DNA of 64,000 nt from Alistipes sp. (lineage in GTDB: Bacteria > Bacteroidota > Bacteroidia > Bacteroidales > Rikenellaceae): assembly GCA_017623505.1 (NCBI GenBank), contig JAGAOZ010000003.1, positions 1 through 64,000 of the forward strand. Direction: 5' to 3'. A program made the position numbers and the translations under genes. This document shows positions 1 to 64,000 of the stretch, piece by piece. The notes beneath the pieces were generated by a model. The model saw only the letters and a list, made by a program, of their open reading frames with translations. It did no database searches and had not been told where the DNA came from. Each line of letters starts with the position of its first letter. Position 1 is the first letter of the stretch.

Positions 1-342
1 CTCAAAGAGTTTTACCAATGTCTCCTGCTTTACTCCGATACCGAGATAGGCATCTTTGAGTTTGGCGGCTGTAACATAGCCATCGCTACGCATCAACTCC
101 TGATAGTGACGGTTCACATCCACACGGATTCTATCGACAGCCGCATTAATTTTCTGTGCTTCGAGGCTCTTGCCTGTGGCACGACCATTCTTTACATCCC
201 ACAGTCGGGGAGGAACATCCATCTTACAACTGAATTGCTTTACCTCGCCATCAACGGTCAGACGGCACATCAGCGGAAGATTTCCATTGGGTTTCTCGCT
301 GCCTTTCTTCACATAGAAGAGAACTTTAAATGTACTTCTCAT
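1..342 (-). CDS. Tyrosine recombinase (integrase), 5' part only
   Basis: Reading leftward from an ATG at 342 there is an open frame of 114 codons that runs off the left window edge. It begins MRSTFKVLFYVKKG and contains LPLMCRLTVDGEVKQFSC and WDVKNGRATGKS, which I recognise as the N-terminal arm DNA-binding domain and start of the core-binding domain of Bacteroidetes mobile-element tyrosine recombinases. The catalytic domain (R-H-R-Y) lies outside the window. A minus-strand TAATTTTG -7 box sits at 369-362, 20 bases upstream of the start. The gene implies an integrated element extending left. Family call is from recognition of the sequence; the element type is unknown. Confidence 0.8.
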   Translation of the reverse strand, partial: MRSTFKVLFYVKKGSEKPNGNLPLMCRLTVDGEVKQFSCKMDVPPRLWDVKNGRATGKSLEAQKINAAVDRIRVDVNRHYQELMRSDGYVTAAKLKDAYLGIGVKQETLVKLFE

Positions 343-675
343 ACTCACTAATTTTTTGTTACAAAATTACTTCTTAATGAGTTATCTGAGCGTACGCAAA
401 ATACCGCAAACCGCTGAATACCACAACCTTACCAATAAAAAGCATCCTGACCGTCTGGTAACGATATGGGAACTCAACTTGTGCTTGGTTTTGCCAAAAG
501 GTTGTTTTTCAACCCCTGCAATGCACTGAATCCCAAACCTAACTCGCAGACAATCAGGATACTTTCCTCTTATCGCAATATTTCGCTTTTTTCTTTGGTG
601 TTTATTTTAGTATACACCTACATAACCGGGTTCCTGCGTGAGTATATATATACCACAATTTAAATCGAATAAATC
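343..675. other. Intergenic region beside the integrase
   Basis: This 333-bp stretch separates the integrase start from the next gene. It holds the integrase -7 box (362-369). I see no tRNA 3' end, clear direct repeat or terminator that would mark an attachment site. An open frame at 466-663 (65 codons, hydrophobic C-terminus) has no recognisable features and is probably not a gene. Confidence 0.4.
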
Positions 676-1263
676 ATGAAAGAATGTGAAATTACACCCG
701 AAGAGATTAATTTTGAGAGTGATTATAAGTATAAGGCCGCTCTGCAATCTATGAGCAAAATTATTCACGGTCACCCTAATATGGACTTAACCTCTGAAGA
801 TGTTGATGTCAGCCTTTGGTTACCTGAAATGAATGGTGCCAATGTCACTATATTCTGTGATCGACTGTTGGAAAGGTATGATTTCGATGGTTTCATTTTT
901 CTCATAACAGCGAAGGATGACATTGACTGCTTGTCTGTTCTTAATATTGGAGACCAAAGTAGTGGGTTTGAGCTATACAAACAAGAGAGCATTGAAGACA
1001 AGAGTCTGTTAATAATGAGGGTTAATCCCAGCAAGATAAAAAAAGAATTAAAAATTCCAGATGACTGTCGGAGTGGATTCACATGGGGTAAACACCAACC
1101 CGATCGCCCAATTCCTTCACATAGTGTGCCTACCACTCGATATAATAGCAGATACATTCTGAATTTCTCTGTCAGCGGGGAATTTGATTTGGGAATATAC
1201 TATCTCCCTTATTACGGTAATGACGCTATTTGTTTGTTGAATAAGTGTTTTTGCTGTAAATAA
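676..1263 (+). CDS. Hypothetical protein, 195 aa, AT-rich
   Basis: I do not recognise this protein. It has no signal peptide or membrane segment, is rich in acidic residues in its first half, and ends with a Cys-rich tail (NKCFCCK). The predicted composition is alternating beta strands (NVTIFCDRL, GFIFLITA, YILNFSVSG). The DNA is visibly more AT-rich than the core genes to the right, and it lies next to an integrase, so horizontal acquisition is likely (inference). No ribosome binding site is visible, which is usual in Bacteroidetes. No conserved neighbour helps with function. Confidence 0.55.
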   Translation: MKECEITPEEINFESDYKYKAALQSMSKIIHGHPNMDLTSEDVDVSLWLPEMNGANVTIFCDRLLERYDFDGFIFLITAKDDIDCLSVLNIGDQSSGFELYKQESIEDKSLLIMRVNPSKIKKELKIPDDCRSGFTWGKHQPDRPIPSHSVPTTRYNSRYILNFSVSGEFDLGIYYLPYYGNDAICLLNKCFCCK

Positions 1264-1598
1264 TGGTAGTGTAACACACTGAGAAGTACATATCATTGAT
1301 GATTAACTTTAATACACTTTTAGGTAGAGGGATGGGGATAGTAGATTTTGAGGCAATTTTAGAGTAATTAGAATGTATTTCAGTATTGCCCCATGAGAGA
1401 TATACTACCCCAACGGGATGGTTAAGTATAGATAGTTATCTATCAGGGTGGGAAAAAAGGCCCAAGACTGTTCCAACGAGGAGAAGTATCAATCTCTCAA
1501 CTAGATTATTATGAGCTAATTAACACACAATATGGCAACCTACGAGTTACCCTATTGTCGTATATGTACCAAATACTTCAACCCAACTTAAATAGACT
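1264..1598. other. Intergenic region, AT-rich, no gene
   Basis: This 335-bp gap holds no convincing gene. A small perfect hairpin GATAG-TTAT-CTATC lies at 1431-1444. A 19-codon frame at about 1531 encodes a Cys-x2-Cys peptide, too short to support as a gene. No promoter of the TTTG-N20-TAnnTTTG type was found before the lipoprotein gene at 1599. Confidence 0.4.
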
Positions 1599-3422
1599 AT
1601 GAGTTTACGACACTTTTTGCTATCTTTTCTGGTGGCTTTGACGCTTACAACAGCTTGCACATCATCTGATGATATCGAAAACAACCAGCAGACCGTAAAT
1701 CCTGAGCCGGAACCGGAACCCGAACCGGAACCAGAGCCAGAAGTACCTGAATTCAAGGTTGTGCTGAACGAATTGTGTGGCAACAAGGCATACATCGGCA
1801 ACAAATTCATCGAGCTCTACAACATTGGTCCCGACGCTGCTGACATTTCCAATTGGACACTCCGCAAATACGCCTCTGACGCTACCGACGTTGAGGGCGA
1901 GTACAACGTCTGCTGGAGAGCACTTAAGGGTATGACCATTGCCGCCGAAGGCTACCTTGTGCTGGAGTCTGACCAGACCGACCCTACCAAGGGCTTCGAC
2001 GCAGGCCTTTCGGCAAAGAAGGAGCTAAAGTTTGAGTTGGTAAATGCTGAGGGCAAAGTTGTTGATAGGTTCGTGCGCGGCCATGATAAGACTCCTTTTG
2101 AGGAGAATGAACTCCCTGAGAATAAGCAGGCATCATTCTCTCGCGTACCTAACGGCTCAGGTGAGTTTGCATACGCCACCCCTACCCCTGGTGAGGCCAA
2201 TGGTGAAGCTACGGGCGAGATTGAACACGTCGCACCGGAGCCTGAACCAGAGCCAGAGCCAGAGTTCACTATGGTCCCTGAGATTCATATATTTGTCGAG
2301 GGTGGTAAAACTATTGAGAGCAAGGATGAGTATCTCAACATAGATTTATCTATCAAATCAGGTGATCAGACACTGCTTTCTGCTACCGGACGTATGAAAG
2401 GTCGAGGCAATGCCACTTGGAACTATGAGAAGAAACCTTACAAGATAAAGTTCGACGAGAAGCAGAGTCCACTGGGCTTTCCGGCCAATAAGGATTGGGT
2501 CTTGCTTGCAGAGTATTGCGACAAGTCACTGATGCGTAGCGCATATATGTTTGAACTTGCCCGCACCGTAGGCTTGCCTTACCCTCAAAACTACCGCCAC
2601 GTACAACTCTTCCTCAACAATGAGTATGTCGGTTTGTATCTGCTCACCGACCAGGTGGAGAAGAAGTCCAACCGTGTCGAGATAGAGGATGACGGTTTCC
2701 TTTTTGAGAACGACAACTACTGCTTTATGGAGCCTGTTCAGTTCCAGACAACACACCGCCAATATTGGTACACTTTCAAATATCCTGATGCCGAGGATGG
2801 CGAGATTGTCAAGGGCGACGACAACTACAACTTCATCAGTGGTTTTATGAATGATTTTGAGGCAGCATTGTATGGCGACAACTTCAAAGACCCTGAGACT
2901 GGCTACCGTAAATATATCGATGTAGAGTGCTTTGCTAAGTGGTTCTTGGTACAAGAGCTTATTGCCAACCTTGAGCCTAATCTGTACTATGTACTCCCTT
3001 CACGCAATGCTAAGTTGCAGATAGCTCCCGTATGGGATGCCGAGTGGAGTATGGGACTCGCCTATCGCCCCGATGAGAATACAGGCTGGTTACTCCCACC
3101 ACAACAGCCCGACAGATACCAGGCAATATGGAGTATATGGAAATATTTCGGTCGCTTGTTTGAAGATGACTATTTCGTAGAAGTAGTACAGGCGGAGTGG
3201 GAAAAACTCAAGCCTCTTTTACCTGCTTTCCAGAGCAAGATGTCTCAAGTCGCGGATAGCATCCGAGAGAAGCAGTACTATAACTTCAGCAAATGGCACA
3301 TACTTGGTCAATACATTAGTGTAGGACTCATCAAATTCGACACTTGGGAGGAGGAACGCAATTATGTCGAGAAATTCTTTGCCGACCGAGTTGAGTGGCT
3401 TGACAACTACATCTATTTGTAG
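1599..3422 (+). CDS. Surface lipoprotein with lamin-tail domain and CotH kinase-like domain
   Basis: This 607-aa protein has a lipoprotein signal ending LTTAC (Cys20) followed by TSSDD, an acidic pattern that in Bacteroidetes fits export to the outer surface. A Pro-Glu repeat linker (about 35-50) leads into a lamin-tail domain (about 52-205; LNELCGNK, NKFIELYN, WTLRKYASDATD). A second Pro-Glu linker precedes a CotH domain (about 228-600) with GRMKGRGNATW, KKPYKIKF, DWVLLAEYCDKSLMRS and the metal-site-like VWDAEWSMG. CotH proteins are atypical kinases, known for phosphorylating spore-coat proteins in Bacillus; the role here is unknown. It is closely related to the gene at 23651. A hairpin terminator follows at 3447. 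Confidence 0.85.
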   Translation: MSLRHFLLSFLVALTLTTACTSSDDIENNQQTVNPEPEPEPEPEPEPEVPEFKVVLNELCGNKAYIGNKFIELYNIGPDAADISNWTLRKYASDATDVEGEYNVCWRALKGMTIAAEGYLVLESDQTDPTKGFDAGLSAKKELKFELVNAEGKVVDRFVRGHDKTPFEENELPENKQASFSRVPNGSGEFAYATPTPGEANGEATGEIEHVAPEPEPEPEPEFTMVPEIHIFVEGGKTIESKDEYLNIDLSIKSGDQTLLSATGRMKGRGNATWNYEKKPYKIKFDEKQSPLGFPANKDWVLLAEYCDKSLMRSAYMFELARTVGLPYPQNYRHVQLFLNNEYVGLYLLTDQVEKKSNRVEIEDDGFLFENDNYCFMEPVQFQTTHRQYWYTFKYPDAEDGEIVKGDDNYNFISGFMNDFEAALYGDNFKDPETGYRKYIDVECFAKWFLVQELIANLEPNLYYVLPSRNAKLQIAPVWDAEWSMGLAYRPDENTGWLLPPQQPDRYQAIWSIWKYFGRLFEDDYFVEVVQAEWEKLKPLLPAFQSKMSQVADSIREKQYYNFSKWHILGQYISVGLIKFDTWEEERNYVEKFFADRVEWLDNYIYL

Positions 3423-3446
3423 GCCATCACCCTACCATTTCACCAT

Positions 3447-3475
3447 AAAATGCAGTCCTTGGGGCTGCATTTTTT
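3447..3475 (+). terminator. Rho-independent terminator of the CotH gene
   Basis: AAAATGCAG (3447-3455) and CTGCATTTT (3465-3473) form a nine-pair stem followed by further T residues, 24 bases after the stop codon. Confidence 0.8.
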
Positions 3476-3546
3476 ATGCAATGACACAAACTGTCAAAAA
3501 AGCATTATACCTTTGCACAAAAGAATAAATTACCAACCACCAATCT

Positions 3547-3954
3547 ATGTTAGCAGAATTTGCAGAGTGGCTCAACAAGCAGCCCAAAGAGAAACGAGCT
3601 CAAATCATCAATCAGTTTGTTTATGTCTATAACACCGAGCCCAATAAGGGCGAGATTGCTCTTTTGAAACGTACATTAGCTAAGAAGGAGCAGGAGATAG
3701 GTGAGCTCAAATCCTATTGCGACGAGCTTAAATATAATGCATCGCACCCCTCTCTGCAACAACTCTATGTGCAATCGTGCCATGAGCCTGTCATCGAAGA
3801 GGCGAAGAAGCGAATCACCGCAGCTTTCCTATATAAAAGTCTATGCGACATCAATGCCGCACTTCGCAAGGATAAATCCTTCTACCACAAAGAGACTATA
3901 AGGTTGGGGTTGGAGATGGCTAAACTACAGCAACAAATCTACAGTAAGGAATAG
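3547..3954 (+). CDS. Hypothetical cytoplasmic protein, coiled-coil, 135 aa
   Basis: The protein begins MLAEFAEWLNKQPKEKRAQI and continues with a heptad-like Lys/Glu/Leu-rich segment (about 35-60, LLKRTLAKKEQEIGELKSY), typical of a short coiled coil. There is no signal peptide. A -7 box TACCTTTG lies at 3508-3515, giving a short leader before the ATG. The gene converges on the aldolase gene and shares the hairpin at 4000-4028 with it. I do not recognise a family; codon usage and composition are like the core genes, so it is probably a real, lineage-specific gene. Confidence 0.6.
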   Translation: MLAEFAEWLNKQPKEKRAQIINQFVYVYNTEPNKGEIALLKRTLAKKEQEIGELKSYCDELKYNASHPSLQQLYVQSCHEPVIEEAKKRITAAFLYKSLCDINAALRKDKSFYHKETIRLGLEMAKLQQQIYSKE

Positions 3955-3999
3955 CAGATATTTGTTATATAAACTTCAAAGAAGCTCTATATGCACAAG

Positions 4000-4028
4000 A
4001 AAGGCGTTACCCATCGGGCAACGCCTTT
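4000..4028. terminator. Bidirectional terminator between convergent genes
   Basis: AAAGGCGTT (4000-4008) and AACGCCTTT (4020-4028) pair, with an inner CCC-ATC-GGG helix. It lies between the + strand gene ending at 3954 and fba ending at 4054 on the minus strand. Confidence 0.75.
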
Positions 4029-4053
4029 AACATTAACACGCTAATAAACGTAC

Positions 4054-5049
4054 TTACTCTACGCGACCTGCAGAACCCAAAACATTCTCGCACTTGTGCA
4101 TATAGAGCTTCTTCAACTCGTCACGTGCTGGGCCCAAGTACTTACGTGGGTCGAACTCTGCTGGGTTATCAACGAATACCTTACGTACCATTGCAGTCAT
4201 AGCCAAACGGCCGTCAGAATCGATATTAATCTTACATACAGCACTCTTAGCTGCCTTACGCAACTGCTCCTCTGGAATACCTACTGCATCCTTCAATGCA
4301 CCACCGTGAGTGTTGATAATCTTCACATACTCCTGTGGTACTGATGATGAGCCGTGGAGTACGATAGGGAAACCTGGCAACTGCTCCTCGATAGCCTCCA
4401 AGATGTCGAAACGCAATGGTGGTGGGAGAAGAATACCCTCCTCGTTACGAGTACACTGCTCTGGCTTGAACTTGTTAGCACCGTGTGAAGTACCGATTGA
4501 GATAGCCAATGAATCAACACCAGTCTTAGTTACGAAGTCTACAACCTCCTCTGGACGTGTGTAGTGAGCAACCTCTGAAGAAACCTCGTCCTCAACGCCT
4601 GCCAATACGCCCAACTCACCCTCAACTGTTACGTCGAACTGGTGTGCGTAATCAACAACCTGCTTTGTGAGAGCTACGTTCTCATCGTATGGGAGGTGTG
4701 AGCCGTCGATCATCACTGAAGAGAAGCCCATATCGATACAGTTCTTACACAACTCGAAAGAGTTACCGTGGTCGAGGTGCAATACGATAGGAATATTCTT
4801 ACCCAACTCCTTAGCATACTCAACAGCACCCTGTGCCATATAACGCAACAGTGTCTGGTTAGCATACTTACGAGCACCTGAAGATACCTGCAAAATAACA
4901 GGTGATGAGCACTCTACGCAAGCTGAGATAATAGCCTGCATCTGCTCCATATTGTTGAAGTTGAATGCTGGGATAGCATAACCTCCCTCGATTGCCTTCT
5001 TGAACATCTCACGGGTGTTCACAAGACCCAAATCTTTGTAAGATACCAT
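4054..5049 (-). CDS. fba: Class II fructose-bisphosphate aldolase
   Basis: The product cleaves fructose 1,6-bisphosphate to dihydroxyacetone phosphate and glyceraldehyde 3-phosphate in glycolysis and catalyses the reverse in gluconeogenesis. At 331 aa it is a typical zinc-dependent enzyme: LHLDHG supplies the catalytic Asp93 and zinc ligand His94, GTSHG supplies His189, and LHGSSS supplies His232; VEGELG (142-147) is also conserved. It stands alone: a minus-strand TATCTTTG box at 5148-5141 lies about 92 bases upstream of the ATG, and the bidirectional hairpin at 4000-4028 terminates it. No sign of degeneration. Confidence 0.95.
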   Translation of the reverse strand: MVSYKDLGLVNTREMFKKAIEGGYAIPAFNFNNMEQMQAIISACVECSSPVILQVSSGARKYANQTLLRYMAQGAVEYAKELGKNIPIVLHLDHGNSFELCKNCIDMGFSSVMIDGSHLPYDENVALTKQVVDYAHQFDVTVEGELGVLAGVEDEVSSEVAHYTRPEEVVDFVTKTGVDSLAISIGTSHGANKFKPEQCTRNEEGILLPPPLRFDILEAIEEQLPGFPIVLHGSSSVPQEYVKIINTHGGALKDAVGIPEEQLRKAAKSAVCKINIDSDGRLAMTAMVRKVFVDNPAEFDPRKYLGPARDELKKLYMHKCENVLGSAGRVE

Positions 5050-5495
5050 AATTGTTTTGTTTTATTTTTGAAAGTTAAATGTTTGTTCCTGCTCAGAAGC
5101 GTCGCCACCTCAAAACGATAGCTCCACACTTTGGACGATGCAAAGATATAAATTATTCCTCATTATTAAAATTTTTTCACTATTAATACTTTGTATTAAC
5201 GCTAAATTTCGTTTTTACCTCTACTGTCAATCACTTTCTATATCAAAAAAATCAGCAATCATACCACTCGCCACAAAAAAATCGTTATCTTTGTAATGGT
5301 GGCAAAACTTGTTTTGCATTTAATGCGATACGTCATTCCCCGACTTGTGGGGTGTGTGGAGCAAAGAAATAAATAACACGTCATTCCCCGACTCACGTAG
5401 TGAGACGATGGGAATCTACCTTTTACAAAGTGAAAAGTGAAAAGTGAAAACTGAAAACTGAAAAGTGAAAAGCGAAAACTAAAAACTCAAAGATA
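5050..5495. other. Repeat-rich intergenic region before the rhamnosidase
   Basis: This 446-bp gap holds the fba -7 box (5141-5148), a + strand TATCTTTG box at 5286-5293, a truncated and a complete copy of the 42-bp palindromic element (5331-5347 and 5379-5420), and a run of about 60 bases built from the phrases GAAAAGT and GAAAACT (5427-5490). No gene is visible. Confidence 0.6.
5379..5420 (+). repeat. 42-bp palindromic element, copy B
   Basis: It starts CGTCATTCCCCGA, ends GATGGGAATCTACC and has the inner stem CTCAC-GTA-GTGAG. Relative to copies at 28762 and 38401 (CTTGC-GTA-GCAAG) two base pairs differ and both are compensated. A 17-bp fragment of the same element (5331-5347) lies just upstream. 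Confidence 0.75.
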
Positions 5496-8177
5496 ATGAA
5501 ACGTCTATTAATTCTTCTTTGCCTTGTGTGGGCAATGCCTGCAATGGCACAAATCTCTCTATCGGAGTTAAAGGTAAACCATCTCTCCGAGCCCGAGGGC
5601 GTAGTGGATAACCAGCCCGTATTCAGTTGGATTATCTCCTCGGCAGAGCGTGGCGCAAGCCAGTCAGCATACGAAATCGTGGTCTACGAGGGCAAGGAGC
5701 GCGTATGGTCGTCAGGTAAGATCGCATCCGACAACTCTATCACTGCTCCATACGAGGGCGAGCCTCTCCGCTCAAGCACTCGTTACACTTGGCGTGTACG
5801 TGTGTGGGACAACAAGGGCAAGGCGTCGAAATGGGCAAGCAGCACATTCCTCACAGGACTCTACTCAAAGGATGAGTGGCAGGCAAAGTGGATTGAGCCA
5901 AAGTTGCAGGACGACCGTTCCCCTCTGATGCGTAAATCGTTCACACTCAAGAAAAAAGTCGCTTCGGCTGTCATGCACGTTACAGCCCACGGCCTCTATG
6001 AGGCTTCGCTCAATGGCGAGAAGGTGGGCGATGCTCTGCTCACTCCGGGCTGGACCGCCTACAACAAACGTCTGCAATATCAGACCTACGACGTTACGGA
6101 TATGCTCTCACGTGGCGAGAACGTCTTTGGTTTGGAGCTTGGCTACGGCTGGTATCATAGCCGCATGTGTTTCCACGACCGCAAGGACCGCTATATGTAC
6201 AACATCCACCAAGTGGGTGCTTTGGCTCAAATCAACATCACCTACACTGACGGCACTAAGGAGTGCATCGTAACCGACTCATCGTGGGTGGCTTCTACGG
6301 GTGAGATTCTCCACTCTACGCTCTACGACGGCGAGACAACAGATGGCCGCCTTGAGCAGCGAGGTTGGAACACCACAGCATTTGACGCATCGGCTTGGGA
6401 GGCTGTAAGTGAGGCAGAGTACTCGCTCGACGAGTTGGTCGCATCGGAGTCCGAGCAGGTCAAGGTACGCCAGAGAGTAAAGCCGGTAGCCCTTATCACC
6501 ACCCCTGCGGGCGAGAAGGTACTGGACTTCGGTCAGAACTTGGTCGGACACGAGGTTGTCAAGGTCAATGGCAAGGCGGGACAGGAGATTCTCTTCTCTC
6601 ACGCCGAGGTGCTCGACGAGAAGGGCAACTTCTACACCCTTAACCTCCGCACCGCCAAGGCTCAGCGTCGCCACACGTGTCGCGAGGGCGAGCAGACCAT
6701 CACGACAAAGTTTACGTGGTATGGCTTCCGCTATCTTAAGGTGGAGGGTATCGAGGATATCAACCTTGAGGATTTTGAGGCAGAGGTCATCTTCTCCGAC
6801 TTCCCTGAAATAGGCGACTTCACATCGTCAAATCCACTTGTCAATCAGCTCCAAAGTAATATCCGCTGGGGTATGCGTGGCAATTTTGTCGATGTACCTA
6901 CCGACTGTCCACAGCGTGATGAACGTATGGGCTGGACGGGCGACGCCAACGTATTCTTCCGCACCGCATCATTCTTGGGCGACGTGCAGAACTTCTTTAT
7001 CAAGTGGCTACGCGATTTGGCTCTCGACCAGTGGCCGGGTGGCGAGATTACCGATTTGGTACCTTGCATCCCCGGTTGGATGGGCGCAGGTCGCACAGGT
7101 TGGGCTGACGCAGGCGTGACAATCCCTTGGCAGCACTATATGGCATACGGCGACAAGCGAGTGTTGGAGAATCAATACGAGAGTATGAAGAAGTGGATTG
7201 ACTATATGTTCGGACACTGCAACAACTACCTCTGGAACACAGGCTGGCACTATGGCGACTGGCTCTTTTACAGTGCCGACAATGACTTTGGTGGCGACTC
7301 TGCTGTAACCTACCGCCCACTTATCCAGCAGTGCTTTATGGTACGCTCTGCCGAGCAGTTTGTCGAGGCAGCAAAGGTCTTGGGCAAGGATGACGTAGCA
7401 CGCCGCTACGCTCGCACCGTCGAGAAGTGTAAGGAGGCATTTTGCCGAGCATACCTCACCCCAGGTGGCTACCTTGTGTCGAACACCCAGACCGCCTACG
7501 CTTTGGCTCTTGAGTTCGATATGGTACCCGACGAGGTACGCCCCGTTTTGGCACAACGCCTCGCCGACGAGGTACGTCGCTACGGTCATATCACCACAGG
7601 CTTCCTCGGCACACCTTTCATCTGTCACGCCCTGAGCAATAACGGCTATACCGACCTGGCATACCACCTGCTCCTGCACGAGGGTTATCCCGGCTGGTTA
7701 TACTCGGTTAAGATGGGAGGCACAACCATCTGGGAGCTTTGGGACTCTATGAAGCCCGACCGCACCATTCCTGATACGGGTATGAACTCGTTCAACCACT
7801 ACTCTAAGGGTGCTATTGGCGACTGGCTCTATCGTGAGGCTGTCGGTCTAAAGGAGACCTCGGCAGGTTATAAGACCTTCATGGTTCAGCCAAAGATGGG
7901 TGGTGGCTTCAGTCATATGGCCGCCTCTACCGTAACACCTTACGGCAAGGCATCTGCCGACTGGCGTTTCGAGGGTGGCCGCTTCAAGCTGGATGTTACC
8001 GTTCCGGTGAACACCACCGCCGAGGTATATGTTCCTTCACACGCCGCCGAGATTGTCAAGTTGGACGGTGTTAAGGTCGAGGAGCATTCAGCCGTTAAGG
8101 TCTTGGGTAACGATGGCAGTTACACCCACCTGCAAGTAGGCTCCGGAGAGTACAGCTTCAGAGTATTGTGGGACTAA
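5496..8177 (+). CDS. Alpha-L-rhamnosidase, GH78, secreted
   Basis: The 893-aa protein removes terminal alpha-L-rhamnose from plant or microbial glycans. It has a signal peptide ending AMAQ (19), N-terminal beta domains (about 20-330) and the GH78 (alpha/alpha)6 catalytic domain. The motif DCPQRDERMGWTGDA contains Glu476, the presumed general acid; TTIWELWDS contains Glu747, the presumed base; SFNHYSKGAIGDWLY is a further family signature. There is no lipobox, so it is likely periplasmic. A GH43 gene follows 49 bp downstream, suggesting joint attack on a rhamnose/arabinose-containing polysaccharide. No SusC/SusD pair is in the window. Confidence 0.93.
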   Translation: MKRLLILLCLVWAMPAMAQISLSELKVNHLSEPEGVVDNQPVFSWIISSAERGASQSAYEIVVYEGKERVWSSGKIASDNSITAPYEGEPLRSSTRYTWRVRVWDNKGKASKWASSTFLTGLYSKDEWQAKWIEPKLQDDRSPLMRKSFTLKKKVASAVMHVTAHGLYEASLNGEKVGDALLTPGWTAYNKRLQYQTYDVTDMLSRGENVFGLELGYGWYHSRMCFHDRKDRYMYNIHQVGALAQINITYTDGTKECIVTDSSWVASTGEILHSTLYDGETTDGRLEQRGWNTTAFDASAWEAVSEAEYSLDELVASESEQVKVRQRVKPVALITTPAGEKVLDFGQNLVGHEVVKVNGKAGQEILFSHAEVLDEKGNFYTLNLRTAKAQRRHTCREGEQTITTKFTWYGFRYLKVEGIEDINLEDFEAEVIFSDFPEIGDFTSSNPLVNQLQSNIRWGMRGNFVDVPTDCPQRDERMGWTGDANVFFRTASFLGDVQNFFIKWLRDLALDQWPGGEITDLVPCIPGWMGAGRTGWADAGVTIPWQHYMAYGDKRVLENQYESMKKWIDYMFGHCNNYLWNTGWHYGDWLFYSADNDFGGDSAVTYRPLIQQCFMVRSAEQFVEAAKVLGKDDVARRYARTVEKCKEAFCRAYLTPGGYLVSNTQTAYALALEFDMVPDEVRPVLAQRLADEVRRYGHITTGFLGTPFICHALSNNGYTDLAYHLLLHEGYPGWLYSVKMGGTTIWELWDSMKPDRTIPDTGMNSFNHYSKGAIGDWLYREAVGLKETSAGYKTFMVQPKMGGGFSHMAASTVTPYGKASADWRFEGGRFKLDVTVPVNTTAEVYVPSHAAEIVKLDGVKVEEHSAVKVLGNDGSYTHLQVGSGEYSFRVLWD

Positions 8178-8226
8178 GAGAAGTGAAAAATTTTGAATTT
8201 TGAATTTTGAATTATAAAACTAATAT

Positions 8227-9180
8227 ATGAAACATCTTCTTCCGTTTATAGTTTTACTCGCTACGGCTTGTACCACAACCAAATCGGGCAACCCTATCTT
8301 CGAGGGCACGTATGCCGACCCCGAGGGCGTAGTCTTTGGCGACGAGTGTTGGATTTATCCAACGTGGTCGGTCAATTACGATGAGCAGCTCCACTTCGAC
8401 GCCTTCTCCTCTAAGGATTTGGTACATTGGACCAAGCACGAACGTATCATCGACTCGTCGCGCGTCAAGTGGGCACGTCGTGCTATGTGGGCACCTGCCG
8501 CTGTTGAGAAAGATGGCAAATACTACCTCTTCTTCGCAGCTAACGATGTTCACGAGGGCGAGATAGGTGGTATCGGCGTAGCTGTTGCCGACTCCCCCGC
8601 AGGACCTTTTGAGGATATGTTGGGCAAGCCACTCATCGGCGAGATTATCAACGGAGCACAGCCTATCGACCAATATGTCTTTAAGGATAAGGATGGCACC
8701 TACTATATGTACTATGGCGGTTGGGGACACTGCAACATCTGCCGCCTTGCCGACGACTTCCGCTCTGTGGTACCTTTCGACGATGGCGAGATGTTCAAGG
8801 AGGTTACCCCTGAGGGTTATATCGAGGGACCGTTTATGTTTATCCACAACGATAAATACTACTTTATGTGGTCCGAGGGCGGCTGGACAGGACCCGACTA
8901 CCGTGTCGCATACGCCATTGCTGACTCGCCTTTTGGTCCTTTCGAGCGTCGCGATGTCATTCTCCGCACCGATGAGAATGTGGCAACGGGTGCAGGCCAC
9001 CACTCTGTGGTCTACAACGAGCGTAGCGACAAGTATTATATAATCTATCATCGCCATCCATTAGACTCGACCGATGGCAACAACCGTGTAACCTGCATCG
9101 AGCAGATGCACTTCGATGCCGAGGGCAATATCCTCCCCGTAAAGCTCACCTTCGAGGGTGTCGCCGCCGATAGATTTTAG
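8227..9180 (+). CDS. GH43-family glycoside hydrolase, lipoprotein
   Basis: The 317-aa protein has a lipobox LLATAC (Cys15) not followed by acidic residues, which suggests a periplasmic rather than surface position. The five-bladed propeller fold of GH43 is indicated by the three expected acids: YADPEG (Asp31, base), IDQYVFKD (Asp148, pKa modulator) and YIEGPFMF (Glu200, acid). Repeats of the DSPAGPF/DSPFGPF type mark successive blades. GH43 members act on arabinans, xylans and galactans; the exact substrate cannot be read here. The upstream spacer contains three GAATTTT phrases. It is likely cotranscribed with the rhamnosidase. Confidence 0.85.
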   Translation: MKHLLPFIVLLATACTTTKSGNPIFEGTYADPEGVVFGDECWIYPTWSVNYDEQLHFDAFSSKDLVHWTKHERIIDSSRVKWARRAMWAPAAVEKDGKYYLFFAANDVHEGEIGGIGVAVADSPAGPFEDMLGKPLIGEIINGAQPIDQYVFKDKDGTYYMYYGGWGHCNICRLADDFRSVVPFDDGEMFKEVTPEGYIEGPFMFIHNDKYYFMWSEGGWTGPDYRVAYAIADSPFGPFERRDVILRTDENVATGAGHHSVVYNERSDKYYIIYHRHPLDSTDGNNRVTCIEQMHFDAEGNILPVKLTFEGVAADRF

Positions 9181-9213
9181 CAATACGATATTAAATCCTA
9201 AAACTTTTGCCCT

Positions 9214-9918
9214 ATGAAGACTAAGTCAATCATTTCTGTTATTGTACTCTCGTTCTGCCTTTGTACCACCGTTCAGGCACAAACCGCTGAGCAGACGCCA
9301 AACGCCGACGAGCAGATACGGATTCGTACTCCGTGGGGACACTACGACGATTTTATTGCGGATGGAGCAACGAAAGGTCTTATTTTATCTCTTCCCGAGG
9401 GCTTCACAGCGTGGTCGTCAGACGGCTCAGCAAGTGGTGCGAACTATATGTGCAGACTCATCTCCGAGGATGGCGAGGCTGAGGTGACAGTTCAACCAAT
9501 AATGACTCCTGCCAACGTGAAAATTACTGAAGTCGATGGCGAGAAAGTTATTGCTGGCACGGGACTCACAGGTCGATTTATAGACCCAGCGGAGCAGGAC
9601 CCACAAGTCATCGAGCAGGTTTACGATATGATGCGTAATGGAACACACATCCGAAAAGCTGATAGAACTCAAGAACTTGACGCTCCACATAAGGAGATGC
9701 CTCAAAGGGTGGTCAAACGACTCTTTAATGCCGAAAGGGGCTATGTAGTCAAGAGTAGCTATCTAAGCCAGGATACGCAAGAAGAGCTTCACGGCGTCAC
9801 ATATACTCTAAAGAGGGGCGATGTATTGTTCACCTTCTCATTGCAAATGACCGACAAGGGTAAGAAAAACGAGAAACAATATCTCAAAGCACTGCACGAT
9901 GCAGTAGAGTTTAAGTAG
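9214..9918 (+). CDS. Hypothetical secreted protein, 234 aa
   Basis: A clear signal peptide (MKTKSIISVIVLSFCL... ending VQAQ, 23) leads into a protein with no family I recognise. It has alternating beta strands (GLILSLPEGFTAW, AEVTVQPIM, GDVLFTFSLQM) and a basic C-terminus, resembling periplasmic ligand-binding or chaperone-like proteins in outline only. It lies 33 bp after the GH43 gene and may share its transcript. A strong bidirectional hairpin (9937-9971) ends it. Function unknown. Confidence 0.65.
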   Translation: MKTKSIISVIVLSFCLCTTVQAQTAEQTPNADEQIRIRTPWGHYDDFIADGATKGLILSLPEGFTAWSSDGSASGANYMCRLISEDGEAEVTVQPIMTPANVKITEVDGEKVIAGTGLTGRFIDPAEQDPQVIEQVYDMMRNGTHIRKADRTQELDAPHKEMPQRVVKRLFNAERGYVVKSSYLSQDTQEELHGVTYTLKRGDVLFTFSLQMTDKGKKNEKQYLKALHDAVEFK

Positions 9919-9936
9919 AGCCGACTGTAAAAAGCA

Positions 9937-9971
9937 AGGGCTGTCGCAACAAATCAATGTTGGACAGCCCT
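9937..9971. terminator. Bidirectional terminator hairpin
   Basis: AGGGCTGTC (9937-9945) pairs with GACAGCCCT (9963-9971), extended by CAAC/GTTG. It separates convergent genes ending at 9918 (+) and 10012 (-). Confidence 0.75.
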
Positions 9972-10011
9972 TTGCGTAGAAGCTACACAGCAAGAGCTAC
10001 TTTTAGGATTC

Positions 10012-10545
10012 TTACTGTTTCAGCTTGATAAAGACCACTCCATCCGACACATCACCATACTGCTCAAACGCCTTAGCATCCTCATTCTTCAGCACGGTAA
10101 TCAAATCAATATTGAGTGGGTGGATGCTGTCGAGATTTTCTATGACTTTCACATTATTCTCGCCATCCACCTGGATATATAGAGGCTTTATTGTCATAAA
10201 CGGTTCGCCATCCTCGTCTGCTTTTTTTGCAGCCACAACCGTTACCGACTTGGTTTCGCTATTGCCATCTGTACGTTTCTTTACAATAACCACAGGCTCC
10301 TCATCCGCAGATATAGGAGTTGCGTCAAAATGCAGCAAAGGATGTGCTGTTCGCATCAGCATCACACGCTCCACGCCCTTGACGATTTGAGTATCCTTCA
10401 CCTCCTCGGCAGGCATATTCTTAAACACCTCCTCCGACACTACCTCACCGTTTATAACATAGAGAGTCTTGCCCTCCTCTTGATTCTGTGCCGACGCCAC
10501 CACAGCCGACGCCAAAGCGAGCACCAAAAACAACATCTTTTTCAT
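10012..10545 (-). CDS. Secreted protein resembling a TonB-receptor plug without barrel
   Basis: The product (177 aa from the ATG at 10545) has a signal peptide ending ASAQ and two segments that look like the plug signature of TonB-dependent receptors: TLYVINGEVVSEEVFKNM...IVKGVERV near the N-terminus and LITVLKNEDAKAFEQYG...GVVFIKL at the end. No beta-barrel follows. An in-frame ATG at 10575 is unlikely to be the start because it lies inside the -7 box at 10580-10573. It is divergent from a two-component system across a 177-bp spacer. Function is unknown; similar plug-like pieces occur in Bacteroidetes signalling and peptidase proteins (inference). Confidence 0.6.
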   Translation of the reverse strand: MKKMLFLVLALASAVVASAQNQEEGKTLYVINGEVVSEEVFKNMPAEEVKDTQIVKGVERVMLMRTAHPLLHFDATPISADEEPVVIVKKRTDGNSETKSVTVVAAKKADEDGEPFMTIKPLYIQVDGENNVKVIENLDSIHPLNIDLITVLKNEDAKAFEQYGDVSDGVVFIKLKQ

Positions 10546-10572
10546 AATAAAATCGCCTGTTTTAAAGTTATA

Positions 10573-10604
10573 CAAATGTAGTAAACCGGTTTTTCTACTG
10601 CAAA
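10573..10604 (-). promoter_or_regulatory. Promoter of the plug-like gene
   Basis: On the minus strand TTTG (10604-10601), a 20-base spacer and TACATTTG (10580-10573) match the Bacteroidetes housekeeping consensus. It places the transcription start near 10567 and therefore favours translation from 10545. Confidence 0.75.
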
Positions 10605-10722
10605 TATAACGTCGTGCAAATGATAAAAATGTAAACCAAGCGTTAAGAAATGTTAATAAATGTTAATTGCTCGCTTTATTAGAAAAATATCCATACTTTT
10701 GTTTTGAAAAATCACTTTTGCG

Positions 10723-11943
10723 ATGAATCGCCGCTACTTTCGTAACATATCACTCTTTGTAATTACAGCTCTTATACTGCTCGCCGCAGTACAAGCTGTC
10801 TGGGTATATCGTGCCTATCACAACAAGGTAGACGATTTTCACAACCGCGTTGAGACGACGACCTACAAGAGTATCTACTCCGCCTTCCGTATGGATGCCG
10901 TACCTGGCGTACCCAATGCCTCACGCGTGAGGATTAATCTACAAGAGTTCCGCCTCTTTTTCGAGCCCAACCTGCGTGATGTAGCTATTGATGAGCCATA
11001 CAACATAGATATTATCGACAAGCAGAGCGGGCGTACAATGATGCAATACCGCACCGACAAAGCTATTGAAAACCCCACAACGCACCTCTTCGATGTCGAT
11101 GACGACTCCCTCTTCGCTTTACGCCTTACAATTAACACCCCATATGAGGAATTTTGGGGTGATGTCAAATGGATTATCCTCTCCTCGGTGGCTATCGTCA
11201 TATTACTTGCTGCTATACTCGTCTACCTCATCCGCACGATGTATCGCCAACGCACCCTTGAGCAGATGCGACGCGACTTTACACACAACATCACCCACGA
11301 GTTGAAGACCCCTATCTCGGTTGCTGTCGCCGCCACAGATGCTATGCGCAACTTCTCGGCAGACGCCGACGCGGAACGCCGCAGCCGCTACTTGGAGATG
11401 GTCGAGCAGCAGCTAACACAGCTATCCACCATGGTCGAGAACATCCTTGCGGTGTCGGTAGATGGCAGAGAAGTTCGTTGCAACTACACTCGCTTTAGGC
11501 TTCTACCTCTGCTGCAAAGCACCACACAAGCCATATCGCTCAGCCAACAAAAGAGCGTAGAGTTCTGTATTGAGTGCTCCGACAGCCAAGAGGTGCGAGC
11601 CGACGAGATGCATCTGCGACAGATACTCTCAACGCTGATTGACAACGCCATAAAATACTCTGGCGACAGTGTCAAAATCACGCTGCGAGCCTACTCCGAA
11701 GCAGACCACACCGTAATAGAGTGTAAGGACAACGGTTTGGGCATCTCACGCGAGCACCAACGCCATATCTTCGAAAAGTTCTACCGAGTGCCGACAGGCG
11801 AGATTCACCACACCAGAGGTTACGGCTTAGGGCTCTATTATGCCCACAAAGTCATCCGCCAACACGGCGGCGATATTAGCGTCAGTAGCCGCATAGGCAA
11901 AGGCTCTACATTTACCATAAAATTACCTACGAATGGAGAATAA
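10723..11943 (+). CDS. Membrane sensor histidine kinase
   Basis: The 406-aa protein has a transmembrane helix at about 9-29, a periplasmic sensor of about 120 residues, a second helix at about 149-170, a dimerisation domain with HNITHELKTP (phosphoacceptor His192) and an ATPase domain (LIDNAIKYS N-box, DNGLGIS, GYGLGLYYAH). The sensor shows no named domain. It overlaps the response regulator gene by 11 bp, so the two form a pair. A -7 box TACTTTTG lies at 10694-10701. The divergent plug-like gene may be a target (inference). Confidence 0.92.
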   Translation: MNRRYFRNISLFVITALILLAAVQAVWVYRAYHNKVDDFHNRVETTTYKSIYSAFRMDAVPGVPNASRVRINLQEFRLFFEPNLRDVAIDEPYNIDIIDKQSGRTMMQYRTDKAIENPTTHLFDVDDDSLFALRLTINTPYEEFWGDVKWIILSSVAIVILLAAILVYLIRTMYRQRTLEQMRRDFTHNITHELKTPISVAVAATDAMRNFSADADAERRSRYLEMVEQQLTQLSTMVENILAVSVDGREVRCNYTRFRLLPLLQSTTQAISLSQQKSVEFCIECSDSQEVRADEMHLRQILSTLIDNAIKYSGDSVKITLRAYSEADHTVIECKDNGLGISREHQRHIFEKFYRVPTGEIHHTRGYGLGLYYAHKVIRQHGGDISVSSRIGKGSTFTIKLPTNGE

Positions 11944-12616
11944 AATCAAAATGTTGCTCGCCGAGGATGAGCAGATGTTAGCAGAGATTCTATCCGACAC
12001 TCTCTCTGAGCGAGGCTTCGACATACGCATAGCGCGCGATGGTGAGCAGGCATTGGAGCTTGTACGCCTCGAGGAGTGGGATGTTATCGTGAGTGATGTG
12101 ATGATGCCACGTATGGATGGTTTCAGCTTCGCCCGAGCACTACGTCGTGAGGGCTGCACCACACCGATTCTCTTCCTCACAGCACTCTCCGCCACGAGCG
12201 ATGTTGTCAAGGGCTTCGAGGTCGGCGGCAACGATTTTCTGAAGAAGCCATTTGCAATCGACGAGCTCATTGTTCGCTGTCGTGCTTTGGTCGGCAGAAA
12301 TCAACACGAACACAGCGAGCCCAAAAGCTACGAGATAGGCTCTTTTATCTTCTCTCCCTCGGACTACACCCTCACCATACAAGGCATTACCACCCTGCTC
12401 TCGGCTCGCGAGAGTGCCGTACTGCATCATCTTGTCCGCCACAAAGACCAGGTGGTTGAGTCGGGCGCAATCCTCCGAGAACTATGGGGCGACGACAACT
12501 ACTTCAACCTCCGCTCGCTGAATGTCTATATCTCACGTCTGCGCCGCCACTTAGCCGGCGACAATAATGTAGAGATTATCAGCATAAGGGGTGTCGGCTA
12601 CCGCCTAAAAGATTAA
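11933..12616 (+). CDS. OmpR-family response regulator
   Basis: The 227-aa protein has a receiver domain with acidic pocket AEDE, phosphoacceptor Asp55 (VIVSDVMMPRMDG), and a conserved Lys in FLKKPF, followed by a winged-helix DNA-binding domain ending NVYISRLRRHL and IISIRGVGYRL. It is the cognate partner of the kinase encoded upstream (11-bp overlap). Its regulon cannot be read from the sequence. A hairpin at 12623 follows. Confidence 0.93.
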   Translation: MENKIKMLLAEDEQMLAEILSDTLSERGFDIRIARDGEQALELVRLEEWDVIVSDVMMPRMDGFSFARALRREGCTTPILFLTALSATSDVVKGFEVGGNDFLKKPFAIDELIVRCRALVGRNQHEHSEPKSYEIGSFIFSPSDYTLTIQGITTLLSARESAVLHHLVRHKDQVVESGAILRELWGDDNYFNLRSLNVYISRLRRHLAGDNNVEIISIRGVGYRLKD

Positions 12617-12622
12617 ACAATA

Positions 12623-12648
12623 AGCGGAGAGGCATCAACCTCTCCGCT
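12623..12648. terminator. Hairpin between convergent genes
   Basis: AGCGGAGAGG (12623-12632) pairs with CCTCTCCGCT (12639-12648). No long T tract follows in either direction, so termination strength is uncertain. It lies between the response regulator gene and clpB. Confidence 0.55.
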
Positions 12649-12654
12649 CACTAT

Positions 12655-15258
12655 TTAGTTTGCAAACGTCAGCTTCTCACCGTCTGCATCAATTCTGATA
12701 GGCACTTCGCGATTAACCTTGCCTGCCAAAATCTGCTTAGACAGTGCATTGATAACCTCTCGTTGCAGGACTCGTTTCACGGGACGAGCACCAAAGAGTG
12801 GGTCGTATCCCCAGCGAGCAATAAGCTCCTTAGCTGCCGCGCTATACTCCAACTTGATACCATTCTGAGCGAGCATGCGACTGATGATACCCATCTGAAT
12901 ATCAACAATCTGCTCTATATCGCGACGTGTCAGCGGCTCAAACATCACTATCTCGTCGATACGATTCAGGAACTCGGGCTTCAGATGCACCTTCAACATC
13001 TCCACCACAGCCTCACGTGTCCGCTCGACAACATCCTCCTGTAGTGCTTCGCCATCGAAAGCCTTGGCAAAGTTCTCTTGGATAATCTGCGAGCCCATAT
13101 TCGAGGTCATAATAATTATCGTATTGCGGAAATCGACCACACGACCCTTATTATCCGTCAGACGACCATCATCCAACACCTGCAACAGTATGTTAAAGAC
13201 GTCGGGGTGAGCCTTCTCTATCTCATCCAGCAACACCACCGAGTAGGGCTTGCGTCGTACCGCCTCGGTCAGCTGTCCGCCCTCATCGTAGCCCACATAT
13301 CCCGGAGGTGCTCCCACCAAACGTGATACGCTGTGTCGCTCCTGATACTCACTCATATCAATACGTGTCATCATCGAGTCATCGTTGAAGAGGAACTCCG
13401 CCAAAGCCTTTGCCAGCTCGGTCTTACCTACGCCTGTCGTACCGAGGAAGATAAATGAGCCTATCGGACGACGCACATCACTCAGTCCGGCACGTGAACG
13501 ACGCACCGCATCCGATATAACCTCTATGGCGTGCTGCTGTCCCACCACGCGACGGTGCAATTCCTCCTCCATCGAGAGCAGTTTCTCGCTCTCCGATGCC
13601 ATCATACGCTGTACGGGAATACCTGTCCAACGAGCCACTACCTCGGCTATATCCTGCGAATCGACCTCCTCCTTTATCATCGCCTTACCCGATGCCGTCG
13701 TAAGGTCCAACTCCTCTTGCAGAGCCTTTATCTTCTGCTCACACTCCACGATTTTACCGTAGCGAATCTCCGCCACACGACCGTAATCGCCGCTGCGTTC
13801 CGCCTGCTGAGCCTCCACCTTCAGATGCTCTATCGCATCCTTGTTGCTCTGTATGTTCTGCAATATATCTCGCTCACCCTGCCACTTGGCTCTCAGGGCT
13901 GACTCTTTACTTTTTAGCTCCTCTATGTCGCGTGTAAGCATCTCCACACGTTGCTTATCCTTCTCTCTACGTATCGCCTCACGCTCAATCTCCAGCTGAC
14001 GTATACGACGGTCGAGGTTGTCTATCTCTTCGGGCACAGAGTTCATCTCCAAACGCAGATGTGCTGCCGCCTCATCCACCAAGTCGATAGCCTTGTCGGG
14101 CAAAAAACGCGATGTGATATAGCGGTGCGAAAGCTCCACAGCCGCCACTATCGCCTCATCCTTGATACGCACTCTGTGGTGCGACTCGTAACGCTCCTTC
14201 AGACCTCGCAGGATAGATATCGCATCCTCGGTTGTAGGCTCATCGACCATCACCTTCTGAAAACGACGCTCCAAAGCCTTATCCTGCTCAAAATACTTCT
14301 GGAACTCGTCAAGCGTCGTAGCACCTATCGTACGCAACTCGCCACGTGCCAGGGCTGGCTTCAAGATGTTGGCAGCATCCATCGCTCCGCTCGTCTTACC
14401 CGCACCGACCAGAGTGTGAATCTCGTCGATGAAGAGCAATATCTCGCCATCACTCGCTATAACCTCCTGCACGACACCCTTCAATCGCTCCTCAAACTCA
14501 CCCTGATACTTCGCACCGGCAACCAATGCTCCCATATCGAGCGAGAAGATAAGTTTCGATTTAAGGTTTTCCGGCACGTCGCCATCCACTATACGGTGAG
14601 CAATGCCCTCGGCTATGGCAGTCTTACCGACACCCGCCTCACCGACGAGTATAGGATTATTTTTCGTACGACGCGAGAGAATCTGCAACACACGACGTAT
14701 CTCATCGTCACGACCAATCACAGGGTCTAACTTACCACTACGCGCCAACTCATTCAGGTTGATAGCATACTTACCCAGAGCATTAAACTCCTGTGAAGCC
14801 GTCTGCGAGTCCACCGTCGAGCCCTTACGGAACGCGCGTATCGCCTCCTCAAGTTCTTTCTGAGTAGCACCCTGCCGCTTCAGTATGTCGGCTGCTGCAC
14901 CACGCTCGGCTACCAACGCCAACAGCAGATGCTCCACCGAAGCATATTTATCGTTAAATGTACGTGTAAAATCTACCGCACGTTGCACCACTTTCGACGT
15001 ATCGGTCGAAAAATAGTTCTCGCCCGACGAGCCTACCACTTTTGCCAGCGATGCAATTGCCTGCTCCACCTCTTGACGGAGTGAGCGTGTCGAAACACCC
15101 ACTCTACCCAACAAAAATACCGATAGCGAATCCTCCTCACGTATGAGCGAGAGAAGTACATGCAGCGGCTCTACCGCCTGCTGCTGACGCTCTGCTGCAA
15201 TGGCTACTGCGCCTTGCAGAGCCTCTTGCGCCTTGATTGTTAAAGAATTGATGTTCAT
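12655..15258 (-). CDS. clpB: ATP-dependent disaggregase ClpB
   Basis: The 867-aa hexameric AAA+ chaperone extracts and refolds aggregated proteins with DnaK. It begins with the Clp N-domain, has a first ATPase domain with GEAGVGKT (Lys about 212), a long coiled-coil middle domain (about 410-530, Glu/Arg/Lys-rich) that distinguishes ClpB from ClpA/ClpC, and a second ATPase with GTTGVGKT (Lys about 612). Length and domain order are standard. The gene is monocistronic, flanked by a hairpin on its 3' side; I found no clear housekeeping promoter in its leader, compatible with heat-shock control (inference). Confidence 0.97.
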
Positions 15259-15392
15259 AGTTTAATCTGTTTTTCGTTTACTGATATAGTATCAAAACCT
15301 TTGCCATAGCGCAAACAGCCTATTTGCTCACCCATTTTGGCAGACACTGACAGATATTAATAACACAAGGTGACATTTTGTCAGTTGTAGAC

Positions 15393-15426
15393 AAAAAAAG
15401 ATTGCAACCCTCTTTAGGCTGCAATC
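15393..15426 (-). terminator. Terminator of the 768-aa secreted protein gene
   Basis: On the minus strand a GATTGCA/TGCAATC stem (15426-15400) is followed by a run of seven T residues (15399-15393). Confidence 0.8.
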
Positions 15427-15448
15427 CTCAATTTTCGAACCCTAAGCA

Positions 15449-17755
15449 CTAATCCGCCAACTGCTCCACCCAACGCTCGGCATAGCAAGCCGACGCATAA
15501 GCCTCTACCAAATCAAGTGGAACATAGAAATATTGGCTCGAAGACTCATATCCAACCGACGAGTCGGCTGTCGAAACCTCCAAAAGCGACACAATCAGAG
15601 CCTTCTCATTTTTCAGAGCCTCACGCATCGTTTGCTTCAGAGCCTGCTTATCCTCCATATCTTTCAGATAGAGATTACGCGAGTGGATAAATCGTCCCTG
15701 CTCCACACCGGCTTGGAGATGCACTCTGACAGCCTCCATTCTACCGCGCTCACGCTCAAGAGCTTTGCGATGAGTGCAATCTACACGTTGCTGAGCCTCG
15801 TCGAGCAGTGCTACACCCTTTTCAAATCCCTCAGCACTCTTATCCAACAAATCTATATATGTAAGCGTAGGATAGAACGAACGCCAGATGTAGAGGTCAT
15901 CATACGGCACACCAACAACATACGTCGCACGATAGTTTGTCGGAGTGGTATAGATAGGATTCGATGGCCCCATGTGGTGTACCGCCGAATATATCGTATT
16001 CATACTGAAAGGATAGTTCTCAAAGCTCTCCGAGCACACCCTCCACGCCTCACGCACTGTCGGAGCTACCCTTTTTCCATACTCCTGCTGAGCCAACTCC
16101 AAGAGCTCCTGCTCCACATCGTCACCACGCTGGAAGTTCTGGAACAGCTTGAGGTTCTCCGATGGATAACCACCCAACGACCAACTGAGCATCACACCAT
16201 TTACACTCTGCTTCGAGAGGTTGTCGGCATGACGAGCCACCAAATCCAAAACAGGCACCGACGATACGACAGACATCTCCCACGATGCATTAACCTGCAC
16301 CTTAGCCAAAGTCTTAAGCCCTGCCTTGCGTGCAAACTCCCAATTACGCAGCGCACGAGGTCCGGGACCTACCGCCGAGAGTGAATATTCGCCTACGGTC
16401 GAGGCTATACCTCCACGCTCAATCGGCTTACCCCACTCACTGACGGACATAAACCAACACGATTTAGGCAGACGTGCAATAATCTCCTCGCACTCCTTAT
16501 CAGGCCAGCCCCAATCCCAGCATATAACCTTTGCGTCGGGATTACCGGCATGCACACCTCGCTCGATAGCACTATTTACCCCAACGATAATATCTGCGTA
16601 TGAGTGTTGTGAACATAGTTCGCACTCGGCATGCGCCTGTGGGCGTGATGCACATGAGGTATAGTTCTCCGATGCTGTAATGGTAAAGACTCCTCCCAAG
16701 CCCTCTACTTCCGCAAACAGGCTCTCCAACGAAGAGGACATCCACTCCAGCACCTCCGGCTTTGAGGTACAGAACGAGCGCAAGTCCCCAAACACAGGAC
16801 CTGCCAACGCCTCGCGCTCCGCATTATCATAGAAATAGTCTTTGTGCAGAGCTCGTGGCTCGTTCAGATAGAGATATATCTTTATGCCATACTTCGATGC
16901 CCTATCAACCAATCGCTGCAACCCTTCACGACGCTCCTGAGCCCTCTCGTCACCGGGGAATCCGCCCTCTGCTGTAACAAATGTTCTCAGAACAGAGTGT
17001 AACCACACGCCATTCACGCCTGCCTCCTGCAATCTTCTAAACAACTCTTCGGGATACGACGACAACTCCTTATCCAACAGAGGCTCGCCGTAATCTGCAA
17101 AATATGGGGCAATCATCCTTATCTCAAAGCCCTTCTCGCTCTGCGAATCCTCAACTACACCCTTTGACTTTTTCACCTTATCAAATTCGCGCATAAAACC
17201 GAAGCGTGGCTCCTCGGGATGCAGAGCCTCCTTCATCAGAGGTGCAACATCCGCTTTAAACTGCTTGACAGCCGCCAACTCCTCAGCCGTTGGCTCACTA
17301 AATCGCAATGGCTCGCACCAAGGCTTCATGCTACCTAGCTTCTCATAGAGGAAATCATCCTCGTTGAGTCGATATTTCAACTCCTCGGCACTCATGCCGA
17401 TAAGCTGCGTTATCTGCTCGTAAGGCAGCAGATGCCAATTTCGACGCAAGATGGTGATATATCCGCGTGTTGTAGCCCACTCCGGCTCAATCTTCTGCTT
17501 CGATGGCAACCCCATCTGCTCAGCCAACAACTCGACATTCTCAACCGAGGTCTGCATCACATCGGCCAAATGATGCTTATCCACCAACGACCAATTTCGC
17601 CATACAAAAGCGTACTGACGCGATGGGAAATATTCAAAATTAATGGCTGCCACACGGCCATCCTCTCCGGGCATAACCACTCTCTGTTGCGCAAAGGCAC
17701 CCTCAACAGTCATAACGACACACAAAACGGATAAAATTCTGAAAAGTTTTAGCAT
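15449..17755 (-). CDS. Large secreted protein, TIM-barrel-like, with N-terminal helical repeats
   Basis: The 768-aa protein has a signal peptide (ending FAQ, 23). Two similar segments follow, about 52-84 (WRNWSLV...LADVMQTSVENVELLAEQMGLP) and 104-136 (RRNWHLL...ITQLIGMSAEELKYRLNED), which read like paired helix-turn-helix units although the protein is exported. Residues about 210-530 look like a TIM barrel with glycosidase-style strand ends (IYLYLNEP, TASENYTSC, VICWDWGWP) and a Cys cluster (CASRPQAHAECELC). The C-terminal 200 residues are helical. I suspect an uncharacterised glycoside hydrolase, but no catalytic pair can be named. Its minus-strand TATCTTTG box is at 17792-17785; a terminator follows at 15426. 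Confidence 0.7.
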   Translation of the reverse strand: MLKLFRILSVLCVVMTVEGAFAQQRVVMPGEDGRVAAINFEYFPSRQYAFVWRNWSLVDKHHLADVMQTSVENVELLAEQMGLPSKQKIEPEWATTRGYITILRRNWHLLPYEQITQLIGMSAEELKYRLNEDDFLYEKLGSMKPWCEPLRFSEPTAEELAAVKQFKADVAPLMKEALHPEEPRFGFMREFDKVKKSKGVVEDSQSEKGFEIRMIAPYFADYGEPLLDKELSSYPEELFRRLQEAGVNGVWLHSVLRTFVTAEGGFPGDERAQERREGLQRLVDRASKYGIKIYLYLNEPRALHKDYFYDNAEREALAGPVFGDLRSFCTSKPEVLEWMSSSLESLFAEVEGLGGVFTITASENYTSCASRPQAHAECELCSQHSYADIIVGVNSAIERGVHAGNPDAKVICWDWGWPDKECEEIIARLPKSCWFMSVSEWGKPIERGGIASTVGEYSLSAVGPGPRALRNWEFARKAGLKTLAKVQVNASWEMSVVSSVPVLDLVARHADNLSKQSVNGVMLSWSLGGYPSENLKLFQNFQRGDDVEQELLELAQQEYGKRVAPTVREAWRVCSESFENYPFSMNTIYSAVHHMGPSNPIYTTPTNYRATYVVGVPYDDLYIWRSFYPTLTYIDLLDKSAEGFEKGVALLDEAQQRVDCTHRKALERERGRMEAVRVHLQAGVEQGRFIHSRNLYLKDMEDKQALKQTMREALKNEKALIVSLLEVSTADSSVGYESSSQYFYVPLDLVEAYASACYAERWVEQLAD

Positions 17756-17873
17756 GATTTTAGCTCTAAAAATAATCTTACCAACAAAGATACATTTTTT
17801 TGCGTTAGTTACTGCATACTTCTCGGATAATCTTTGTATATTTGTTGATAGAAATACTCTTTATTTTGCAACG

Positions 17874-18644
17874 ATGACATCACTATACGACAACATAATC
17901 TTTGGCCCCGTACATTCACGACGCTTGGGGCTATCGTTAGGTATCAATCTACTACCCATCGAATCGAAGCTATGCAACTTCGACTGCATCTACTGCGAGT
18001 GTGGTTGGAATGAAGAGCATCGTGGTAAGGCGCGCTTCAACTCTCGTCACGATGTGGCTACGATGCTTGAGCAGATCCTGCAACAGATGCTTTCGGATGG
18101 CACTCCACCCGATGTTATCACCTTTGCAGGCAATGGCGAGCCTACGATGCATCCCGACTTTGAGGCAATAATAGACGACACGATTGCAATCCGCAACCGT
18201 CTTTGCCCAGCAGCGAAGATTTCTGTGCTGAGCAATGCCACACAACTTCACCGTGAGGATGTCGTCCGTGCTCTGCGACGTGTGGATAACAATATCCTTA
18301 AGTTGGACTCCGCCTTTGACAGCACCGTTCAACTCATCAATAAACCCGTTGGCAGCTACTCCGTGGAACGTGTTGTCCGAGGGATGAAACGCTTTGAGGG
18401 GGAGCTAATCGTGCAGACCATGTTCCTACGTGGCGAGTATCTCGCCCGAAGGGTCGATAACACCACAGCTGAGCAAGTCGATGCGTGGTTGAAGCTTATC
18501 GCCGAGATTCGTCCTCGTCAAGTTATGGTATACTCACTCGACAGAGATACCCCATGCCCCACATTAGAGAAAGTCAGCCGCGAAGAGCTACAAGAAATAG
18601 CCCAAAAAGTAGAAGCCTTGGGCATAAAGTGCTCGGTGGCGTAA
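17874..18644 (+). CDS. Radical SAM protein, COG0731-like
   Basis: I place the start at the ATG at 17874 (MTSLYDNIIFGPVHSRRLG); an upstream extension of the frame has no family resemblance and overlaps the divergent gene. The 256-aa protein has the radical SAM cluster CNFDCIYC (Cys34, Cys38, Cys41) plus a nearby Cys43, a GNGEPTMHP segment (the GGE-like SAM-binding strand), and FGPVxSRRLGxSLGIN, which is typical of the COG0731 group distantly related to wyosine synthase. Substrate unknown. A TATATTTG -7 box lies at 17837-17844. Confidence 0.85.
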   Translation: MTSLYDNIIFGPVHSRRLGLSLGINLLPIESKLCNFDCIYCECGWNEEHRGKARFNSRHDVATMLEQILQQMLSDGTPPDVITFAGNGEPTMHPDFEAIIDDTIAIRNRLCPAAKISVLSNATQLHREDVVRALRRVDNNILKLDSAFDSTVQLINKPVGSYSVERVVRGMKRFEGELIVQTMFLRGEYLARRVDNTTAEQVDAWLKLIAEIRPRQVMVYSLDRDTPCPTLEKVSREELQEIAQKVEALGIKCSVA

Positions 18645-18660
18645 ACTAAACGTGAAAAGG

Positions 18661-18691
18661 TTGTAAATCGCTAGGAAAAACACTACCTTTG
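18661..18691 (+). promoter_or_regulatory. Promoter of dxs, possibly giving a leaderless mRNA
   Basis: TTG (18661-18663), a 20-base spacer and TACCTTTG (18684-18691) match the Bacteroidetes consensus. The ATG of dxs at 18698 is only six bases beyond the -7 box, so the transcript would begin at or very near the start codon. Confidence 0.65.
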
Positions 18692-18697
18692 TCGCCG

Positions 18698-20590
18698 ATG
18701 GATGTAAAACAGAGCATAGAATACGAACTTCTCTACAAGATTAATTCGCCTGCCGACTTAAAAAAACTCTCGGTAGACGACCTGCCTCGTTATTGTCAGG
18801 AGTTGCGACAATTCATCGTCGAGGAGTGCTCGAAGAATCCTGGTCATCTTGCATCCAGTCTTGGTACGATTGAGCTTAGCGTAGCCCTTCACTACGTCTA
18901 CGACACCCCGAACGACAAACTCATCTGGGATGTTGGTCATCAAGCCTACGCCCATAAGATTATCACAGGTCGTCGTGACGCCTTCCACACCAACCGCAAG
19001 CTGGGCGGTATCAGCGGTTTTCCGCGTATGGCCGAGAGTCCATACGACTCGTTTGGTGCGGGTCACGCCTCAACCTCTATCTCTGCTGCCTACGGTATGG
19101 TCAAGGCCGCCGAGTTACGTGGTGAGAAGATAAATGTCGTAGCCGTCATCGGTGACGGAGCTATGACCGGCGGTTTAGCCTTTGAGGGCCTGAACAATGC
19201 CGGTGACAAGAAGAGTGGCAATATACTCGTTATTCTGAACGACAACGAGATTTCTATCGACAAGGGTACGGGAGCGCTGAAGTCTTATCTGACGAAGGTC
19301 TCTACCTCGAAGCACTATAATCGCTTCAAGCAGGGTTTGTGGAGCATCTTTTCACACGTTCCGCCTCTGTTGCGCTTCTGTCAAAAGACGGGCAACGCCA
19401 TCAAGCAGGGCTTGTTGCAGAACAGTAACCTTTTCGAGAGTCTGAATTTCCGATATTTTGGCCAGATAAACGGCCACAATGTCAAAGAGTTGGTCAATAT
19501 CTTGACGGCATTGAAGGATATCAACCAGCCTAAGCTGCTACATGTTATCACCACTAAGGGCAAGGGCTACACCCCTGCCGAGGATAATCAGTCGTTGTGG
19601 CACGCCCCAGGCTGTTTCAATCCCGACACAGGCGAGCGTCTTACCTCAACAAACTCTACCTCCCGCTACCAGGATGTTTTTGGCGAAACGTTGGTCGAGC
19701 TGGCTGAGCAGGACCCTACCATTGTCGGAATCACACCAGCCATGCCTTCGGGTTGCTCACTAAATAAGATGATGGAGGTCTTCCCTAAAAGATGTTTCGA
19801 CGTGGGTATTGCCGAGGGGCACGCCGTAACCTTCTCTGCCGGATTGGCTGCCGGAGGTATGCATCCTGTCTGCAATATCTACTCTACGTTTATGCAACGA
19901 GCCTATGATAATGTTATCCACGATGTCGCTCTTCAAAACCTCCCTGTCACCTTCTGCTTAGACCGTGGCGGTTTGGTAGGCGAAGATGGTGCTACACATC
20001 ACGGAGCCTTCGATTTGGCCTATTTCTCTTGTATTCCTAATATGATTGTTGCCGCTCCGATGAATGAGTTGGAGCTACGCAATATGCTTTATACCGCCGT
20101 CAATACCCCTACACCTTACGCTATCCGCTACCCTCGTGGTTGTGGCGAAGGTGTCAAGTGGCAGGGCGTTGCGTTTGAGAATATCCCTACGGGCAAGGGC
20201 CGCCGCCTCAAGGATGGCAAAGAGTTGGCCGTTGTTAGTATCGGCACCGTCGGCAACATAGCCGCACGTGCCATTGCAGCCATTGAGAAGGAGTCTGCCC
20301 TCAGCATTGCGCACTACGATTTACGCTTTGCCAAGCCTCTTGACGAGGAGCTCCTAAGAGAGATAGGCAGCCGATTCTCCAAGGTGCTGACCGTCGAGGA
20401 TGGTATTCTGCGCGGTGGTGTAGGCGAAGCTGTGACCAAGTTCCTTAGCGACAACCACTTCTCCACAGAGGTAAAATCCCTGGGTATCGACGATTGCTTT
20501 GTTGAGCACGGCACACCGGCAGAGCTATATGCGCTTTGTGGCTACGATGAACTCTCTATTATAAACAGCATTAAAGAGCAACTCAAGTGA
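18698..20590 (+). CDS. dxs: 1-deoxy-D-xylulose-5-phosphate synthase
   Basis: The enzyme condenses pyruvate and glyceraldehyde 3-phosphate, the first step of the non-mevalonate isoprenoid pathway; ispH of the same pathway is in this window at 49517. The 630-aa protein shows the thiamine diphosphate motif GDGAMTGG (Asp153) with NDNEISI (181), the catalytic Glu in AEGHAV (Glu373), and the transketolase C-terminal domain. I chose the ATG at 18698 (MDVKQSIEYELLYKINSP) over an upstream TTG that lies inside the -7 box. The next gene overlaps its stop codon. Confidence 0.96.
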   Translation: MDVKQSIEYELLYKINSPADLKKLSVDDLPRYCQELRQFIVEECSKNPGHLASSLGTIELSVALHYVYDTPNDKLIWDVGHQAYAHKIITGRRDAFHTNRKLGGISGFPRMAESPYDSFGAGHASTSISAAYGMVKAAELRGEKINVVAVIGDGAMTGGLAFEGLNNAGDKKSGNILVILNDNEISIDKGTGALKSYLTKVSTSKHYNRFKQGLWSIFSHVPPLLRFCQKTGNAIKQGLLQNSNLFESLNFRYFGQINGHNVKELVNILTALKDINQPKLLHVITTKGKGYTPAEDNQSLWHAPGCFNPDTGERLTSTNSTSRYQDVFGETLVELAEQDPTIVGITPAMPSGCSLNKMMEVFPKRCFDVGIAEGHAVTFSAGLAAGGMHPVCNIYSTFMQRAYDNVIHDVALQNLPVTFCLDRGGLVGEDGATHHGAFDLAYFSCIPNMIVAAPMNELELRNMLYTAVNTPTPYAIRYPRGCGEGVKWQGVAFENIPTGKGRRLKDGKELAVVSIGTVGNIAARAIAAIEKESALSIAHYDLRFAKPLDEELLREIGSRFSKVLTVEDGILRGGVGEAVTKFLSDNHFSTEVKSLGIDDCFVEHGTPAELYALCGYDELSIINSIKEQLK

Positions 20591-21450
20591 TACATCGCAT
20601 CTGCATCGTAGTCCTAACGCTTTTTACCTGGCAAGCCGCAGCCCAATCCGATGTTTTAAAGTTGGAGAGCACACCATACTGCAATGTTGCCGACCTACTT
20701 CCCGACGATGTTACCGTCGCAGGCTCGTCGCAGGGTATGGCCATATATGGCGATACGGCTTTTCTGATGCACGACAAAGGGCAATGCGTCGTTATTAATC
20801 TGAAAGATAAACGTTTCATCAACACCTTCTTAATCGAGGGTAATGACGGACACTGCAATAACGCCTCTTTCGGGCGTGAACGCTACTCTTCCACCTCCCC
20901 TTTTCCACTACTCTACGTCAGCGAGTGTCGTGGCGAACGTGCCTGCTACGTCAATGACATCACCACCGAGGGCGCACAACTTGTCCAGAAGATTTTTTAC
21001 GATGGTGAGGATATCACAGGCCCAAGCGACTGGGTAGTCGATGCCCGCCGAGGCGACATCTACCTATACTGCACCATTGACGGCCGCCGCTCCTTGAAGC
21101 GTTTTAAGCTGCCACGCCTCAGCCATAGCGACGCCGACGGCGAGGTGCACCTCACACAGCAGGATACCCGTGCTGAGATTTATCTTGGCGAGGTGGCAAT
21201 TCCTCAAGGCTCATTTATCCGAGGCCGCTATATCTATCTTCCCGATGGTGTTCCCTCACGTGAGCGCAAGTTGCATGTTGTCGATATTCGTCGCAACCGT
21301 CTTGTCGGCGTAGCCGATTTAAACCACATAGAGTATGAGCCCGAAGGCATTTCAGCCCGCGGCGACCAACTCTACATCTCGTTTCACACGCCACGCTCAC
21401 CACGTGACAACCGCATCTATCGGATTGAAATCGACCTCCCACAACGCTAA
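20587..21450 (+). CDS. Hypothetical secreted protein, beta-propeller-like
   Basis: The frame starts with GTG at 20587, overlapping the dxs stop (GTGA), which indicates translational coupling. The 287-aa product has a signal peptide (ending AAAQ) and repeated strand-turn units (GMAIYGDTAFLMHDKG, GDIYLYCTIDG, GRYIYLPDG, DQLYISFHTP) like a five- or six-bladed propeller. No catalytic motif is recognised. Its 3' end overlaps the convergent lipocalin gene by four bases. A link to isoprenoid synthesis is not implied by the sequence beyond cotranscription. Confidence 0.7.
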   Translation: MIHRICIVVLTLFTWQAAAQSDVLKLESTPYCNVADLLPDDVTVAGSSQGMAIYGDTAFLMHDKGQCVVINLKDKRFINTFLIEGNDGHCNNASFGRERYSSTSPFPLLYVSECRGERACYVNDITTEGAQLVQKIFYDGEDITGPSDWVVDARRGDIYLYCTIDGRRSLKRFKLPRLSHSDADGEVHLTQQDTRAEIYLGEVAIPQGSFIRGRYIYLPDGVPSRERKLHVVDIRRNRLVGVADLNHIEYEPEGISARGDQLYISFHTPRSPRDNRIYRIEIDLPQR

Positions 21451-21968
21451 GGATTGTCAATAATAAGTTTATCCGTATCGTAGCCCTTCGCCTTTGCCAA
21501 AGCTATGATATGGCGCAGCGTCGCATCCTCCAATGATGGCATACGCGAGAGAATCCACAAATATTTTGGCGATTTACTACCTATCAGTGCCCATTGTCCC
21601 TTCTCATCCATTGCCAGGACATTGTAATCCGAGTAGAAGAACCAGAAGAACGATACACGCAACCGCCCCGGCGTATCGGTCAGCTTAGCCTTTCCTTTTG
21701 CCTCAGTGCGCTTACCATTTTTAATACCGCTGTTTATCACTTCGATAGTACCATCTTTTTTCAGCACATAGTCTGCCGTTACGGCGGTCATTCCCCGCTC
21801 AAAGCGATGATCCAGGCGCGCTATCTCATACCAACGACCCAAAAAACTCTTCAAATCAAACTTCTCGACAGGTGTGCTGTCTATACTCTGTCCTATACTC
21901 TCATAGGCAAAGACTCCAAGTATTAATACCAAAGCGAGGAGTAACATACGATATTGTTTACGTTTCAT
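21447..21968 (-). CDS. Lipocalin family protein (Blc-like)
   Basis: The 173-aa protein has an N-terminal hydrophobic segment (LLLALVLILGVFAY), then the lipocalin signature FLGRWYEIARLDHRFERG (residues about 45-62) and the later WFFYSDYNVL and YLWILSR strands of an eight-stranded barrel. Bacterial lipocalins bind lipids at the envelope. No lipobox Cys is present, unlike E. coli Blc, so it is either membrane-anchored by its N-terminus or periplasmic. It converges on the propeller-like gene with a 4-bp overlap. Confidence 0.88.
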   Translation of the reverse strand: MKRKQYRMLLLALVLILGVFAYESIGQSIDSTPVEKFDLKSFLGRWYEIARLDHRFERGMTAVTADYVLKKDGTIEVINSGIKNGKRTEAKGKAKLTDTPGRLRVSFFWFFYSDYNVLAMDEKGQWALIGSKSPKYLWILSRMPSLEDATLRHIIALAKAKGYDTDKLIIDNP

Positions 21969-22008
21969 AATACTTTTTGTTTATGAACATCCGTTGCAAT
22001 AACCGTAC

Positions 22009-22036
22009 AAAAAAGGCGAGCCTCGAAAGACTCGCC
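22009..22036 (-). terminator. Terminator of the alpha-oxoamine synthase gene
   Basis: On the minus strand GGCGAG (22036-22031) and CTCGCC (22020-22015) form a stem followed by six T residues (22014-22009). Confidence 0.8.
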
Positions 22037-22062
22037 AAAATTATAATATGAGTAATCTTCTC

Positions 22063-23334
22063 TTATCGAAGCTTGAACTCTGGGTCAGCCTTCATAGGGA
22101 TAGGCATTGAGCGGTAGTAACCTGCCTCAAACTTATCGCGTACTGCCTTAAATGCAGCGATTGTACGCTCTACGTCCTCCATAGTGTGAGCTGCAGTAGG
22201 GATGATTCGCAAGATAATCTCGCCCTTAGGAATTACAGGGTAGATTACAATCGAGCAGAAGATACCATAGTTCTCACGAAGGTCTACGATAAGGTTTGTA
22301 CCCTCCTCGTTACCGCCCTTCATATATACAGGAGTTACAGGCGACTGTGTTACACCAATCTCAAAGCCATTCTCCTTGAAACCGCTCTGGATAGCACGTG
22401 TAATCTCCCACAACTTCTCCTGATACTCAGGGTGGTTACGGATAAGCTCCAAACGCTTCAATGCACCGATAACCATAGGCATTGGCAATGACTTAGCGTA
22501 GAGCTGTGAACGCATATTGTAACGGAACAGGTTAATCAACCAACGTGGACCACTTACGAAAGCACCGATACCGGCCATTGACTTAGCAAATGTGTTGAAC
22601 AACACATCCACACCCTCGATTACGCCGAAGTGAGCCGCTGTACCACGACCACCTGGGCCCATAGTACCGAAACCGTGAGCATCATCCACGAGCAGACGGA
22701 AGTTAAAGTCCTTCTTAGCCTTCACGATAACATCCAAGAAGCCCAAGTCACCCTTCATACCGAATACACCCTCGGTGATAACCAACACACCACCACGCTG
22801 CTCCTCAGCGAGCTCTGTTGCGTGCTTAAGCTGCAAGCGCAATGAATCCTCGTCGTTGTGACCGTAAACGAAACGCTTACCCTTGTGCATACGCAAACCG
22901 TCGATGATACAAGCGTGACACTCTGCATCGTAAACCACAACGTCGCGTGGAGTAAGCAGACAGTCGATAATCGAAATCATACCCTGGTAGCCGAAGTTCA
23001 AAAGGAAAGCATCCTCCTTACCTACAAACTCAGCCAACTCACGCTCCAACTGCTCGTGATACTTAGTCTGACCACTCATCATACGCGCACCCATAGGAGC
23101 TGCCATTCCGAACTCTGCTGCACCTGCTGCATCAGCCTTACGTACCTCAGGATGATTTGCCAAACCCAAGTAGTTGTTCAAACTCCAGTTGAGCATCATC
23201 TTACCGCGGAAACGCATGTGAGGTCCCAACTCGCCCTCCAACTTAGGGAAAGCAAAATAACCGTGTACCAACTGCATGTACTGACCGATTGGTCCTCCGG
23301 AATTTTTCTCTAATCTCTCGAAAATATCAACCAT
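22063..23334 (-). CDS. Alpha-oxoamine synthase family PLP enzyme (serine palmitoyltransferase- or KBL-like)
   Basis: The 423-aa enzyme belongs to the group that condenses an amino acid with an acyl-CoA. It shows WSLNNYLGLANHPEV near the N-terminus, the Asp in LLVDDAHGFGTMG that contacts the PLP pyridine, and TFAKSMAGIGAF with the Schiff-base Lys. In Bacteroidetes, serine palmitoyltransferase begins sphingolipid synthesis, whereas 2-amino-3-ketobutyrate ligase degrades threonine; the sequence does not settle which, though its N-terminal extension (about 40 residues) favours a lipid-type member (inference). A TACCTTTG box lies at 23431-23424 on the minus strand, and the gene is monocistronic. 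Confidence 0.85.
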   Translation of the reverse strand: MVDIFERLEKNSGGPIGQYMQLVHGYFAFPKLEGELGPHMRFRGKMMLNWSLNNYLGLANHPEVRKADAAGAAEFGMAAPMGARMMSGQTKYHEQLERELAEFVGKEDAFLLNFGYQGMISIIDCLLTPRDVVVYDAECHACIIDGLRMHKGKRFVYGHNDEDSLRLQLKHATELAEEQRGGVLVITEGVFGMKGDLGFLDVIVKAKKDFNFRLLVDDAHGFGTMGPGGRGTAAHFGVIEGVDVLFNTFAKSMAGIGAFVSGPRWLINLFRYNMRSQLYAKSLPMPMVIGALKRLELIRNHPEYQEKLWEITRAIQSGFKENGFEIGVTQSPVTPVYMKGGNEEGTNLIVDLRENYGIFCSIVIYPVIPKGEIILRIIPTAAHTMEDVERTIAAFKAVRDKFEAGYYRSMPIPMKADPEFKLR

Positions 23335-23650
23335 AATGTTATAATATTTGTTTGTGTTTACTTCTGCTTTGCGCTGCTGCCAATCCCGACTACGCCGAAT
23401 CAGCAGCCAATCGTTTAACCGAACAAAGGTAATAAAATTTATTCAAAAAAGCCTCTCCGATACTCTTTTTTACACATCTCGCCCAACCAAATTAAGTATT
23501 TATACTTATCTGCTCAAAAAAATCCTTCATCAATCAACCGCACAACCTGACAACTTTTCTGCGCCCAAAAGACTACTTAAATAGCGCTTCAATTTGATAA
23601 TTGAAATACAAATAATTATCTTTGCCACAAATTAATCAAACAACGAGAGG
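23335..23650. other. Divergent intergenic region with two promoters
   Basis: This 316-bp gap carries the minus-strand -7 box of the oxoamine synthase gene (23424-23431) and the complete promoter of the CotH lipoprotein gene (23593-23624). The rest is AT-rich and shows no gene. Confidence 0.6.
23593..23624 (+). promoter_or_regulatory. Promoter of the second CotH lipoprotein gene
   Basis: TTTG (23593-23596), a 20-base spacer, and TATCTTTG (23617-23624) match the Bacteroidetes consensus exactly; the ATG follows 26 bases later. Confidence 0.8.
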
Positions 23651-26143
23651 ATGAAAAAGATTTTTCTTTGTATGTGTTGCGTAGCAGCTCTGCTTGCAAC
23701 ATCGTGTACGGATGACGACCCAGCTATTCCAGAGAACCCCAATCACGAACAACCTAATCCCGACCCCGACCCAGAGCCAGAACCCGAGCCAAGCGAGGTG
23801 AAAGTTGTGCTCAACGAGTTGTGCGGCAACAAGGCGTATAACGGTAACAAGTTCATCGAGTTGTATAACGCCGGTGAGGATGCAGCCACAATGACAGGCT
23901 GGACACTGCGTAAGTACGCATCCGACGCTACCGATGTGGAGGGTGTATATAATGTATGCTGGACTGCTCCGCAAGGTCTGATACTCGCTGCCGATGGTTA
24001 CCTGGTTTTGGAGGCTGACCAGACCGATCCGAAAAAGGGCTTCAATGCAGGTCTCTCGGCGAAGAAAGAGGTAAAGTTTGAGCTGGTAAATGCCGAGGGC
24101 GAGGTGGTCGATAGCTTTATCCGAGGCGAGGATGCGACACCTTTTGCGGAGAAGTCGTTGCCCGAGAACAAAGAGGCTTCGTTCTCTCGCGTACCAAACG
24201 GAGAGGGTGAGTTTGCATACGCTGTTCCAACCCCTGGCGGGGCTAACGGCGAGGCAACAGGCGAGATAGAGCATACTGCTCCCGACCCAGAGCCCGACCC
24301 AGAACCAAACCCAGGAGCAGGCGAGGGCAATGTTGTGCTGAATGAGTTGTGTGGTAACAAAGTATACAACGGTAACAAGTTCATCGAGTTGTACAACCTC
24401 AGTGATGAAGCAGCTGCAATGGCAGGCTGGACACTGCGTAAATATGCCTCAGATGCTACGGATGTCGTAGGTGTATATAACATCTGCTGGACAGCTCCCG
24501 AGGGCTTGACTATAGACGCAGGAGGTTACTTAGTTTTGGAGGCTGACCAGACCGACCCATCGAAAGGCTTCAGTGCAGGTCTCTCGGCAAAGAAAGAGGT
24601 GAAGTTTGAGCTGGTAAATGCCAAGGGCGAGGTGGTCGATAGCTTTATCCGAGGCGAGGATGCGACACCTTTTGCGGAGAAGTCGTTGCCCGAGAATACC
24701 GAGGCTTCGTTCTCTCGCGTGCCAAACGGAGAGGGTGAGTTTGCTTATGCTCTGCCAACCCCGGGAGCGGCTAATGGTGAGGCTACAGGTGAGATTGAGC
24801 ACGAGGCCGCACCTATTACCCCTAACCCCGGAACTAATCCAAGCGTAGCTGATGGTCTTGCATATATCTTCGACTTGGAGTCTCTGCCGGAGATTCACCT
24901 TGATATTCCTCTCGAGCAGTGGAACACTCTGTTGAAGGAGTACGATAAGGATATCAATACCGACGCTTATATCCACTGCGATGCAAGCTTCACGAAGAAT
25001 GGCGAGAAGCACTTCTTTGCTGATGCAGGTATCCGTCTCAGGGGTAACACCTCACGTCGTCGTCCCGAGGCGGGCAACAATGGCGAGATGCACAAGGGTG
25101 ATAAGGCAGATTGGCAGCACGTACACTTTATGCTTAACCTGCGTAAGTTCCAGAAGGATGATGCTCACGAATTGGGCGGTGTGAGAAAGATTCACCTCAA
25201 GTGGTGCAAGGATGACCCTGCATACGTTCGCGAGATATATTGCTACAACCTCTTCCGTCGCTACGGTATCGAGGCGGGTATCCGTTGCTCGTATGGTCGA
25301 TTGTGGCTTAAGGTTGAGGGCGACTCTCGAGAGACATACTACGGCGTCTATGAGATGTTGGAGGCTATCGACGAGGAGTATCTGAAGAATCGTACGGAGC
25401 TCTTTGGCGAGGGCGAGTTCAATCTCTGGAAGTGTGGCTACGGAGCCGACCTGAAGGAGACCGGTGGCAGCAACCGTTTCGTGAACGATGACGATGCCGG
25501 CACAGGTAACTATCCATACGTGCTGAAGACCAACTGCGACAAGTTTGCCTCGGCAAAGGAGCAGCTCATAGACTTCATCCTCAAGCTCAACGGCAAGACG
25601 GGTGATAGCTTCAAGACCTGGATTAACCAGGTTACAGACGTGGAGCTGCTGTTGAAGACCTATGCAGTGAATGTCGCTGTGGGTATGTGGGACGACTATT
25701 GGGGTAATATGAACAACTACTATATCTACTTCAACTCTAATGACAAGTACGATTATAAGTTCTTCTTCATCCCTTACGACTACGACAACACGCTCGGCAC
25801 GTCGAACATCATCGACGCAGGTCGTCAGGACCCAACTAATTGGGGAGATAACTCACGTAAGTTAATTAGCAAATTGTTGGAGTACCCTGAGTATCGCAAG
25901 ATTTATCTCGACGCCCTTCATGAGCTGTGCAACGACGATAATTTGTTTAGTGCAACAGGCAGTATGCAGCGTATCTCTGTTTGGCAGAACCTTATCCGTC
26001 AGTACGTTCCAAACGACACAGGCGAGGATATGGTCATCGAGGACCGCCCTGCATCATGGAGCAACCACTCGGAGTACCGCATTATGAGTCCAGGCTCAAA
26101 CAACTTCTTCACCGTTAAGAAGAACAGCATCCCTAAGCAGTAG
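23651..26143 (+). CDS. Surface lipoprotein with two lamin-tail domains and a CotH kinase-like domain
   Basis: The 830-aa protein has a lipobox LLATSC (Cys19) followed by TDDD, the acidic signal associated with surface display in Bacteroidetes. A Pro-Glu/Asp linker leads to two nearly identical lamin-tail domains (about 51-210 and 227-386; LNELCGNK, WTLRKYASDATD in each), then the CotH domain (about 405-800; GIRLRGNTSRRRPE, KIHLKWCKDD, YGVYEMLEAIDEEYL, and the metal-site-like FIPYDYDNTLG). The two lamin-tail repeats are 528 bp apart and share long identical DNA, so the duplication is recent. It is a paralogue of the gene at 1599, which has one such domain. A terminator follows at 26168. Confidence 0.87.
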   Translation: MKKIFLCMCCVAALLATSCTDDDPAIPENPNHEQPNPDPDPEPEPEPSEVKVVLNELCGNKAYNGNKFIELYNAGEDAATMTGWTLRKYASDATDVEGVYNVCWTAPQGLILAADGYLVLEADQTDPKKGFNAGLSAKKEVKFELVNAEGEVVDSFIRGEDATPFAEKSLPENKEASFSRVPNGEGEFAYAVPTPGGANGEATGEIEHTAPDPEPDPEPNPGAGEGNVVLNELCGNKVYNGNKFIELYNLSDEAAAMAGWTLRKYASDATDVVGVYNICWTAPEGLTIDAGGYLVLEADQTDPSKGFSAGLSAKKEVKFELVNAKGEVVDSFIRGEDATPFAEKSLPENTEASFSRVPNGEGEFAYALPTPGAANGEATGEIEHEAAPITPNPGTNPSVADGLAYIFDLESLPEIHLDIPLEQWNTLLKEYDKDINTDAYIHCDASFTKNGEKHFFADAGIRLRGNTSRRRPEAGNNGEMHKGDKADWQHVHFMLNLRKFQKDDAHELGGVRKIHLKWCKDDPAYVREIYCYNLFRRYGIEAGIRCSYGRLWLKVEGDSRETYYGVYEMLEAIDEEYLKNRTELFGEGEFNLWKCGYGADLKETGGSNRFVNDDDAGTGNYPYVLKTNCDKFASAKEQLIDFILKLNGKTGDSFKTWINQVTDVELLLKTYAVNVAVGMWDDYWGNMNNYYIYFNSNDKYDYKFFFIPYDYDNTLGTSNIIDAGRQDPTNWGDNSRKLISKLLEYPEYRKIYLDALHELCNDDNLFSATGSMQRISVWQNLIRQYVPNDTGEDMVIEDRPASWSNHSEYRIMSPGSNNFFTVKKNSIPKQ
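23803..24818 (+). repeat. Tandem duplication of the lamin-tail coding unit (528-bp period)
   Basis: Two in-frame units of 176 codons cover about 23803-24330 and 24331-24818. Stretches such as 24084-24170 and 24612-24698 are almost identical at the DNA level. Confidence 0.8.
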
Positions 26144-26481
26144 GCTTATATAACCAATTATAGTGTGAGGGTATCGGACAAAGCGTCTGATACCCTTGCT
26201 TTTGTCCTATCTAAAACTGAAAAGTGAAAACTGAAAGGTGAAAGGTAAATATAACAAATCCTCTATCTTCCCTATCTTCCCTAATTTCCCTAATCTCCCT
26301 AAAAAATCAATTACTCATTAAGTTCAGCCTCCTCCCCCCCCCTTATCAACCCTTAACATCCTTTAGTTTCCCCTAACGATTAGCTACATTCTCCCCCTCA
26401 AACCATAAACTTTTGCCGTTGCGCTTTTATCTTTCATCTTTTTTTTCTATCTTCGCAGAAGATAATAAACGTTTTCTAAAT
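26144..26481. other. Intergenic region between the CotH gene and pyrH
   Basis: This 338-bp gap contains the terminator at 26168-26200, GAAAACT/GAAAGGT phrases (26214-26250), a run of CCCTAA/CCCTAT phrases (26262-26305) and, near its end, a TATCTTCG -7-like box (26448-26455) 26 bases before pyrH. No gene is visible. Confidence 0.5.
26168..26200 (+). terminator. Terminator of the second CotH gene
   Basis: AGGGTATC (26168-26175) pairs with GATACCCT (26189-26196), with an inner GAC/GTC pairing; followed by TGCTTTTG. Confidence 0.75.
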
Positions 26482-27192
26482 ATGGCATACAAAAGAATAC
26501 TTCTCAAACTAAGTGGCGAGTCGTTGCAGGGAGCACAGAAATATGGCCTTTCAACCGACGTGTTGCAATCCTATGCCGAGCAGATTAAGGCCGCCGCAGA
26601 GAGTGGCGTGCAGATTGGCATCGTTATTGGTGGCGGTAACATATTCCGCGGCTTGCAGGGTGCTAAGCGTGGCTTTGACCGCGTCAAGGGCGACCAGATG
26701 GGTATGTTGGCAACCATCATCAACTCTTTGGCGTTGCAGTCGGCTTTGGAGGACAATGGCGTAAAAGCCAAGGTGCTGACCTCTATCCGCATGGAGCCTA
26801 TCGGCGAGTACTACTCTAAGGCACGCGCTATTGAATATCTGGAGGCAGGCTACGTGGTTATCATCGGCGGAGGCACGTCAAATCCTTACTTCTCTACCGA
26901 CACCGCATCGGCTCTGCGCGGTATAGAGATTGAGGCAGAGGTGATGTTCAAGGGTACACGCGTCGATGGCGTCTATACCGCTGACCCGGAGAAAGACCCT
27001 ACGGCAGTGAAGTTTGACCGCATAACTTTCGATGAGGTCTACAACCGCAACCTCAAGGTTATGGATATGACAGCCTTCACACTCTGTAAGGAGAACGGTT
27101 TGGATATTATCGTATTCGATATGGACAGCGAGGGCAACCTCCAGCGCGTTTTGGCAGGCGAGCCTATCGGAACACTTGTCTGTAAGGAGTAA
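26482..27192 (+). CDS. pyrH: UMP kinase
   Basis: The 236-aa protein phosphorylates UMP to UDP in pyrimidine nucleotide synthesis. It starts MAYKRILLKLSGESLQG, contains IGIVIGGGNIFRG and FSTDTASALRGIEI, and ends GTLVCKE, all typical of bacterial PyrH of the amino-acid-kinase fold. I chose the ATG at 26482 since the frame upstream overlaps the probable -7 box (26448-26455) and lacks similarity. It leads an apparent operon with tlpA-like and frr genes (23 and 25 bp spacers). pyrH-frr proximity is common in bacteria. Confidence 0.96.
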   Translation: MAYKRILLKLSGESLQGAQKYGLSTDVLQSYAEQIKAAAESGVQIGIVIGGGNIFRGLQGAKRGFDRVKGDQMGMLATIINSLALQSALEDNGVKAKVLTSIRMEPIGEYYSKARAIEYLEAGYVVIIGGGTSNPYFSTDTASALRGIEIEAEVMFKGTRVDGVYTADPEKDPTAVKFDRITFDEVYNRNLKVMDMTAFTLCKENGLDIIVFDMDSEGNLQRVLAGEPIGTLVCKE

Positions 27193-27215
27193 TTAACTAA
27201 AAAACGTACAAGACT

Positions 27216-27761
27216 ATGAGCACTTTTTTCGGCCGTAAGGCATATACAATGCTCCTCGTAGCATTTGCACTCTGTGTTGGCATGGGCACAGCGTCGGCAC
27301 AAGATGACGAGATTGCCAAGACCACACTCGTCAAGGTTGGTCAGGCGGCACCCGACTTCACCGTTACGATGTTTGACGGCGAGCAGATAACCCTCTCAGA
27401 GCAGCAGGGTAAGGTTGTATTGGTAAATTTCTGGGCTACATGGTGTCCTCCATGCCGTGAGGAGCTTACTCACGTCGAGAAGGAGATTATCCAAGCCTTT
27501 GAGGGCGAGCCATTCCTCTTCCTGCCTATCTCACGCGGCGAGGAGAAGGCCACCGTTGAGAAGTTCCGCAAGAAGATGGGTTATACCTTCCCTATGGGCT
27601 TAGACACCGACCAGAGCATCTTCAATAAGTTTGCGTCGAACTATATCCCTCGCAACTTCCTTATTGGCAAGGATGGCAAGATTGCCTACATCTCTGTCGG
27701 CTATGACGAGGCTGAATTCCAGGCACTTATCGCCGAGATTAAAAAGGCATTGCAAGAGTAA
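27216..27761 (+). CDS. TlpA-like thiol-disulfide oxidoreductase
   Basis: The 181-aa protein has a signal peptide (ending ASAQ, about 29) and a thioredoxin fold with VNFWATWCPPCREEL (Cys77, Cys80), VGQAAPDFTV before it and the cis-Pro region YIPRNFLIGKDG. Such periplasmic proteins of the TlpA/ResA group reduce or shuffle disulfides of exported proteins. It is inserted between pyrH and frr, an unusual place for a periplasmic protein, with 23-bp and 25-bp spacers, so it is probably cotranscribed with both. Confidence 0.88.
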   Translation: MSTFFGRKAYTMLLVAFALCVGMGTASAQDDEIAKTTLVKVGQAAPDFTVTMFDGEQITLSEQQGKVVLVNFWATWCPPCREELTHVEKEIIQAFEGEPFLFLPISRGEEKATVEKFRKKMGYTFPMGLDTDQSIFNKFASNYIPRNFLIGKDGKIAYISVGYDEAEFQALIAEIKKALQE

Positions 27762-27786
27762 AGTCAAAAACTAAAAACATAATACA

Positions 27787-28344
27787 ATGGATACCAAGAC
27801 TATTATCAATGAAGCAACCGACCGTATGGAGCGTACGGTAGCTCACCTCGACGATGAGTTGCTTAACATTCGTGCCGGCAAGGCAACAACCAACGTTTTG
27901 AATAGCGTTTTCGTGGACTACTACGGCTCACAGACTCCTGTATCTGGCGTAGCGAGTGTAACTGTTCCCGACGCACGTACTATTCTCATCCAGCCATGGG
28001 ATAAGAATATGATTCGTATGATTGAGAAGGCTATTTTGGACTCAAATATCGGCCTCACACCATCTAACAATGGCGAGACTATCCGTCTGACTATTCCACC
28101 TCTTACGGAGGAGCGTCGTAAGGAGCTTGTTAAGCAGGTTAAGGGCGTGGCCGAAAATGCACGTATCAGCTTGCGTAACACACGTCGTGATGCTGTCGAG
28201 AACTTCAAGAAGGCTCAGAAGGAGGGTATGCCTGAGGATGAGGCTAAGGATGGCGAGACACAGGCACAGAAGGTATACGAGAAGTATATGAAGCAGGTAG
28301 ACAGCCTCTTCGAGAAGAAGGAGAAAGAGATTATGACTGTGTAA
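27787..28344 (+). CDS. frr: Ribosome recycling factor
   Basis: The 185-aa protein splits post-termination ribosomes together with EF-G. It shows the standard features: an N-terminal helix with RMERTVAHLDDELLNIRAGKA, the small domain SVFVDYYGSQTPVSGVASVTVPDARTI, and the C-terminal helices ERRKELVKQVKG and NTRRDAVENFKKAQKEG. It ends the pyrH transcription unit; its terminator follows at 28390. The last 40 bp of the gene and the terminator recur 286 bp downstream. Confidence 0.97.
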   Translation: MDTKTIINEATDRMERTVAHLDDELLNIRAGKATTNVLNSVFVDYYGSQTPVSGVASVTVPDARTILIQPWDKNMIRMIEKAILDSNIGLTPSNNGETIRLTIPPLTEERRKELVKQVKGVAENARISLRNTRRDAVENFKKAQKEGMPEDEAKDGETQAQKVYEKYMKQVDSLFEKKEKEIMTV

Positions 28345-28389
28345 TTTTTGCGGTTTGCTTACTGCTTTTGCAGTAGATAATTAAAGAAC

Positions 28390-28428
28390 AGCCCCTTCGG
28401 CAAATAAACTTGCCAAGGGGCTATTCTT
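28390..28428 (+). terminator. Terminator of the pyrH-frr operon
   Basis: AGCCCCTT and GGCAA (28390-28403) pair with TTGCC and AAGGGGCT (28410-28422), followed by ATTCTT. Confidence 0.8.
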
Positions 28429-28590
28429 GTAATTATGCCTTTGACAAGGCTTTGCAAACCGCTACTACCAAACCATCCTCGTAAAGAAAAAATATATTGA
28501 CATTCCCTCCCCAACCCCTCCCTTTGACAAAGGGCGGGGCTTGGTCGCAGACAAAGTCTGCTCCGAGCGTGCAGCTAACAAACTCTTAAC

Positions 28591-28714
28591 CCTCTTTGAG
28601 AAGAAGGAGAAAGAGATTATGACTGTATAAATTTTGCGGTTTGCTTACTGCTTTAGCAGTAGATAATTAAAGAATAGCCCCTTCGGCAAATAAACTTGCC
28701 AAGGGGCTATTCTT
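28591..28714 (+). repeat. Second copy of the frr 3' end plus terminator
   Basis: These 124 bp match 28305-28428 base for base except for about five substitutions, including the last codons of frr, the stop codon and the whole terminator hairpin (28676-28714 here). The copy lacks the body of frr, so it is a gene fragment carrying a functional-looking terminator. Confidence 0.85.
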
Positions 28715-28761
28715 ATTATGTGTGAAAACTGAAAAGTAAAAACTAAAAAGGTGATAAAAGA

Positions 28762-28803
28762 CGTCATTCCCCGACTTGCGTAGCAAGACGATGGGAATCT
28801 ACC
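28762..28803 (+). repeat. 42-bp palindromic element, copy C
   Basis: It begins CGTCATTCCCCGAC, has the inner stem CTTGC-GTA-GCAAG and ends GATGGGAATCTACC. Confidence 0.75.
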
Positions 28804-28967
28804 TTTTAGGAGATAACAACTGAAAACTATTTTTTATTGCGACTTTAATAACCCTTAATCACCCTTAATAACCTTTAACTTCCCTAACCTCCCTTAATTT
28901 TGAATTCTGAATTGCCGAGCCCTTCATGGGCGAGCTTGAATTTTGAATTTTGAATTGCTTCAGCCTC

Positions 28968-30185
28968 CTACTCCACAATAAGCAACGACGAGTCGCCATA
29001 CGACAAGAACCTGAATCCATTATCGAGAGCATAGCGATATATGCGTCGCCAATCCTCACCCACGTATGCCGACACAAGCAACAGCAGCGTCGATTTAGGC
29101 TGATGGAAATTAGTCACTATGCGGCTCACTATGCGGAACTTAAATCCCAGCGGTGTAATCATTATCTGCGTTGCCGACTTCAGCGACTGCAAACCTCGCA
29201 CTCGCATATAATCTATAAGTATCCTGAGCACCTCCTCGCCCGAAAAGTCCGCAGGTATATCATAGCTCTCCCACTGCCCTATCACTCGCTCTGTGTCAGG
29301 CTCTTTCAACTGCTTTATTCGCCACGCCAACACAGGTAACGACTCCAACGTGCGCACCGACGTAGTGCCTACCGCCACAATCTTACCCCAATGCTTCGCC
29401 AACGCCTCCAAGGTTGAGAGCCTCACCTCAAAATGCTCGGTATGCATAGGGTGCTGTGCCGCATCTTCGCTCTTCACGGGCAGGAACGTACCTGCTCCCA
29501 CGTGCAGCGTAACCTCCTCAAAACCAAAGCCTCGCTCACGCATATCCTCTATGACCTCTGGCGTGAAGTGCAATCCGGCTGTCGGTGCTGCCACCGAGCC
29601 TTCCACTTTGGCGTATACGGTCTGATAACGTGTCAAATCTATCGCCTCACTCTCGCGGTTGAGATATGGCGGAATAGGAATCCTTCCCAAGTGTTCCAAG
29701 AGCTGTCCAAATGTCAAATCCACATCCCAGCAAAAACGCACTATATGCTCTCTCTCGCCTCGCTCGGCTATCTGGGCACACAACATATACTCTGCTCCCT
29801 CGTACTCGAAAGCTATCTGCACCTCGCCCTCCTTCCATTTCTTTAGGTTGCCGACAATACAGCTCCACTCAGCCTCTCCCTTCACAGCGAAAGCGCGCTC
29901 ATAATCGGCTGGGGCGTGAGGCTCCAAACAGAACACCTCCACACGGGCTCCCGTGCTCTTATGCATAATAAGCCTTGCACGTATCACTCGTGTATTGTTA
30001 AACACAAGCATCGCCCCCTCAGGCAACTCCTCCGCCAAACGACAAAAACGGCTCTCGCTAATCTCGCCATTGCGATATACCAGCAGTTTAGAGTCGCTAC
30101 GTCGCTCCAGTGGGAACTTAGCTATACGCTCATCGGGCAGCGGATAGTCAAAATCTGATATGTTGATACTCCTCTTCTCTACCAT
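28968..30185 (-). CDS. queA: tRNA preQ1(34) S-adenosylmethionine ribosyltransferase-isomerase
   Basis: The 405-aa enzyme transfers and isomerises the ribosyl part of S-adenosylmethionine onto preQ1 in tRNA to give epoxyqueuosine. Typical motifs are FDYPLPDERIAKFPLERRSDSKLLV at the N-terminus (two segments), LVFNNTRVIRARL, VEGSVAAPTAGLHFT and FHQPKSTLLLLVSAYVG. It is about 50 residues longer than E. coli QueA. Its start overlaps the pncA stop by 7 bp, so both are translated from one transcript. Repetitive DNA, not a clear hairpin, follows its stop. Confidence 0.95.
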   Translation of the reverse strand: MVEKRSINISDFDYPLPDERIAKFPLERRSDSKLLVYRNGEISESRFCRLAEELPEGAMLVFNNTRVIRARLIMHKSTGARVEVFCLEPHAPADYERAFAVKGEAEWSCIVGNLKKWKEGEVQIAFEYEGAEYMLCAQIAERGEREHIVRFCWDVDLTFGQLLEHLGRIPIPPYLNRESEAIDLTRYQTVYAKVEGSVAAPTAGLHFTPEVIEDMRERGFGFEEVTLHVGAGTFLPVKSEDAAQHPMHTEHFEVRLSTLEALAKHWGKIVAVGTTSVRTLESLPVLAWRIKQLKEPDTERVIGQWESYDIPADFSGEEVLRILIDYMRVRGLQSLKSATQIMITPLGFKFRIVSRIVTNFHQPKSTLLLLVSAYVGEDWRRIYRYALDNGFRFLSYGDSSLLIVE

Positions 30186-30706
30186 TTCTCTACACCTAAC
30201 TCCTCCAATATCTCACCGTAGCGTATGCCGCCATCGAAGAATGCCGTACCATCCCAATAAGCCTTCACACCCTGGCTTGAGCCTCGCATTTTCACGATAT
30301 TTCGCAGCGTCTCGCCTACGCAGTAGTCGCCGGCAATACCGCATACAACCACCTCCTCAGCTTCGACGATGCTCGCCACAGGCTTACCATCAGCGAATCC
30401 TCCATACTCCTCACGCTCAGGTGACTGACCCTTGAGTGCCACCTCATAGCTACGTGCTGCACGCAGCAGTTCCATAGGCAGGGCTGTACCGGCAGTATAT
30501 GCCACACAGTGCACAGGCCAGATACCGCCATTCTCCTTGAACGAGCAGTGATTTATAGGATGAAAATCCATCGTAAAGACCACCTTATCAAATTGGTCGA
30601 TTACCTCCATAACCTTCTCGGCAATCTTCTCGCCACCCTTAACGTACAGCGCTCCTTCTGGCGAAGCAAAATCGTACTGCACATCTACAACAACAAGTGT
30701 TTTCAT
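30179..30706 (-). CDS. pncA: Nicotinamidase
   Basis: The 175-aa enzyme hydrolyses nicotinamide to nicotinate and ammonia in NAD salvage. The catalytic triad is visible: Asp8 (VVDVQYDF), Lys92 (ALKGQ) and Cys129 (GIAGDYCV). Metal ligands Asp47, His49 and His53 lie in TMDFHPINH. It is the first gene of a pncA-queA pair (7-bp overlap) with a minus-strand TAATTTTG box at 30745-30738. pncC/cinA and pncB, which act on the same pathway, lie 3-5 kb away on the opposite strand. Confidence 0.93.
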   Translation of the reverse strand: MKTLVVVDVQYDFASPEGALYVKGGEKIAEKVMEVIDQFDKVVFTMDFHPINHCSFKENGGIWPVHCVAYTAGTALPMELLRAARSYEVALKGQSPEREEYGGFADGKPVASIVEAEEVVVCGIAGDYCVGETLRNIVKMRGSSQGVKAYWDGTAFFDGGIRYGEILEELGVEKW

Positions 30707-30884
30707 ACGCCTACAAATATTTATTTGTTACCGACCACAAAATTACAAAATAATTCCGATTATGATACTCGCCGCTTACTATTATGATGTTTTTCTACCA
30801 TTGCATCAAACTTTAGCCACGTATGGATAACACTTTGAGAGTATTTTTTGTATATTTGCCTTGATAAACCAAATCTATCACCCA

Positions 30885-32540
30885 ATGAAGATTCGTCATA
30901 CACTAATATTACTTTTCGCGATATTGCTTTTTGCAGGCAACAGTTCTGCTGCCGAATGCAATAAGGAGCAGCCACGTATAGTCAATATCATCAATTTCAT
31001 ACGCCTGCTTGAGCCTCGCGACCCGGTTAATATCTCTGAGGATGTACTTTTCGATGCCGTCAAGCAGGAGGCATCTATGCTCAAACAATACGAACTGCCT
31101 GGTACATTTCTTATCCAATACGACGCTCTTATTGTTCCTCGCTACCAGCAACTCCTCAAAGAGGAGCTTTACGAGGGCTCTGAGGTGGGTGCTTGGTGGG
31201 AGATTACCCAGCCACACGTCGAGGCTGCAGGACTGAAGTGGCGTGGTCGTTTCCCATGGGATTGGCACGCTCACGTAGGCTTCGCTACGGGCTACACTCC
31301 TCAGGAGCGCGAAATCCTTGTCGATGTCTATATGGCTAAGTTCAAGGAGATTTTCGGCTCATATCCTCGCGCTGTTGGGGCATGGTATATCGACGCCCAC
31401 ACACTTCAATACATGCACGACAAGTATGGCATTGTAGCCTCATGTAACTGCCGTGACCAATACGGCACCGACGGCTACACTTTGTGGGGCGGTTATTGGA
31501 ATCAAGGCTACTACCCAAGCCGTCACAACGCCTATATGCCTGCTCAAAATGCTGCCGAGCAGATTGACGTGCCCATCTTCCGTATGTTGGGTAGCGACCC
31601 TATCTACCAGTATGACACAAGTGTCGGTGGTGTGCAGAATGTAATCACGCTGGAACCAGCCTGCCACGGTGTAGGCGATAACCCGAAGTGGGTAGATTGG
31701 TATTTCCGCACGATGTTTACTCAGCCTTGTCTGGATTATAACTACGTTCACGTAGGTCAAGAGAACTCCTTTACGTGGGAGCGCATACGTGGTGGCTACG
31801 AGGTACAAATTCCACGTGTTGCCGACTATCGTGCGCAAGGCATTGTTCGTGTCGAGACGCTCTCGGAGAGCGGTGAGTGGTTCCTCCAGAACTACCCTCT
31901 CACCCCTGCCACAGCCGTTACCGCTATGGAGGACCACAATGGCAACCCCGTGCGTTCCGTATGGTACAACTCTCGCTTCTATCGTGCAAATATGATGTGG
32001 AGTCACGATTCATTCCGTTTCCGCGATATCCACTTCTTCGATGAGCGCATCACCTCGGACTATCTCACCGAGCCTGGCACATCCAACAAATGTACCTTCC
32101 TCACCATGCCTTTGGTCGATGGTTTCTTGTGGAGCACACAACAGGAGTGGGCCGGCCTGCGACTTGTCGAGATTTCTTCCGACGGTACTACACGTGAGAT
32201 AGCACTCGGAGTGCCTGAGATTGAGGAGCAGGGCCAAACACTTATTGTCCGATGCACTCCTGAGAGCGGAGCGTGCAAAATCACCCTCAGCGAGTCATCT
32301 ATTGAGTTCCAATACGACAATACTGAGGTGTTATGGGCTCTGGAGTTGGGCGTTGCTCACGGCAAGCAGATGCCCTTCGATAGTATCCGTAAAAAGAGTA
32401 TAGACGCCCGTTTCAACTCCCACGACTACACCATAGAGCTCCACCGAGGCCACTTTGGTCGTGTCGTAGGTTTGAACTCGGGACTTAGAATCTATCCCGA
32501 CGGTAATACAATTATTTTGGACTGTAATTTGCTTCAATAG
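30885..32540 (+). CDS. Secreted protein, DUF3863/DUF3864-like
   Basis: I place the start at the ATG at 30885, after a TATATTTG box at 30851-30858; a TTG at 30861 in the same frame is too close to that box. The 551-aa product has a signal peptide (ending NSSAA). From memory it resembles Bacteroidetes proteins with DUF3863 and DUF3864 domains: an N-terminal (beta/alpha) barrel-like region (GTFLIQYDALIVPRYQQLL, GSEVGAWWEITQPHVE, WHAHVGFATGYTPQ, GAWYIDAHTLQYMHDKYG) reminiscent of polysaccharide-deacetylase-like folds, then a C-terminal beta domain (about 390-551). Asp/His pairs in the first part could bind metal. Enzymatic function is unproven. Confidence 0.6.
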   Translation: MKIRHTLILLFAILLFAGNSSAAECNKEQPRIVNIINFIRLLEPRDPVNISEDVLFDAVKQEASMLKQYELPGTFLIQYDALIVPRYQQLLKEELYEGSEVGAWWEITQPHVEAAGLKWRGRFPWDWHAHVGFATGYTPQEREILVDVYMAKFKEIFGSYPRAVGAWYIDAHTLQYMHDKYGIVASCNCRDQYGTDGYTLWGGYWNQGYYPSRHNAYMPAQNAAEQIDVPIFRMLGSDPIYQYDTSVGGVQNVITLEPACHGVGDNPKWVDWYFRTMFTQPCLDYNYVHVGQENSFTWERIRGGYEVQIPRVADYRAQGIVRVETLSESGEWFLQNYPLTPATAVTAMEDHNGNPVRSVWYNSRFYRANMMWSHDSFRFRDIHFFDERITSDYLTEPGTSNKCTFLTMPLVDGFLWSTQQEWAGLRLVEISSDGTTREIALGVPEIEEQGQTLIVRCTPESGACKITLSESSIEFQYDNTEVLWALELGVAHGKQMPFDSIRKKSIDARFNSHDYTIELHRGHFGRVVGLNSGLRIYPDGNTIILDCNLLQ

Positions 32541-32560
32541 CCAAATTTAAGTTATCTTTG
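32528..32560 (+). promoter_or_regulatory. Promoter upstream of the DHODH-like gene
   Basis: TTTG (32528-32531), a 21-base spacer and TATCTTTG (32553-32560) match the consensus; the -33 box lies inside the last codons of the preceding gene. The ATG is 31 bases beyond. Confidence 0.75.
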
Positions 32561-32590
32561 CACTTAGTTCTATAAATGTAGACCTGCGAG

Positions 32591-33676
32591 ATGAATTTCA
32601 AATCTATTATAAAACCCTTCCAGTACATAGGCAGTGATGACTTTAAACTTCACCGCTCGCAGTTTTGGTGGCGTGTTGCAGGCAAGATTCCTGGTCTAAA
32701 GTTTCTCCTGCGCAAGATGTATATACCCCCAAAGAATCATCTGGGAAGGGATGTTTTCGGTATTCATTTCCGCTCTCCTATTGGCCTGGCTGCAGGCTAC
32801 GATTCCAACGGACAACTCATCGACACGATGGGTGATATCGGCTTCGGTTTTGTCGAGGTCGGCTCCATTACGCCTCATGCACAGCTCAATACGACACATC
32901 CTGCACTATTTCACCTCAAAAGTGATAATGCGCTACTCTATCGTGCCGAGACTGAGAGCCAGGGAGTCGAGCAGGTCATCCAAAACCTTAAGAAACGCCA
33001 CAGTAAAACTGTCGTTGGCTGCAATATCTTAAAGAGCATCCTCACCCCCGCCGATGAGGCTCCGAAAGATTATCTTCGTCTGTTCCGCTCGCTCTATCAG
33101 TGGGCCGACTACTTTACCGTTAATCTGTGCGACAACACCTCGGCACACCAGTATACACCAAGCGACAAGGAGGAGATTCTGCGGATTTTGAACCCATTGT
33201 TCGACTTCCGCCGCGGCCAAAACAACTATATCCCTATTTTGATTAAGATTTCGCCCGATTTGAGTGACGAAGAGATTGATATGATGTGTGATATTATGCT
33301 TGACACTCCTCTGGACGGCATTGTTGCTTGTGGAGGAACCACAGGCCGCTATAATATCGAGGCTTCAGCTCAGCAGATGCATAAGCTGGGTCGCACTCCG
33401 GGCATTATCTGCGGAGAGCCTATCCGAGAGCGAGCTTTGGAGGTCGTACAACGCATCTATCGTCGTTCACGCGGCTCTTATCCTATCATCGGTTGTGGCG
33501 GCATCTCGTCGGCTGAAGACGCCTATAAGATGATGCGTGCCGGAGCTTCACTTGTCCAGATAGGCACAGAATTTATCTACAACGGAGCATCCGCCATTAA
33601 GCAAATTAATCAGGAGTTGGAGCGACAATTCCTCCTCATTGAGCAGGCCAAGCAGCGCACAGCCACTCAAGATTAA
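32591..33676 (+). CDS. Dihydroorotate dehydrogenase (quinone type)-like protein, substrate site divergent
   Basis: The 361-aa protein aligns over its length with membrane-associated class 2 dihydroorotate dehydrogenases: an N-terminal helical region, PIGLAAGYDSNG, GFGFVEVGSITP, LIKISPDLSDEEI, PIIGCGGISSAEDA and GASLVQIGTEFIYNG, so the FMN-binding barrel is retained. However, the usual RMGFNN reads YRAETES, the NxSSPNT loop with the catalytic Ser reads NLCDNTSA, and the TNTT segment reads CGGTTG (comparison from memory of E. coli PyrD). Orotate-binding Asn residues thus seem lost. It may be a true but divergent PyrD or an FMN enzyme with another substrate. cinA follows 12 bp downstream. Confidence 0.75.
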   Translation: MNFKSIIKPFQYIGSDDFKLHRSQFWWRVAGKIPGLKFLLRKMYIPPKNHLGRDVFGIHFRSPIGLAAGYDSNGQLIDTMGDIGFGFVEVGSITPHAQLNTTHPALFHLKSDNALLYRAETESQGVEQVIQNLKKRHSKTVVGCNILKSILTPADEAPKDYLRLFRSLYQWADYFTVNLCDNTSAHQYTPSDKEEILRILNPLFDFRRGQNNYIPILIKISPDLSDEEIDMMCDIMLDTPLDGIVACGGTTGRYNIEASAQQMHKLGRTPGIICGEPIRERALEVVQRIYRRSRGSYPIIGCGGISSAEDAYKMMRAGASLVQIGTEFIYNGASAIKQINQELERQFLLIEQAKQRTATQD

Positions 33677-33688
33677 TTCACAAGAGCA

Positions 33689-34936
33689 ATGATTCATGCA
33701 ACAATCATAACCATTGGCGATGAGATTCTCATCGGACAGATTGTCGATACCAACTCAGTCAGTATCGCCCGCCGTCTTAACGCCATAGGCATTACCGTCA
33801 GCGAGAAGCTATCCATTGGCGATGGTCGCGAGCAGATTCTTTCTGCCTTAGACCGCACACTGCAACAATCCGATGTTATTATCATCACAGGTGGCTTAGG
33901 CCCTACGAAGGATGATATTACCAAACATACCCTCGCAGAATATTTCTCACAGACGCTTGTCGAAAATAGCGACGTTGCCCACCAAGTCGAGCGCATGCTC
34001 GCCGCACGAGGCATAGCCTTCAACTCGCTCAATCGCGCTCAGGCCCTTGTCCCCGACGGTTGCACCGTTCTATTTAACCACCACGGCACTGCTCCGGGTA
34101 TGTGGTTTGAGAGTGCAGGCAACAAGGTTGTTGTGTCGCTTCCTGGCGTACCTTTCGAGATGGAGCACTTGATGGAGGATGAGGTTATTCCACGTCTGAA
34201 GCACCACTTCTCGCTTCACGCCAACATCCATCGCACGATGATTACCGCAGGCATTGCCGAGTCTATGCTTGCCGAGCGTATCGCCGTGTGGGAAGATGCT
34301 CTGCCTCCTTATTTGAAGTTAGCCTATCTCCCTGCGCCGAATGTTGTCCGCCTACGTCTGTCGGCATACGATGTGGATGAACAGAGCGCACGCGAGAGAA
34401 TAGAACGAGAATTTTCCAAGTTATACACCCTTATACCCGATAATATTGTCGGCTTTGAAGACGCCTCTATCGAGCAACTCGTACACCGTATTCTCACTTC
34501 GCGAGGGGAAACCCTTGCCACAGCCGAGAGCTGTACGGGAGGAGCTATCGCCTCGAAGTTTACAGCCCAAGCAGGTGCTTCGGCATATTTCCGCGGTGGC
34601 GTTGTAAGCTATGCCACAGAGGTCAAGCAGCACGTCTTAGGCGTCGCTGCCGATATTATCGAGCATCAGGGAGTTGTGAGCGAAGCTACTGCCAAAGCTA
34701 TGGCCGAGGGCGCACGCCGCTTGATGCAGAGCGACTACGCCATTGCCACCACAGGCATTGCTGGACCTTCGGGCGGCACGGCTGAGCACCCCGTAGGCGA
34801 GGTTTGTATGGCTATTGCCACGCCCGATGGTGTAGAGGCCACCACGCGTCAGTGTGGCACCGACCGCGGACAGATTATCGCCCGTGCCACAGCATACGCT
34901 ATTGAGATGCTATATAACAAACTTAAAATAGAGTAA
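33689..34936 (+). CDS. cinA: CinA-family protein, NMN deamidase (PncC)
   Basis: The 415-aa protein has the two-domain form: an N-terminal MoaB-like domain (ATIITIGDEILIGQIVDTNS, IIITGGLGPTKDDITK, LPGVPFEMEHLM), linked to ADP-ribose pyrophosphatase activity in some members, and a C-terminal deamidase domain (TLATAESCTGGAIASKFT with the catalytic Ser, YFRGGVVSYA, TGIAGPSGGT). The C-terminal domain converts nicotinamide mononucleotide to nicotinate mononucleotide. It sits 12 bp after the DHODH-like gene and 23 bp before pncB, so it is probably cotranscribed with both; pncB makes the same product. Confidence 0.93.
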   Translation: MIHATIITIGDEILIGQIVDTNSVSIARRLNAIGITVSEKLSIGDGREQILSALDRTLQQSDVIIITGGLGPTKDDITKHTLAEYFSQTLVENSDVAHQVERMLAARGIAFNSLNRAQALVPDGCTVLFNHHGTAPGMWFESAGNKVVVSLPGVPFEMEHLMEDEVIPRLKHHFSLHANIHRTMITAGIAESMLAERIAVWEDALPPYLKLAYLPAPNVVRLRLSAYDVDEQSARERIEREFSKLYTLIPDNIVGFEDASIEQLVHRILTSRGETLATAESCTGGAIASKFTAQAGASAYFRGGVVSYATEVKQHVLGVAADIIEHQGVVSEATAKAMAEGARRLMQSDYAIATTGIAGPSGGTAEHPVGEVCMAIATPDGVEATTRQCGTDRGQIIARATAYAIEMLYNKLKIE

Positions 34937-34959
34937 TAACCTACTAAAACTTAGAGGCT

Positions 34960-36117
34960 ATGATAGTACAATCAATCATCGACACCGACCTTTATAAGTT
35001 TACCACGTCATACGCCTATTTCAAGGCTTTTCCTCAAGCAGAGGGCACTTTTATCTTCCACGATCGCGAGGAGACTCGCTACGATGAGGAGTTCGTTGAG
35101 CGTCTGCATAATGCTTTTACCGAGTTAGAAAGCCTGCGTCTGCGTGATGAGGAGTTTGAGTATATGGTCCGCAGCTGCCGTTTCATCCCTCAAAACTATT
35201 TTGAGTGGTTGAAGCAGTTCCATTTCGAGGCCGATAAGATTAAAATTTGGCTCGATGACGAGCAGCACCTACATATCGAGGTAACAGATTTTATGTACAA
35301 GGTCACGCTCTATGAGATTGCCGTTCTCTCAACCGTTTCGGCTCTGCGCAATGAGCACAACGTCATCGACCTAAACGAGGTTGTTCTTCGTCTTAAGCCG
35401 AAGATTGAACTTTCGAACCGCGAGGGTATCCTCTTCTCGGATTTCGGCACACGCCGTCGCTTCTCATTCGAGGTGCATAAGGCGACGTTGGAGTATATCA
35501 AAGCCAACGCGATGTATTGTAACGGCACATCAAACTGCTACCTTGCCATGTTGCTCAATATGAAGCCTATCGGCACCTACCCACACGAGCTTCCTATGTT
35601 CATTGCAGCCGTTAATGGAGGTCCTCGCCAAGCTAACTATCTGGCTATGGAGGAGTGGGTTAAGGTCTACGACGGCTATCTGGGCATTGCTCTAACGGAT
35701 AGCTTCGGCTCGGAGGTCTTCTTCAAGAACTTCTCCAAGAAGCACGCCTCGCTCTTCGACGGAGTACGTCAAGACTCTGGTGACCCAATCCGCTTCATTG
35801 ACCAGACAATTGCCCGCTATCAGGAGCTCGGTATCGACCCTATGACCAAGACTATCATCTTCAGTGACGCTTTGGACTTCCCTAAGGCTGCCGAGATTAA
35901 GAAGGCCTGTGAGGGCAGAATCCGCTGCTCGTTCGGTATAGGCACCAACATCACCAACGACACAGGCTATAAGCCTTGCAATATCGTGATGAAGCTCTAC
36001 ACCTGCCGTATGAACCAGAAGCAGCAGCTGCGTAAATGTGTCAAGCTCTCGGATGTTCCTGGCAAGGCTATTGGCGACGCTCGCGAGGTTGATTTGTACC
36101 GCCGTTTGTTGGAGTAA
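34960..36117 (+). CDS. pncB: Nicotinate phosphoribosyltransferase
   Basis: The 385-aa enzyme joins nicotinate and PRPP to nicotinate mononucleotide, consuming the product of PncA. Typical features are TDLYKFTTSYAYFKAFP, RRFSFEVHK, YCNGTSNCYLAM (active-site loop, normally with a His or Asn), FDGVRQDSGDP and FGIGTNITND. It follows cinA by 23 bp, in line with a shared transcript for NAD recycling. No hairpin terminator is evident after it; GAATTTT repeats and the rpmB promoter follow. Confidence 0.95.
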   Translation: MIVQSIIDTDLYKFTTSYAYFKAFPQAEGTFIFHDREETRYDEEFVERLHNAFTELESLRLRDEEFEYMVRSCRFIPQNYFEWLKQFHFEADKIKIWLDDEQHLHIEVTDFMYKVTLYEIAVLSTVSALRNEHNVIDLNEVVLRLKPKIELSNREGILFSDFGTRRRFSFEVHKATLEYIKANAMYCNGTSNCYLAMLLNMKPIGTYPHELPMFIAAVNGGPRQANYLAMEEWVKVYDGYLGIALTDSFGSEVFFKNFSKKHASLFDGVRQDSGDPIRFIDQTIARYQELGIDPMTKTIIFSDALDFPKAAEIKKACEGRIRCSFGIGTNITNDTGYKPCNIVMKLYTCRMNQKQQLRKCVKLSDVPGKAIGDAREVDLYRRLLE

Positions 36118-36191
36118 TTGATATTTTTGGGGGCTGTTCTCCCGAATTTTAATTCAATTTTGCATAAAAACCACAATTTTGAATTTCGAAT

Positions 36192-36223
36192 TTTGAATTT
36201 TGAATTTATTTTTCTTACCTTTG
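36192..36223 (+). promoter_or_regulatory. Promoter of the rpmB operon, -33 box inside a simple repeat
   Basis: TTTG (36192-36195) within a GAATTTT repeat, a 20-base spacer and TACCTTTG (36216-36223) match the Bacteroidetes consensus. Confidence 0.8.
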
Positions 36224-36270
36224 CCAACCCTTATTATGGGGAAAAAGAAAACTAATTAAAGTAAAACAAA

Positions 36271-36504
36271 ATGAGAGTTTGCGAGATTACAGGTAAAACT
36301 GCTGTAGTGGGTAACAATGTTTCTCACTCAAACCGCAAGACCAAGCGTAAGTTCAACACTAACTTGAAGACTAAGCGTTTCTGGTCTGAGGAGGAGGGTC
36401 GCTGGTTTACTTTGAAGGTAACCACCTCTGGTATGAAAACAATTAACAAGAAGGGTTTGGCTGCTGCACTTAAGGAGGCTGCTGCACCAAAGAAGGTTTA
36501 CTAA
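36271..36504 (+). CDS. rpmB: Ribosomal protein bL28
   Basis: The 77-aa basic protein starts MRVCEITGKTAVVGNNVSHS and continues with NRKTKRKFNTNLKTKRFW, which is the typical bL28 sequence, including the N-terminal VCxxTGK segment. It is a large-subunit component near the E site. It is the first gene of an rpmB-rpmG-DUF4295 operon with 15-bp spacers, driven by the promoter at 36192. Confidence 0.97.
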   Translation: MRVCEITGKTAVVGNNVSHSNRKTKRKFNTNLKTKRFWSEEEGRWFTLKVTTSGMKTINKKGLAAALKEAAAPKKVY

Positions 36505-36519
36505 AAACATCATTGACAA

Positions 36520-36702
36520 ATGGCAAAGAAAGGTAACAGAGTGCAGGTGATTTTGGAGTGCACCGAGCAGAAGGAGAGTGGTGTTGCAGGTATGTCACGT
36601 TACATCACCACAAAGAACAAGAAGAACACCCCAGACCGTTTGGAGCGTCGTAAGTACAATCCATACTTGAAGAAGGTAACATTACATCGTGAAATTAAGT
36701 AA
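36520..36702 (+). CDS. rpmG: Ribosomal protein bL33
   Basis: The 60-aa protein contains [15 protein letters not shown] and [22 protein letters not shown], the standard bL33 core. It lacks the four zinc-ligand Cys residues (only one Cys), so it is the zinc-independent form. It follows rpmB by 15 bp and precedes the DUF4295 gene by 15 bp. Confidence 0.97.
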
Positions 36703-36717
36703 GAAAGAGGTTAAGTT

Positions 36718-36876
36718 ATGGCAAAGAAAGTAGTTGCAACCCTTAAGACGGGTACAGCAAAGAAGTACACTAAGTGTATCAAGATGGTAAAGTCAGAGAA
36801 GACCGGTGCTTACGTATTCAAGTCTCAGAACATTCTTGAGGAGGAGGATATCAAGGCTTACTTCGCTGAGAAATAA
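36718..36876 (+). CDS. DUF4295 family protein, 52 aa
   Basis: This short gene encodes MAKKVVATLKTGTAKKYTK and ends EEEDIKAYFAEK. It is the small basic protein that follows rpmG in Bacteroidetes (DUF4295), and its invariant position after two ribosomal protein genes suggests a ribosome-associated role (inference). It is 52 aa long and lies 15 bp after rpmG; the operon terminator follows at 36905. Confidence 0.88.
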   Translation: MAKKVVATLKTGTAKKYTKCIKMVKSEKTGAYVFKSQNILEEEDIKAYFAEK

Positions 36877-36904
36877 TTTTGGATTGAGCCGTCGAGGCAC
36901 AATA

Positions 36905-36942
36905 CAAAAAAAGGCGTTCCTTTCGGGGTACGCCTTTTTTGT
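36905..36942 (+). terminator. Terminator of the rpmB-rpmG-DUF4295 operon
   Basis: AAGGCGT (36911-36917) pairs with ACGCCTT (36930-36936), with flanking A and T runs. Confidence 0.85.
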
Positions 36943-37300
36943 ATGCACAATATAATGCTATTGATAATTTGATTTTAATTGCTTACATTTGTAGTGTCGC
37001 AGTGTGCATTATTGCATAATATGCGTCAGACATATATTTAAGAAAGTGTTTTCGCACTATCCATAACAGAAAATGTGGAAGTTTTCAGAATCGGATGGAG
37101 TACGAACAACGCTCATTCCTTGTTTAGAATTAGGGCAATGTTATTGCAACTTTCCCTATGCCTATTCTTGGTGTGGGGTAAGTCGTTTATTCCGATTCAG
37201 GTCTTTCCACAACCTTCTGTTTGATAAACGAAATCAGCTCCACACTTTCTGTATATATTAAAATCCGCATAGGAGTTGATACGGACTACAACTTAAAGCT
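36943..37300. other. Intergenic region with nested inverted repeats
   Basis: No gene is supported in this gap of about 360 bp. It holds nested complementary segments: GTGGAA and GAATCGGA (37075-37095) against TCCGATTC and TTCCAC (37191-37210); TAGGG (37131-37135) against CCCTA (37154-37158); and GCAAT-GTT-ATTGC (37135-37147). This could be a structured RNA or a remnant of a small mobile element. Confidence 0.45.
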
Positions 37301-37897
37301 ATGAAAAAGTTTGTAATCGGTGCTATTGCACTACTATTGAGCCTAAACTATGCATTTGCTCAGGACAGTAATAAATTCACATTCAAAGGAATACCAATTG
37401 AAGGCAGTCCCACGGCATTTGTTCAGAAATTAGTTGCACAAGGCTATAAAACAGAGAGCCTTCCAAGTGGAATACAACCCAACATTTATAAAACAGCTCT
37501 GAACGGTCTATTTTTCAACAACGAAGCAGCTATAGTGTTAACAACAAGCAACAACGAAGTGACTAGCGTGTTAGTTGGGTTCTTCCACGATAAGAGCTAT
37601 GTCAGTGACGATGATAGAATTACGCTATACAATAATATCCGTTCTGGTCTTGAAGCAAAATACAATAACGACGATTGGATTATTGATGATAGTTTGGATT
37701 ATGACGAGGATGCTTCATTACTTGATGTTAAGCATGAAATGAGTGTACACGGCAAGTCATATTATTACCGTGTTTTCGACAAAGAATCTGGAAACGCATA
37801 TATAGTACTTTATATAACCAAAGATACGTGTTCTATAGTATATATGAATCCTAATAAATTGGAAGATATTAAGTCATCATTGACAAGCGACCTTTAA
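37301..37897 (+). CDS. Hypothetical secreted protein, 198 aa, AT-rich
   Basis: A signal peptide (MKKFVIGAIALLLSLNYAFAQ) leads into a protein with the pattern FTFKGIPIEGSPTAFVQKLVAQGYK, seen in small Bacteroidetes periplasmic proteins that I cannot assign to a named family. The DNA is clearly more AT-rich than flanking rpmB and ftsY, which suggests later acquisition or relaxed constraint. A perfect hairpin terminator follows at 37917. It is a single-gene unit between two housekeeping operons. Confidence 0.65.
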   Translation: MKKFVIGAIALLLSLNYAFAQDSNKFTFKGIPIEGSPTAFVQKLVAQGYKTESLPSGIQPNIYKTALNGLFFNNEAAIVLTTSNNEVTSVLVGFFHDKSYVSDDDRITLYNNIRSGLEAKYNNDDWIIDDSLDYDEDASLLDVKHEMSVHGKSYYYRVFDKESGNAYIVLYITKDTCSIVYMNPNKLEDIKSSLTSDL

Positions 37898-37916
37898 TGG
37901 TTATCAACATCAACAC

Positions 37917-37940
37917 AGCTCCTAATTTTAGGAGCTTTTT
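37917..37940 (+). terminator. Terminator of the small secreted protein gene
   Basis: AGCTCCTAA (37917-37925) pairs with TTAGGAGCT (37928-37936), followed by TTTT. Confidence 0.85.
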
Positions 37941-38067
37941 AATTGCCAATATTGTAGAAAAATAAAACTAAAAACCTACGTAGACATTTATTTCATCAAT
38001 CACCCTAAGCCCTCTAACCTAATTACTCTTTACTCGTTGCCCTTCAGAGTTCGCTCTACTTCCCACA

Positions 38068-38260
38068 GTGTCGCGGGTAACCAATTGGTTACCCAGAGTA
38101 TTTCACTATTCCCCCCTCAGTAACGTGGGTAGTCTTTTTACTACCCGTGGAGTTTCGGAGAAAAGTCGAACATTGTCCTGCTGGTGTCGCGGGTAACCAA
38201 TTGGTTACCCAGAGTATTTCACTATCCCCCTCAGTAACGTGGGTAGTCTTTTTACTACCC
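38068..38260 (+). repeat. Tandem pair of double-palindrome units
   Basis: Each unit (38068-38146 and 38184-38260, 79 and 77 bp, offset about 116) contains the perfect 20-bp palindrome GGGTAACCAATTGGTTACCC (38075-38094; 38191-38210) and a hairpin GGGTAGT-CTTTTT-ACTACCC (38127-38146; 38241-38260). The copies differ almost only by C-tract length. Confidence 0.85.
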
Positions 38261-38400
38261 ACAAATCATTAACACTGTTATAACATTGTAAGTAAAAGGT
38301 GAAAACTCAAATCTTAATCTTCAGCCGCAGACTTTAGTAACCTTTAGTTCCCCTTAGTAACCTCTAACTAATCTAATTCCTCATTACTCATTAAATAAAA

Positions 38401-38442
38401 CGTCATTCCCCGACTTGCGTAGCAAGACGATGGGAATCTACC
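38401..38442 (+). repeat. 42-bp palindromic element, copy D
   Basis: It matches copy C at 28762-28803 throughout: CGTCATTCCCCGAC, inner stem CTTGC-GTA-GCAAG, GATGGGAATCTACC. Confidence 0.75.
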
Positions 38443-38477
38443 GCTTACAAGACCAAAACTTAATTTTGAATTTTCCA

Positions 38478-38509
38478 TTTGGTAATCTTCCGTTTTTGTA
38501 GTAATTTTG
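38478..38509 (+). promoter_or_regulatory. Promoter of ftsY-rimO
   Basis: TTTG (38478-38481), a 20-base spacer and TAATTTTG (38502-38509); the ATG is 29 bases further. Confidence 0.8.
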
Positions 38510-38537
38510 CAATATATATACATTAAAAATAAGGTAT

Positions 38538-39623
38538 ATGGGATTTTTTGACCTTTTTAAGAAAAAAGATACTCCACAGCAGGAGAGCGTAGCACCTAAC
38601 ACAGAGGAGGTTACAACACCTCAGCCAGCTGCCGAGACCATATCGGCAGAGCCCCAGACAGAGCCTGAGAAGCAGGAGGAGCAGAAGCAGGAGGAGCGTA
38701 AGGAGCTTGCTGCCGGTTTGGAGAAGACCAAGACAGGTTTCTTCTCAAAGTTGGCACGTGCCATTGCAGGCCGCTCGACTGTTGATGCCGACGTGCTAGA
38801 TGATTTGGAGGAGGTGCTCATCACTTCGGATGTGGGCGTAGAGACCACAGTCCGCATCATCAACCGTATCGAGGCACGTATCGCACGCGACAAGTACATG
38901 AACACCTCGGAGCTCAATGCCATCTTGCGTGACGAGATTGCCTCACTTTTGGAGGAGTCACACTCCAAGCGCGAGGATATGGGTATTGAGGTCAAGGAGG
39001 GTATGCCTTACGTTATGATGGTCGTGGGAGTGAATGGTGTGGGTAAGACCACCACCATCGGCAAACTTGCTGCTAAGCTCACCGCCGCAGGTCGTAAGGT
39101 CTTTATCGGTGCTGCCGACACCTTCCGTGCTGCCGCTATCGACCAGCTCGGCGTATGGGCAGAGCGCGCCGGAGCTACTATGATTCGCCAGGAGATGGGC
39201 TCTGACCCCGCTTCGGTAGCATACGACACACTCAAGTCGGCTGTTGCCAATGGTGCCGACGTTGTTTTGATTGACACCGCAGGTCGCCTTCACAATAAGG
39301 TAGGTTTGATGAACGAGCTTACGAAGATTCGCAACGTTATGGCAAAGGTTATCCCCGATGCACCTCACGAAGTTATGTTGGTGCTGGATGGCTCTACGGG
39401 ACAAAATGCCTTTGAGCAGGCACGCCAATTCACCCAGGCTACGCAAGTTACCTCGCTCACTATCACCAAGTTGGATGGTACAGCCAAGGGTGGCGTTGTC
39501 ATCGGCATCAGCGACCAGTTCCACATCCCCGTACGTTATATCGGCATCGGTGAGGGCATCGACCAGCTGAAGATGTTTGACCGCCACGAGTTTGTCAATG
39601 CTCTGTTTGGCGAGCATAAATAG
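38538..39623 (+). CDS. ftsY: Signal recognition particle receptor FtsY
   Basis: The 361-aa GTPase receives ribosome-SRP complexes at the inner membrane. The N-terminal 60 residues are Glu/Gln-rich and acidic, like the membrane-contacting A region; the NG domain follows with GVNGVGKTTTIGKLA (P-loop), DTFRAAAIDQL, DTAGRLHN (G3) and TKLDGTAKGG (G4), ending GIGEGIDQLKMFD. It is cotranscribed with rimO, whose start is 11 bp after the ftsY stop. Confidence 0.97.
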   Translation: MGFFDLFKKKDTPQQESVAPNTEEVTTPQPAAETISAEPQTEPEKQEEQKQEERKELAAGLEKTKTGFFSKLARAIAGRSTVDADVLDDLEEVLITSDVGVETTVRIINRIEARIARDKYMNTSELNAILRDEIASLLEESHSKREDMGIEVKEGMPYVMMVVGVNGVGKTTTIGKLAAKLTAAGRKVFIGAADTFRAAAIDQLGVWAERAGATMIRQEMGSDPASVAYDTLKSAVANGADVVLIDTAGRLHNKVGLMNELTKIRNVMAKVIPDAPHEVMLVLDGSTGQNAFEQARQFTQATQVTSLTITKLDGTAKGGVVIGISDQFHIPVRYIGIGEGIDQLKMFDRHEFVNALFGEHK

Positions 39624-39634
39624 GCGTAAGTAAG

Positions 39635-40945
39635 ATGAAACTGCTCAACCTTATCACTCTCGGCTGCTCGAAGAACACCGTTGATTCGGAGCATTTGGCG
39701 GCGCAACTTGCCCAGGCAGGTTACGTCATCGTCTTCGATAGCGACTCACGTGCCGATGTTGTTGTCATCAACACCTGTGGTTTTATCGGCGATGCCAAGC
39801 AGGAGAGCATCGAGACTATCCTCGCCGCTGTCCAGGCTAAGCAGGAGGGGCTCATCGACGAGCTCTTCGTCATCGGTTGCCTGAGCGAGCGTTATGCCGA
39901 CGAGCTACGAGCAGAGATTCCCGAGGTGGACCAATATTTCGGCGTCAAGGATTGGGCTGCAATCGTCGAGCGTCTGGGCGGAGAGCACCGCACAGAGTTA
40001 CAAACCACACGTCTTACCTCTACCCCACCCCACTACGCCTACCTGAAGATTGCCGAGGGCTGTAATTGGAAGTGCGGCTACTGTGCCATACCACTCATCC
40101 GTGGCAAACATATCTCTGTTCCTATGGAGCAGCTTTTGGAGGAGGCACGCAACCTTGCAGCAGAGGGTGTCCGCGAGTTGATGGTCATCGCACAAGACAC
40201 CACCTACTACGGCATTGACCTCTATGGCGAGCGTCGTCTGGCGGAACTTCTGGAGCAGTTGTGCCGCATCGAGGGTATCGAGTGGATACGTCTGCATTAT
40301 GCCTATCCGACGGCCTTTCCACAGGACGTTATAGACGTTATGGCCCGCGAGAAGAAGATTTGCAAATATCTCGACATTCCCTTCCAGCATATATCGGACA
40401 ATATGCTATCGGCGATGAAGCGTCGCCACACTAAGGCAGAGGCTATGGAGCTTATCGAGCGTCTGCGCACAGCCATTCCAGATATTGCATTGCGTACAAC
40501 ACTGCTTGTCGGCTATCCAGGCGAGACGGAGGAGGATGTGCGCGAGTTGGAAGAGTTTGTCCGCGAGGTACGTTTCGAGCGATTGGGGGTCTTCCCCTAT
40601 TCGGAAGAGGAGGGCACCTATTCGGCTACAAACCTTCGTGATGATGTCCCCGAGGAGGAGAAGGAGCGTCGCGCTGCGCGTATTATGCGCCTGCAAGAGG
40701 ATATATCGCTTCAGAATAATGAGCGACGCGTGGGCGAAGAGCTTAGCGTTATTGTTGATTCTCGCCAAGGAGACTACTATGTTGCCCGCTCGGAGTACGA
40801 CTCTCCTGAAGTGGACCAAGAGATACTCATTCCTGTTTCGAAGCGTCAGCTACGACGTGGCAAGTTCTATCGTGTAAGGATTACCGCAGCCGACAATTAT
40901 GACCTCTATGGCGAGGTGTTATGCGCCGTTAAGACGCCACGTTAG
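39635..40945 (+). CDS. rimO: Ribosomal protein uS12 methylthiotransferase
   Basis: The 436-aa radical SAM enzyme adds a methylthio group to an Asp of ribosomal protein uS12. The N-terminal cluster domain has Cys11 (LGCSKNTVDSE), Cys48 (NTCGFI) and Cys82 (GCLSERY); the radical SAM cluster is CNWKCGYC (143-150); a C-terminal TRAM domain follows (ELSVIVDSRQG...). The NTVDSE segment separates it from MiaB. It lies 11 bp after ftsY. Confidence 0.96.
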   Translation: MKLLNLITLGCSKNTVDSEHLAAQLAQAGYVIVFDSDSRADVVVINTCGFIGDAKQESIETILAAVQAKQEGLIDELFVIGCLSERYADELRAEIPEVDQYFGVKDWAAIVERLGGEHRTELQTTRLTSTPPHYAYLKIAEGCNWKCGYCAIPLIRGKHISVPMEQLLEEARNLAAEGVRELMVIAQDTTYYGIDLYGERRLAELLEQLCRIEGIEWIRLHYAYPTAFPQDVIDVMAREKKICKYLDIPFQHISDNMLSAMKRRHTKAEAMELIERLRTAIPDIALRTTLLVGYPGETEEDVRELEEFVREVRFERLGVFPYSEEEGTYSATNLRDDVPEEEKERRAARIMRLQEDISLQNNERRVGEELSVIVDSRQGDYYVARSEYDSPEVDQEILIPVSKRQLRRGKFYRVRITAADNYDLYGEVLCAVKTPR

Positions 40946-40962
40946 ATATTTCACAGCAACTA

Positions 40963-40994
40963 TTTGTGAATAATATATTTTTTTATTACCTTTG
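40963..40994 (+). promoter_or_regulatory. Promoter of the coiled-coil/zapA operon
   Basis: TTTG (40963-40966), a 20-base spacer, TACCTTTG (40987-40994); the first ATG is 32 bases beyond. Confidence 0.8.
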
Positions 40995-41025
40995 AGTGCC
41001 TGAATTTTGTTTCACACTTTAACTT

Positions 41026-41325
41026 ATGGCTTGTAAGAGTATAATAACCCACATTGAGGCGCAAGCTGAGCGAGTGATTGCTCAGCATGAGGCATTAGAG
41101 GCAGCCTTTGCAGCGTTGCAGAGTGAGCGTGATGCCTTGCAGCGAGAGGTTCGCAGCCAGGCAGAAGAGATTATACGTCTTAAGGAGCAGGTCAAGAAGT
41201 TGGAACTTACAGAGAGTCTGGGTGGTAATACTACCGACAAGGCTCGCTCAAGGGCACGTATCAACCTATTATTGCGGGAGGTTGATCGCTGTATTGCACT
41301 ACTCAACAAAGCTGAAAAGAATTAA
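41026..41325 (+). CDS. Small coiled-coil protein paired with ZapA
   Basis: The 99-aa protein is almost entirely predicted coiled coil: Ala/Glu/Gln-rich heptads from about 8 to 65 (AQAERVIAQHEALEAAFAAL, IIRLKEQVKKLELTE) and a C-terminal segment ARINLLLREVDRCIALL. It is six bases upstream of zapA and shares its promoter. The size and structure recall ZapB, the coiled-coil partner of ZapA in proteobacteria, but no sequence homology is claimed. A role at the division ring is inferred from position only. Confidence 0.75.
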   Translation: MACKSIITHIEAQAERVIAQHEALEAAFAALQSERDALQREVRSQAEEIIRLKEQVKKLELTESLGGNTTDKARSRARINLLLREVDRCIALLNKAEKN

Positions 41326-41331
41326 CGACAG

Positions 41332-41640
41332 ATGGCAAAGCAAAAGATAAACCTCAAAGTTGCAAATAAAGCCTACTCGCTGACTATCGACAGTGAGAAG
41401 GAGGAGGTATACCGTCTTGCCGAGCGTGAGGTGAATGCCAACATCAGTCGTCTGCAAAAGACTTTCGGAGAGAACTGCGACATAAAGGATTGCCTAGCAA
41501 TCTCGGCACTACAATTTTGTATCAACAACATCGCCTTTACTCGTCAGAACGAGGTAGAGAGCGACGATATGAAGGCCTTGGATGCACTATCTAAGCGTCT
41601 TGACAAGCATTTAAATCGTCTGGAGAAGAACGACAAGTAA
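41332..41640 (+). CDS. zapA: Cell division protein ZapA
   Basis: The 102-aa protein promotes FtsZ bundling at midcell. It shows the ZapA pattern: an N-terminal beta unit (KINLKVANKAYSLTIDSEKE), the helix EVYRLAEREVNANISRLQKTF, and a C-terminal coiled coil (EVESDDMKALDALSKRLDKHLNRLEKN). It follows the coiled-coil gene by six bases and is followed by a probable 6S RNA. Confidence 0.88.
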   Translation: MAKQKINLKVANKAYSLTIDSEKEEVYRLAEREVNANISRLQKTFGENCDIKDCLAISALQFCINNIAFTRQNEVESDDMKALDALSKRLDKHLNRLEKNDK

Positions 41641-41699
41641 CTCTTTAGAGCGATTTTTGCTGTTACACACCATAGGTTCTTTACATAGAAAAATCTACC

Positions 41700-41880
41700 C
41701 GCATAGATTTCCTTATAGCTTTGCGAACTGAACACTTATTACATTGGGTAAACTCTCGGCAGAGTTAAAACCAGGCCTTAACCCTTCGGGGTGTGTCAGA
41801 CGGCACCGTTGGACGGTTGCGATTCTCGGAGCCCCACACTTGACTTATCACCAGATTCGTCAAACAAGAAAAGGAAACAC
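41700..41880 (+). ncRNA. ssrS: Probable 6S RNA (Bacteroidetes type)
   Basis: The 302-bp gap between zapA and rny has no open frame but strong structure. TTTGCGAACTG (41720-41730) can pair, with two single-base bulges, to CAG-TTCG-CAAA (41852-41864) as a closing stem. Inside lie AACTCT-CGGC-AGAGTT (41751-41766), ACCC-TTCG-GGGT (41781-41792, a stable UUCG tetraloop) and ACCGT-TGG-ACGGT (41805-41817). From memory, Bacteroidetes genomes carry 6S RNA between zapA and rny; E. coli ssrS is also next to zapA. Ends are approximate; a TAGCTTTG box at 41716-41723 could alternatively be its -7 element. 6S RNA binds housekeeping RNA polymerase. Confidence 0.6.
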
Positions 41881-41942
41881 TATGCGGTTTTTGTTTTTGA
41901 AAACTTTTTAGACTAACATAAATTTATTTATAACTAAAAACT

Positions 41943-43493
41943 ATGACAACAACAATAATAATTACAGCGGCTATCAGCGTGATAGTGGGTGCTGTGGGCT
42001 ATATGCTCATCACCACTTTCATCACTAAGAACACCATCCAAAAGCAACGTGCCGCAGCGCTCAAGGAGGCTGAGGTCGAGGGCGAGATGATTAAGAAGGA
42101 GAAGATTCTCCAGGCTAAGGAGAAGTTCATCCAGCTCAAGAGTGAGCACGATCGCCAGATTAACGAACGTAACCAGAAGATTGCTCAGAGCGAGCAGCGC
42201 GCAAAGCAGATAGAGGCCAATCTGACGAATCAGCAACGCGATTTGGAGAACAAGATTAAGGAGAACGACCGCTTAAAGGAGCAGATGTCGAGCCAGATGC
42301 AGAGCCTGAATTCTAAGAAGGAGGAGCTTGCAGCTATCATCAAGGAGCAGAATGTTCGCTTGGAGCAGATTTCAGGCATGAGCGAGGAGGATGCCAAAAA
42401 CATCCTTATCGAGAATATGAAGGCTGAGGCTAAGAGTGAGGCTGCATCCTATATCAACGAGACTATCGAGGAGGCTAAGCTCACCGCCACTAAGGAGGCT
42501 AAGCGCATCATTGTCACCTCTATCCAGCGAGTGGCTACCGAGACTGCTATCGAGAATGCTGTTACGGTGTTCAATATCGACAGCGACGAGGTTAAGGGCC
42601 GCATTATCGGTCGTGAGGGCCGTAATATCCGCGCTTTGGAGGCAGCCACCGGCATCGAGATTATCGTTGATGACACTCCTGAGGCTATCATCTTGAGCGG
42701 TTTCGACCCTGTTCGTCGTGAGATTGCACGTCTGGCGTTGCACCAGCTCGTTACCGATGGCCGTATCCACCCCGCACGTATCGAGGAGGTTGTAGCCAAG
42801 GTCAAGAAGCAGATTGAGGAGGAGATTGTCGAGGTAGGTAAGCGCACCGCTATCGACTTGGGTATCCACGGTCTGCACCCTGAGCTTATCCGCCTTATCG
42901 GTAAGATGAAGTACCGCTCGTCGTATGGTCAGAACCTGTTGCAGCACGCCCGCGAGACAGCTAATTTGGCAGGTATTATGGCATCGGAGTTGGGTCTTAA
43001 CCCTAAGACTGCACGTCGCGCAGGTCTGTTGCACGACGTTGGTAAGGTACCCGATGATGAGCCAGAGTTGCCACACGCAATTATCGGTATGAAACTCGCC
43101 GAGAAGTATAAGGAGAAGGCCGAGGTATGCAATGCTATCGGTGCTCACCACGACGAGGTAGAGATGACATCTATGATTGCCCCTATTATCCAGGTCTGCG
43201 ACGCTATCTCTGGAGCACGTCCGGGCGCACGTCGCGAGGTCGTTGAGTCGTATATCAAGCGTCTGAAGGAGATGGAGGGCATCGCACTCTCTTACCCTGG
43301 CGTTGTTAAGACCTACGCTATCCAGGCAGGTCGTGAGCTGCGTGTTATCGTTGGTGCTGACAAGCTCTCAGACCAGGAGTCTGAGTCATTGTCACACGAC
43401 ATAGCTAAGAAGATTCAGGATGAGATGACCTATCCGGGTCAGGTAAAGATTACCGTCATCCGCGAGACCCGCTCGGTAAGCTACGCCAAGTAG
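41943..43493 (+). CDS. rny: Ribonuclease Y
   Basis: The 516-aa endoribonuclease initiates mRNA decay at the membrane. It has an N-terminal transmembrane helix (about 5-25), a long coiled coil (about 35-165, Lys/Glu/Gln-rich), a KH domain ([19 protein letters not shown]) and an HD domain with the metal-binding pairs HDVGK and HHDEVE, ending [19 protein letters not shown]. It follows the probable 6S RNA and ends at a strong bidirectional terminator. Confidence 0.97.
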
Positions 43494-43510
43494 TGGGATA
43501 CCTTATATAT

Positions 43511-43549
43511 AAAAAGACGTGTCTAATAAGTTTTTAGACACGTCTTTTT
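43511..43549. terminator. Bidirectional terminator between rny and the yidD operon
   Basis: AAAAAGACGTGTCTAA (43511-43526) pairs with TTAGACACGTCTTTTT (43534-43549), a 16-bp stem with T runs on both strands. Confidence 0.9.
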
Positions 43550-43577
43550 TGTCTGAAGCTGTATAATAAGTGGGATT

Positions 43578-43838
43578 TCAAGGCACAGGATCATATCCAC
43601 TTCCACCCCACGGATGACATCTGAGTATTCGTCTGAGTGTCAGCCAACCGCCCTTCAGCGGTCCATGCTTACGCAACGCCTGCAAGGCATATTGCGAGCA
43701 TGTAGGCGTAAAACGACAACATGGTGGCTTAAGCGGCGATATGCAGTATTGATAAAACTTCACCAGTACAATCAGCGGAAAAGCGAGTATTCGCTTACAA
43801 AGTGCCAGACACTTGCTCCAAAATCCTCTTGATTGCAT
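43578..43838 (-). CDS. yidD: Membrane protein insertion efficiency factor YidD
   Basis: The 86-aa protein contains [28 protein letters not shown] and the [29 protein letters not shown] ending (each in parts), the typical YidD sequence with its cluster of Cys residues. It acts at the inner membrane beside YidC. The start overlaps the end of rnpA by 44 bp, as often seen for this pair. It is the last gene of the long leftward operon. Confidence 0.95.
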
Positions 43839-44181
43839 ATTCGATAGTTTTATAACTTACCACATCCTTTGTCGATAGCACAATTGCCATATCAAGCGCC
43901 ACACCCTGCTCCGTTAGCTTATCTCTCAGCTCTTGGCAATTAAGACGGAATGCTTCACGCATACGACGCTTCAGCAGGTTACGTTTGTTTGCCCTCTTAT
44001 GAAACTTCTTCGGCACCGAGAACATCACCTCCAGTCCCCCTGCCTCCGATTCCGTTCTCTCCTCTAATGAGAGATATCGAAATGGGTATACAAAACCACT
44101 CTGCCCCTCACTGAAGAGCCTGCGAATAGCTTTTAGCGAGCGTAATCGCTCATTACGTGGTAATGAATATCCCATCATCAA
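43795..44181 (-). CDS. rnpA: Ribonuclease P protein component
   Basis: The 128-aa basic protein has the RNR motif [18 protein letters not shown] (about 66-83) that contacts the RNase P RNA, and the N-terminal [12 protein letters not shown]. It supports 5' processing of tRNA precursors. It is in the hemD-rnpA-yidD order seen in Bacteroidetes rather than next to rpmH and dnaA. It overlaps yidD and follows hemD by 14 bp. Confidence 0.95.
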
Positions 44182-44195
44182 CCTATCTATTGTGG

Positions 44196-45056
44196 CTATT
44201 TTTTCTCGGATGCTGCTCTGCTACGGCTCTTCTTCTGCAACTTATTCTGCTGCGTACGGATAAAATCCTCCTTAGCCTGGTCGCACTGCACCACAGCATC
44301 TGCAATCTGCTCTCCACGGCCCAACTTTGTAAGATATATATCCAAAGCTTTAGCCATTGATGGTGCCTCTGGCGATGGTGCCGAAGCCTTCACGTGCATT
44401 CCTGCATCCAATGCTGCGCTGAGTGTCGCCGAGCCAAATGTTGCAATCATCGGCAACTGCTCAATGCTGAAGTGCTCCAACACGCTCTTCACATCTGATG
44501 GCGAATATAGAGCCATCATATCATACGCCGCAGGGGTCACATCGCTCATATCTGCCGCCACCGTACGTGCCAAGATTACAGGGTCATAGCTTATACCCAA
44601 CTTAGTCAAAGTCTCAGGCAGCTCAGGCTTATGAGGCTCACTCAAAGCTAGCAAGAAACGCTCTCCCTTATGCTTGATTATCAGCTCCAACAAGTTGGTA
44701 AACGTACCGTCAGCAAACGAAATCTTACGCTTACGATATATGATATACTTTTGTAGATACAATGCCACAGCCTCTGTGTTACAGATATATCGCATTGTCT
44801 CTGGTACGGTCACACGAGCCTCCTCACATATCTTAAAGAAACTATCTACTGTCGTACGTGATGTAAATATCACTGCCGTATGGTCCAAGATATTTATACG
44901 CTGTGAGCGAAACTCTTTCAACGATACACCTACGGTACGAATCAGCGGCTTATAATCTATCTCCACGCCGTGTGTTGATGAGAGCGCATAGAAGGGCGAC
45001 TTCTCCATCACCGCCGGACGTGGCTGTGAAATCAAGATTTTATTTGTCATTTCCAA
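44196..45056 (-). CDS. hemD: Uroporphyrinogen-III synthase
   Basis: The 286-aa enzyme cyclises hydroxymethylbilane in heme synthesis. The family is poorly conserved; recognisable parts are ILISQPRP at the start, VIFTSRTTVDSFF in the first domain and YDMMALYSPSDVKSVLEHF and IATFGSATLSAAL in the second. The C-terminal 40 residues are a basic Gln/Lys-rich tail beyond the usual fold. It is 4 bp downstream of the DUF4271 gene. A TACCTTTG -7-like box at 45132-45125, inside that gene, might give hemD-rnpA-yidD an additional promoter. Confidence 0.9.
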   Translation of the reverse strand: MEMTNKILISQPRPAVMEKSPFYALSSTHGVEIDYKPLIRTVGVSLKEFRSQRINILDHTAVIFTSRTTVDSFFKICEEARVTVPETMRYICNTEAVALYLQKYIIYRKRKISFADGTFTNLLELIIKHKGERFLLALSEPHKPELPETLTKLGISYDPVILARTVAADMSDVTPAAYDMMALYSPSDVKSVLEHFSIEQLPMIATFGSATLSAALDAGMHVKASAPSPEAPSMAKALDIYLTKLGRGEQIADAVVQCDQAKEDFIRTQQNKLQKKSRSRAASEKK

Positions 45057-45060
45057 TATA

Positions 45061-46125
45061 TTAACAACCTAACTTACTTTGTATCAGCTGCCACAAAAAA
45101 CTCAACGGCAGAACTTCGACGGTGCAAAGGTACAAAATCCAATGCAAAATCGAAACTTTTTTAGAAATAAACAGGCTTAAACTCTCCTTCAGGTATAGTA
45201 ATACCGAAATTGCAGCCAGGGCGCAACCAACATATAGCCAACCTTCATACACGCCCATCCAACCCATTTGTGCCAAGATGAGTATTGGAGCTACGACAAT
45301 GGTAATAAACACGAAATATACCGTTCGCATTTGTAGCATACTCTTTACCACGGCCTGTGACCGAGTTACCCATCCTATTGTATATAATATTGTATGTTGC
45401 ACAAGCATCAATGCCGCCAAAGCCACAATCACCACCACCGGCATCCATAAAGCCTCTTGCATCGAGCCGAGCCAATTCTCCGTACCGCCCCGCACAACAA
45501 CGCCGAGCGATAACACACCGACAAACAACACTCCGAGCAGGAGCAACTTACCCAAGAACCCGTAAAATATAATACTCTGACGCCTTTCCCTCACACCATG
45601 TGATGATAACACCTTACTTCTAAATACCGACGAGAACATCGCAATTACATCCTCGTAGTAGAGATATATGCTGTACACATATACGCCCATAGCTATCAGC
45701 ACCAAGGCATTGTATGCCCACACGCTCCACTCCGGCAACAGACTTATCATCGCACTCGGCTCCGCTGCTGAGGCTGTCACATCCACACTATCAGCCGCCA
45801 TCGGTAGCGCATCACCCATCTGGGCAACCTGCTCAACATTCGCCACATCACCCAATTCCGCGCCTTGCTCCACCACCTGCGCCTCCGCCTCCTGAGGCAA
45901 CAACTCACTCTGCTGTCCAAAAAGCTCTTCGGCCGATATGTTTCTCTTATCCAAACGCTCCTGATGCCACTGCTGAATCATAGCATCCACCAACTCGTCT
46001 GATGCGATATTGTCATACGAGAGCGTATCCACTGCCGACAACTCTCCCGTCCAGCGGTCCGTATAACGACGTAGCTCCTCAACACTCAGCGTGTCCAAAC
46101 CATTATTTCTGTTCTGCCAAGCCAT
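45061..46125 (-). CDS. DUF4271-like polytopic membrane protein
   Basis: The 354-aa protein has a soluble acidic N-terminal region (about 1-130, with VSVEELRRYTDRW-like and AQVVEQGAELG segments) and about seven membrane helices afterwards (e.g. VWAYNALVLIAMGVYVYSIY, LLLLGVLFVGVLSLGVVV, PVVVIVALAALMLVQHTIL). I assign it to DUF4271 from its size, topology and its place directly upstream of hemD, which is characteristic in Bacteroidetes. Function is unknown. Its start codon directly follows the stop of the upstream kinase gene. Confidence 0.75.
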   Translation of the reverse strand: MAWQNRNNGLDTLSVEELRRYTDRWTGELSAVDTLSYDNIASDELVDAMIQQWHQERLDKRNISAEELFGQQSELLPQEAEAQVVEQGAELGDVANVEQVAQMGDALPMAADSVDVTASAAEPSAMISLLPEWSVWAYNALVLIAMGVYVYSIYLYYEDVIAMFSSVFRSKVLSSHGVRERRQSIIFYGFLGKLLLLGVLFVGVLSLGVVVRGGTENWLGSMQEALWMPVVVIVALAALMLVQHTILYTIGWVTRSQAVVKSMLQMRTVYFVFITIVVAPILILAQMGWMGVYEGWLYVGCALAAISVLLYLKESLSLFISKKVSILHWILYLCTVEVLPLSFLWQLIQSKLGC

Positions 46126-47313
46126 CTATTCGAACACCTGTTTGAGAATTATACGAAATGTTGTACCATGACCAACCTCCGACTTGAGCACGAATATTTT
46201 TCCATGGTGATAATCTTTGACTATACGGCGTGACAACGACAGTCCCAAACCCCAACCTCGTGTCTTTGTCGTATATCCGGGCTTAAATATCCTGCTCCAG
46301 TTACCCTTTGCAATACCTTTACCCGTATCGCTCACATCTATAAACACCTGCTTGGCATTATACGATATCTTAACGTCTATGGAGCCCATACCCTGTATAG
46401 CATCCAACGAGTTCTTCAGCAAATTCTCTATCACCCACTCAAACAGAGCAACATTGATATTAGCCTTCACCGGAGCCATTGCCAGGCCGTTATAACTAAG
46501 CGTCACATTACGAGGTATACGCGTACGGAAATACATAACCGATGCGCCGACCACCTCATTGACATTGTTCGGCGTGAGAATCGTCTCCGCACCAATCTTC
46601 GAGAAGCGGTCCACGATTGTCGTCAGTCGTGATACATCCTTCTCTATCTCATCGACAACTGTTGGGTCAATATCTTGCGAACGCATATATTCCACCCATC
46701 CCAGCAATGACGAGATTGGCGTACCGAGCTGATGGGCAGTCTCCTTAGCCAAGCCTATCCACACCTGATTTTGCTCGTCACGTTTGGTAGACTGCAAGGC
46801 TATATATGTAAATACCAAAAAGATGATAATAATCAGAATCAACACATACGGGAAATAGTACAACGCCTTCAGCAGGTCGGATTGCCCGTAGTAGATGATA
46901 TATTGTTTGGTATTCAAGCCCCAGACATCACGCACCGTAACCACTCGCGGATTATACTCATTCGAAAGCTCCTCCAGTTTAGCATTATAGAGCTCTGCAT
47001 CCTCAAACACCTCTTTATCGATATGGTTACTCACAACAGGATTGAGATACTCGTCGGTAATGATAAAGGGGATATTGGTATGCGTACTTACGATATGCGA
47101 GATAAGCGGATCGATGGCTATATTACCGTTCACATCACCGCTCACACGCTCCATAGCTGCGACCCACAACTTCACATCATTCTGCTCTTTTTCGTGTAGC
47201 ACACGGGCCAGCTTATTGGTATAGAGCAATAAGACGATAGCGAGTATCAGTCCCACAAACAGGACTATTACTCGCAAATTTATCGTAATTCTGCCTAACG
47301 GCCACACCCTCAT
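46126..47313 (-). CDS. Membrane sensor histidine kinase without adjacent regulator
   Basis: The 395-aa protein has helices at about 12-31 and 154-173 enclosing a sensor of about 120 residues, then a dimerisation domain with GLAKETAHQLGTPISSLLGWVEYM (His194) and an ATPase domain (VIENLLKNSLDAI, DTGKGI, GWGLGLSLSRRI). No response regulator gene lies in this operon, so it is an orphan. It is 18 bp downstream of ctpA and abuts the DUF4271 gene, which suggests a role in envelope or heme-related signalling (inference). Confidence 0.92.
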   Translation of the reverse strand: MRVWPLGRITINLRVIVLFVGLILAIVLLLYTNKLARVLHEKEQNDVKLWVAAMERVSGDVNGNIAIDPLISHIVSTHTNIPFIITDEYLNPVVSNHIDKEVFEDAELYNAKLEELSNEYNPRVVTVRDVWGLNTKQYIIYYGQSDLLKALYYFPYVLILIIIIFLVFTYIALQSTKRDEQNQVWIGLAKETAHQLGTPISSLLGWVEYMRSQDIDPTVVDEIEKDVSRLTTIVDRFSKIGAETILTPNNVNEVVGASVMYFRTRIPRNVTLSYNGLAMAPVKANINVALFEWVIENLLKNSLDAIQGMGSIDVKISYNAKQVFIDVSDTGKGIAKGNWSRIFKPGYTTKTRGWGLGLSLSRRIVKDYHHGKIFVLKSEVGHGTTFRIILKQVFE

Positions 47314-47331
47314 CTCGCAGCTCCTCTCTAT

Positions 47332-49014
47332 TTAGTTTCGCTCAGTATCCTGCTCGCGAAGAATTGTCTGGTAACGCTCAGTATCCTTCAGCAACTCTAT
47401 TGCCGATGCTACCTCCTTGTCCGACGCCGCAGCATGCTCCAACACGCCCTCGTAATACTTGAATCGCAGCACGACATCGTGATTTATCAAATCCTCTATC
47501 TCTGCTCTGTATGTTCTCAGATTATCCTCCTTTGCATCTTTGAGTTTCTCTCCCAGCAGCTTCAGCTCTGCCTCTAAGTCGTCATCATGACGCTCCTCTT
47601 TTGCCGTCTGCTGTAACACTTCCAACGCCAAACGCGTACGTGACTCGTATGGCACCTCCTTGTCGGCCATATAAGCTATGAAGTCCTCATAATCTTGGTC
47701 TGTTATCGAGAACTCTCTAACATTAACCTCCAAATCGGGATTACGACGAACGTACTCATCCAGAAAATCCTCAATATAACCCAAGTTGTATAACACGACA
47801 GCAAACGTACTGATATACTCCGTCTCCTGCTTCACATCAGGCATAATACCCTTTCCATCATAGACCTTTCTACCATTGGCGGTCTTAAACTCTCTGATTA
47901 GCGAGTCCGGAACATTCTCCGCCGTTCTGCCATCATGTGCCGAGTAGTTAAGTCGCTGCACACATCTACCCGATGGAATATAATATTTTGCCGTTGTAAG
48001 TTTCAGCGTTGAGTTATATCCGATAGGTATTACCGTCTGCACCAAGCCCTTGCCGTAAGAACGCTGACCTACTACTACCGCTCTATCCAAATCCTGCAAC
48101 GCACCACTCACAATCTCCGATGCCGATGCCGAATTCTCGTTTATCAACACCACCAACGGAATCTTCTCTGCCACAGGAGCGTGTTTTGTCTTAAACACAC
48201 GTGTTGATTGTGCCGTGCGACCCTTCATCGTCACCACCTCTGTTCCCACAGGCAGGAATAACGACAACACATCTACCGCCTCGGCCAAGCTACCACCACC
48301 ATTGTTACGATAATCCAGAATCAGTGACTTTAGCTCTCCCTCGCTCTGCAACTTCTCTATTGCAGCCTTCATCTCCTCATAGCACCCTTCGGTAAAGTCG
48401 TTATGCACGATGTAGCCAACACCCTCTGTCACATATCCGCTATATGGCACACCCGGTATGGCAATTCTCGCTCGCGTCAGGTTATACTCCTTGCGCTGGC
48501 CATCCATCACACTCTGCACCGCCACCTTCACATCCGTTCCCGGTGTACCCTTCAGACGTGACGAGATCTCCGAGATAGACAACTTGGTCACATCCTCTCC
48601 ATCTATGGATAAGAACTTATCGCCAATCTTCATTCCTGCCTTATCCGATGGTGTTCCCTTATATGGCTGAGCCACCACGACGCTACTATCTCTGCGCATA
48701 CGTATCGTCGCACCTATACCTCCATATTTTCCCGTCGAAAGTATCTCGAACTCCTCCAATTCTGTCTCTGGAATAAAGGCTGTATAGGGGTCCAACTTAC
48801 TCAACATGCCGTTTGCGCCATCCTGGAGCAACTTATCCGATGCCACCTCATCGACATAGTTCGTCGATACCTCACGCATCACGTTAAGCATAATCTCCAT
48901 ATTTCGACCCAAATCCTGGTCTTTGTTCGTAGACCACAATTCAGCCGCAGCCGTCGATACCAAAATCACGACAGCGCATACACCAAACAGCAACTTATAC
49001 CAATTATTTCTCAT
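47332..49014 (-). CDS. ctpA: C-terminal processing peptidase, S41 family
   Basis: The 560-aa periplasmic serine protease has an N-terminal membrane/signal segment (about 7-24), a PDZ domain (about 92-180; YGGIGATI, GDKFLSIDGEDVT) and the S41 domain with LDYRNNGGG, NENSASASEIV (catalytic Ser297) and QRSYGKGLVQ (catalytic Lys322). A helical C-terminal region (about 440-560) is characteristic of Bacteroidetes members. It lies 24 bp after the small membrane protein gene. The substrate is not known. Confidence 0.94.
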   Translation of the reverse strand: MRNNWYKLLFGVCAVVILVSTAAAELWSTNKDQDLGRNMEIMLNVMREVSTNYVDEVASDKLLQDGANGMLSKLDPYTAFIPETELEEFEILSTGKYGGIGATIRMRRDSSVVVAQPYKGTPSDKAGMKIGDKFLSIDGEDVTKLSISEISSRLKGTPGTDVKVAVQSVMDGQRKEYNLTRARIAIPGVPYSGYVTEGVGYIVHNDFTEGCYEEMKAAIEKLQSEGELKSLILDYRNNGGGSLAEAVDVLSLFLPVGTEVVTMKGRTAQSTRVFKTKHAPVAEKIPLVVLINENSASASEIVSGALQDLDRAVVVGQRSYGKGLVQTVIPIGYNSTLKLTTAKYYIPSGRCVQRLNYSAHDGRTAENVPDSLIREFKTANGRKVYDGKGIMPDVKQETEYISTFAVVLYNLGYIEDFLDEYVRRNPDLEVNVREFSITDQDYEDFIAYMADKEVPYESRTRLALEVLQQTAKEERHDDDLEAELKLLGEKLKDAKEDNLRTYRAEIEDLINHDVVLRFKYYEGVLEHAAASDKEVASAIELLKDTERYQTILREQDTERN

Positions 49015-49038
49015 AGTTTCCTGAGCCTCACTAAACCA

Positions 49039-49512
49039 TTACTCCTCTACGCCCATGCGTTTTCTCTCCAATAGCACTTGCAGATAATATACCACTCTGG
49101 CGACCATACGACGTATACCCTTCACCACAATCCATTGACCATTCTGCTCTACGGTAATCTCATCCTCAAAGAGCAAGAAGGCTCTCTTTATGGTACTCTC
49201 TGCGCCAAAAACCAACACGCCGTTATCCTCTCGTTTGAGCACATAGCCCACCTTCTTGAAGGCGTCAATCACCACAGGCTTATCCTCCACAAGGTATGCC
49301 ACCTCTCTGCGCGTCATAAAACCGAAGAATGGATATGCCAACGACAGAGCCACCATCATTGCCACGAGCCATACGCCATTCTCGCTCTTAAGATTCAGCA
49401 TCAACATCTGCCATGACACCGCAGCATCAAAATCCGACATCACCCATACCAGCGCCCAATATAAAACGCCAAAAAATATAAAATATTTTACCGCGCGAAC
49501 TATATACTTCAT
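49039..49512 (-). CDS. Small membrane protein, 157 aa, unknown
   Basis: The protein has two predicted membrane helices (about 9-28, YFIFFGVLYWALVWVM; about 48-68, WLVAMMVALSLAYPFFGFM) followed by a soluble domain with alternating strands (YVLKREDNGVLVFGA, LFEDEITVEQNGQWIVVKG) and a basic tail. I do not recognise a family. It lies between ispH (4 bp) and ctpA (24 bp) in the long operon, so envelope function is likely (inference). Confidence 0.7.
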   Translation of the reverse strand: MKYIVRAVKYFIFFGVLYWALVWVMSDFDAAVSWQMLMLNLKSENGVWLVAMMVALSLAYPFFGFMTRREVAYLVEDKPVVIDAFKKVGYVLKREDNGVLVFGAESTIKRAFLLFEDEITVEQNGQWIVVKGIRRMVARVVYYLQVLLERKRMGVEE

Positions 49513-49516
49513 AACT

Positions 49517-50377
49517 CTACATATTTTTAATTTTCTCTGCTATCTGTTCCATAAGCCACAGCGGAGTTGATGTTGCACCACATATTCCGACACTCTCACA
49601 CCCCGCGAACCACTCTTCACTCATCTCGCTCTCATCCTCCACACAATACGACTTCCGATTAGCCTTTCGGCACACCTCGTAGAGGACCTTTCCGTTGCTG
49701 GATTTCTTACCACACACAAATACCACCACATCGTGTCGTGAAGCAAACTCTCTGAGCGACTGTTCTCGGTTAGCAACCCTTCGACATATCGTATCCTCCG
49801 CCACCAATAAATCCTCATCCCATAGACGTTCACGAATCATCGCAGCCACTTGGTTAAACAACGCCACACTCTGTGTTGTCTGCGAGAGTAGATATATAGG
49901 ACGTTCGTAATCCAACAGTGCCAAATCCTCAACGCCCTCGATGACCACTATCTCCTCCTTGATTTGTCCCGTAAGGCCCACCACCTCGGCGTGTCCTCTC
50001 TTGCCCAGGATAGCGACCTGTCCACCAAACTCCTTCATCATATCACGAGCCTTTATCACTCGTTGTTGCAGAGCTGCCACCACAGGACATGTAGCATCCA
50101 CCACCTCTATACCCAACTCTTTAGCTCGCTCGAATGTTGTCGGAGGCTCTCCGTGTGCCCTTACAAAAAGACGACATCCTGCCACTTTAGCCATATCTTC
50201 ATGCGTGACGCGTTGCAGGCCCAACCCCTCCAAACGCTGCACCTCCTTAAGGTTGTGCACTATATCACCCAATGAATAGATTTTCGAGCCGACATCTTTC
50301 AGTGCCTCTTCAGCCAACGATATCGCCCTTACTACTCCAAAGCAGAAGCCCGAATTGGTATCTATCTCAACAATCAT
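49517..50377 (-). CDS. ispH: 4-hydroxy-3-methylbut-2-enyl diphosphate reductase
   Basis: The 286-aa iron-sulfur enzyme makes IPP and DMAPP, the last step of the pathway begun by Dxs (also in this window). Cluster ligands are Cys12 (GFCFGVVRAI), Cys97 (DATCPVV) and Cys266 (GICGATSTP); His41 (IVHN), His75 (RAHGEPP) and the GHAEVVGLTGQ segment (with the catalytic Glu) are present. It lies between cmk and the small membrane protein gene with 6- and 4-bp spacers. Confidence 0.96.
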   Translation of the reverse strand: MIVEIDTNSGFCFGVVRAISLAEEALKDVGSKIYSLGDIVHNLKEVQRLEGLGLQRVTHEDMAKVAGCRLFVRAHGEPPTTFERAKELGIEVVDATCPVVAALQQRVIKARDMMKEFGGQVAILGKRGHAEVVGLTGQIKEEIVVIEGVEDLALLDYERPIYLLSQTTQSVALFNQVAAMIRERLWDEDLLVAEDTICRRVANREQSLREFASRHDVVVFVCGKKSSNGKVLYEVCRKANRKSYCVEDESEMSEEWFAGCESVGICGATSTPLWLMEQIAEKIKNM

Positions 50378-50383
50378 CCCGCC

Positions 50384-51085
50384 TTACGCCTCTACTGCTG
50401 CTCTATACTTCTCCAAGAACCACTCCATCTGCTCCTCGACGTTCATGTAGCTGTTATCCAGCACCACAGCATCTTCTGCCTTGCGCAGTGGAGATATTGC
50501 ACGACTCATATCGGCCTTATCGCGAGATATAACATTCTCCAGAATCTCCTCCATTGTCACGCTATCACCCTTCTCTGTCAGCTCCTTATAACGTCGCTCG
50601 GCACGCACCTTAGCATCTGCCTGCATAAAAATCTTCAGCTCGGCATCCGGGAACACCACCGTACCTATATCGCGGCCATCCATCACCACGCCACGGTCAC
50701 GTCCCATCTGCTGCTGCATTGCCACCAGCTTCTCACGTACCTGCTTGATAGAGCTCACACCACTCACACAGTTGCTTACCTCTATCGAGCGTATTCTACC
50801 CTCTGCCAAATCGCCATTCACGTATATATCGCTTGCGCCACGACGCGGATTGAAGCGGAATGTAATCTCTATCTGAGGCAACAACGCCACCACAGCATCC
50901 TCATCCACTACTCCCGAGCGTATTGCGCCCTGTTCCAACGCAAAGAGCGTCACAGCACGATACATCGCGCCTGTATCTATGAAGATGTAGCCCAGACGGG
51001 CTGCTATTGCCTTAGCGAATGTACTCTTGCCACACGACGAGAAGCCGTCGATGGCGATAACTATTTTCTTATTTTTGGTTGTCAT
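50384..51085 (-). CDS. cmk: Cytidylate kinase
   Basis: The 233-aa enzyme phosphorylates CMP and dCMP. It has the P-loop DGFSSCGKSTFAKAIA, IDTGAMYRAVTLFA, and VVMDGRDIGTVVFPDAELKIFM, the signature substrate segment. It lies 4 bp after the LysE-family gene and 6 bp before ispH; the cmk-ispH pairing is widespread in bacteria. Confidence 0.96.
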   Translation of the reverse strand: MTTKNKKIVIAIDGFSSCGKSTFAKAIAARLGYIFIDTGAMYRAVTLFALEQGAIRSGVVDEDAVVALLPQIEITFRFNPRRGASDIYVNGDLAEGRIRSIEVSNCVSGVSSIKQVREKLVAMQQQMGRDRGVVMDGRDIGTVVFPDAELKIFMQADAKVRAERRYKELTEKGDSVTMEEILENVISRDKADMSRAISPLRKAEDAVVLDNSYMNVEEQMEWFLEKYRAAVEA

Positions 51086-51089
51086 ATAT

Positions 51090-51773
51090 CTATTTAACAG
51101 TTACTGTAAGAATATCTACAAATGTCGATAGGATAGTGTATATACCCAACACTCCGATAGTCACACCTGCCACATGATTTATAGTCAGCATGTGACGAGG
51201 ACGGAATCTACGACGGAACAAATCAATAAGCAGCGTCAGCAAGAACCACCAAGCTATCGCCCCCACAAAGAATCCCGACATCACAAACAGGCTATGCCAT
51301 GAACTTGACATGACCACCGTTGTCGAATCCAAACCCACATCGAACATTGCAAAGAATGCCAACAGATAAGGTATAATCAGTATGAAATTTGCCAGTGTGA
51401 AGGCAAACATTGACGAGAAATCTTGCCACAAGTCGCTCTTTCCTGCACGGTTTTTGCGAATCTGCTTAGCCGGATTTTGCAGGAAGATGTATACGCCGAC
51501 AGCCACCACGAAGATACCTGCCACCACCTGCAACAAATCTCTATATCTATCTATCTCGGCCTGCAACATCGAATAAAAGAAGAAAGCAATCAGCGCCATC
51601 AACACATCGGCACACGCCACGCCGATACCCGACACCAAGCCCGAACGCCTTGTTTTACTCAGTGTTCGTTGAATACACAGCACAGCCACAGGACCCACCG
51701 TCACCGAAGATGCCAAGCCGACACCCACGCCCTTCAACGACACCTCCATTATATTAATCAAATCGAAACCCAT
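51090..51773 (-). CDS. LysE-family translocator
   Basis: The 227-aa inner-membrane protein has about six hydrophobic helices, begins with the family pattern GVGLASSVTVGPVAVLCIQRTL after a short N-terminus, and carries SDLWQDFSSMFAFTLANFILI in the middle. LysE-type proteins export amino acids or similar solutes; the substrate is unknown. It is the first gene of the long leftward operon, with a minus-strand TAACTTTG -7 box at 51800-51793. Confidence 0.85.
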   Translation of the reverse strand: MGFDLINIMEVSLKGVGVGLASSVTVGPVAVLCIQRTLSKTRRSGLVSGIGVACADVLMALIAFFFYSMLQAEIDRYRDLLQVVAGIFVVAVGVYIFLQNPAKQIRKNRAGKSDLWQDFSSMFAFTLANFILIIPYLLAFFAMFDVGLDSTTVVMSSSWHSLFVMSGFFVGAIAWWFLLTLLIDLFRRRFRPRHMLTINHVAGVTIGVLGIYTILSTFVDILTVTVK

Positions 51774-51792
51774 CTATTCTCAAAATTTGTCG

Positions 51793-51800
51793 CAAAGTTA
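51793..51800 (-). promoter_or_regulatory. -7 box of the lysE-to-yidD operon
   Basis: TAACTTTG on the minus strand, 20 bases upstream of the first start codon. A clear TTTG at -33 is not seen. Confidence 0.5.
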
Positions 51801-52026
51801 CAGATTTAATATGAAATATTAAACCTTTAGTCGATTTTTCTTTAAGGGAGGTTCCATAATTTAGGCCAAGCCAATTAGAACAACCCTTAACACAATCCAT
51901 TTTAGCTAAATCTTGCAAAAGTTCTGCTAAAAATCAAATTGTTAATAAAATATCGAAAACTTTATCGACGCACCGGGTTTTGAGTGAATATGATTATCTA
52001 TTTTTGTAATGTAAAAATTTGTTTTT

Positions 52027-52344
52027 ATGGAAAAGGAACAAGAAGCTAAGCTCTGCATAGAGGTCCCTGAGGATGTTGCCGACGGTGTTTACTCAAATTT
52101 GGCTATTATTTCACACTCCACCTCGGAGTTTATCATAGATTTCGCCCGCTTACTTCCGGGAGTCAAGAAGGCTAAAGTCAAAAGCCGCATTATTCTCACT
52201 CCTGAGCATGCTAAGCGACTGTTGCTATCGTTGCAGGACAACGTGACCCGTTACGAGAGCAATGTCGGCAAGATTGAGATTGGCAAGTCTGCCCCCAAGA
52301 GTGACGATTTAGTCTTCGGTATGGGCCCTAAAGGCTTAGCATAG
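52027..52344 (+). CDS. DUF3467 family protein
   Basis: The 105-aa protein matches DUF3467: CIEVPEDVADGVYSNLAIISHSTSEFIIDFARLLPG (in parts) and VKSRIILTPEHAKRLLLSLQDNVTRYE. Family members are small and cytoplasmic, of unknown function, and occur singly across Bacteroidetes. A TATTTTTG box at 51999-52006 with an upstream TTTG (51979-51982, 16-base spacer) is a possible promoter. It ends at an 18-bp perfect terminator stem. Confidence 0.9.
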   Translation: MEKEQEAKLCIEVPEDVADGVYSNLAIISHSTSEFIIDFARLLPGVKKAKVKSRIILTPEHAKRLLLSLQDNVTRYESNVGKIEIGKSAPKSDDLVFGMGPKGLA

Positions 52345-52360
52345 AGCCTCTTAAATATAC

Positions 52361-52400
52361 AACAAGAGCCTGTCTAACGCGTGTTAGACAGGCTCTTGTT
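52361..52400. terminator. Terminator between DUF3467 and the outer membrane protein gene
   Basis: AACAAGAGCCTGTCTAAC (52361-52378) and GTTAGACAGGCTCTTGTT (52383-52400) form a perfect 18-bp stem with a GCGT loop. Confidence 0.85.
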
Positions 52401-52475
52401 TATAACTGAAAACTGAAAACTGAAAACTAAAAACTAAAAAACTTTTCAGCTCTCACCTTTCACTTTTCACCCTAT

Positions 52476-54863
52476 TTACTGCCCTTGTCCCTGATTATTA
52501 CCACTTTGAAGACGTGAGCCATCATCACCTCGCTCTACGGAGCGTGAGCGGAACTGTTTACCTGTTGAGAAGCTATACGATATACCGAATCGCACATTAA
52601 ATCGCATATTAAAGTTCTTCTGCTCCAGCGTGCGTGTGAAGTCATCCTGCGCTGTTGTTAGGTCCATATCTATCGGAATAATATTCTGGAAACCGCATGT
52701 CAGCGTCCACTCATTCTTGATACGTTTCTTGAGTGTAACACCCAAGTTATGCATCGTCGAGATAGTCATATTTCCCACCGTCATATCGGTCATTCCGTAG
52801 TAGTTCACATCCACATAGAACTGCTTTGGCAGCGTGAAGGTCATCATCGAGTTCCAATTCAACATCTCGGTTGTCGATTTTGGGCTATCGGGTGTAAGTT
52901 TCTGCTCCTGAATCATACCAAACATATTCACGTTCCAACTCCACCATTTAGTAGGCGTAAATGGCAGATTTACCGAGAGTGCATAGCGATTCAGACGCGG
53001 CATATTCACCTGACCTATACACAACATACGCTCATCCTCCGCATCGGGTACAATCATCTGCTGTATAGCATCTTTTGTCGTCGAGAGCATCAGCGTTACC
53101 GAGTATTTATACTTCATCACGGCCGTCAGCGAGAAGTTATTTACATACGAAGGGTCCAGCTCCGGATTACCCATTTGGTAGCTGTAATCCGAAATCTGCA
53201 TACGGCTGGGCGAAAGGTTCCAGAAGTTAGGACGTGAGATAGTTCGCGAGTACTGCGCTACGAGCGAATATTGTCCCATTTTATCCAACATATAGGATAC
53301 GTTAGCGTTAGGGAAGAGCGAAAAATAGTCCTGTTCCACATCGCCCTTACCATTTGTCGAGGTATACTCTCCACGCAGACCTGCCACCAAGCCCCACTTA
53401 CCCTTACGCATCGAGAAGACACCATACAGCGCAGCGATATTCTCCGTATACGATATATCGAAATCCTCCACCGTCGAAGGCACCCACTGCTCATCTTTCT
53501 GGTAACGATACATAGCATCCGAGTTTACGTCGTTCCAGGTGTATTTTGCACCATACTTCAAGCTCATCGTCGGAGCAAATATCTTCTGTCTGTCGATTGA
53601 TGCTGTCGCTACTCGATACAGATTTCCGTTGTCGTAACGGTAGAGCGAATCGGCCTTGCCCTGCGGTTGCTCATACTTTGTCAGGCCATCCTGCCAACCG
53701 TTATCCTTGCGATGTGTGAAATCGCCAATGAGCTTCAGCGTCGAGCCCAAGTTATCTGTCTTATATATATAGTTTACCGTAGCCGTATAGCTGTTATTCT
53801 TATCGGCATTGGTGTAACCACTTCGTGTGAGTGTCGAGAGCGATGCATCACTCTGCACTACATACGCCGTCGAAGACTTCGAGTCGGTATCAAATTTACC
53901 GCCATTGTAGTCCAACGAAGCACCCACCGAATGTTTGTCGTTTATCTGCATAATAGCCGAGAGGCTACCGCCGCCAAAGCTACCTCCTACATCTATATCT
54001 GTTTCCGAGTCGATATTTGTCAGCGACTGCAAGTAACGTGTTCTCTCGTCAATACTCTGGTCTTGGTCGAAGTTGTAAAACCAACCACTTGCCGAGAGGT
54101 CAAACTTACCCACGTGCGCGTTCATCGAGATATTTGGCGAGTACGACGAGCCCAATCCCGACTGCTGCGTCGAGAAGTTCACCGAGCCCATCAGACCATC
54201 ATCCAGTCGCTTGCGCAACGAAATCATAATCATTCCGCCCGAAGAGTTTGCATCGTAGTCGGCTCCCGTCTGTGGCACAATCTCTATCTTTTGGATATTC
54301 TCGGCACGCAGACCCTTCACGTAGTTTACCAAATCTCTACCCGAAAGCTTCATCTCGCGACCATTGACATAGACCTTTGTGCCACTTGCTCCCAAAATAG
54401 AAATCTCGTCATCATCGACCTTCACTCCTGGCGACTGCTTCAGCAGCTCCTCGCCATCCTTACCCACAGCCTGCTCCGATGCCGCCACATTCACCACAAA
54501 GCGGTCCGCCTCACGCGTAATCATCTCAGCCTCAACGACCACCTCTCCAATCTCTGTTGCCGACTCTTTGAGTGTTATATCGCCTAACTCCACGTCGCCC
54601 GCAACACTCACGCTCTTCTGCCACGCCTCGTAGCCCACGAACTCTACCATTATATTATACGAGCCATCTTGCAGCTGAAGCACAAAACCTCCCGCATCGT
54701 CGGTCGCTACGCCACGCACCACATCTTCGCCCTGCATAGCCATCACCGTTGCATAGCCGATAGGCTTACCTTCAACGTCCACCACACGACCTGTCACGCG
54801 GCTCATTGCCATTACACTTGTCGCCATCAACAACGCCAGCGACAACAGAAAAAATCTTCTCAT
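52476..54863 (-). CDS. Outer membrane beta-barrel receptor-like protein (TonB-dependent type)
   Basis: The 795-aa protein has a signal peptide (ending SVMA), a carboxypeptidase-regulatory-like domain (about 20-100; VTGRVVDVEGKPIGYATV), a plug-like domain (about 115-215; LLKQSPGVKVDDDEISILGASGTKVYVNGREM) and a long barrel rich in aromatic-ended strands, with the C-terminal segment FNMRFNVRFGISYSF. This is the outer membrane beta-barrel family (OMP_b-brl_3-like) of Bacteroidetes. The C-terminal tail RSVERGDDGSRLQSGNNQ extends past the barrel. Substrate unknown; no SusD or extracytoplasmic sigma factor is adjacent. It is monocistronic. Confidence 0.88.
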   Translation of the reverse strand: MRRFFLLSLALLMATSVMAMSRVTGRVVDVEGKPIGYATVMAMQGEDVVRGVATDDAGGFVLQLQDGSYNIMVEFVGYEAWQKSVSVAGDVELGDITLKESATEIGEVVVEAEMITREADRFVVNVAASEQAVGKDGEELLKQSPGVKVDDDEISILGASGTKVYVNGREMKLSGRDLVNYVKGLRAENIQKIEIVPQTGADYDANSSGGMIMISLRKRLDDGLMGSVNFSTQQSGLGSSYSPNISMNAHVGKFDLSASGWFYNFDQDQSIDERTRYLQSLTNIDSETDIDVGGSFGGGSLSAIMQINDKHSVGASLDYNGGKFDTDSKSSTAYVVQSDASLSTLTRSGYTNADKNNSYTATVNYIYKTDNLGSTLKLIGDFTHRKDNGWQDGLTKYEQPQGKADSLYRYDNGNLYRVATASIDRQKIFAPTMSLKYGAKYTWNDVNSDAMYRYQKDEQWVPSTVEDFDISYTENIAALYGVFSMRKGKWGLVAGLRGEYTSTNGKGDVEQDYFSLFPNANVSYMLDKMGQYSLVAQYSRTISRPNFWNLSPSRMQISDYSYQMGNPELDPSYVNNFSLTAVMKYKYSVTLMLSTTKDAIQQMIVPDAEDERMLCIGQVNMPRLNRYALSVNLPFTPTKWWSWNVNMFGMIQEQKLTPDSPKSTTEMLNWNSMMTFTLPKQFYVDVNYYGMTDMTVGNMTISTMHNLGVTLKKRIKNEWTLTCGFQNIIPIDMDLTTAQDDFTRTLEQKNFNMRFNVRFGISYSFSTGKQFRSRSVERGDDGSRLQSGNNQGQGQ

Positions 54864-54993
54864 AACCTGATATTTATTTTACACTTTACTACATTAGACG
54901 CAGCACACACTATAATAACTACAAAAATGTGAAAAAATTATTCAACCCACTGATAAATATACGTTTTTGCAGCCCAAATGTAACATCTCTCTT

Positions 54994-55030
54994 AAAAAAA
55001 GGGTTGTATTAACTACGCATTAATACAACC
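54994..55030 (-). terminator. Terminator of lnt-folC
   Basis: On the minus strand GGTTGTATTAA (55030-55020) pairs with TTAATACAACC (55012-55002), followed by seven T residues (55000-54994). Confidence 0.85.
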
Positions 55031-55061
55031 TCTTAAGGCTATCTACCCAAAATATGCTTTT

Positions 55062-56357
55062 CTACAATATCTCCGCTACCACAAAGTTGCTTCCGCCGAC
55101 AAATATCATATCCTCAGCCGTAGCCATCTCCTTAGCCTTTGCCAACGCCTCCGCAACCGATGCCACAGCCTCGCCCTCGAAACCTGCCGCCTGCGCCTTA
55201 GCCAAGAGGGTATCTGCCGGCATAGCACGACGTATTGAGGCCTGTGTAAAGATATAATAGGCCTGCTTAGGCATCTGCGCCAGCATAGCCTCCACATCCT
55301 TGTCGCCCGACACACCCACGACACATATCTGTCGCTTATACTCCTTCGCCATACGACTAAGCTCCTCGCCCACATACTTCATTCCCGATGAGTTATGTCC
55401 CGTATCACACACCACAAATGGCGACTCACTAAGTATCTGCCAACGACCCGCCAGATGTGTACTCTCAATAACCGACTCCAAACCCTCGATAAAGGCACGG
55501 ATCGATATTGTCAGAGGTGATGACTCATGCAGATAATCCACCACGGCTGTTGCTGTCACCACATTCGCAGGCTGATAACATCCCATCAAATCGAGCTTCA
55601 CATCAAAGACCTTCTTATCGTCCATACGAGTCACCAACAAGTGCTGCAACGCCCCACAAGGCTCACATTGCTTACACTCAAACCAATCCTGAGCATATAT
55701 CACTTGAGACTTTAGCCCTGCTGCAACCTCCTCTATCACACCATTATACTCCTCGCTTCGCTCTCCCACAACCACAGGCACACTCTTCTTGATGATACCC
55801 GCCTTCTCGCGCGCAATCTCCGCTATCGTAGAGCCGAGCAGTTCGGTATGCTCCTTGCCGATGTTGGTTATAACACTCACTAACGGTACAATCACATTCG
55901 TAGCGTCCAACCTACCTCCCAAACCGGTCTCTATCACAGCCACCTCCACGTCGCTATGTGCAAAGTAATCAAATGCCATAGCCGTTGTCATCTCGAAGAA
56001 CGAGAGGTCCAACTCCTCCATCTTAGCCTGATTCTTATCCACAAAATTCACCACGCGCTGCTTAGGTATCATCTCGCCATTTACACGTATGCGCTCGCGA
56101 AAATCCTTCAAGTGCGGCGAGGTGTATAATCCCACCTGATAACCTGCCTGCTGAAGCACCGATGCCAAGATATGCGATACCGAGCCCTTACCATTTGTGC
56201 CGGCCACATGAATCGTGTAGAAGTTACGCTGTGGATTACCCAGGTGGCGACAAAACTCTGTTATGCGCTCCAATCCGGGCTTATAAGCATCTGCACCAAC
56301 CTGCTGAAATGTTGGCAATGAAGAGAAGAGATAATCGATAGTTTGAGAGTAGTTCAT
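55062..56357 (-). CDS. folC: Bifunctional folylpolyglutamate/dihydrofolate synthase
   Basis: The 431-aa Mur-ligase-fold enzyme adds glutamate to folates. Motifs: HVAGTNGKGSVSHILA (P-loop), GLYTSPHLKDFRERIRVNG, IETGLGGRLDATNV, TNIGKEHTELLGST and CDTGHNSSGM. It lies 25 bp downstream of lnt in one unit and ends at the hairpin at 54994-55030. Length and motif order are standard. Confidence 0.95.
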   Translation of the reverse strand: MNYSQTIDYLFSSLPTFQQVGADAYKPGLERITEFCRHLGNPQRNFYTIHVAGTNGKGSVSHILASVLQQAGYQVGLYTSPHLKDFRERIRVNGEMIPKQRVVNFVDKNQAKMEELDLSFFEMTTAMAFDYFAHSDVEVAVIETGLGGRLDATNVIVPLVSVITNIGKEHTELLGSTIAEIAREKAGIIKKSVPVVVGERSEEYNGVIEEVAAGLKSQVIYAQDWFECKQCEPCGALQHLLVTRMDDKKVFDVKLDLMGCYQPANVVTATAVVDYLHESSPLTISIRAFIEGLESVIESTHLAGRWQILSESPFVVCDTGHNSSGMKYVGEELSRMAKEYKRQICVVGVSGDKDVEAMLAQMPKQAYYIFTQASIRRAMPADTLLAKAQAAGFEGEAVASVAEALAKAKEMATAEDMIFVGGSNFVVAEIL

Positions 56358-56382
56358 ACTTTATTATGTCTGTTTAATTATT

Positions 56383-57936
56383 CTATTCAACTAAGTGGTT
56401 CTTTCGGCGCACTCTGTAAGCGCTGTAATAGAGCAAGCAGAGCACAGTCAATATCATAGCCGTACGTCCAATCCAATCGCCGTAACGCACATAGAAAGTC
56501 TGCTCCTGGCGAAGTTCTACCTTTTGTGTCAAGACACCTCGTTCGTCCCAATCCAGACGCTGCAAGACCTCGCCTGTCGGTGTGATAAATCCCGATACAC
56601 CGGTATTGGCACTACGAGCCACCGAACGACGCGTCTCTATGGCACGCAAACGACAGAAGTCAAACAGTCGCTTATGTCCCGGGGTATCTCCCCACCAACC
56701 ATCATTCGACAACACAAGCATCAGGTTTGCACCCTCAGTAACAAATCGTGCATACTCCTCGCCATACATACCCTCGTAGCATATCGCAGGGCCGGCAACT
56801 ACCTCTCCCTTACGAAATACCGTCGCCTTGTCGTTACGTCCGAGCTGACCTGTCACACCACCCAAATCGACGAAGTTATCCAGTAGTGGCAACTGAGGCA
56901 TCGCCTCCACACCCACCACCAATCGCATCTTGTGATGTAACATCTGCTCCGAGTCACTGTTTATGGCTACCGCAGAGTTAAAGTTATTGTAATACAGACT
57001 ATCCTGCTGACGCACTATCTCTGGTCGTGGCTCACCCTCCTCATATACCCTCACGCTGAACACACCGCCCACAAGCATCGTTTCGGGATGCTCTTGAGCA
57101 AACATCTCGCCGAGCGCTATTATCGTAGGCGACTCCGCCACCGCCTTATCATCTACTTGGTATGGTATCGCCGTTTCGGGCAACACCGCCACACGACTTG
57201 ACGCAGGCACTTGACCAAGCAGCTCCAAGATGTTTGCCATCTGTTCCGGCTCACTACCTGCAAATTTCTCCTCGTAACAATCCACATTAGGTTGCACAAC
57301 CGACACCTGCACCTCAGAGCCCGAACTCTGATAGTTCCAACCAATGATTATCGACACCACCATCGGCACAACCACCACTATCGCCGCCCTGAGCTGACTC
57401 CACTTAGTACGTCGTCGCAGATATTCGAATACCGCCACATTGGCAAGCAGCACCCACAACGTACCACCCCCAACACCGGTATACTCATACCACTGCACAG
57501 CCCACACATCCCCCGAGAAACCATTTCCGAGCGATAACCACGGGAACGACACTACCTCCATGTGTGTATATAGATGCTCACACGCCAGCCACGCCGAAAT
57601 CAATACAGGATAGGCCACCGAACGCGAAGCGCGCTTCGATACGTAGTGATATAACATTACGGGGATTATCGTCCAAAATGTTGTGAAGAATGTTGCTGCC
57701 ACAGGACCGATAGGTGTTGAGTTCCATATCCACCACACCGTAGCCACATTCCACAGCACTATACAGAGCAGCGACCAGCCGGCCATGCGCCACCAATCTT
57801 TTTTCGAGTCACTGTACTGCTCACTCATATAGAGTAGCGGTATCAAAGCCACCAACAACGGCACACCGCTCAACCCCAGCCATCCCACCGACAGCAGAAC
57901 CACCGAACCGAGAACACACAACAGATTCCGACGCAT
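56383..57936 (-). CDS. lnt: Apolipoprotein N-acyltransferase
   Basis: The 517-aa inner-membrane enzyme adds the third acyl chain to lipoproteins. It has six or more N-terminal helices, then a nitrilase-like domain with the catalytic Glu (VAVLPETAIPYQ), a conserved Lys and the Cys nucleophile (AGPAICYEGMYGE), and a C-terminal helix (about 485-505). A minus-strand TACTTTTG box at 57961-57954 with ATTG near -33 (19-base spacer) precedes it. folC follows after 25 bp. Confidence 0.94.
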   Translation of the reverse strand: MRRNLLCVLGSVVLLSVGWLGLSGVPLLVALIPLLYMSEQYSDSKKDWWRMAGWSLLCIVLWNVATVWWIWNSTPIGPVAATFFTTFWTIIPVMLYHYVSKRASRSVAYPVLISAWLACEHLYTHMEVVSFPWLSLGNGFSGDVWAVQWYEYTGVGGGTLWVLLANVAVFEYLRRRTKWSQLRAAIVVVVPMVVSIIIGWNYQSSGSEVQVSVVQPNVDCYEEKFAGSEPEQMANILELLGQVPASSRVAVLPETAIPYQVDDKAVAESPTIIALGEMFAQEHPETMLVGGVFSVRVYEEGEPRPEIVRQQDSLYYNNFNSAVAINSDSEQMLHHKMRLVVGVEAMPQLPLLDNFVDLGGVTGQLGRNDKATVFRKGEVVAGPAICYEGMYGEEYARFVTEGANLMLVLSNDGWWGDTPGHKRLFDFCRLRAIETRRSVARSANTGVSGFITPTGEVLQRLDWDERGVLTQKVELRQEQTFYVRYGDWIGRTAMILTVLCLLYYSAYRVRRKNHLVE

Positions 57937-58013
57937 ACCTAACTAAATTTTCACAAAAGTAATATATTCTTTCACATTAGCAATCCTCCCCACCATAAAA
58001 CTCCCTCTTTTTT

Positions 58014-58066
58014 CGCTTGCCGTTTGGTTGCACTTCTCTCCGTTGGAGTGCCCCTTACGGCAAGCG
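58014..58066. other. Nested inverted repeat between kinase and lnt genes
   Basis: CGCTTGCCGT (58014-58023) pairs with ACGGCAAGCG (58057-58066), and inside it GCACT (58030-58034) pairs with AGTGC (58047-58051). The T run lies on the wrong side for a minus-strand terminator. It may be a cis-acting RNA at the end of the kinase transcript or a small insertion. Confidence 0.5.
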
Positions 58067-58100
58067 ACATTAGCTTAGAGTTGGATGCTCCGCTATAAAC

Positions 58101-59873
58101 TTAGGGGAGACACACTACACGGAAACCGCGCTTGTGGTCACGGTACGACAGATTATCGGGGTTACGAGCCGAAACGCTGCAATGCCTCGCACTGTTGACC
58201 CAGCTACCGCCACGAAGAACGCGATAATATCCACTACTTGGGCCCATAGGATTAGTCTGACTATTTGATGAGTAATATCCATACCAATCACTACACCACT
58301 CCCATACATTACCACTCATATCGTATATTCCCAGCTCGTTCGGATATTTACTGCCAACGGAATGTGTTGCGCCATCACTGTTACCATCATACCACGCAAC
58401 ATCCTCAACAAAATAGCTACCGCTATACTTATTATCACTGTTTTTACCCTTATTACCTCCTCGAGCAGCAAACTCCCATTGCGCCTCAGTAGGTAAACAA
58501 TATTTCTTACCGGTAAGTCGGCTTAACTCTTCACAGAAAGCTTCTGCTTCGTGCCAATTCACATGATACATCGGATAGTTATCGCCGACGCCACGGAAGC
58601 TGCTCCAATCAGAAATTTCATTTTGTTGAGAGATTGTTGTTCCCATTATCTTCTTCCACTGAGATTGTGTTACCTCAAACTCAGCAATATAATATGAATC
58701 CAACGTCACTTGATGCGCAGGATATTCATCATCATCTGCATTGCTATCTCCCGATGATGCACCCATAGTAAACGTACCTCCCTCAACATATATCATCTTC
58801 ATATTAAGTCCATTGACATCTTCAACATACGTTTCACCGTATGGCGCAATCTGTGCATCAACCTCAGACAAATCAATATTACCAACATAATAAAGTCCAC
58901 CCACCGAGATTACCGTTGCAATAATTCCCAACATCACTATAAGCACAATCTTACCTGGACTCATGCCGGAACTTGATTCATCAGTCTGCTTTACTCCTCC
59001 GCCTGTACAACGACCACGCATTACAATACTCATAAACTCTGCAACACTCTTCGGTCTGTCCGAGCATCGCATCTGCATTGCCGCAGTAATAGCGTTACGC
59101 GAATTCTCGGAGATATGCTGTGGCATAGCTGGCAATCCATTGGTTATCACCTCAGTAGCTGCCGGCGGCTCCTTACCTACCAACATAAAGTAAAACGTTG
59201 CGCCCAAACTGTAAATATCAGTCTGTGGTGTAAACGAACTCACACCACCTCGCTGATATTGCTCAAATGGTGTAAAACCGTGGCTCACACAAATTGGCGT
59301 CGCACTCGTCTGCGAGCCTGTCTCGTCGTAATTCTTCGCCAAGCCAAAGTCTATCAATACAGCTTGATTATCACTACGACGAATCATTATATTACCCGGT
59401 TTGACATCCAAATGCAACATCTGCTGTTGATGGATATAATGCAAAGCAGCACTTACCTGACCTATCAGATTAACAGCTGCCACCTCATTCATCGCTCCGT
59501 GCTCATTGACATACTGCTCTACCGACATACCATCGACATACTCCATAACGTAATATGCAGTATTGTTCTCTAAGAACGTATCAAAAATATGAATGATATT
59601 AGGATGATTTAGACGTGATATGGTTTGCGCCTCCTTGATAAACTTATTGATAAAGCGTTGCATCAAACCACTTGCACTCTCATTATTAAGCAAGAGTGCC
59701 GATGTGTTGGAGTTGCGACGATAATAATTTTCCGGGAAAAACTCCTTAATACAAACTTTTCGGCCGGTATGCACCTGCTCAGCCAAGTAGGTTATCGCAA
59801 AACCTCCTCGACCTAACGACTTAATTACTCGATAGTTACCACTATTTAATCCGGTTCCTTCTCTTAGTTCCAT
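58101..59873 (-). CDS. Membrane Ser/Thr kinase with extracytoplasmic FGE-sulfatase-like domain
   Basis: The 590-aa protein has a eukaryotic-type kinase domain (about 12-282): Gly-rich loop LGRGGFAITYL, Lys43 (VCIKEF), HLDVKPGN with catalytic Asp156 (His-Leu-Asp instead of His-Arg-Asp) and IDFG with Asp175. A membrane helix at about 308-330 is followed by an FGE-sulfatase-like domain (about 350-590; MIYVEGGTFTMGA, EVTQSQWKKIMG, YCLPTEAQWEFAARGG, NVWEWCSDWYG, VLRGGSW). The paired Cys residues of formylglycine-generating enzyme are not both present, so a binding rather than oxidising role is likely. It starts 17 bp after the partner kinase gene; kinase domains align without gaps. Confidence 0.88.
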   Translation of the reverse strand: MELREGTGLNSGNYRVIKSLGRGGFAITYLAEQVHTGRKVCIKEFFPENYYRRNSNTSALLLNNESASGLMQRFINKFIKEAQTISRLNHPNIIHIFDTFLENNTAYYVMEYVDGMSVEQYVNEHGAMNEVAAVNLIGQVSAALHYIHQQQMLHLDVKPGNIMIRRSDNQAVLIDFGLAKNYDETGSQTSATPICVSHGFTPFEQYQRGGVSSFTPQTDIYSLGATFYFMLVGKEPPAATEVITNGLPAMPQHISENSRNAITAAMQMRCSDRPKSVAEFMSIVMRGRCTGGGVKQTDESSSGMSPGKIVLIVMLGIIATVISVGGLYYVGNIDLSEVDAQIAPYGETYVEDVNGLNMKMIYVEGGTFTMGASSGDSNADDDEYPAHQVTLDSYYIAEFEVTQSQWKKIMGTTISQQNEISDWSSFRGVGDNYPMYHVNWHEAEAFCEELSRLTGKKYCLPTEAQWEFAARGGNKGKNSDNKYSGSYFVEDVAWYDGNSDGATHSVGSKYPNELGIYDMSGNVWEWCSDWYGYYSSNSQTNPMGPSSGYYRVLRGGSWVNSARHCSVSARNPDNLSYRDHKRGFRVVCLP

Positions 59874-59890
59874 ATTATCTCTTCTTTCAT

Positions 59891-61552
59891 CTATCGCTTA
59901 TCCCTAACAGGACGTATCGAACGACCCATATGAAATGGAGTTGTAGTAACAGCATATATAGGTTTATCGTCTTTAGTGGTAAACCACAATAAATATGCTA
60001 ATGTATCAACGCTATGGTTTGTTCCACTCCAATAGCCAGCGCGCCCATTTTTTCTGGACTCAGGAATTGTTTTGGTTATATTTTTACCATTTGCACCACC
60101 ACATATAGGAAGAAATATGGATTTACCATTACGTGATACTACATATCCATTCATCCCCTTCCTGTTAGTTCTTTCCCATGTGCATTTATTGACGAGTTCC
60201 TCTAACTCCTCCTTTGTTGGCATACGCCAACCATCACCCCAGTTTGCTGTTGCAGCATCATACTTGCTATTACCGGATATATCTCCCTCGGGTTTTGTAT
60301 AATCTTTCATGTATTCATCCTTGGAAAAAGTTTGTCCCCAAGCATAAAAATTTCCACTTTCCCATTCATTATCTGCTCCAACATTACAAGTAGCCCAATT
60401 AACACTTAGACCCAAATCCACCTCACCATGTATTGCAATTGGCTCATTGGTCATAATACTTTGATAAGTGCTATTGCTATCATCGCGACCGATAGACACA
60501 GCCACCAGCACAATCATCACAATCCACACTAAAGTCACAGCTACTCCCAACCATATAATCCAAGACTTGCGCGGCTTCGTGCCATCTATCTCTTCCGAAA
60601 TAGGATCGTAATCTTGAGGTCCTTGTGGCGGCTTCGGCGGACGTGGCGACTTCGGCGGACGTGGAGTCCGTGGAGGATTATCCTCAACCATACCGCTTTG
60701 CAATATAGTTAAAAACGCCTCAATGCTATGCGGACGTTCTTCTCGACGAAAACGCATCGCAGCTGCAACGGCCCGGCGAGTACCATTAGAGATATTAGAT
60801 GGCAATGCCGGCAACTCGCTATCAATCAGCTCCAAAGCCTGTGGCGGAACTTTTCCGGTCAGCATATTATAGAGCGTGGCACCCAAAGCATAGATATCTG
60901 TTTGGGGAGAGAAGACCCTCATCGCTCCAGAGGTATATTGTTCGTATGGCGCAAAGCCGTGACTCACTGCTGAATATGTCGAGCTGAGCGGATTACCATC
61001 ATCATCGTAACCCTTTGAGATTCCAAAGTCAATCAATATTGCACGATTATCACTTCGGCGCAACATGATATTTCCGGGCTTGACATCAAGATGCAGAATA
61101 TGATTTTGATGCACATGATGTAAAGCGCCTGCAACCTGACTGATATAATAACGAGAATGGTCCTCACTCATCGCGCCATAGCGAGTTATAGCATCAGCAA
61201 GTGACATACCGTCAATATACTCCATCACGTAGTAAACAGTATTATTCTCCTCGAAAGTATCGTAGATGTGTACAATATTCGGATGCCTCATTCGGCTGAT
61301 AATTCGGGCCTCATTTATGAACTTGCGCTTAAAACGCTCCATGCGATTTGCAGCATCTGGTCTACTGAGAATCAAATCGTTAGAATTGACACGACGATAA
61401 TAAAATTCCTCCGGGAAGAACTCCTTGACACAAACCTGCATATTACTTCGTGCCTGGATAGCCAAATAGGTAATACCGAATCCACCTCGGCCAAGCTTTG
61501 AGAGTATTGTATACTCGCCTCTTTTCAGATAAGTTCCACGACGTAATTCCAT
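59891..61552 (-). CDS. Membrane Ser/Thr kinase with Fibrobacter-succinogenes-type paralogous domain
   Basis: The 553-aa protein (start at 61552; the earlier in-frame ATG at 61585 lies inside the -7 box) has the same kinase layout as its neighbour: LGRGGFGITYL, Lys43, HLDVKPGN (Asp156), IDFG (Asp175). A Pro-rich linker (about 293-313) and membrane helix (about 331-354) lead to a C-terminal domain (about 375-550) with LGLSVNWATCNVGA, GNFYAWGQT, GDGWRMPTKEELEEL and RSIRPV, the signature of the Fibrobacter succinogenes major paralogous domain. It is the first gene of a two-kinase unit. The ligand and protein substrates are unknown. Confidence 0.88.
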   Translation of the reverse strand: MELRRGTYLKRGEYTILSKLGRGGFGITYLAIQARSNMQVCVKEFFPEEFYYRRVNSNDLILSRPDAANRMERFKRKFINEARIISRMRHPNIVHIYDTFEENNTVYYVMEYIDGMSLADAITRYGAMSEDHSRYYISQVAGALHHVHQNHILHLDVKPGNIMLRRSDNRAILIDFGISKGYDDDGNPLSSTYSAVSHGFAPYEQYTSGAMRVFSPQTDIYALGATLYNMLTGKVPPQALELIDSELPALPSNISNGTRRAVAAAMRFRREERPHSIEAFLTILQSGMVEDNPPRTPRPPKSPRPPKPPQGPQDYDPISEEIDGTKPRKSWIIWLGVAVTLVWIVMIVLVAVSIGRDDSNSTYQSIMTNEPIAIHGEVDLGLSVNWATCNVGADNEWESGNFYAWGQTFSKDEYMKDYTKPEGDISGNSKYDAATANWGDGWRMPTKEELEELVNKCTWERTNRKGMNGYVVSRNGKSIFLPICGGANGKNITKTIPESRKNGRAGYWSGTNHSVDTLAYLLWFTTKDDKPIYAVTTTPFHMGRSIRPVRDKR

Positions 61553-61582
61553 AGGGTTAGAGTAGTCATCAGATAATTGAAA

Positions 61583-61614
61583 CAAAAATAATAATTTTTG
61601 TACTATTTACCAAA
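61583..61614 (-). promoter_or_regulatory. Promoter of the two-kinase operon
   Basis: On the minus strand TTTG (61614-61611), a 20-base spacer and TATTTTTG (61590-61583). The transcript would start near 61576, which fixes the kinase start at 61552. Confidence 0.8.
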
Positions 61615-61630
61615 TCTCAACCCATTTATC

Positions 61631-62629
61631 CTAAAAATACTCTTCTCGGTAGTGGTATTCGTTGCGTAAAAGCTCGAAATCGTTCGGGTTTTGGCGTAAA
61701 TCGTTCGTTATTTTGTGCAAATCGCACCTCAATTTTATCGAATCGCACATCCGCTGCCACTCAATATTCTGACGCTCCACCCGACTCACATTTTCGGGAT
61801 ACCACCCAACCAAAGGCAACGAAAATTCCTCCGCAACAGCCGCCACAACCATTGCCGTCGCGTTGGCTTTTCCTTGCGCCGAGTAGCCGGCAATATGAGG
61901 GGTTGCAACAACCGCTTTATGTAGCAACTTTTCGTCGATATTTGGCTCATTTTCCCACACATCAATAAAGAGTGGTCTATCGGTAGCAAGTAAAGCATCG
62001 GTAGCAGCGACTTCGCCACGCGAAGCGTTGATAAGCACCGCATCAGAACGCATCAGAGAGAGCGTTTCGTGGTTAATCATGTGGTAAGTCGTAGCATCCA
62101 GCGGAGTATGAAGCGTCACAATATCAGATTGTTGCAGCACCTGCTCAAGTGGCAGAAAGTCACCACCCTCACGTTGCTGTCGCGGCGGGTCACATCGCAA
62201 CACACGGAAGCCCCACGCGCGAGTATATCGCTCCACAAGCGAACCCACATTTCCAACTCCTACTATGCCGAGAGTTGTCTTTTCAGGCAACAAACCGCCG
62301 GTTTCTGACAACATGGCGAGCGCAGCCGACACCCATTGCAGCACACCCGCAGCATTGCAGCCTGCAGCGGTTACCACCTTGATATTGTGAGCATTACACC
62401 ACTCAAAGTCGATGTGGTCAAAACCTATCGTCGCGGTAGCAATCAGTCGCACACGCGAACCCTCAAGCAAAGAGGCATCACATCGGGTACGAGTACGAAT
62501 AATCAGCGCATCGGCATCTCGCACATCTGCGGGGGTGAAATCCTTTCCGGGGAGATATACGACCTCTCCATAAGGCTCTAAAACGCCTGATATATAAGGG
62601 ATTGCAGAATCAATAACAAACTTCAGCAT
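61631..62629 (-). CDS. pdxB: 4-phosphoerythronate dehydrogenase
   Basis: The 332-aa NAD-dependent enzyme works in pyridoxal 5'-phosphate synthesis (DXP-dependent route, which also uses the Dxs product). It has FVIDSAIPYISGVLEPYGEV and DFTPADVRDADALIIRTRT at the N-terminus, the Rossmann motif GIVGVGNVGS, NASRGE (catalytic Arg), DVWENEPN (Glu) and TPHIAGYS (His), a PdxB-specific form of the D-hydroxyacid dehydrogenase fold. The C-terminus is shorter than in E. coli (378 aa). A minus-strand TATCTTTG box at 62659-62652 precedes it. Confidence 0.92.
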   Translation of the reverse strand: MLKFVIDSAIPYISGVLEPYGEVVYLPGKDFTPADVRDADALIIRTRTRCDASLLEGSRVRLIATATIGFDHIDFEWCNAHNIKVVTAAGCNAAGVLQWVSAALAMLSETGGLLPEKTTLGIVGVGNVGSLVERYTRAWGFRVLRCDPPRQQREGGDFLPLEQVLQQSDIVTLHTPLDATTYHMINHETLSLMRSDAVLINASRGEVAATDALLATDRPLFIDVWENEPNIDEKLLHKAVVATPHIAGYSAQGKANATAMVVAAVAEEFSLPLVGWYPENVSRVERQNIEWQRMCDSIKLRCDLHKITNDLRQNPNDFELLRNEYHYREEYF

Positions 62630-62750
62630 AGGAAAATTATCTTTGATCGGTCAAAGATAATAAATTCAAAATTCAAAATTCAGAATTCAAAATCGAATTT
62701 TCAGTTTTTGCCGTTCAGTTTATAGTTATTACGTATCAGTACCGCTGGAT

Positions 62751-62835
62751 AATAAAAGGTAGATTGCCACGAAATAGCATAGAAAGTGACTGAGTATCAG
62801 CGAGGACGGAAGATGCTATTTCTCGCAATGACAGA
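62751..62835 (-). repeat. Long relative of the 42-bp palindromic element
   Basis: GAAATAGCAT (62771-62780) pairs with ATGCTATTTC (62813-62822) and ATTGC (62763-62767) with GCAAT (62825-62829). Read on the minus strand it starts GTCATT and ends AATCTACCTTTTA, the same ends as the 42-bp elements. Confidence 0.65.
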
Positions 62836-63098
62836 ATTTATTAGTTTTGGTTGTTACTTTTCCACTTTCAGTTTTCACCTTTAGCAGCCTGGGTAACCAA
62901 TTAGTTACCCGCGCTACTTAGGAGGAAATAAGCAATCAAAGACGGAGAGAAAGCACTCTGGTAACCAATTAGTTACCCGCGGTACTTGGGGAGATTAGAG
63001 AGTTTAGGGAAGTTAGGGAGGTTAAAGGAAATTAAAGGTGACTAAAGGATATTAAAGTCGAGGGCGGAAATAGAGATTTTAGTTTTTACATTATAAGC

Positions 63099-63140
63099 GG
63101 TGGATTCCCATCGCCTTGCAGAGCAAGCCGGGGAATGACG
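63099..63140 (-). repeat. 42-bp palindromic element, copy E (inverted)
   Basis: On the minus strand it begins CGTCATTCCCCGGC and has the inner stem CTTGC-TCT-GCAAG, ending GATGGGAATCCACC. Loop and flanking bases differ from copies C and D while the stem is kept. Confidence 0.75.
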
Positions 63141-63170
63141 TTTATTTATTGCAGTTTTGAGTTTGATATA

Positions 63171-63204
63171 AAAACGCAGGTAACGATTTGGTTACCTGCG
63201 TTTT
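63171..63204 (-). terminator. Terminator of the membrane protein gene
   Basis: AAAACGCAGGTAAC (63171-63184) and GTTACCTGCGTTTT (63191-63204) form a perfect 14-bp stem with T residues on the minus-strand 3' side. It contains the GTAAC core of the nearby palindromes. Confidence 0.85.
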
Positions 63205-63238
63205 GTGTGATAGGATATATGTTTGTGAATAAGCGTGG

Positions 63239-64000
63239 TTATGGGACGTCGTAGTCTCGGCCAGAGGTGGATGAGTGGCCCCAGCGGTCGGTGGTATCGA
63301 CAGTGCGGCCAAACTGGTCCAGAATCTTAAATCCGACAATCTCACGCGGAGAGACATCAGCAGAGGCAATACCGAAAATAATAGCACAAGCTACGAGGAT
63401 GGTAACGACCATACCCGCCGAGATAAGCGTCATAATCATAAATGGTACGCCAAGCATTATAAAGCATACGAGATACTTGACAAATGGCATTATCTGCTTA
63501 TTGATAAGCGAGGTGATAAGCAGAATAAGGAAGAAGAGAGCTTGGACAACCAAATAGCTGATGATGGCAATATCCATATACGACTTAAACCACCAGAAGC
63601 ATGCTGCAACAGGTACAAAAAGCACAACAGAGGCGCCGGCGTGGGTGGCAATCCAATCTTCGGGTTCCTCAAAAATATCAACAACGGTGTCGTAAAGCAG
63701 ACCAAAGATAACAAACGCATACGGAAGTGGCAGAGCAATAGCCATTAGACCGAAGATAATATCGAGCCACAAGATGTCGAACGAACAGCCATCTTCAAAC
63801 AAATCGCTCGTCAGCCACACCACAATAGCGATAGCTCCGGCGATAAACATCAAGGCGTACTCCCACCATGAGCCCCAATCTTTGAGACTATCACTATCCA
63901 GTCTACAATACTGTATCAAAGCGACGAGATAGACAATCAATATGATAGCCATATTGAGCCAATGCAAATAGTCGGTGGAGTCCCACAGCGAATGTGTCCA
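63239..64000 (-). CDS. Polytopic membrane protein, 5' end beyond the window
   Basis: The frame is open from its stop at 63239 to the right window edge (253 codons); an internal TTG at 63967 is probably not the start, as upstream codons (WTHSLWDSTDYL) continue in frame. The protein has about six membrane helices (e.g. MAIILIVYLVALIQYC, YALMFIAGAIAIVVWLTS, VLFVPVAACFWWF, ALFFLILLITSLI) and a soluble C-terminal tail (REIVGFKILDQFGRTVDTTDRWGHSS). I do not recognise a family. A strong terminator follows it. Confidence 0.7.
   Translation of the reverse strand, partial: WTHSLWDSTDYLHWLNMAIILIVYLVALIQYCRLDSDSLKDWGSWWEYALMFIAGAIAIVVWLTSDLFEDGCSFDILWLDIIFGLMAIALPLPYAFVIFGLLYDTVVDIFEEPEDWIATHAGASVVLFVPVAACFWWFKSYMDIAIISYLVVQALFFLILLITSLINKQIMPFVKYLVCFIMLGVPFMIMTLISAGMVVTILVACAIIFGIASADVSPREIVGFKILDQFGRTVDTTDRWGHSSTSGRDYDVP

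Follow-up and report, generated by a model that had tools for sequence, protein, structure and literature searches.

Tandem probable single-pass Ser/Thr receptor kinases with different putative sensor domains in an Alistipes genome, and the relation of one of them to DGR targets

Among the closest described layouts is that of the variable proteins of cyanobacterial diversity-generating retroelements (DGRs), for which PMC7517822 reports an N-terminal Ser/Thr kinase followed by a C-terminal C-type-lectin domain. In transmembrane Ser/Thr kinases of the PknB/StkP type a Hanks kinase in the cytoplasm is joined through a single helix to an outer sensor at the C terminus, a plan shared by the two proteins considered here, which we call K1 and K2 and which are encoded side by side in the window (the whole 64,000-nucleotide stretch of Alistipes DNA analysed). 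We consider it probable that the two are tandem receptor-kinase paralogues, that K1 received its FGE domain as a cassette and is an orphan variable receptor, and that both act as ligand-controlled kinases with shared substrates.

The tandem locus and its kinase halves

The locus comprises the following features, with the method behind each assignment in brackets where recorded.

61583..61614, minus strand: TTTG-N20-TATTTTTG, Bacteroides-type promoter motif directly upstream of K2 (pattern search)
59891..61552, minus strand: K2, Ser/Thr kinase, TM helix and Lcl_C/FISUMP-type outer domain, 553 aa (ORF from ATG, profiles, alignment, hydropathy, fold)
60692..61552, minus strand: K2 kinase domain, aa 1-287, with K43, HLD156 and DFG175 (profile and alignment)
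60503..60559, minus strand: K2 predicted TM helix, aa 332-350 (hydropathy only)
59894..60502, minus strand: K2 outer domain, aa 351-553, predicted C-type-lectin-like fold, Lcl_C type
58101..59873, minus strand: K1, Ser/Thr kinase, TM helix and FGE-sulfatase-type outer domain, 590 aa (ORF, profiles, alignment, hydropathy)
59016..59873, minus strand: K1 kinase domain, aa 1-286, with K43, HLD156 and DFG175 (profile, alignment, model)
58893..58949, minus strand: K1 predicted TM helix, aa 309-327 (hydropathy; helix 309-324 in a low-confidence model)
58104..58808, minus strand: K1 outer FGE domain, homologous at the DNA level (codon 356 through the stop codon) to C9, a free-standing gene of this genome
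58104..58214, minus strand: K1 C-terminal segment RGGSW...GFRVVCLP, 37 codons, with in-register homology to DGR variable regions (VR) or template repeats (TR) of two same-genus genomes

K2 is the first gene transcribed, from an ATG at 61552, with an in-frame TTG at 61585. The 17 bp spacing given by the initial annotation was recovered when the coordinates were re-derived from the ORFs, and its proposal of one promoter for both genes agrees with the motif just 5' of K2; this pattern, which we take to be the Bacteroides-type promoter consensus, has seven matches in the window against 0.75 expected from shuffles. Alignment likewise places Lys43, Asp156 and Asp175 at the same positions in both proteins, and simple hydropathy predicts the single membrane helix claimed for each. 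The observation of tandem kinases with different outer domains is confirmed.

Both proteins are Hanks-type Ser/Thr kinases (Pfam Pkinase, E 7e-41 and 7e-42; K43, D156 and D175 present), and the K1 kinase model matches PpkA and PknB in Foldseek; the third Gly of the K1 Gly-rich loop is replaced by Ala. With the PASTA kinase profile (PknB/Stk1, NF033483) they reach 163.9 and 155.1 bits against a cut-off of 450, the best stretch falling within the kinase part. Their kinase halves align without gaps over 287 aa at 55% identity (E 4e-116). For the phylogeny, 124 kinase ORFs were reduced to 114 by removing matches below 200 bits and L034-L036, which come from the same genome as L047, L056 and L092, and the 111 members with at least 270 kinase residues were retained; kinase loci with G handles lie outside the trees, except the window pair, the C22 kinase of its own genome and the L034-L039 group. 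K1 and K2 are sisters in this tree (SH-aLRT 94) and in a hand-picked 42-row subset of it (99/95), a position that supports the duplication proposed earlier, and the 55% identity shows that this duplication is old.

The HLD motif in place of HRD, which had been singled out in this pair, proved to be a family trait: 105 of the 111 members carry HLD, four HFD, one HYD and one HRD, so that K1 and K2, both HLD and hence not of the RD type, are not special in this respect. A helix after the kinase is predicted in 92/111. The family also includes loci L091 and L094 of the cultivated Bacteroides bouchesdurhonensis. We propose that K1 and K2, as tandem paralogues, belong to a family of membrane Ser/Thr receptor kinases found in Bacteroidales. 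Its members would cross the inner membrane once, by a single helix, with a non-RD (HLD) Hanks kinase on the cytoplasmic side at the N terminus and the C-terminal domain in the periplasm. As one inner-membrane helix combined with a cytoplasmic kinase would leave the outer domain in the periplasm, not at the cell surface, the outer domains of both proteins should be regarded as periplasmic.

The pair sits between pdxB and lnt. In a sample of 20 other same-genus loci (two of which end early), taken from 57 other genomes of the genus with a pdxB match, none had a family kinase beside pdxB, and in three same-genus loci pdxB and lnt are contiguous without kinases; the place therefore looks like an insertion and not like a conserved functional link, and conservation of the pair beside pdxB was rejected. 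A family receptor gene was probably inserted between pdxB and lnt and then duplicated. The same location, together with the patchy distribution of the family and the lack of a known ligand, would also suit a pair of kinases that are constitutively active or serve a housekeeping role, perhaps in the envelope, and whose outer domains are structural leftovers. Such an account is highly improbable in our judgement, as it is opposed both by the kinase-free loci just described and by the recurrence of the outer domains across the family.

The outer domains and their exchange

The FGE-sulfatase domain annotated on K1 was readily recovered (E 6.9e-53; PF03781, 180.3 bits against a cut-off of 23.3). 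The same genome encodes a free-standing FGE protein (C9) that matches it at 70% identity in protein and 74% in DNA, and the two are sisters in the FGE tree (99/97). Kinase-less FGE proteins of three other same-genus genomes are 63-66% identical to it, and the kinase-borne FGE domains of two other same-genus genomes 59 and 54%. The K1 domain is thus closer to kinase-less FGE proteins (63-70%) than the K1 and K2 kinase halves are to each other (55%). The proposed exchange of outer domains stands on these comparisons for K1, where duplication with outer-domain exchange is well supported by sequence, and the source of the K2 domain is not settled. K1 would have acquired its domain as a cassette from a pool of free-standing C-type-lectin-fold (FGE) proteins, although the tree does not settle the direction of transfer between K1 and the C9 gene. 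In the alignment with 6muj, GSYLCHDSYC, whose Cys pair we take to be the catalytic FGE cysteines, corresponds to GSWVNSARHC in K1; as the first Cys is Asn and only the second is kept, a working FGE enzyme was rejected.

Twelve of the 111 kinases carry an FGE domain; mapped onto the kinase tree, this trait changes 10 times against a shuffled mean of 11.6, and across the wider family the outer domains are dispersed over that tree. The FGE tree requires six changes for the 12 kinase rows (shuffled mean 10.5; 1/500 shuffles as low), at least four of the kinase-state changes being forced by starred branches, and the kinase-borne FGE domains, as placed there, do not form one group.

For K2, the annotated Fibrobacter-succinogenes-type (FISUMP) domain fared less clearly. 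Both profiles remain sub-threshold (Lcl_C, PF07603, E 1.4e-4, 22.5 bits against 34.9; TIGR02145, E 1.4e-3, 19.4 bits against 41.65), six relatives of this type likewise match Lcl_C below the cut-off, a PDB profile search with the outer-domain alignment gave a best E of 0.16, and Foldseek with this domain was uninformative. In favor of the assignment, the domain can be aligned with 17 relatives at 27-44% identity, and its predicted fold is of the C-type-lectin superfold. K2 would thus carry a lectin-fold domain of Lcl_C/FISUMP type. In the K1 model the outer part is poorly predicted (pLDDT below 50 at residues 473-582). Most likely, K1 and K2 have outer domains of one and the same superfold, that of the C-type lectins. 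As a consequence, the claim of different outer domains holds for the types and probably not for the superfold, and the swap would be one between two lectin-fold types.

We suggest that the two outer domains have separate periplasmic ligands, whose binding would alter receptor pairing and thereby activate or silence two nearly equivalent kinase domains with common cytoplasmic substrates. Taken as a whole, the interpretation offered by the initial annotation is partly supported.

Relation of the K1 3' end to DGR targets

A same-genus kinase-TM-FGE protein of this family (L216/L041) is the target of a complete DGR, with reverse transcriptase (RT), accessory gene, TR and VR: 19 of 20 TR/VR mismatches fall at TR adenines, and RVT_1 and HRDC were matched. 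The 3' end of K1 is in register with same-genus TRs, by count for L216 and by translation for L258. Compared with the TR of another species, K1 has changes at 14/28 first and second positions of AAY codons versus 6/38 (p 0.006), with third positions differing too, and 13 of 14 codons end in C or T (p 0.0025). The last codons of K1 may bear the trace of a former VR. The C-terminal-end tables comprise eight chosen ends in the first and 11 kinase ends in the second, and the kinase-end codon test covers 13 of 17 kinases (L052, L073, L074 and L076 left out). FISUMP-type kinase ends gave an ambiguous codon pattern, with entropies of 28.0/28.2/33.5, from 10 of 16 anchorable ends; five further ends gave no anchor.

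The register with same-genus TRs and the targeting of the same-genus kinase would both be expected if K1 were still an active target, rewritten at its 3' end by a TR and RT that lie in the unassembled part of a genome 93.7% complete, or in other strains. On the other side, no FGE-type TR matching the K1 3' end was found in the assembly, where the only matches are K1 and C9; no second RT was found there beyond a single one on contig C1; and none similar to three DGR RTs occurs in the window. Moreover, the differences between K1 and its C9 paralogue extend to third positions and to codons other than AAY. The single RT belongs to a prophage-type DGR with a different TR, and was rejected as the source of K1 rewriting, its TR being of another type and its VRs lying in two small ORFs. 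Continued rewriting of K1 is in our view improbable. Since the search of its genome assembly yielded no matching TR, the most plausible reading of K1 is that of an orphan variable receptor: its module would descend from TvpA-like variable domains that DGRs rewrite, and its binding surface would have been frozen with the loss of the DGR.

Variable kinases also occur in the SIG174 genome (G453), whose single RT was rejected as their diversifier since the variable ends match only 18-27 nt near it (E at least 0.08); the source of this variation was not found in a genome that appears 98% complete (as G432).

Comparison with described systems

Modular receptor kinases and a machinery that rewrites the binding face of receptors are rarely seen together, and their combination opens to experiment the question of whether bacteria adjust the inputs of signalling through targeted hypermutation while the output stays constant. 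Moreover, two adjacent receptors that differ in their sensors but hardly in their kinases amount to a natural domain-swap experiment. Somewhat tentatively, gut Bacteroidales may possess a set of transmembrane Ser/Thr receptor kinases in which lectin-fold sensors in the periplasm are exchanged between genes and also hypermutated by DGRs, with many variable receptors feeding a single conserved cytoplasmic kinase output; the window pair would be a small branch of it that now lacks a DGR. By titles and abstract starts, no paper among the matches listed deals with DGR-diversified kinases in Bacteroidales, in a search that covers subscription journals poorly.

The kinases of the PknB/StkP type differ from K1 and K2, which have no PASTA repeats, carry lectin-fold outer domains and show HLD for HRD. 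The C-terminal domain of Legionella Lcl (PDB 8q4e) is 19% identical to the K2 outer domain over 100 aligned residues, with Pfam Lcl_C sub-threshold. The closest solved structure to the K1 outer domain is that of TvpA, the DGR variable protein of Treponema denticola (PDB 2Y3C). According to PMC4891356, the T. denticola DGRs resemble the same-genus ones in combining an HRDC accessory gene with an FGE-type target; their targets are described as FGE-sulfatase proteins, with the word kinase absent from the text of the paper, whereas K1 is kinase-linked and an orphan.

As described in PMC7517822, the cyanobacterial proteins share with the K1 family a Hanks kinase joined to a DGR-rewritten C-terminal C-type-lectin module, and also form dispersed paralogues with a module described as grafted. 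K1 differs from those targets in that no TR for it was found in its own genome. The K1/K2 family is set apart by its Bacteroidales hosts, its FGE and Lcl_C types and the helix that follows most of its kinases, whereas the cyanobacterial variable proteins, by the predictions given in PMC7517822, are mostly cytosolic, with membrane or signal segments in four DGR-linked and nine remote ones. In gut bacteria, a version that spans the membrane suggests that what is sensed is material entering the periplasm.

Tandem kinases, probably inserted beside pdxB

K2 and K1, two genes 17 bp apart, each encode a kinase joined through a transmembrane helix (TM) to an outer domain:

61631-62629, upstream of K2: pdxB (named by inspection; 2-hydroxyacid dehydrogenase match)
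61583-61614: motif that we take, from its consensus, to be a Bacteroides-type promoter (7 matches in the window against 0.75 expected)
61552..59891, minus strand: K2, 553 aa, Ser/Thr kinase, one helix and outer domain
59873..58101, minus strand: K1, 590 aa, Ser/Thr kinase, one helix and FGE domain
Downstream of the pair: lnt and folC (named by inspection)

The initial annotation had described tandem kinases with collinear cytoplasmic halves and unlike outer domains, and this was borne out. Pfam recognized the kinase domain in both proteins (E = 7e-41 and 7e-42), the kinase halves align without gaps over 287 aa at 55% identity with Lys43, Asp156 and Asp175 at matching positions, and each protein has one predicted hydrophobic helix after the kinase. 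The outer domain of K1 is an FGE-sulfatase domain (E = 7e-53); the Lcl_C match in K2 is weak (E = 1.4e-4, below the cut-off). The Gly-rich loop of K1 reads GRGGFA, and the Ala at this position (residue 26, window 59796-59798, minus strand) is the sole case among 107 family members with the motif matched.

The pair is best read as an insertion, because no family kinase lies next to pdxB in any of 20 loci fetched from the same genus (about 7 kb downstream covered in 18, two ending at a contig edge), and in three of them pdxB, lnt and folC adjoin one another, the tblastn matches to pdxB and lnt lying about 94-138 nt apart. GC content is 0.44 for K1 and K2 against 0.48 for the window. A strong hairpin (58013-58067, minus strand; z -5.8, 11-bp outer stem, no T run) lies beyond the K1 stop codon and may be a terminator or the remnant of a target-site hairpin of a diversity-generating retroelement (DGR).

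The kinase family and its changing outer domains

The genome_contigs collection was scanned with six aligned kinase domains; 541 stretches matched, 487 of them encoding a relative, and the best 80 of the 487 were kept (78 loci). Going by their titles, these 80 belong to Bacteroidales-type MAGs (Rikenellaceae, Alistipes, Bacteroidaceae, Prevotellaceae and others), mostly animal-gut, with Bacteroides bouchesdurhonensis as the sole cultivated species. Matches at 1e-60 occurred in 17 of 393 genomes drawn evenly from the order, the window's own counted. The family is patchy in the genus, with copies of at least 50% identity in one of 36 other genomes searched (G011); two further same-genus genomes outside those 36 also carry such copies, namely G433, which shares its contigs with G454 (the genome of locus L041), and G432, probably the same genome as SIG174. 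The fetched loci, together with the window and a second locus of its genome (contig C22), yielded the 111 kinase domains retained, 92 with a predicted helix beyond the kinase. The HLD motif around Asp156, at first held to be notable for this pair, proved to be family-wide (HLD in 105 of the 111, HFD in 4, HYD and HRD in 1 each), and therefore marks a non-RD kinase family; activation of such kinases need not rely on activation-loop phosphorylation.

The survey for adjacent kinases of this architecture found at least two family kinases in 22 of 79 loci and 32 neighboring pairs in all, both lower bounds given flanks of at most 6 kb for most loci. In several pairs the kinases share 84-86% identity, and identity between the C-termini is only 25-42%, across aligned stretches of 24-112 residues; similar C-termini persist in two pairs, those of L066 and L110. 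The window pair is one instance of this recurrent pattern of neighboring kinases with diverged C-termini.

Profiles built from the family itself labeled 12 C-termini as FGE, 21 as FISUMP-like, 10 as weakly FISUMP-like and 68 as other. On the 111-row kinase tree, a quick tree with some long branches, the FGE rows imply 10 changes (shuffled mean 11.6; 30/500 shuffles as low; six forced by well-supported branches), the FISUMP rows 14 (mean 19.4; 0/500; nine forced) and all labels together 29 (mean 40.1; 0/200). Outer-domain labels are therefore somewhat clustered yet change very often. In a careful tree of 42 chosen rows, FGE appears four times, in four places. Pfam, applied to ten chosen C-termini, recognized LRR_5, Sel1, PEGA with TonB_C, MORN, WG repeats, Big_2 and Lcl_C, and had no match in one of the ten.

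Probable source and putative variable end of the K1 outer domain

Exchange of outer domains, as initially proposed, is supported for K1. The K1 FGE region shares 74% DNA identity over 709 nt with a stand-alone gene of the window genome (contig C9), whose product is apparently secreted (N-terminus judged by eye); the match runs from within codon 356, the edge of the domain, to the stop codon. The next-best protein matches in 61 genus genomes (own included) are FGE proteins without a kinase domain, from G030 (66%), G439 (64%) and G448 (63%); kinase-borne FGE domains from G433 and G011 reach 59 and 54%. A tree of 41 FGE cores, built without the variable ends, places the C9 protein as the sister of K1 (99/97); in it the 12 kinase-borne domains require six changes, and they form a single group in 0/200 bootstrap trees. 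Judging from these sequences, the K1 outer domain was probably acquired from elsewhere. Because its neighbors in the FGE tree are mostly non-kinases, transfer from donor to kinase is the simpler reading, the tree itself leaving direction unfixed. For K2, the nearest own-genome relatives are contig C8 proteins at 40-46%. A stretch of that contig (L156, G000:C8:57000-67000) has, at 2137-3633 and 7311-8639, genes for proteins that look secreted and contain Lcl_C/FISUMP-like domains, with two such domains in one protein and one joined, by eye, to leucine-rich repeats; they are a possible pool for K2-type outer domains.

The decisive case for a link between DGRs and these kinases is a same-genus locus (L216, G454:C22:1-8000, same contig as G433:C22), with a complete DGR and its target at 452-3996:

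2143-3996, minus strand: kinase-TM-FGE target gene, a family member
1590-2039: HRDC accessory gene
586-1593: reverse transcriptase (RT)
452-579: template repeat (TR)

TR and variable region (VR) differ at 20/128 positions, 19 of them at TR adenines and one beyond the stop codon. The same cassette recurs in a second genome of the genus (L258), where the FGE target lacks a kinase domain (12/14 mismatches at adenines). Among fetched stretches of the 78 kinase loci and the window, an RT like three DGR RTs was found only at L041, which holds the same kinase as L216.

For 13 kinases, 10 of them from the same-genus genome SIG174, entropy at codon positions 1/2/3 was 26.3/22.0/9.7 over the last 33 codons and 24.7/18.6/57.5 over 60 kinase-domain codons; constant third bases amid varying residues are the signature that adenine-directed mutation leaves in AAC/AAT codons. 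A variable-end pattern (up to two mismatches) had 16, 4, 3, 3, 3 and 7 hits in six genomes and none in the window genome; the reversed control gave one hit in each of two of those six. Of the 30 loci returned, 11 had the kinase motif in the open frame as far as it was fetched, the others being short or cut. Ten paralogous SIG174 kinases (L042, L046, L050, L053, L057-L059, L065, L066, L068) carry a DGR-like VR of xxC codons in their last ~33 codons, 9/10 ending VRAVSAF or VRAVSDF; no DGR RT or TR for the variable kinases was recognized in SIG174.

The K1 end and the L216 TR can be aligned in register. Codon tests at this end are consistent with one another, but not independent of which residues a surface loop favors: differences from the TR fall at 14/28 first and second positions of AAY codons and 6/38 elsewhere (p = 0.006), with 12/33 third positions differing; 13/14 K1 codons facing a TR Asn have C or T as third base (54% of all K1 codons do; p = 0.0025); and differences from the C9 gene at codon positions 1/2/3 number 37/36/88 over the 202 codons of the body and 12/10/10 over the 37 codons of the end (p = 0.020, positions 1+2 against 3, end vs body). 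Five hypervariable codons have C as third base in all eight own and same-genus FGE ends compared, but entropy at third positions is not low across the stretch as a whole. Because no TR matching the K1 end was found in the window genome, and its sole RT belongs to a prophage-type DGR, we regard K1 as a putative orphan among variable receptors, by descent, and not as a DGR target. The prophage-type element (L143, G000:C1:88000-102000, 6344-9212) comprises the RT, a bAvd-like accessory gene, one TR and two VRs, the latter in small ORFs ending ARAVSAF-like.

Proposed signaling and known systems

The kinase would lie in the cytoplasm and the outer domain in the periplasm, where a ligand on the lectin-fold domain could change receptor pairing and with it kinase activity; near-equal kinases with different sensors would then pass two inputs to shared substrates. 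A second pair in the same genome (L005, G000:C22:12000-24000, 1-7681), a 286-aa HLD kinase and a kinase-TM-FGE protein with HRD, lies inside an FHA/PP2C gene cluster (calls made by inspection) that could provide phosphatase and phospho-readers.

As far as a limited literature search shows, membrane-spanning Bacteroidales kinases that carry FGE and Lcl_C modules, and the targeting of one of them by a same-genus DGR, are new. Proteins combining a kinase with a C-type lectin under DGR control are known from cyanobacteria, where DGR variable proteins are mostly predicted to be cytosolic (PMC7517822), whereas the Bacteroidales form is predicted to span the membrane.
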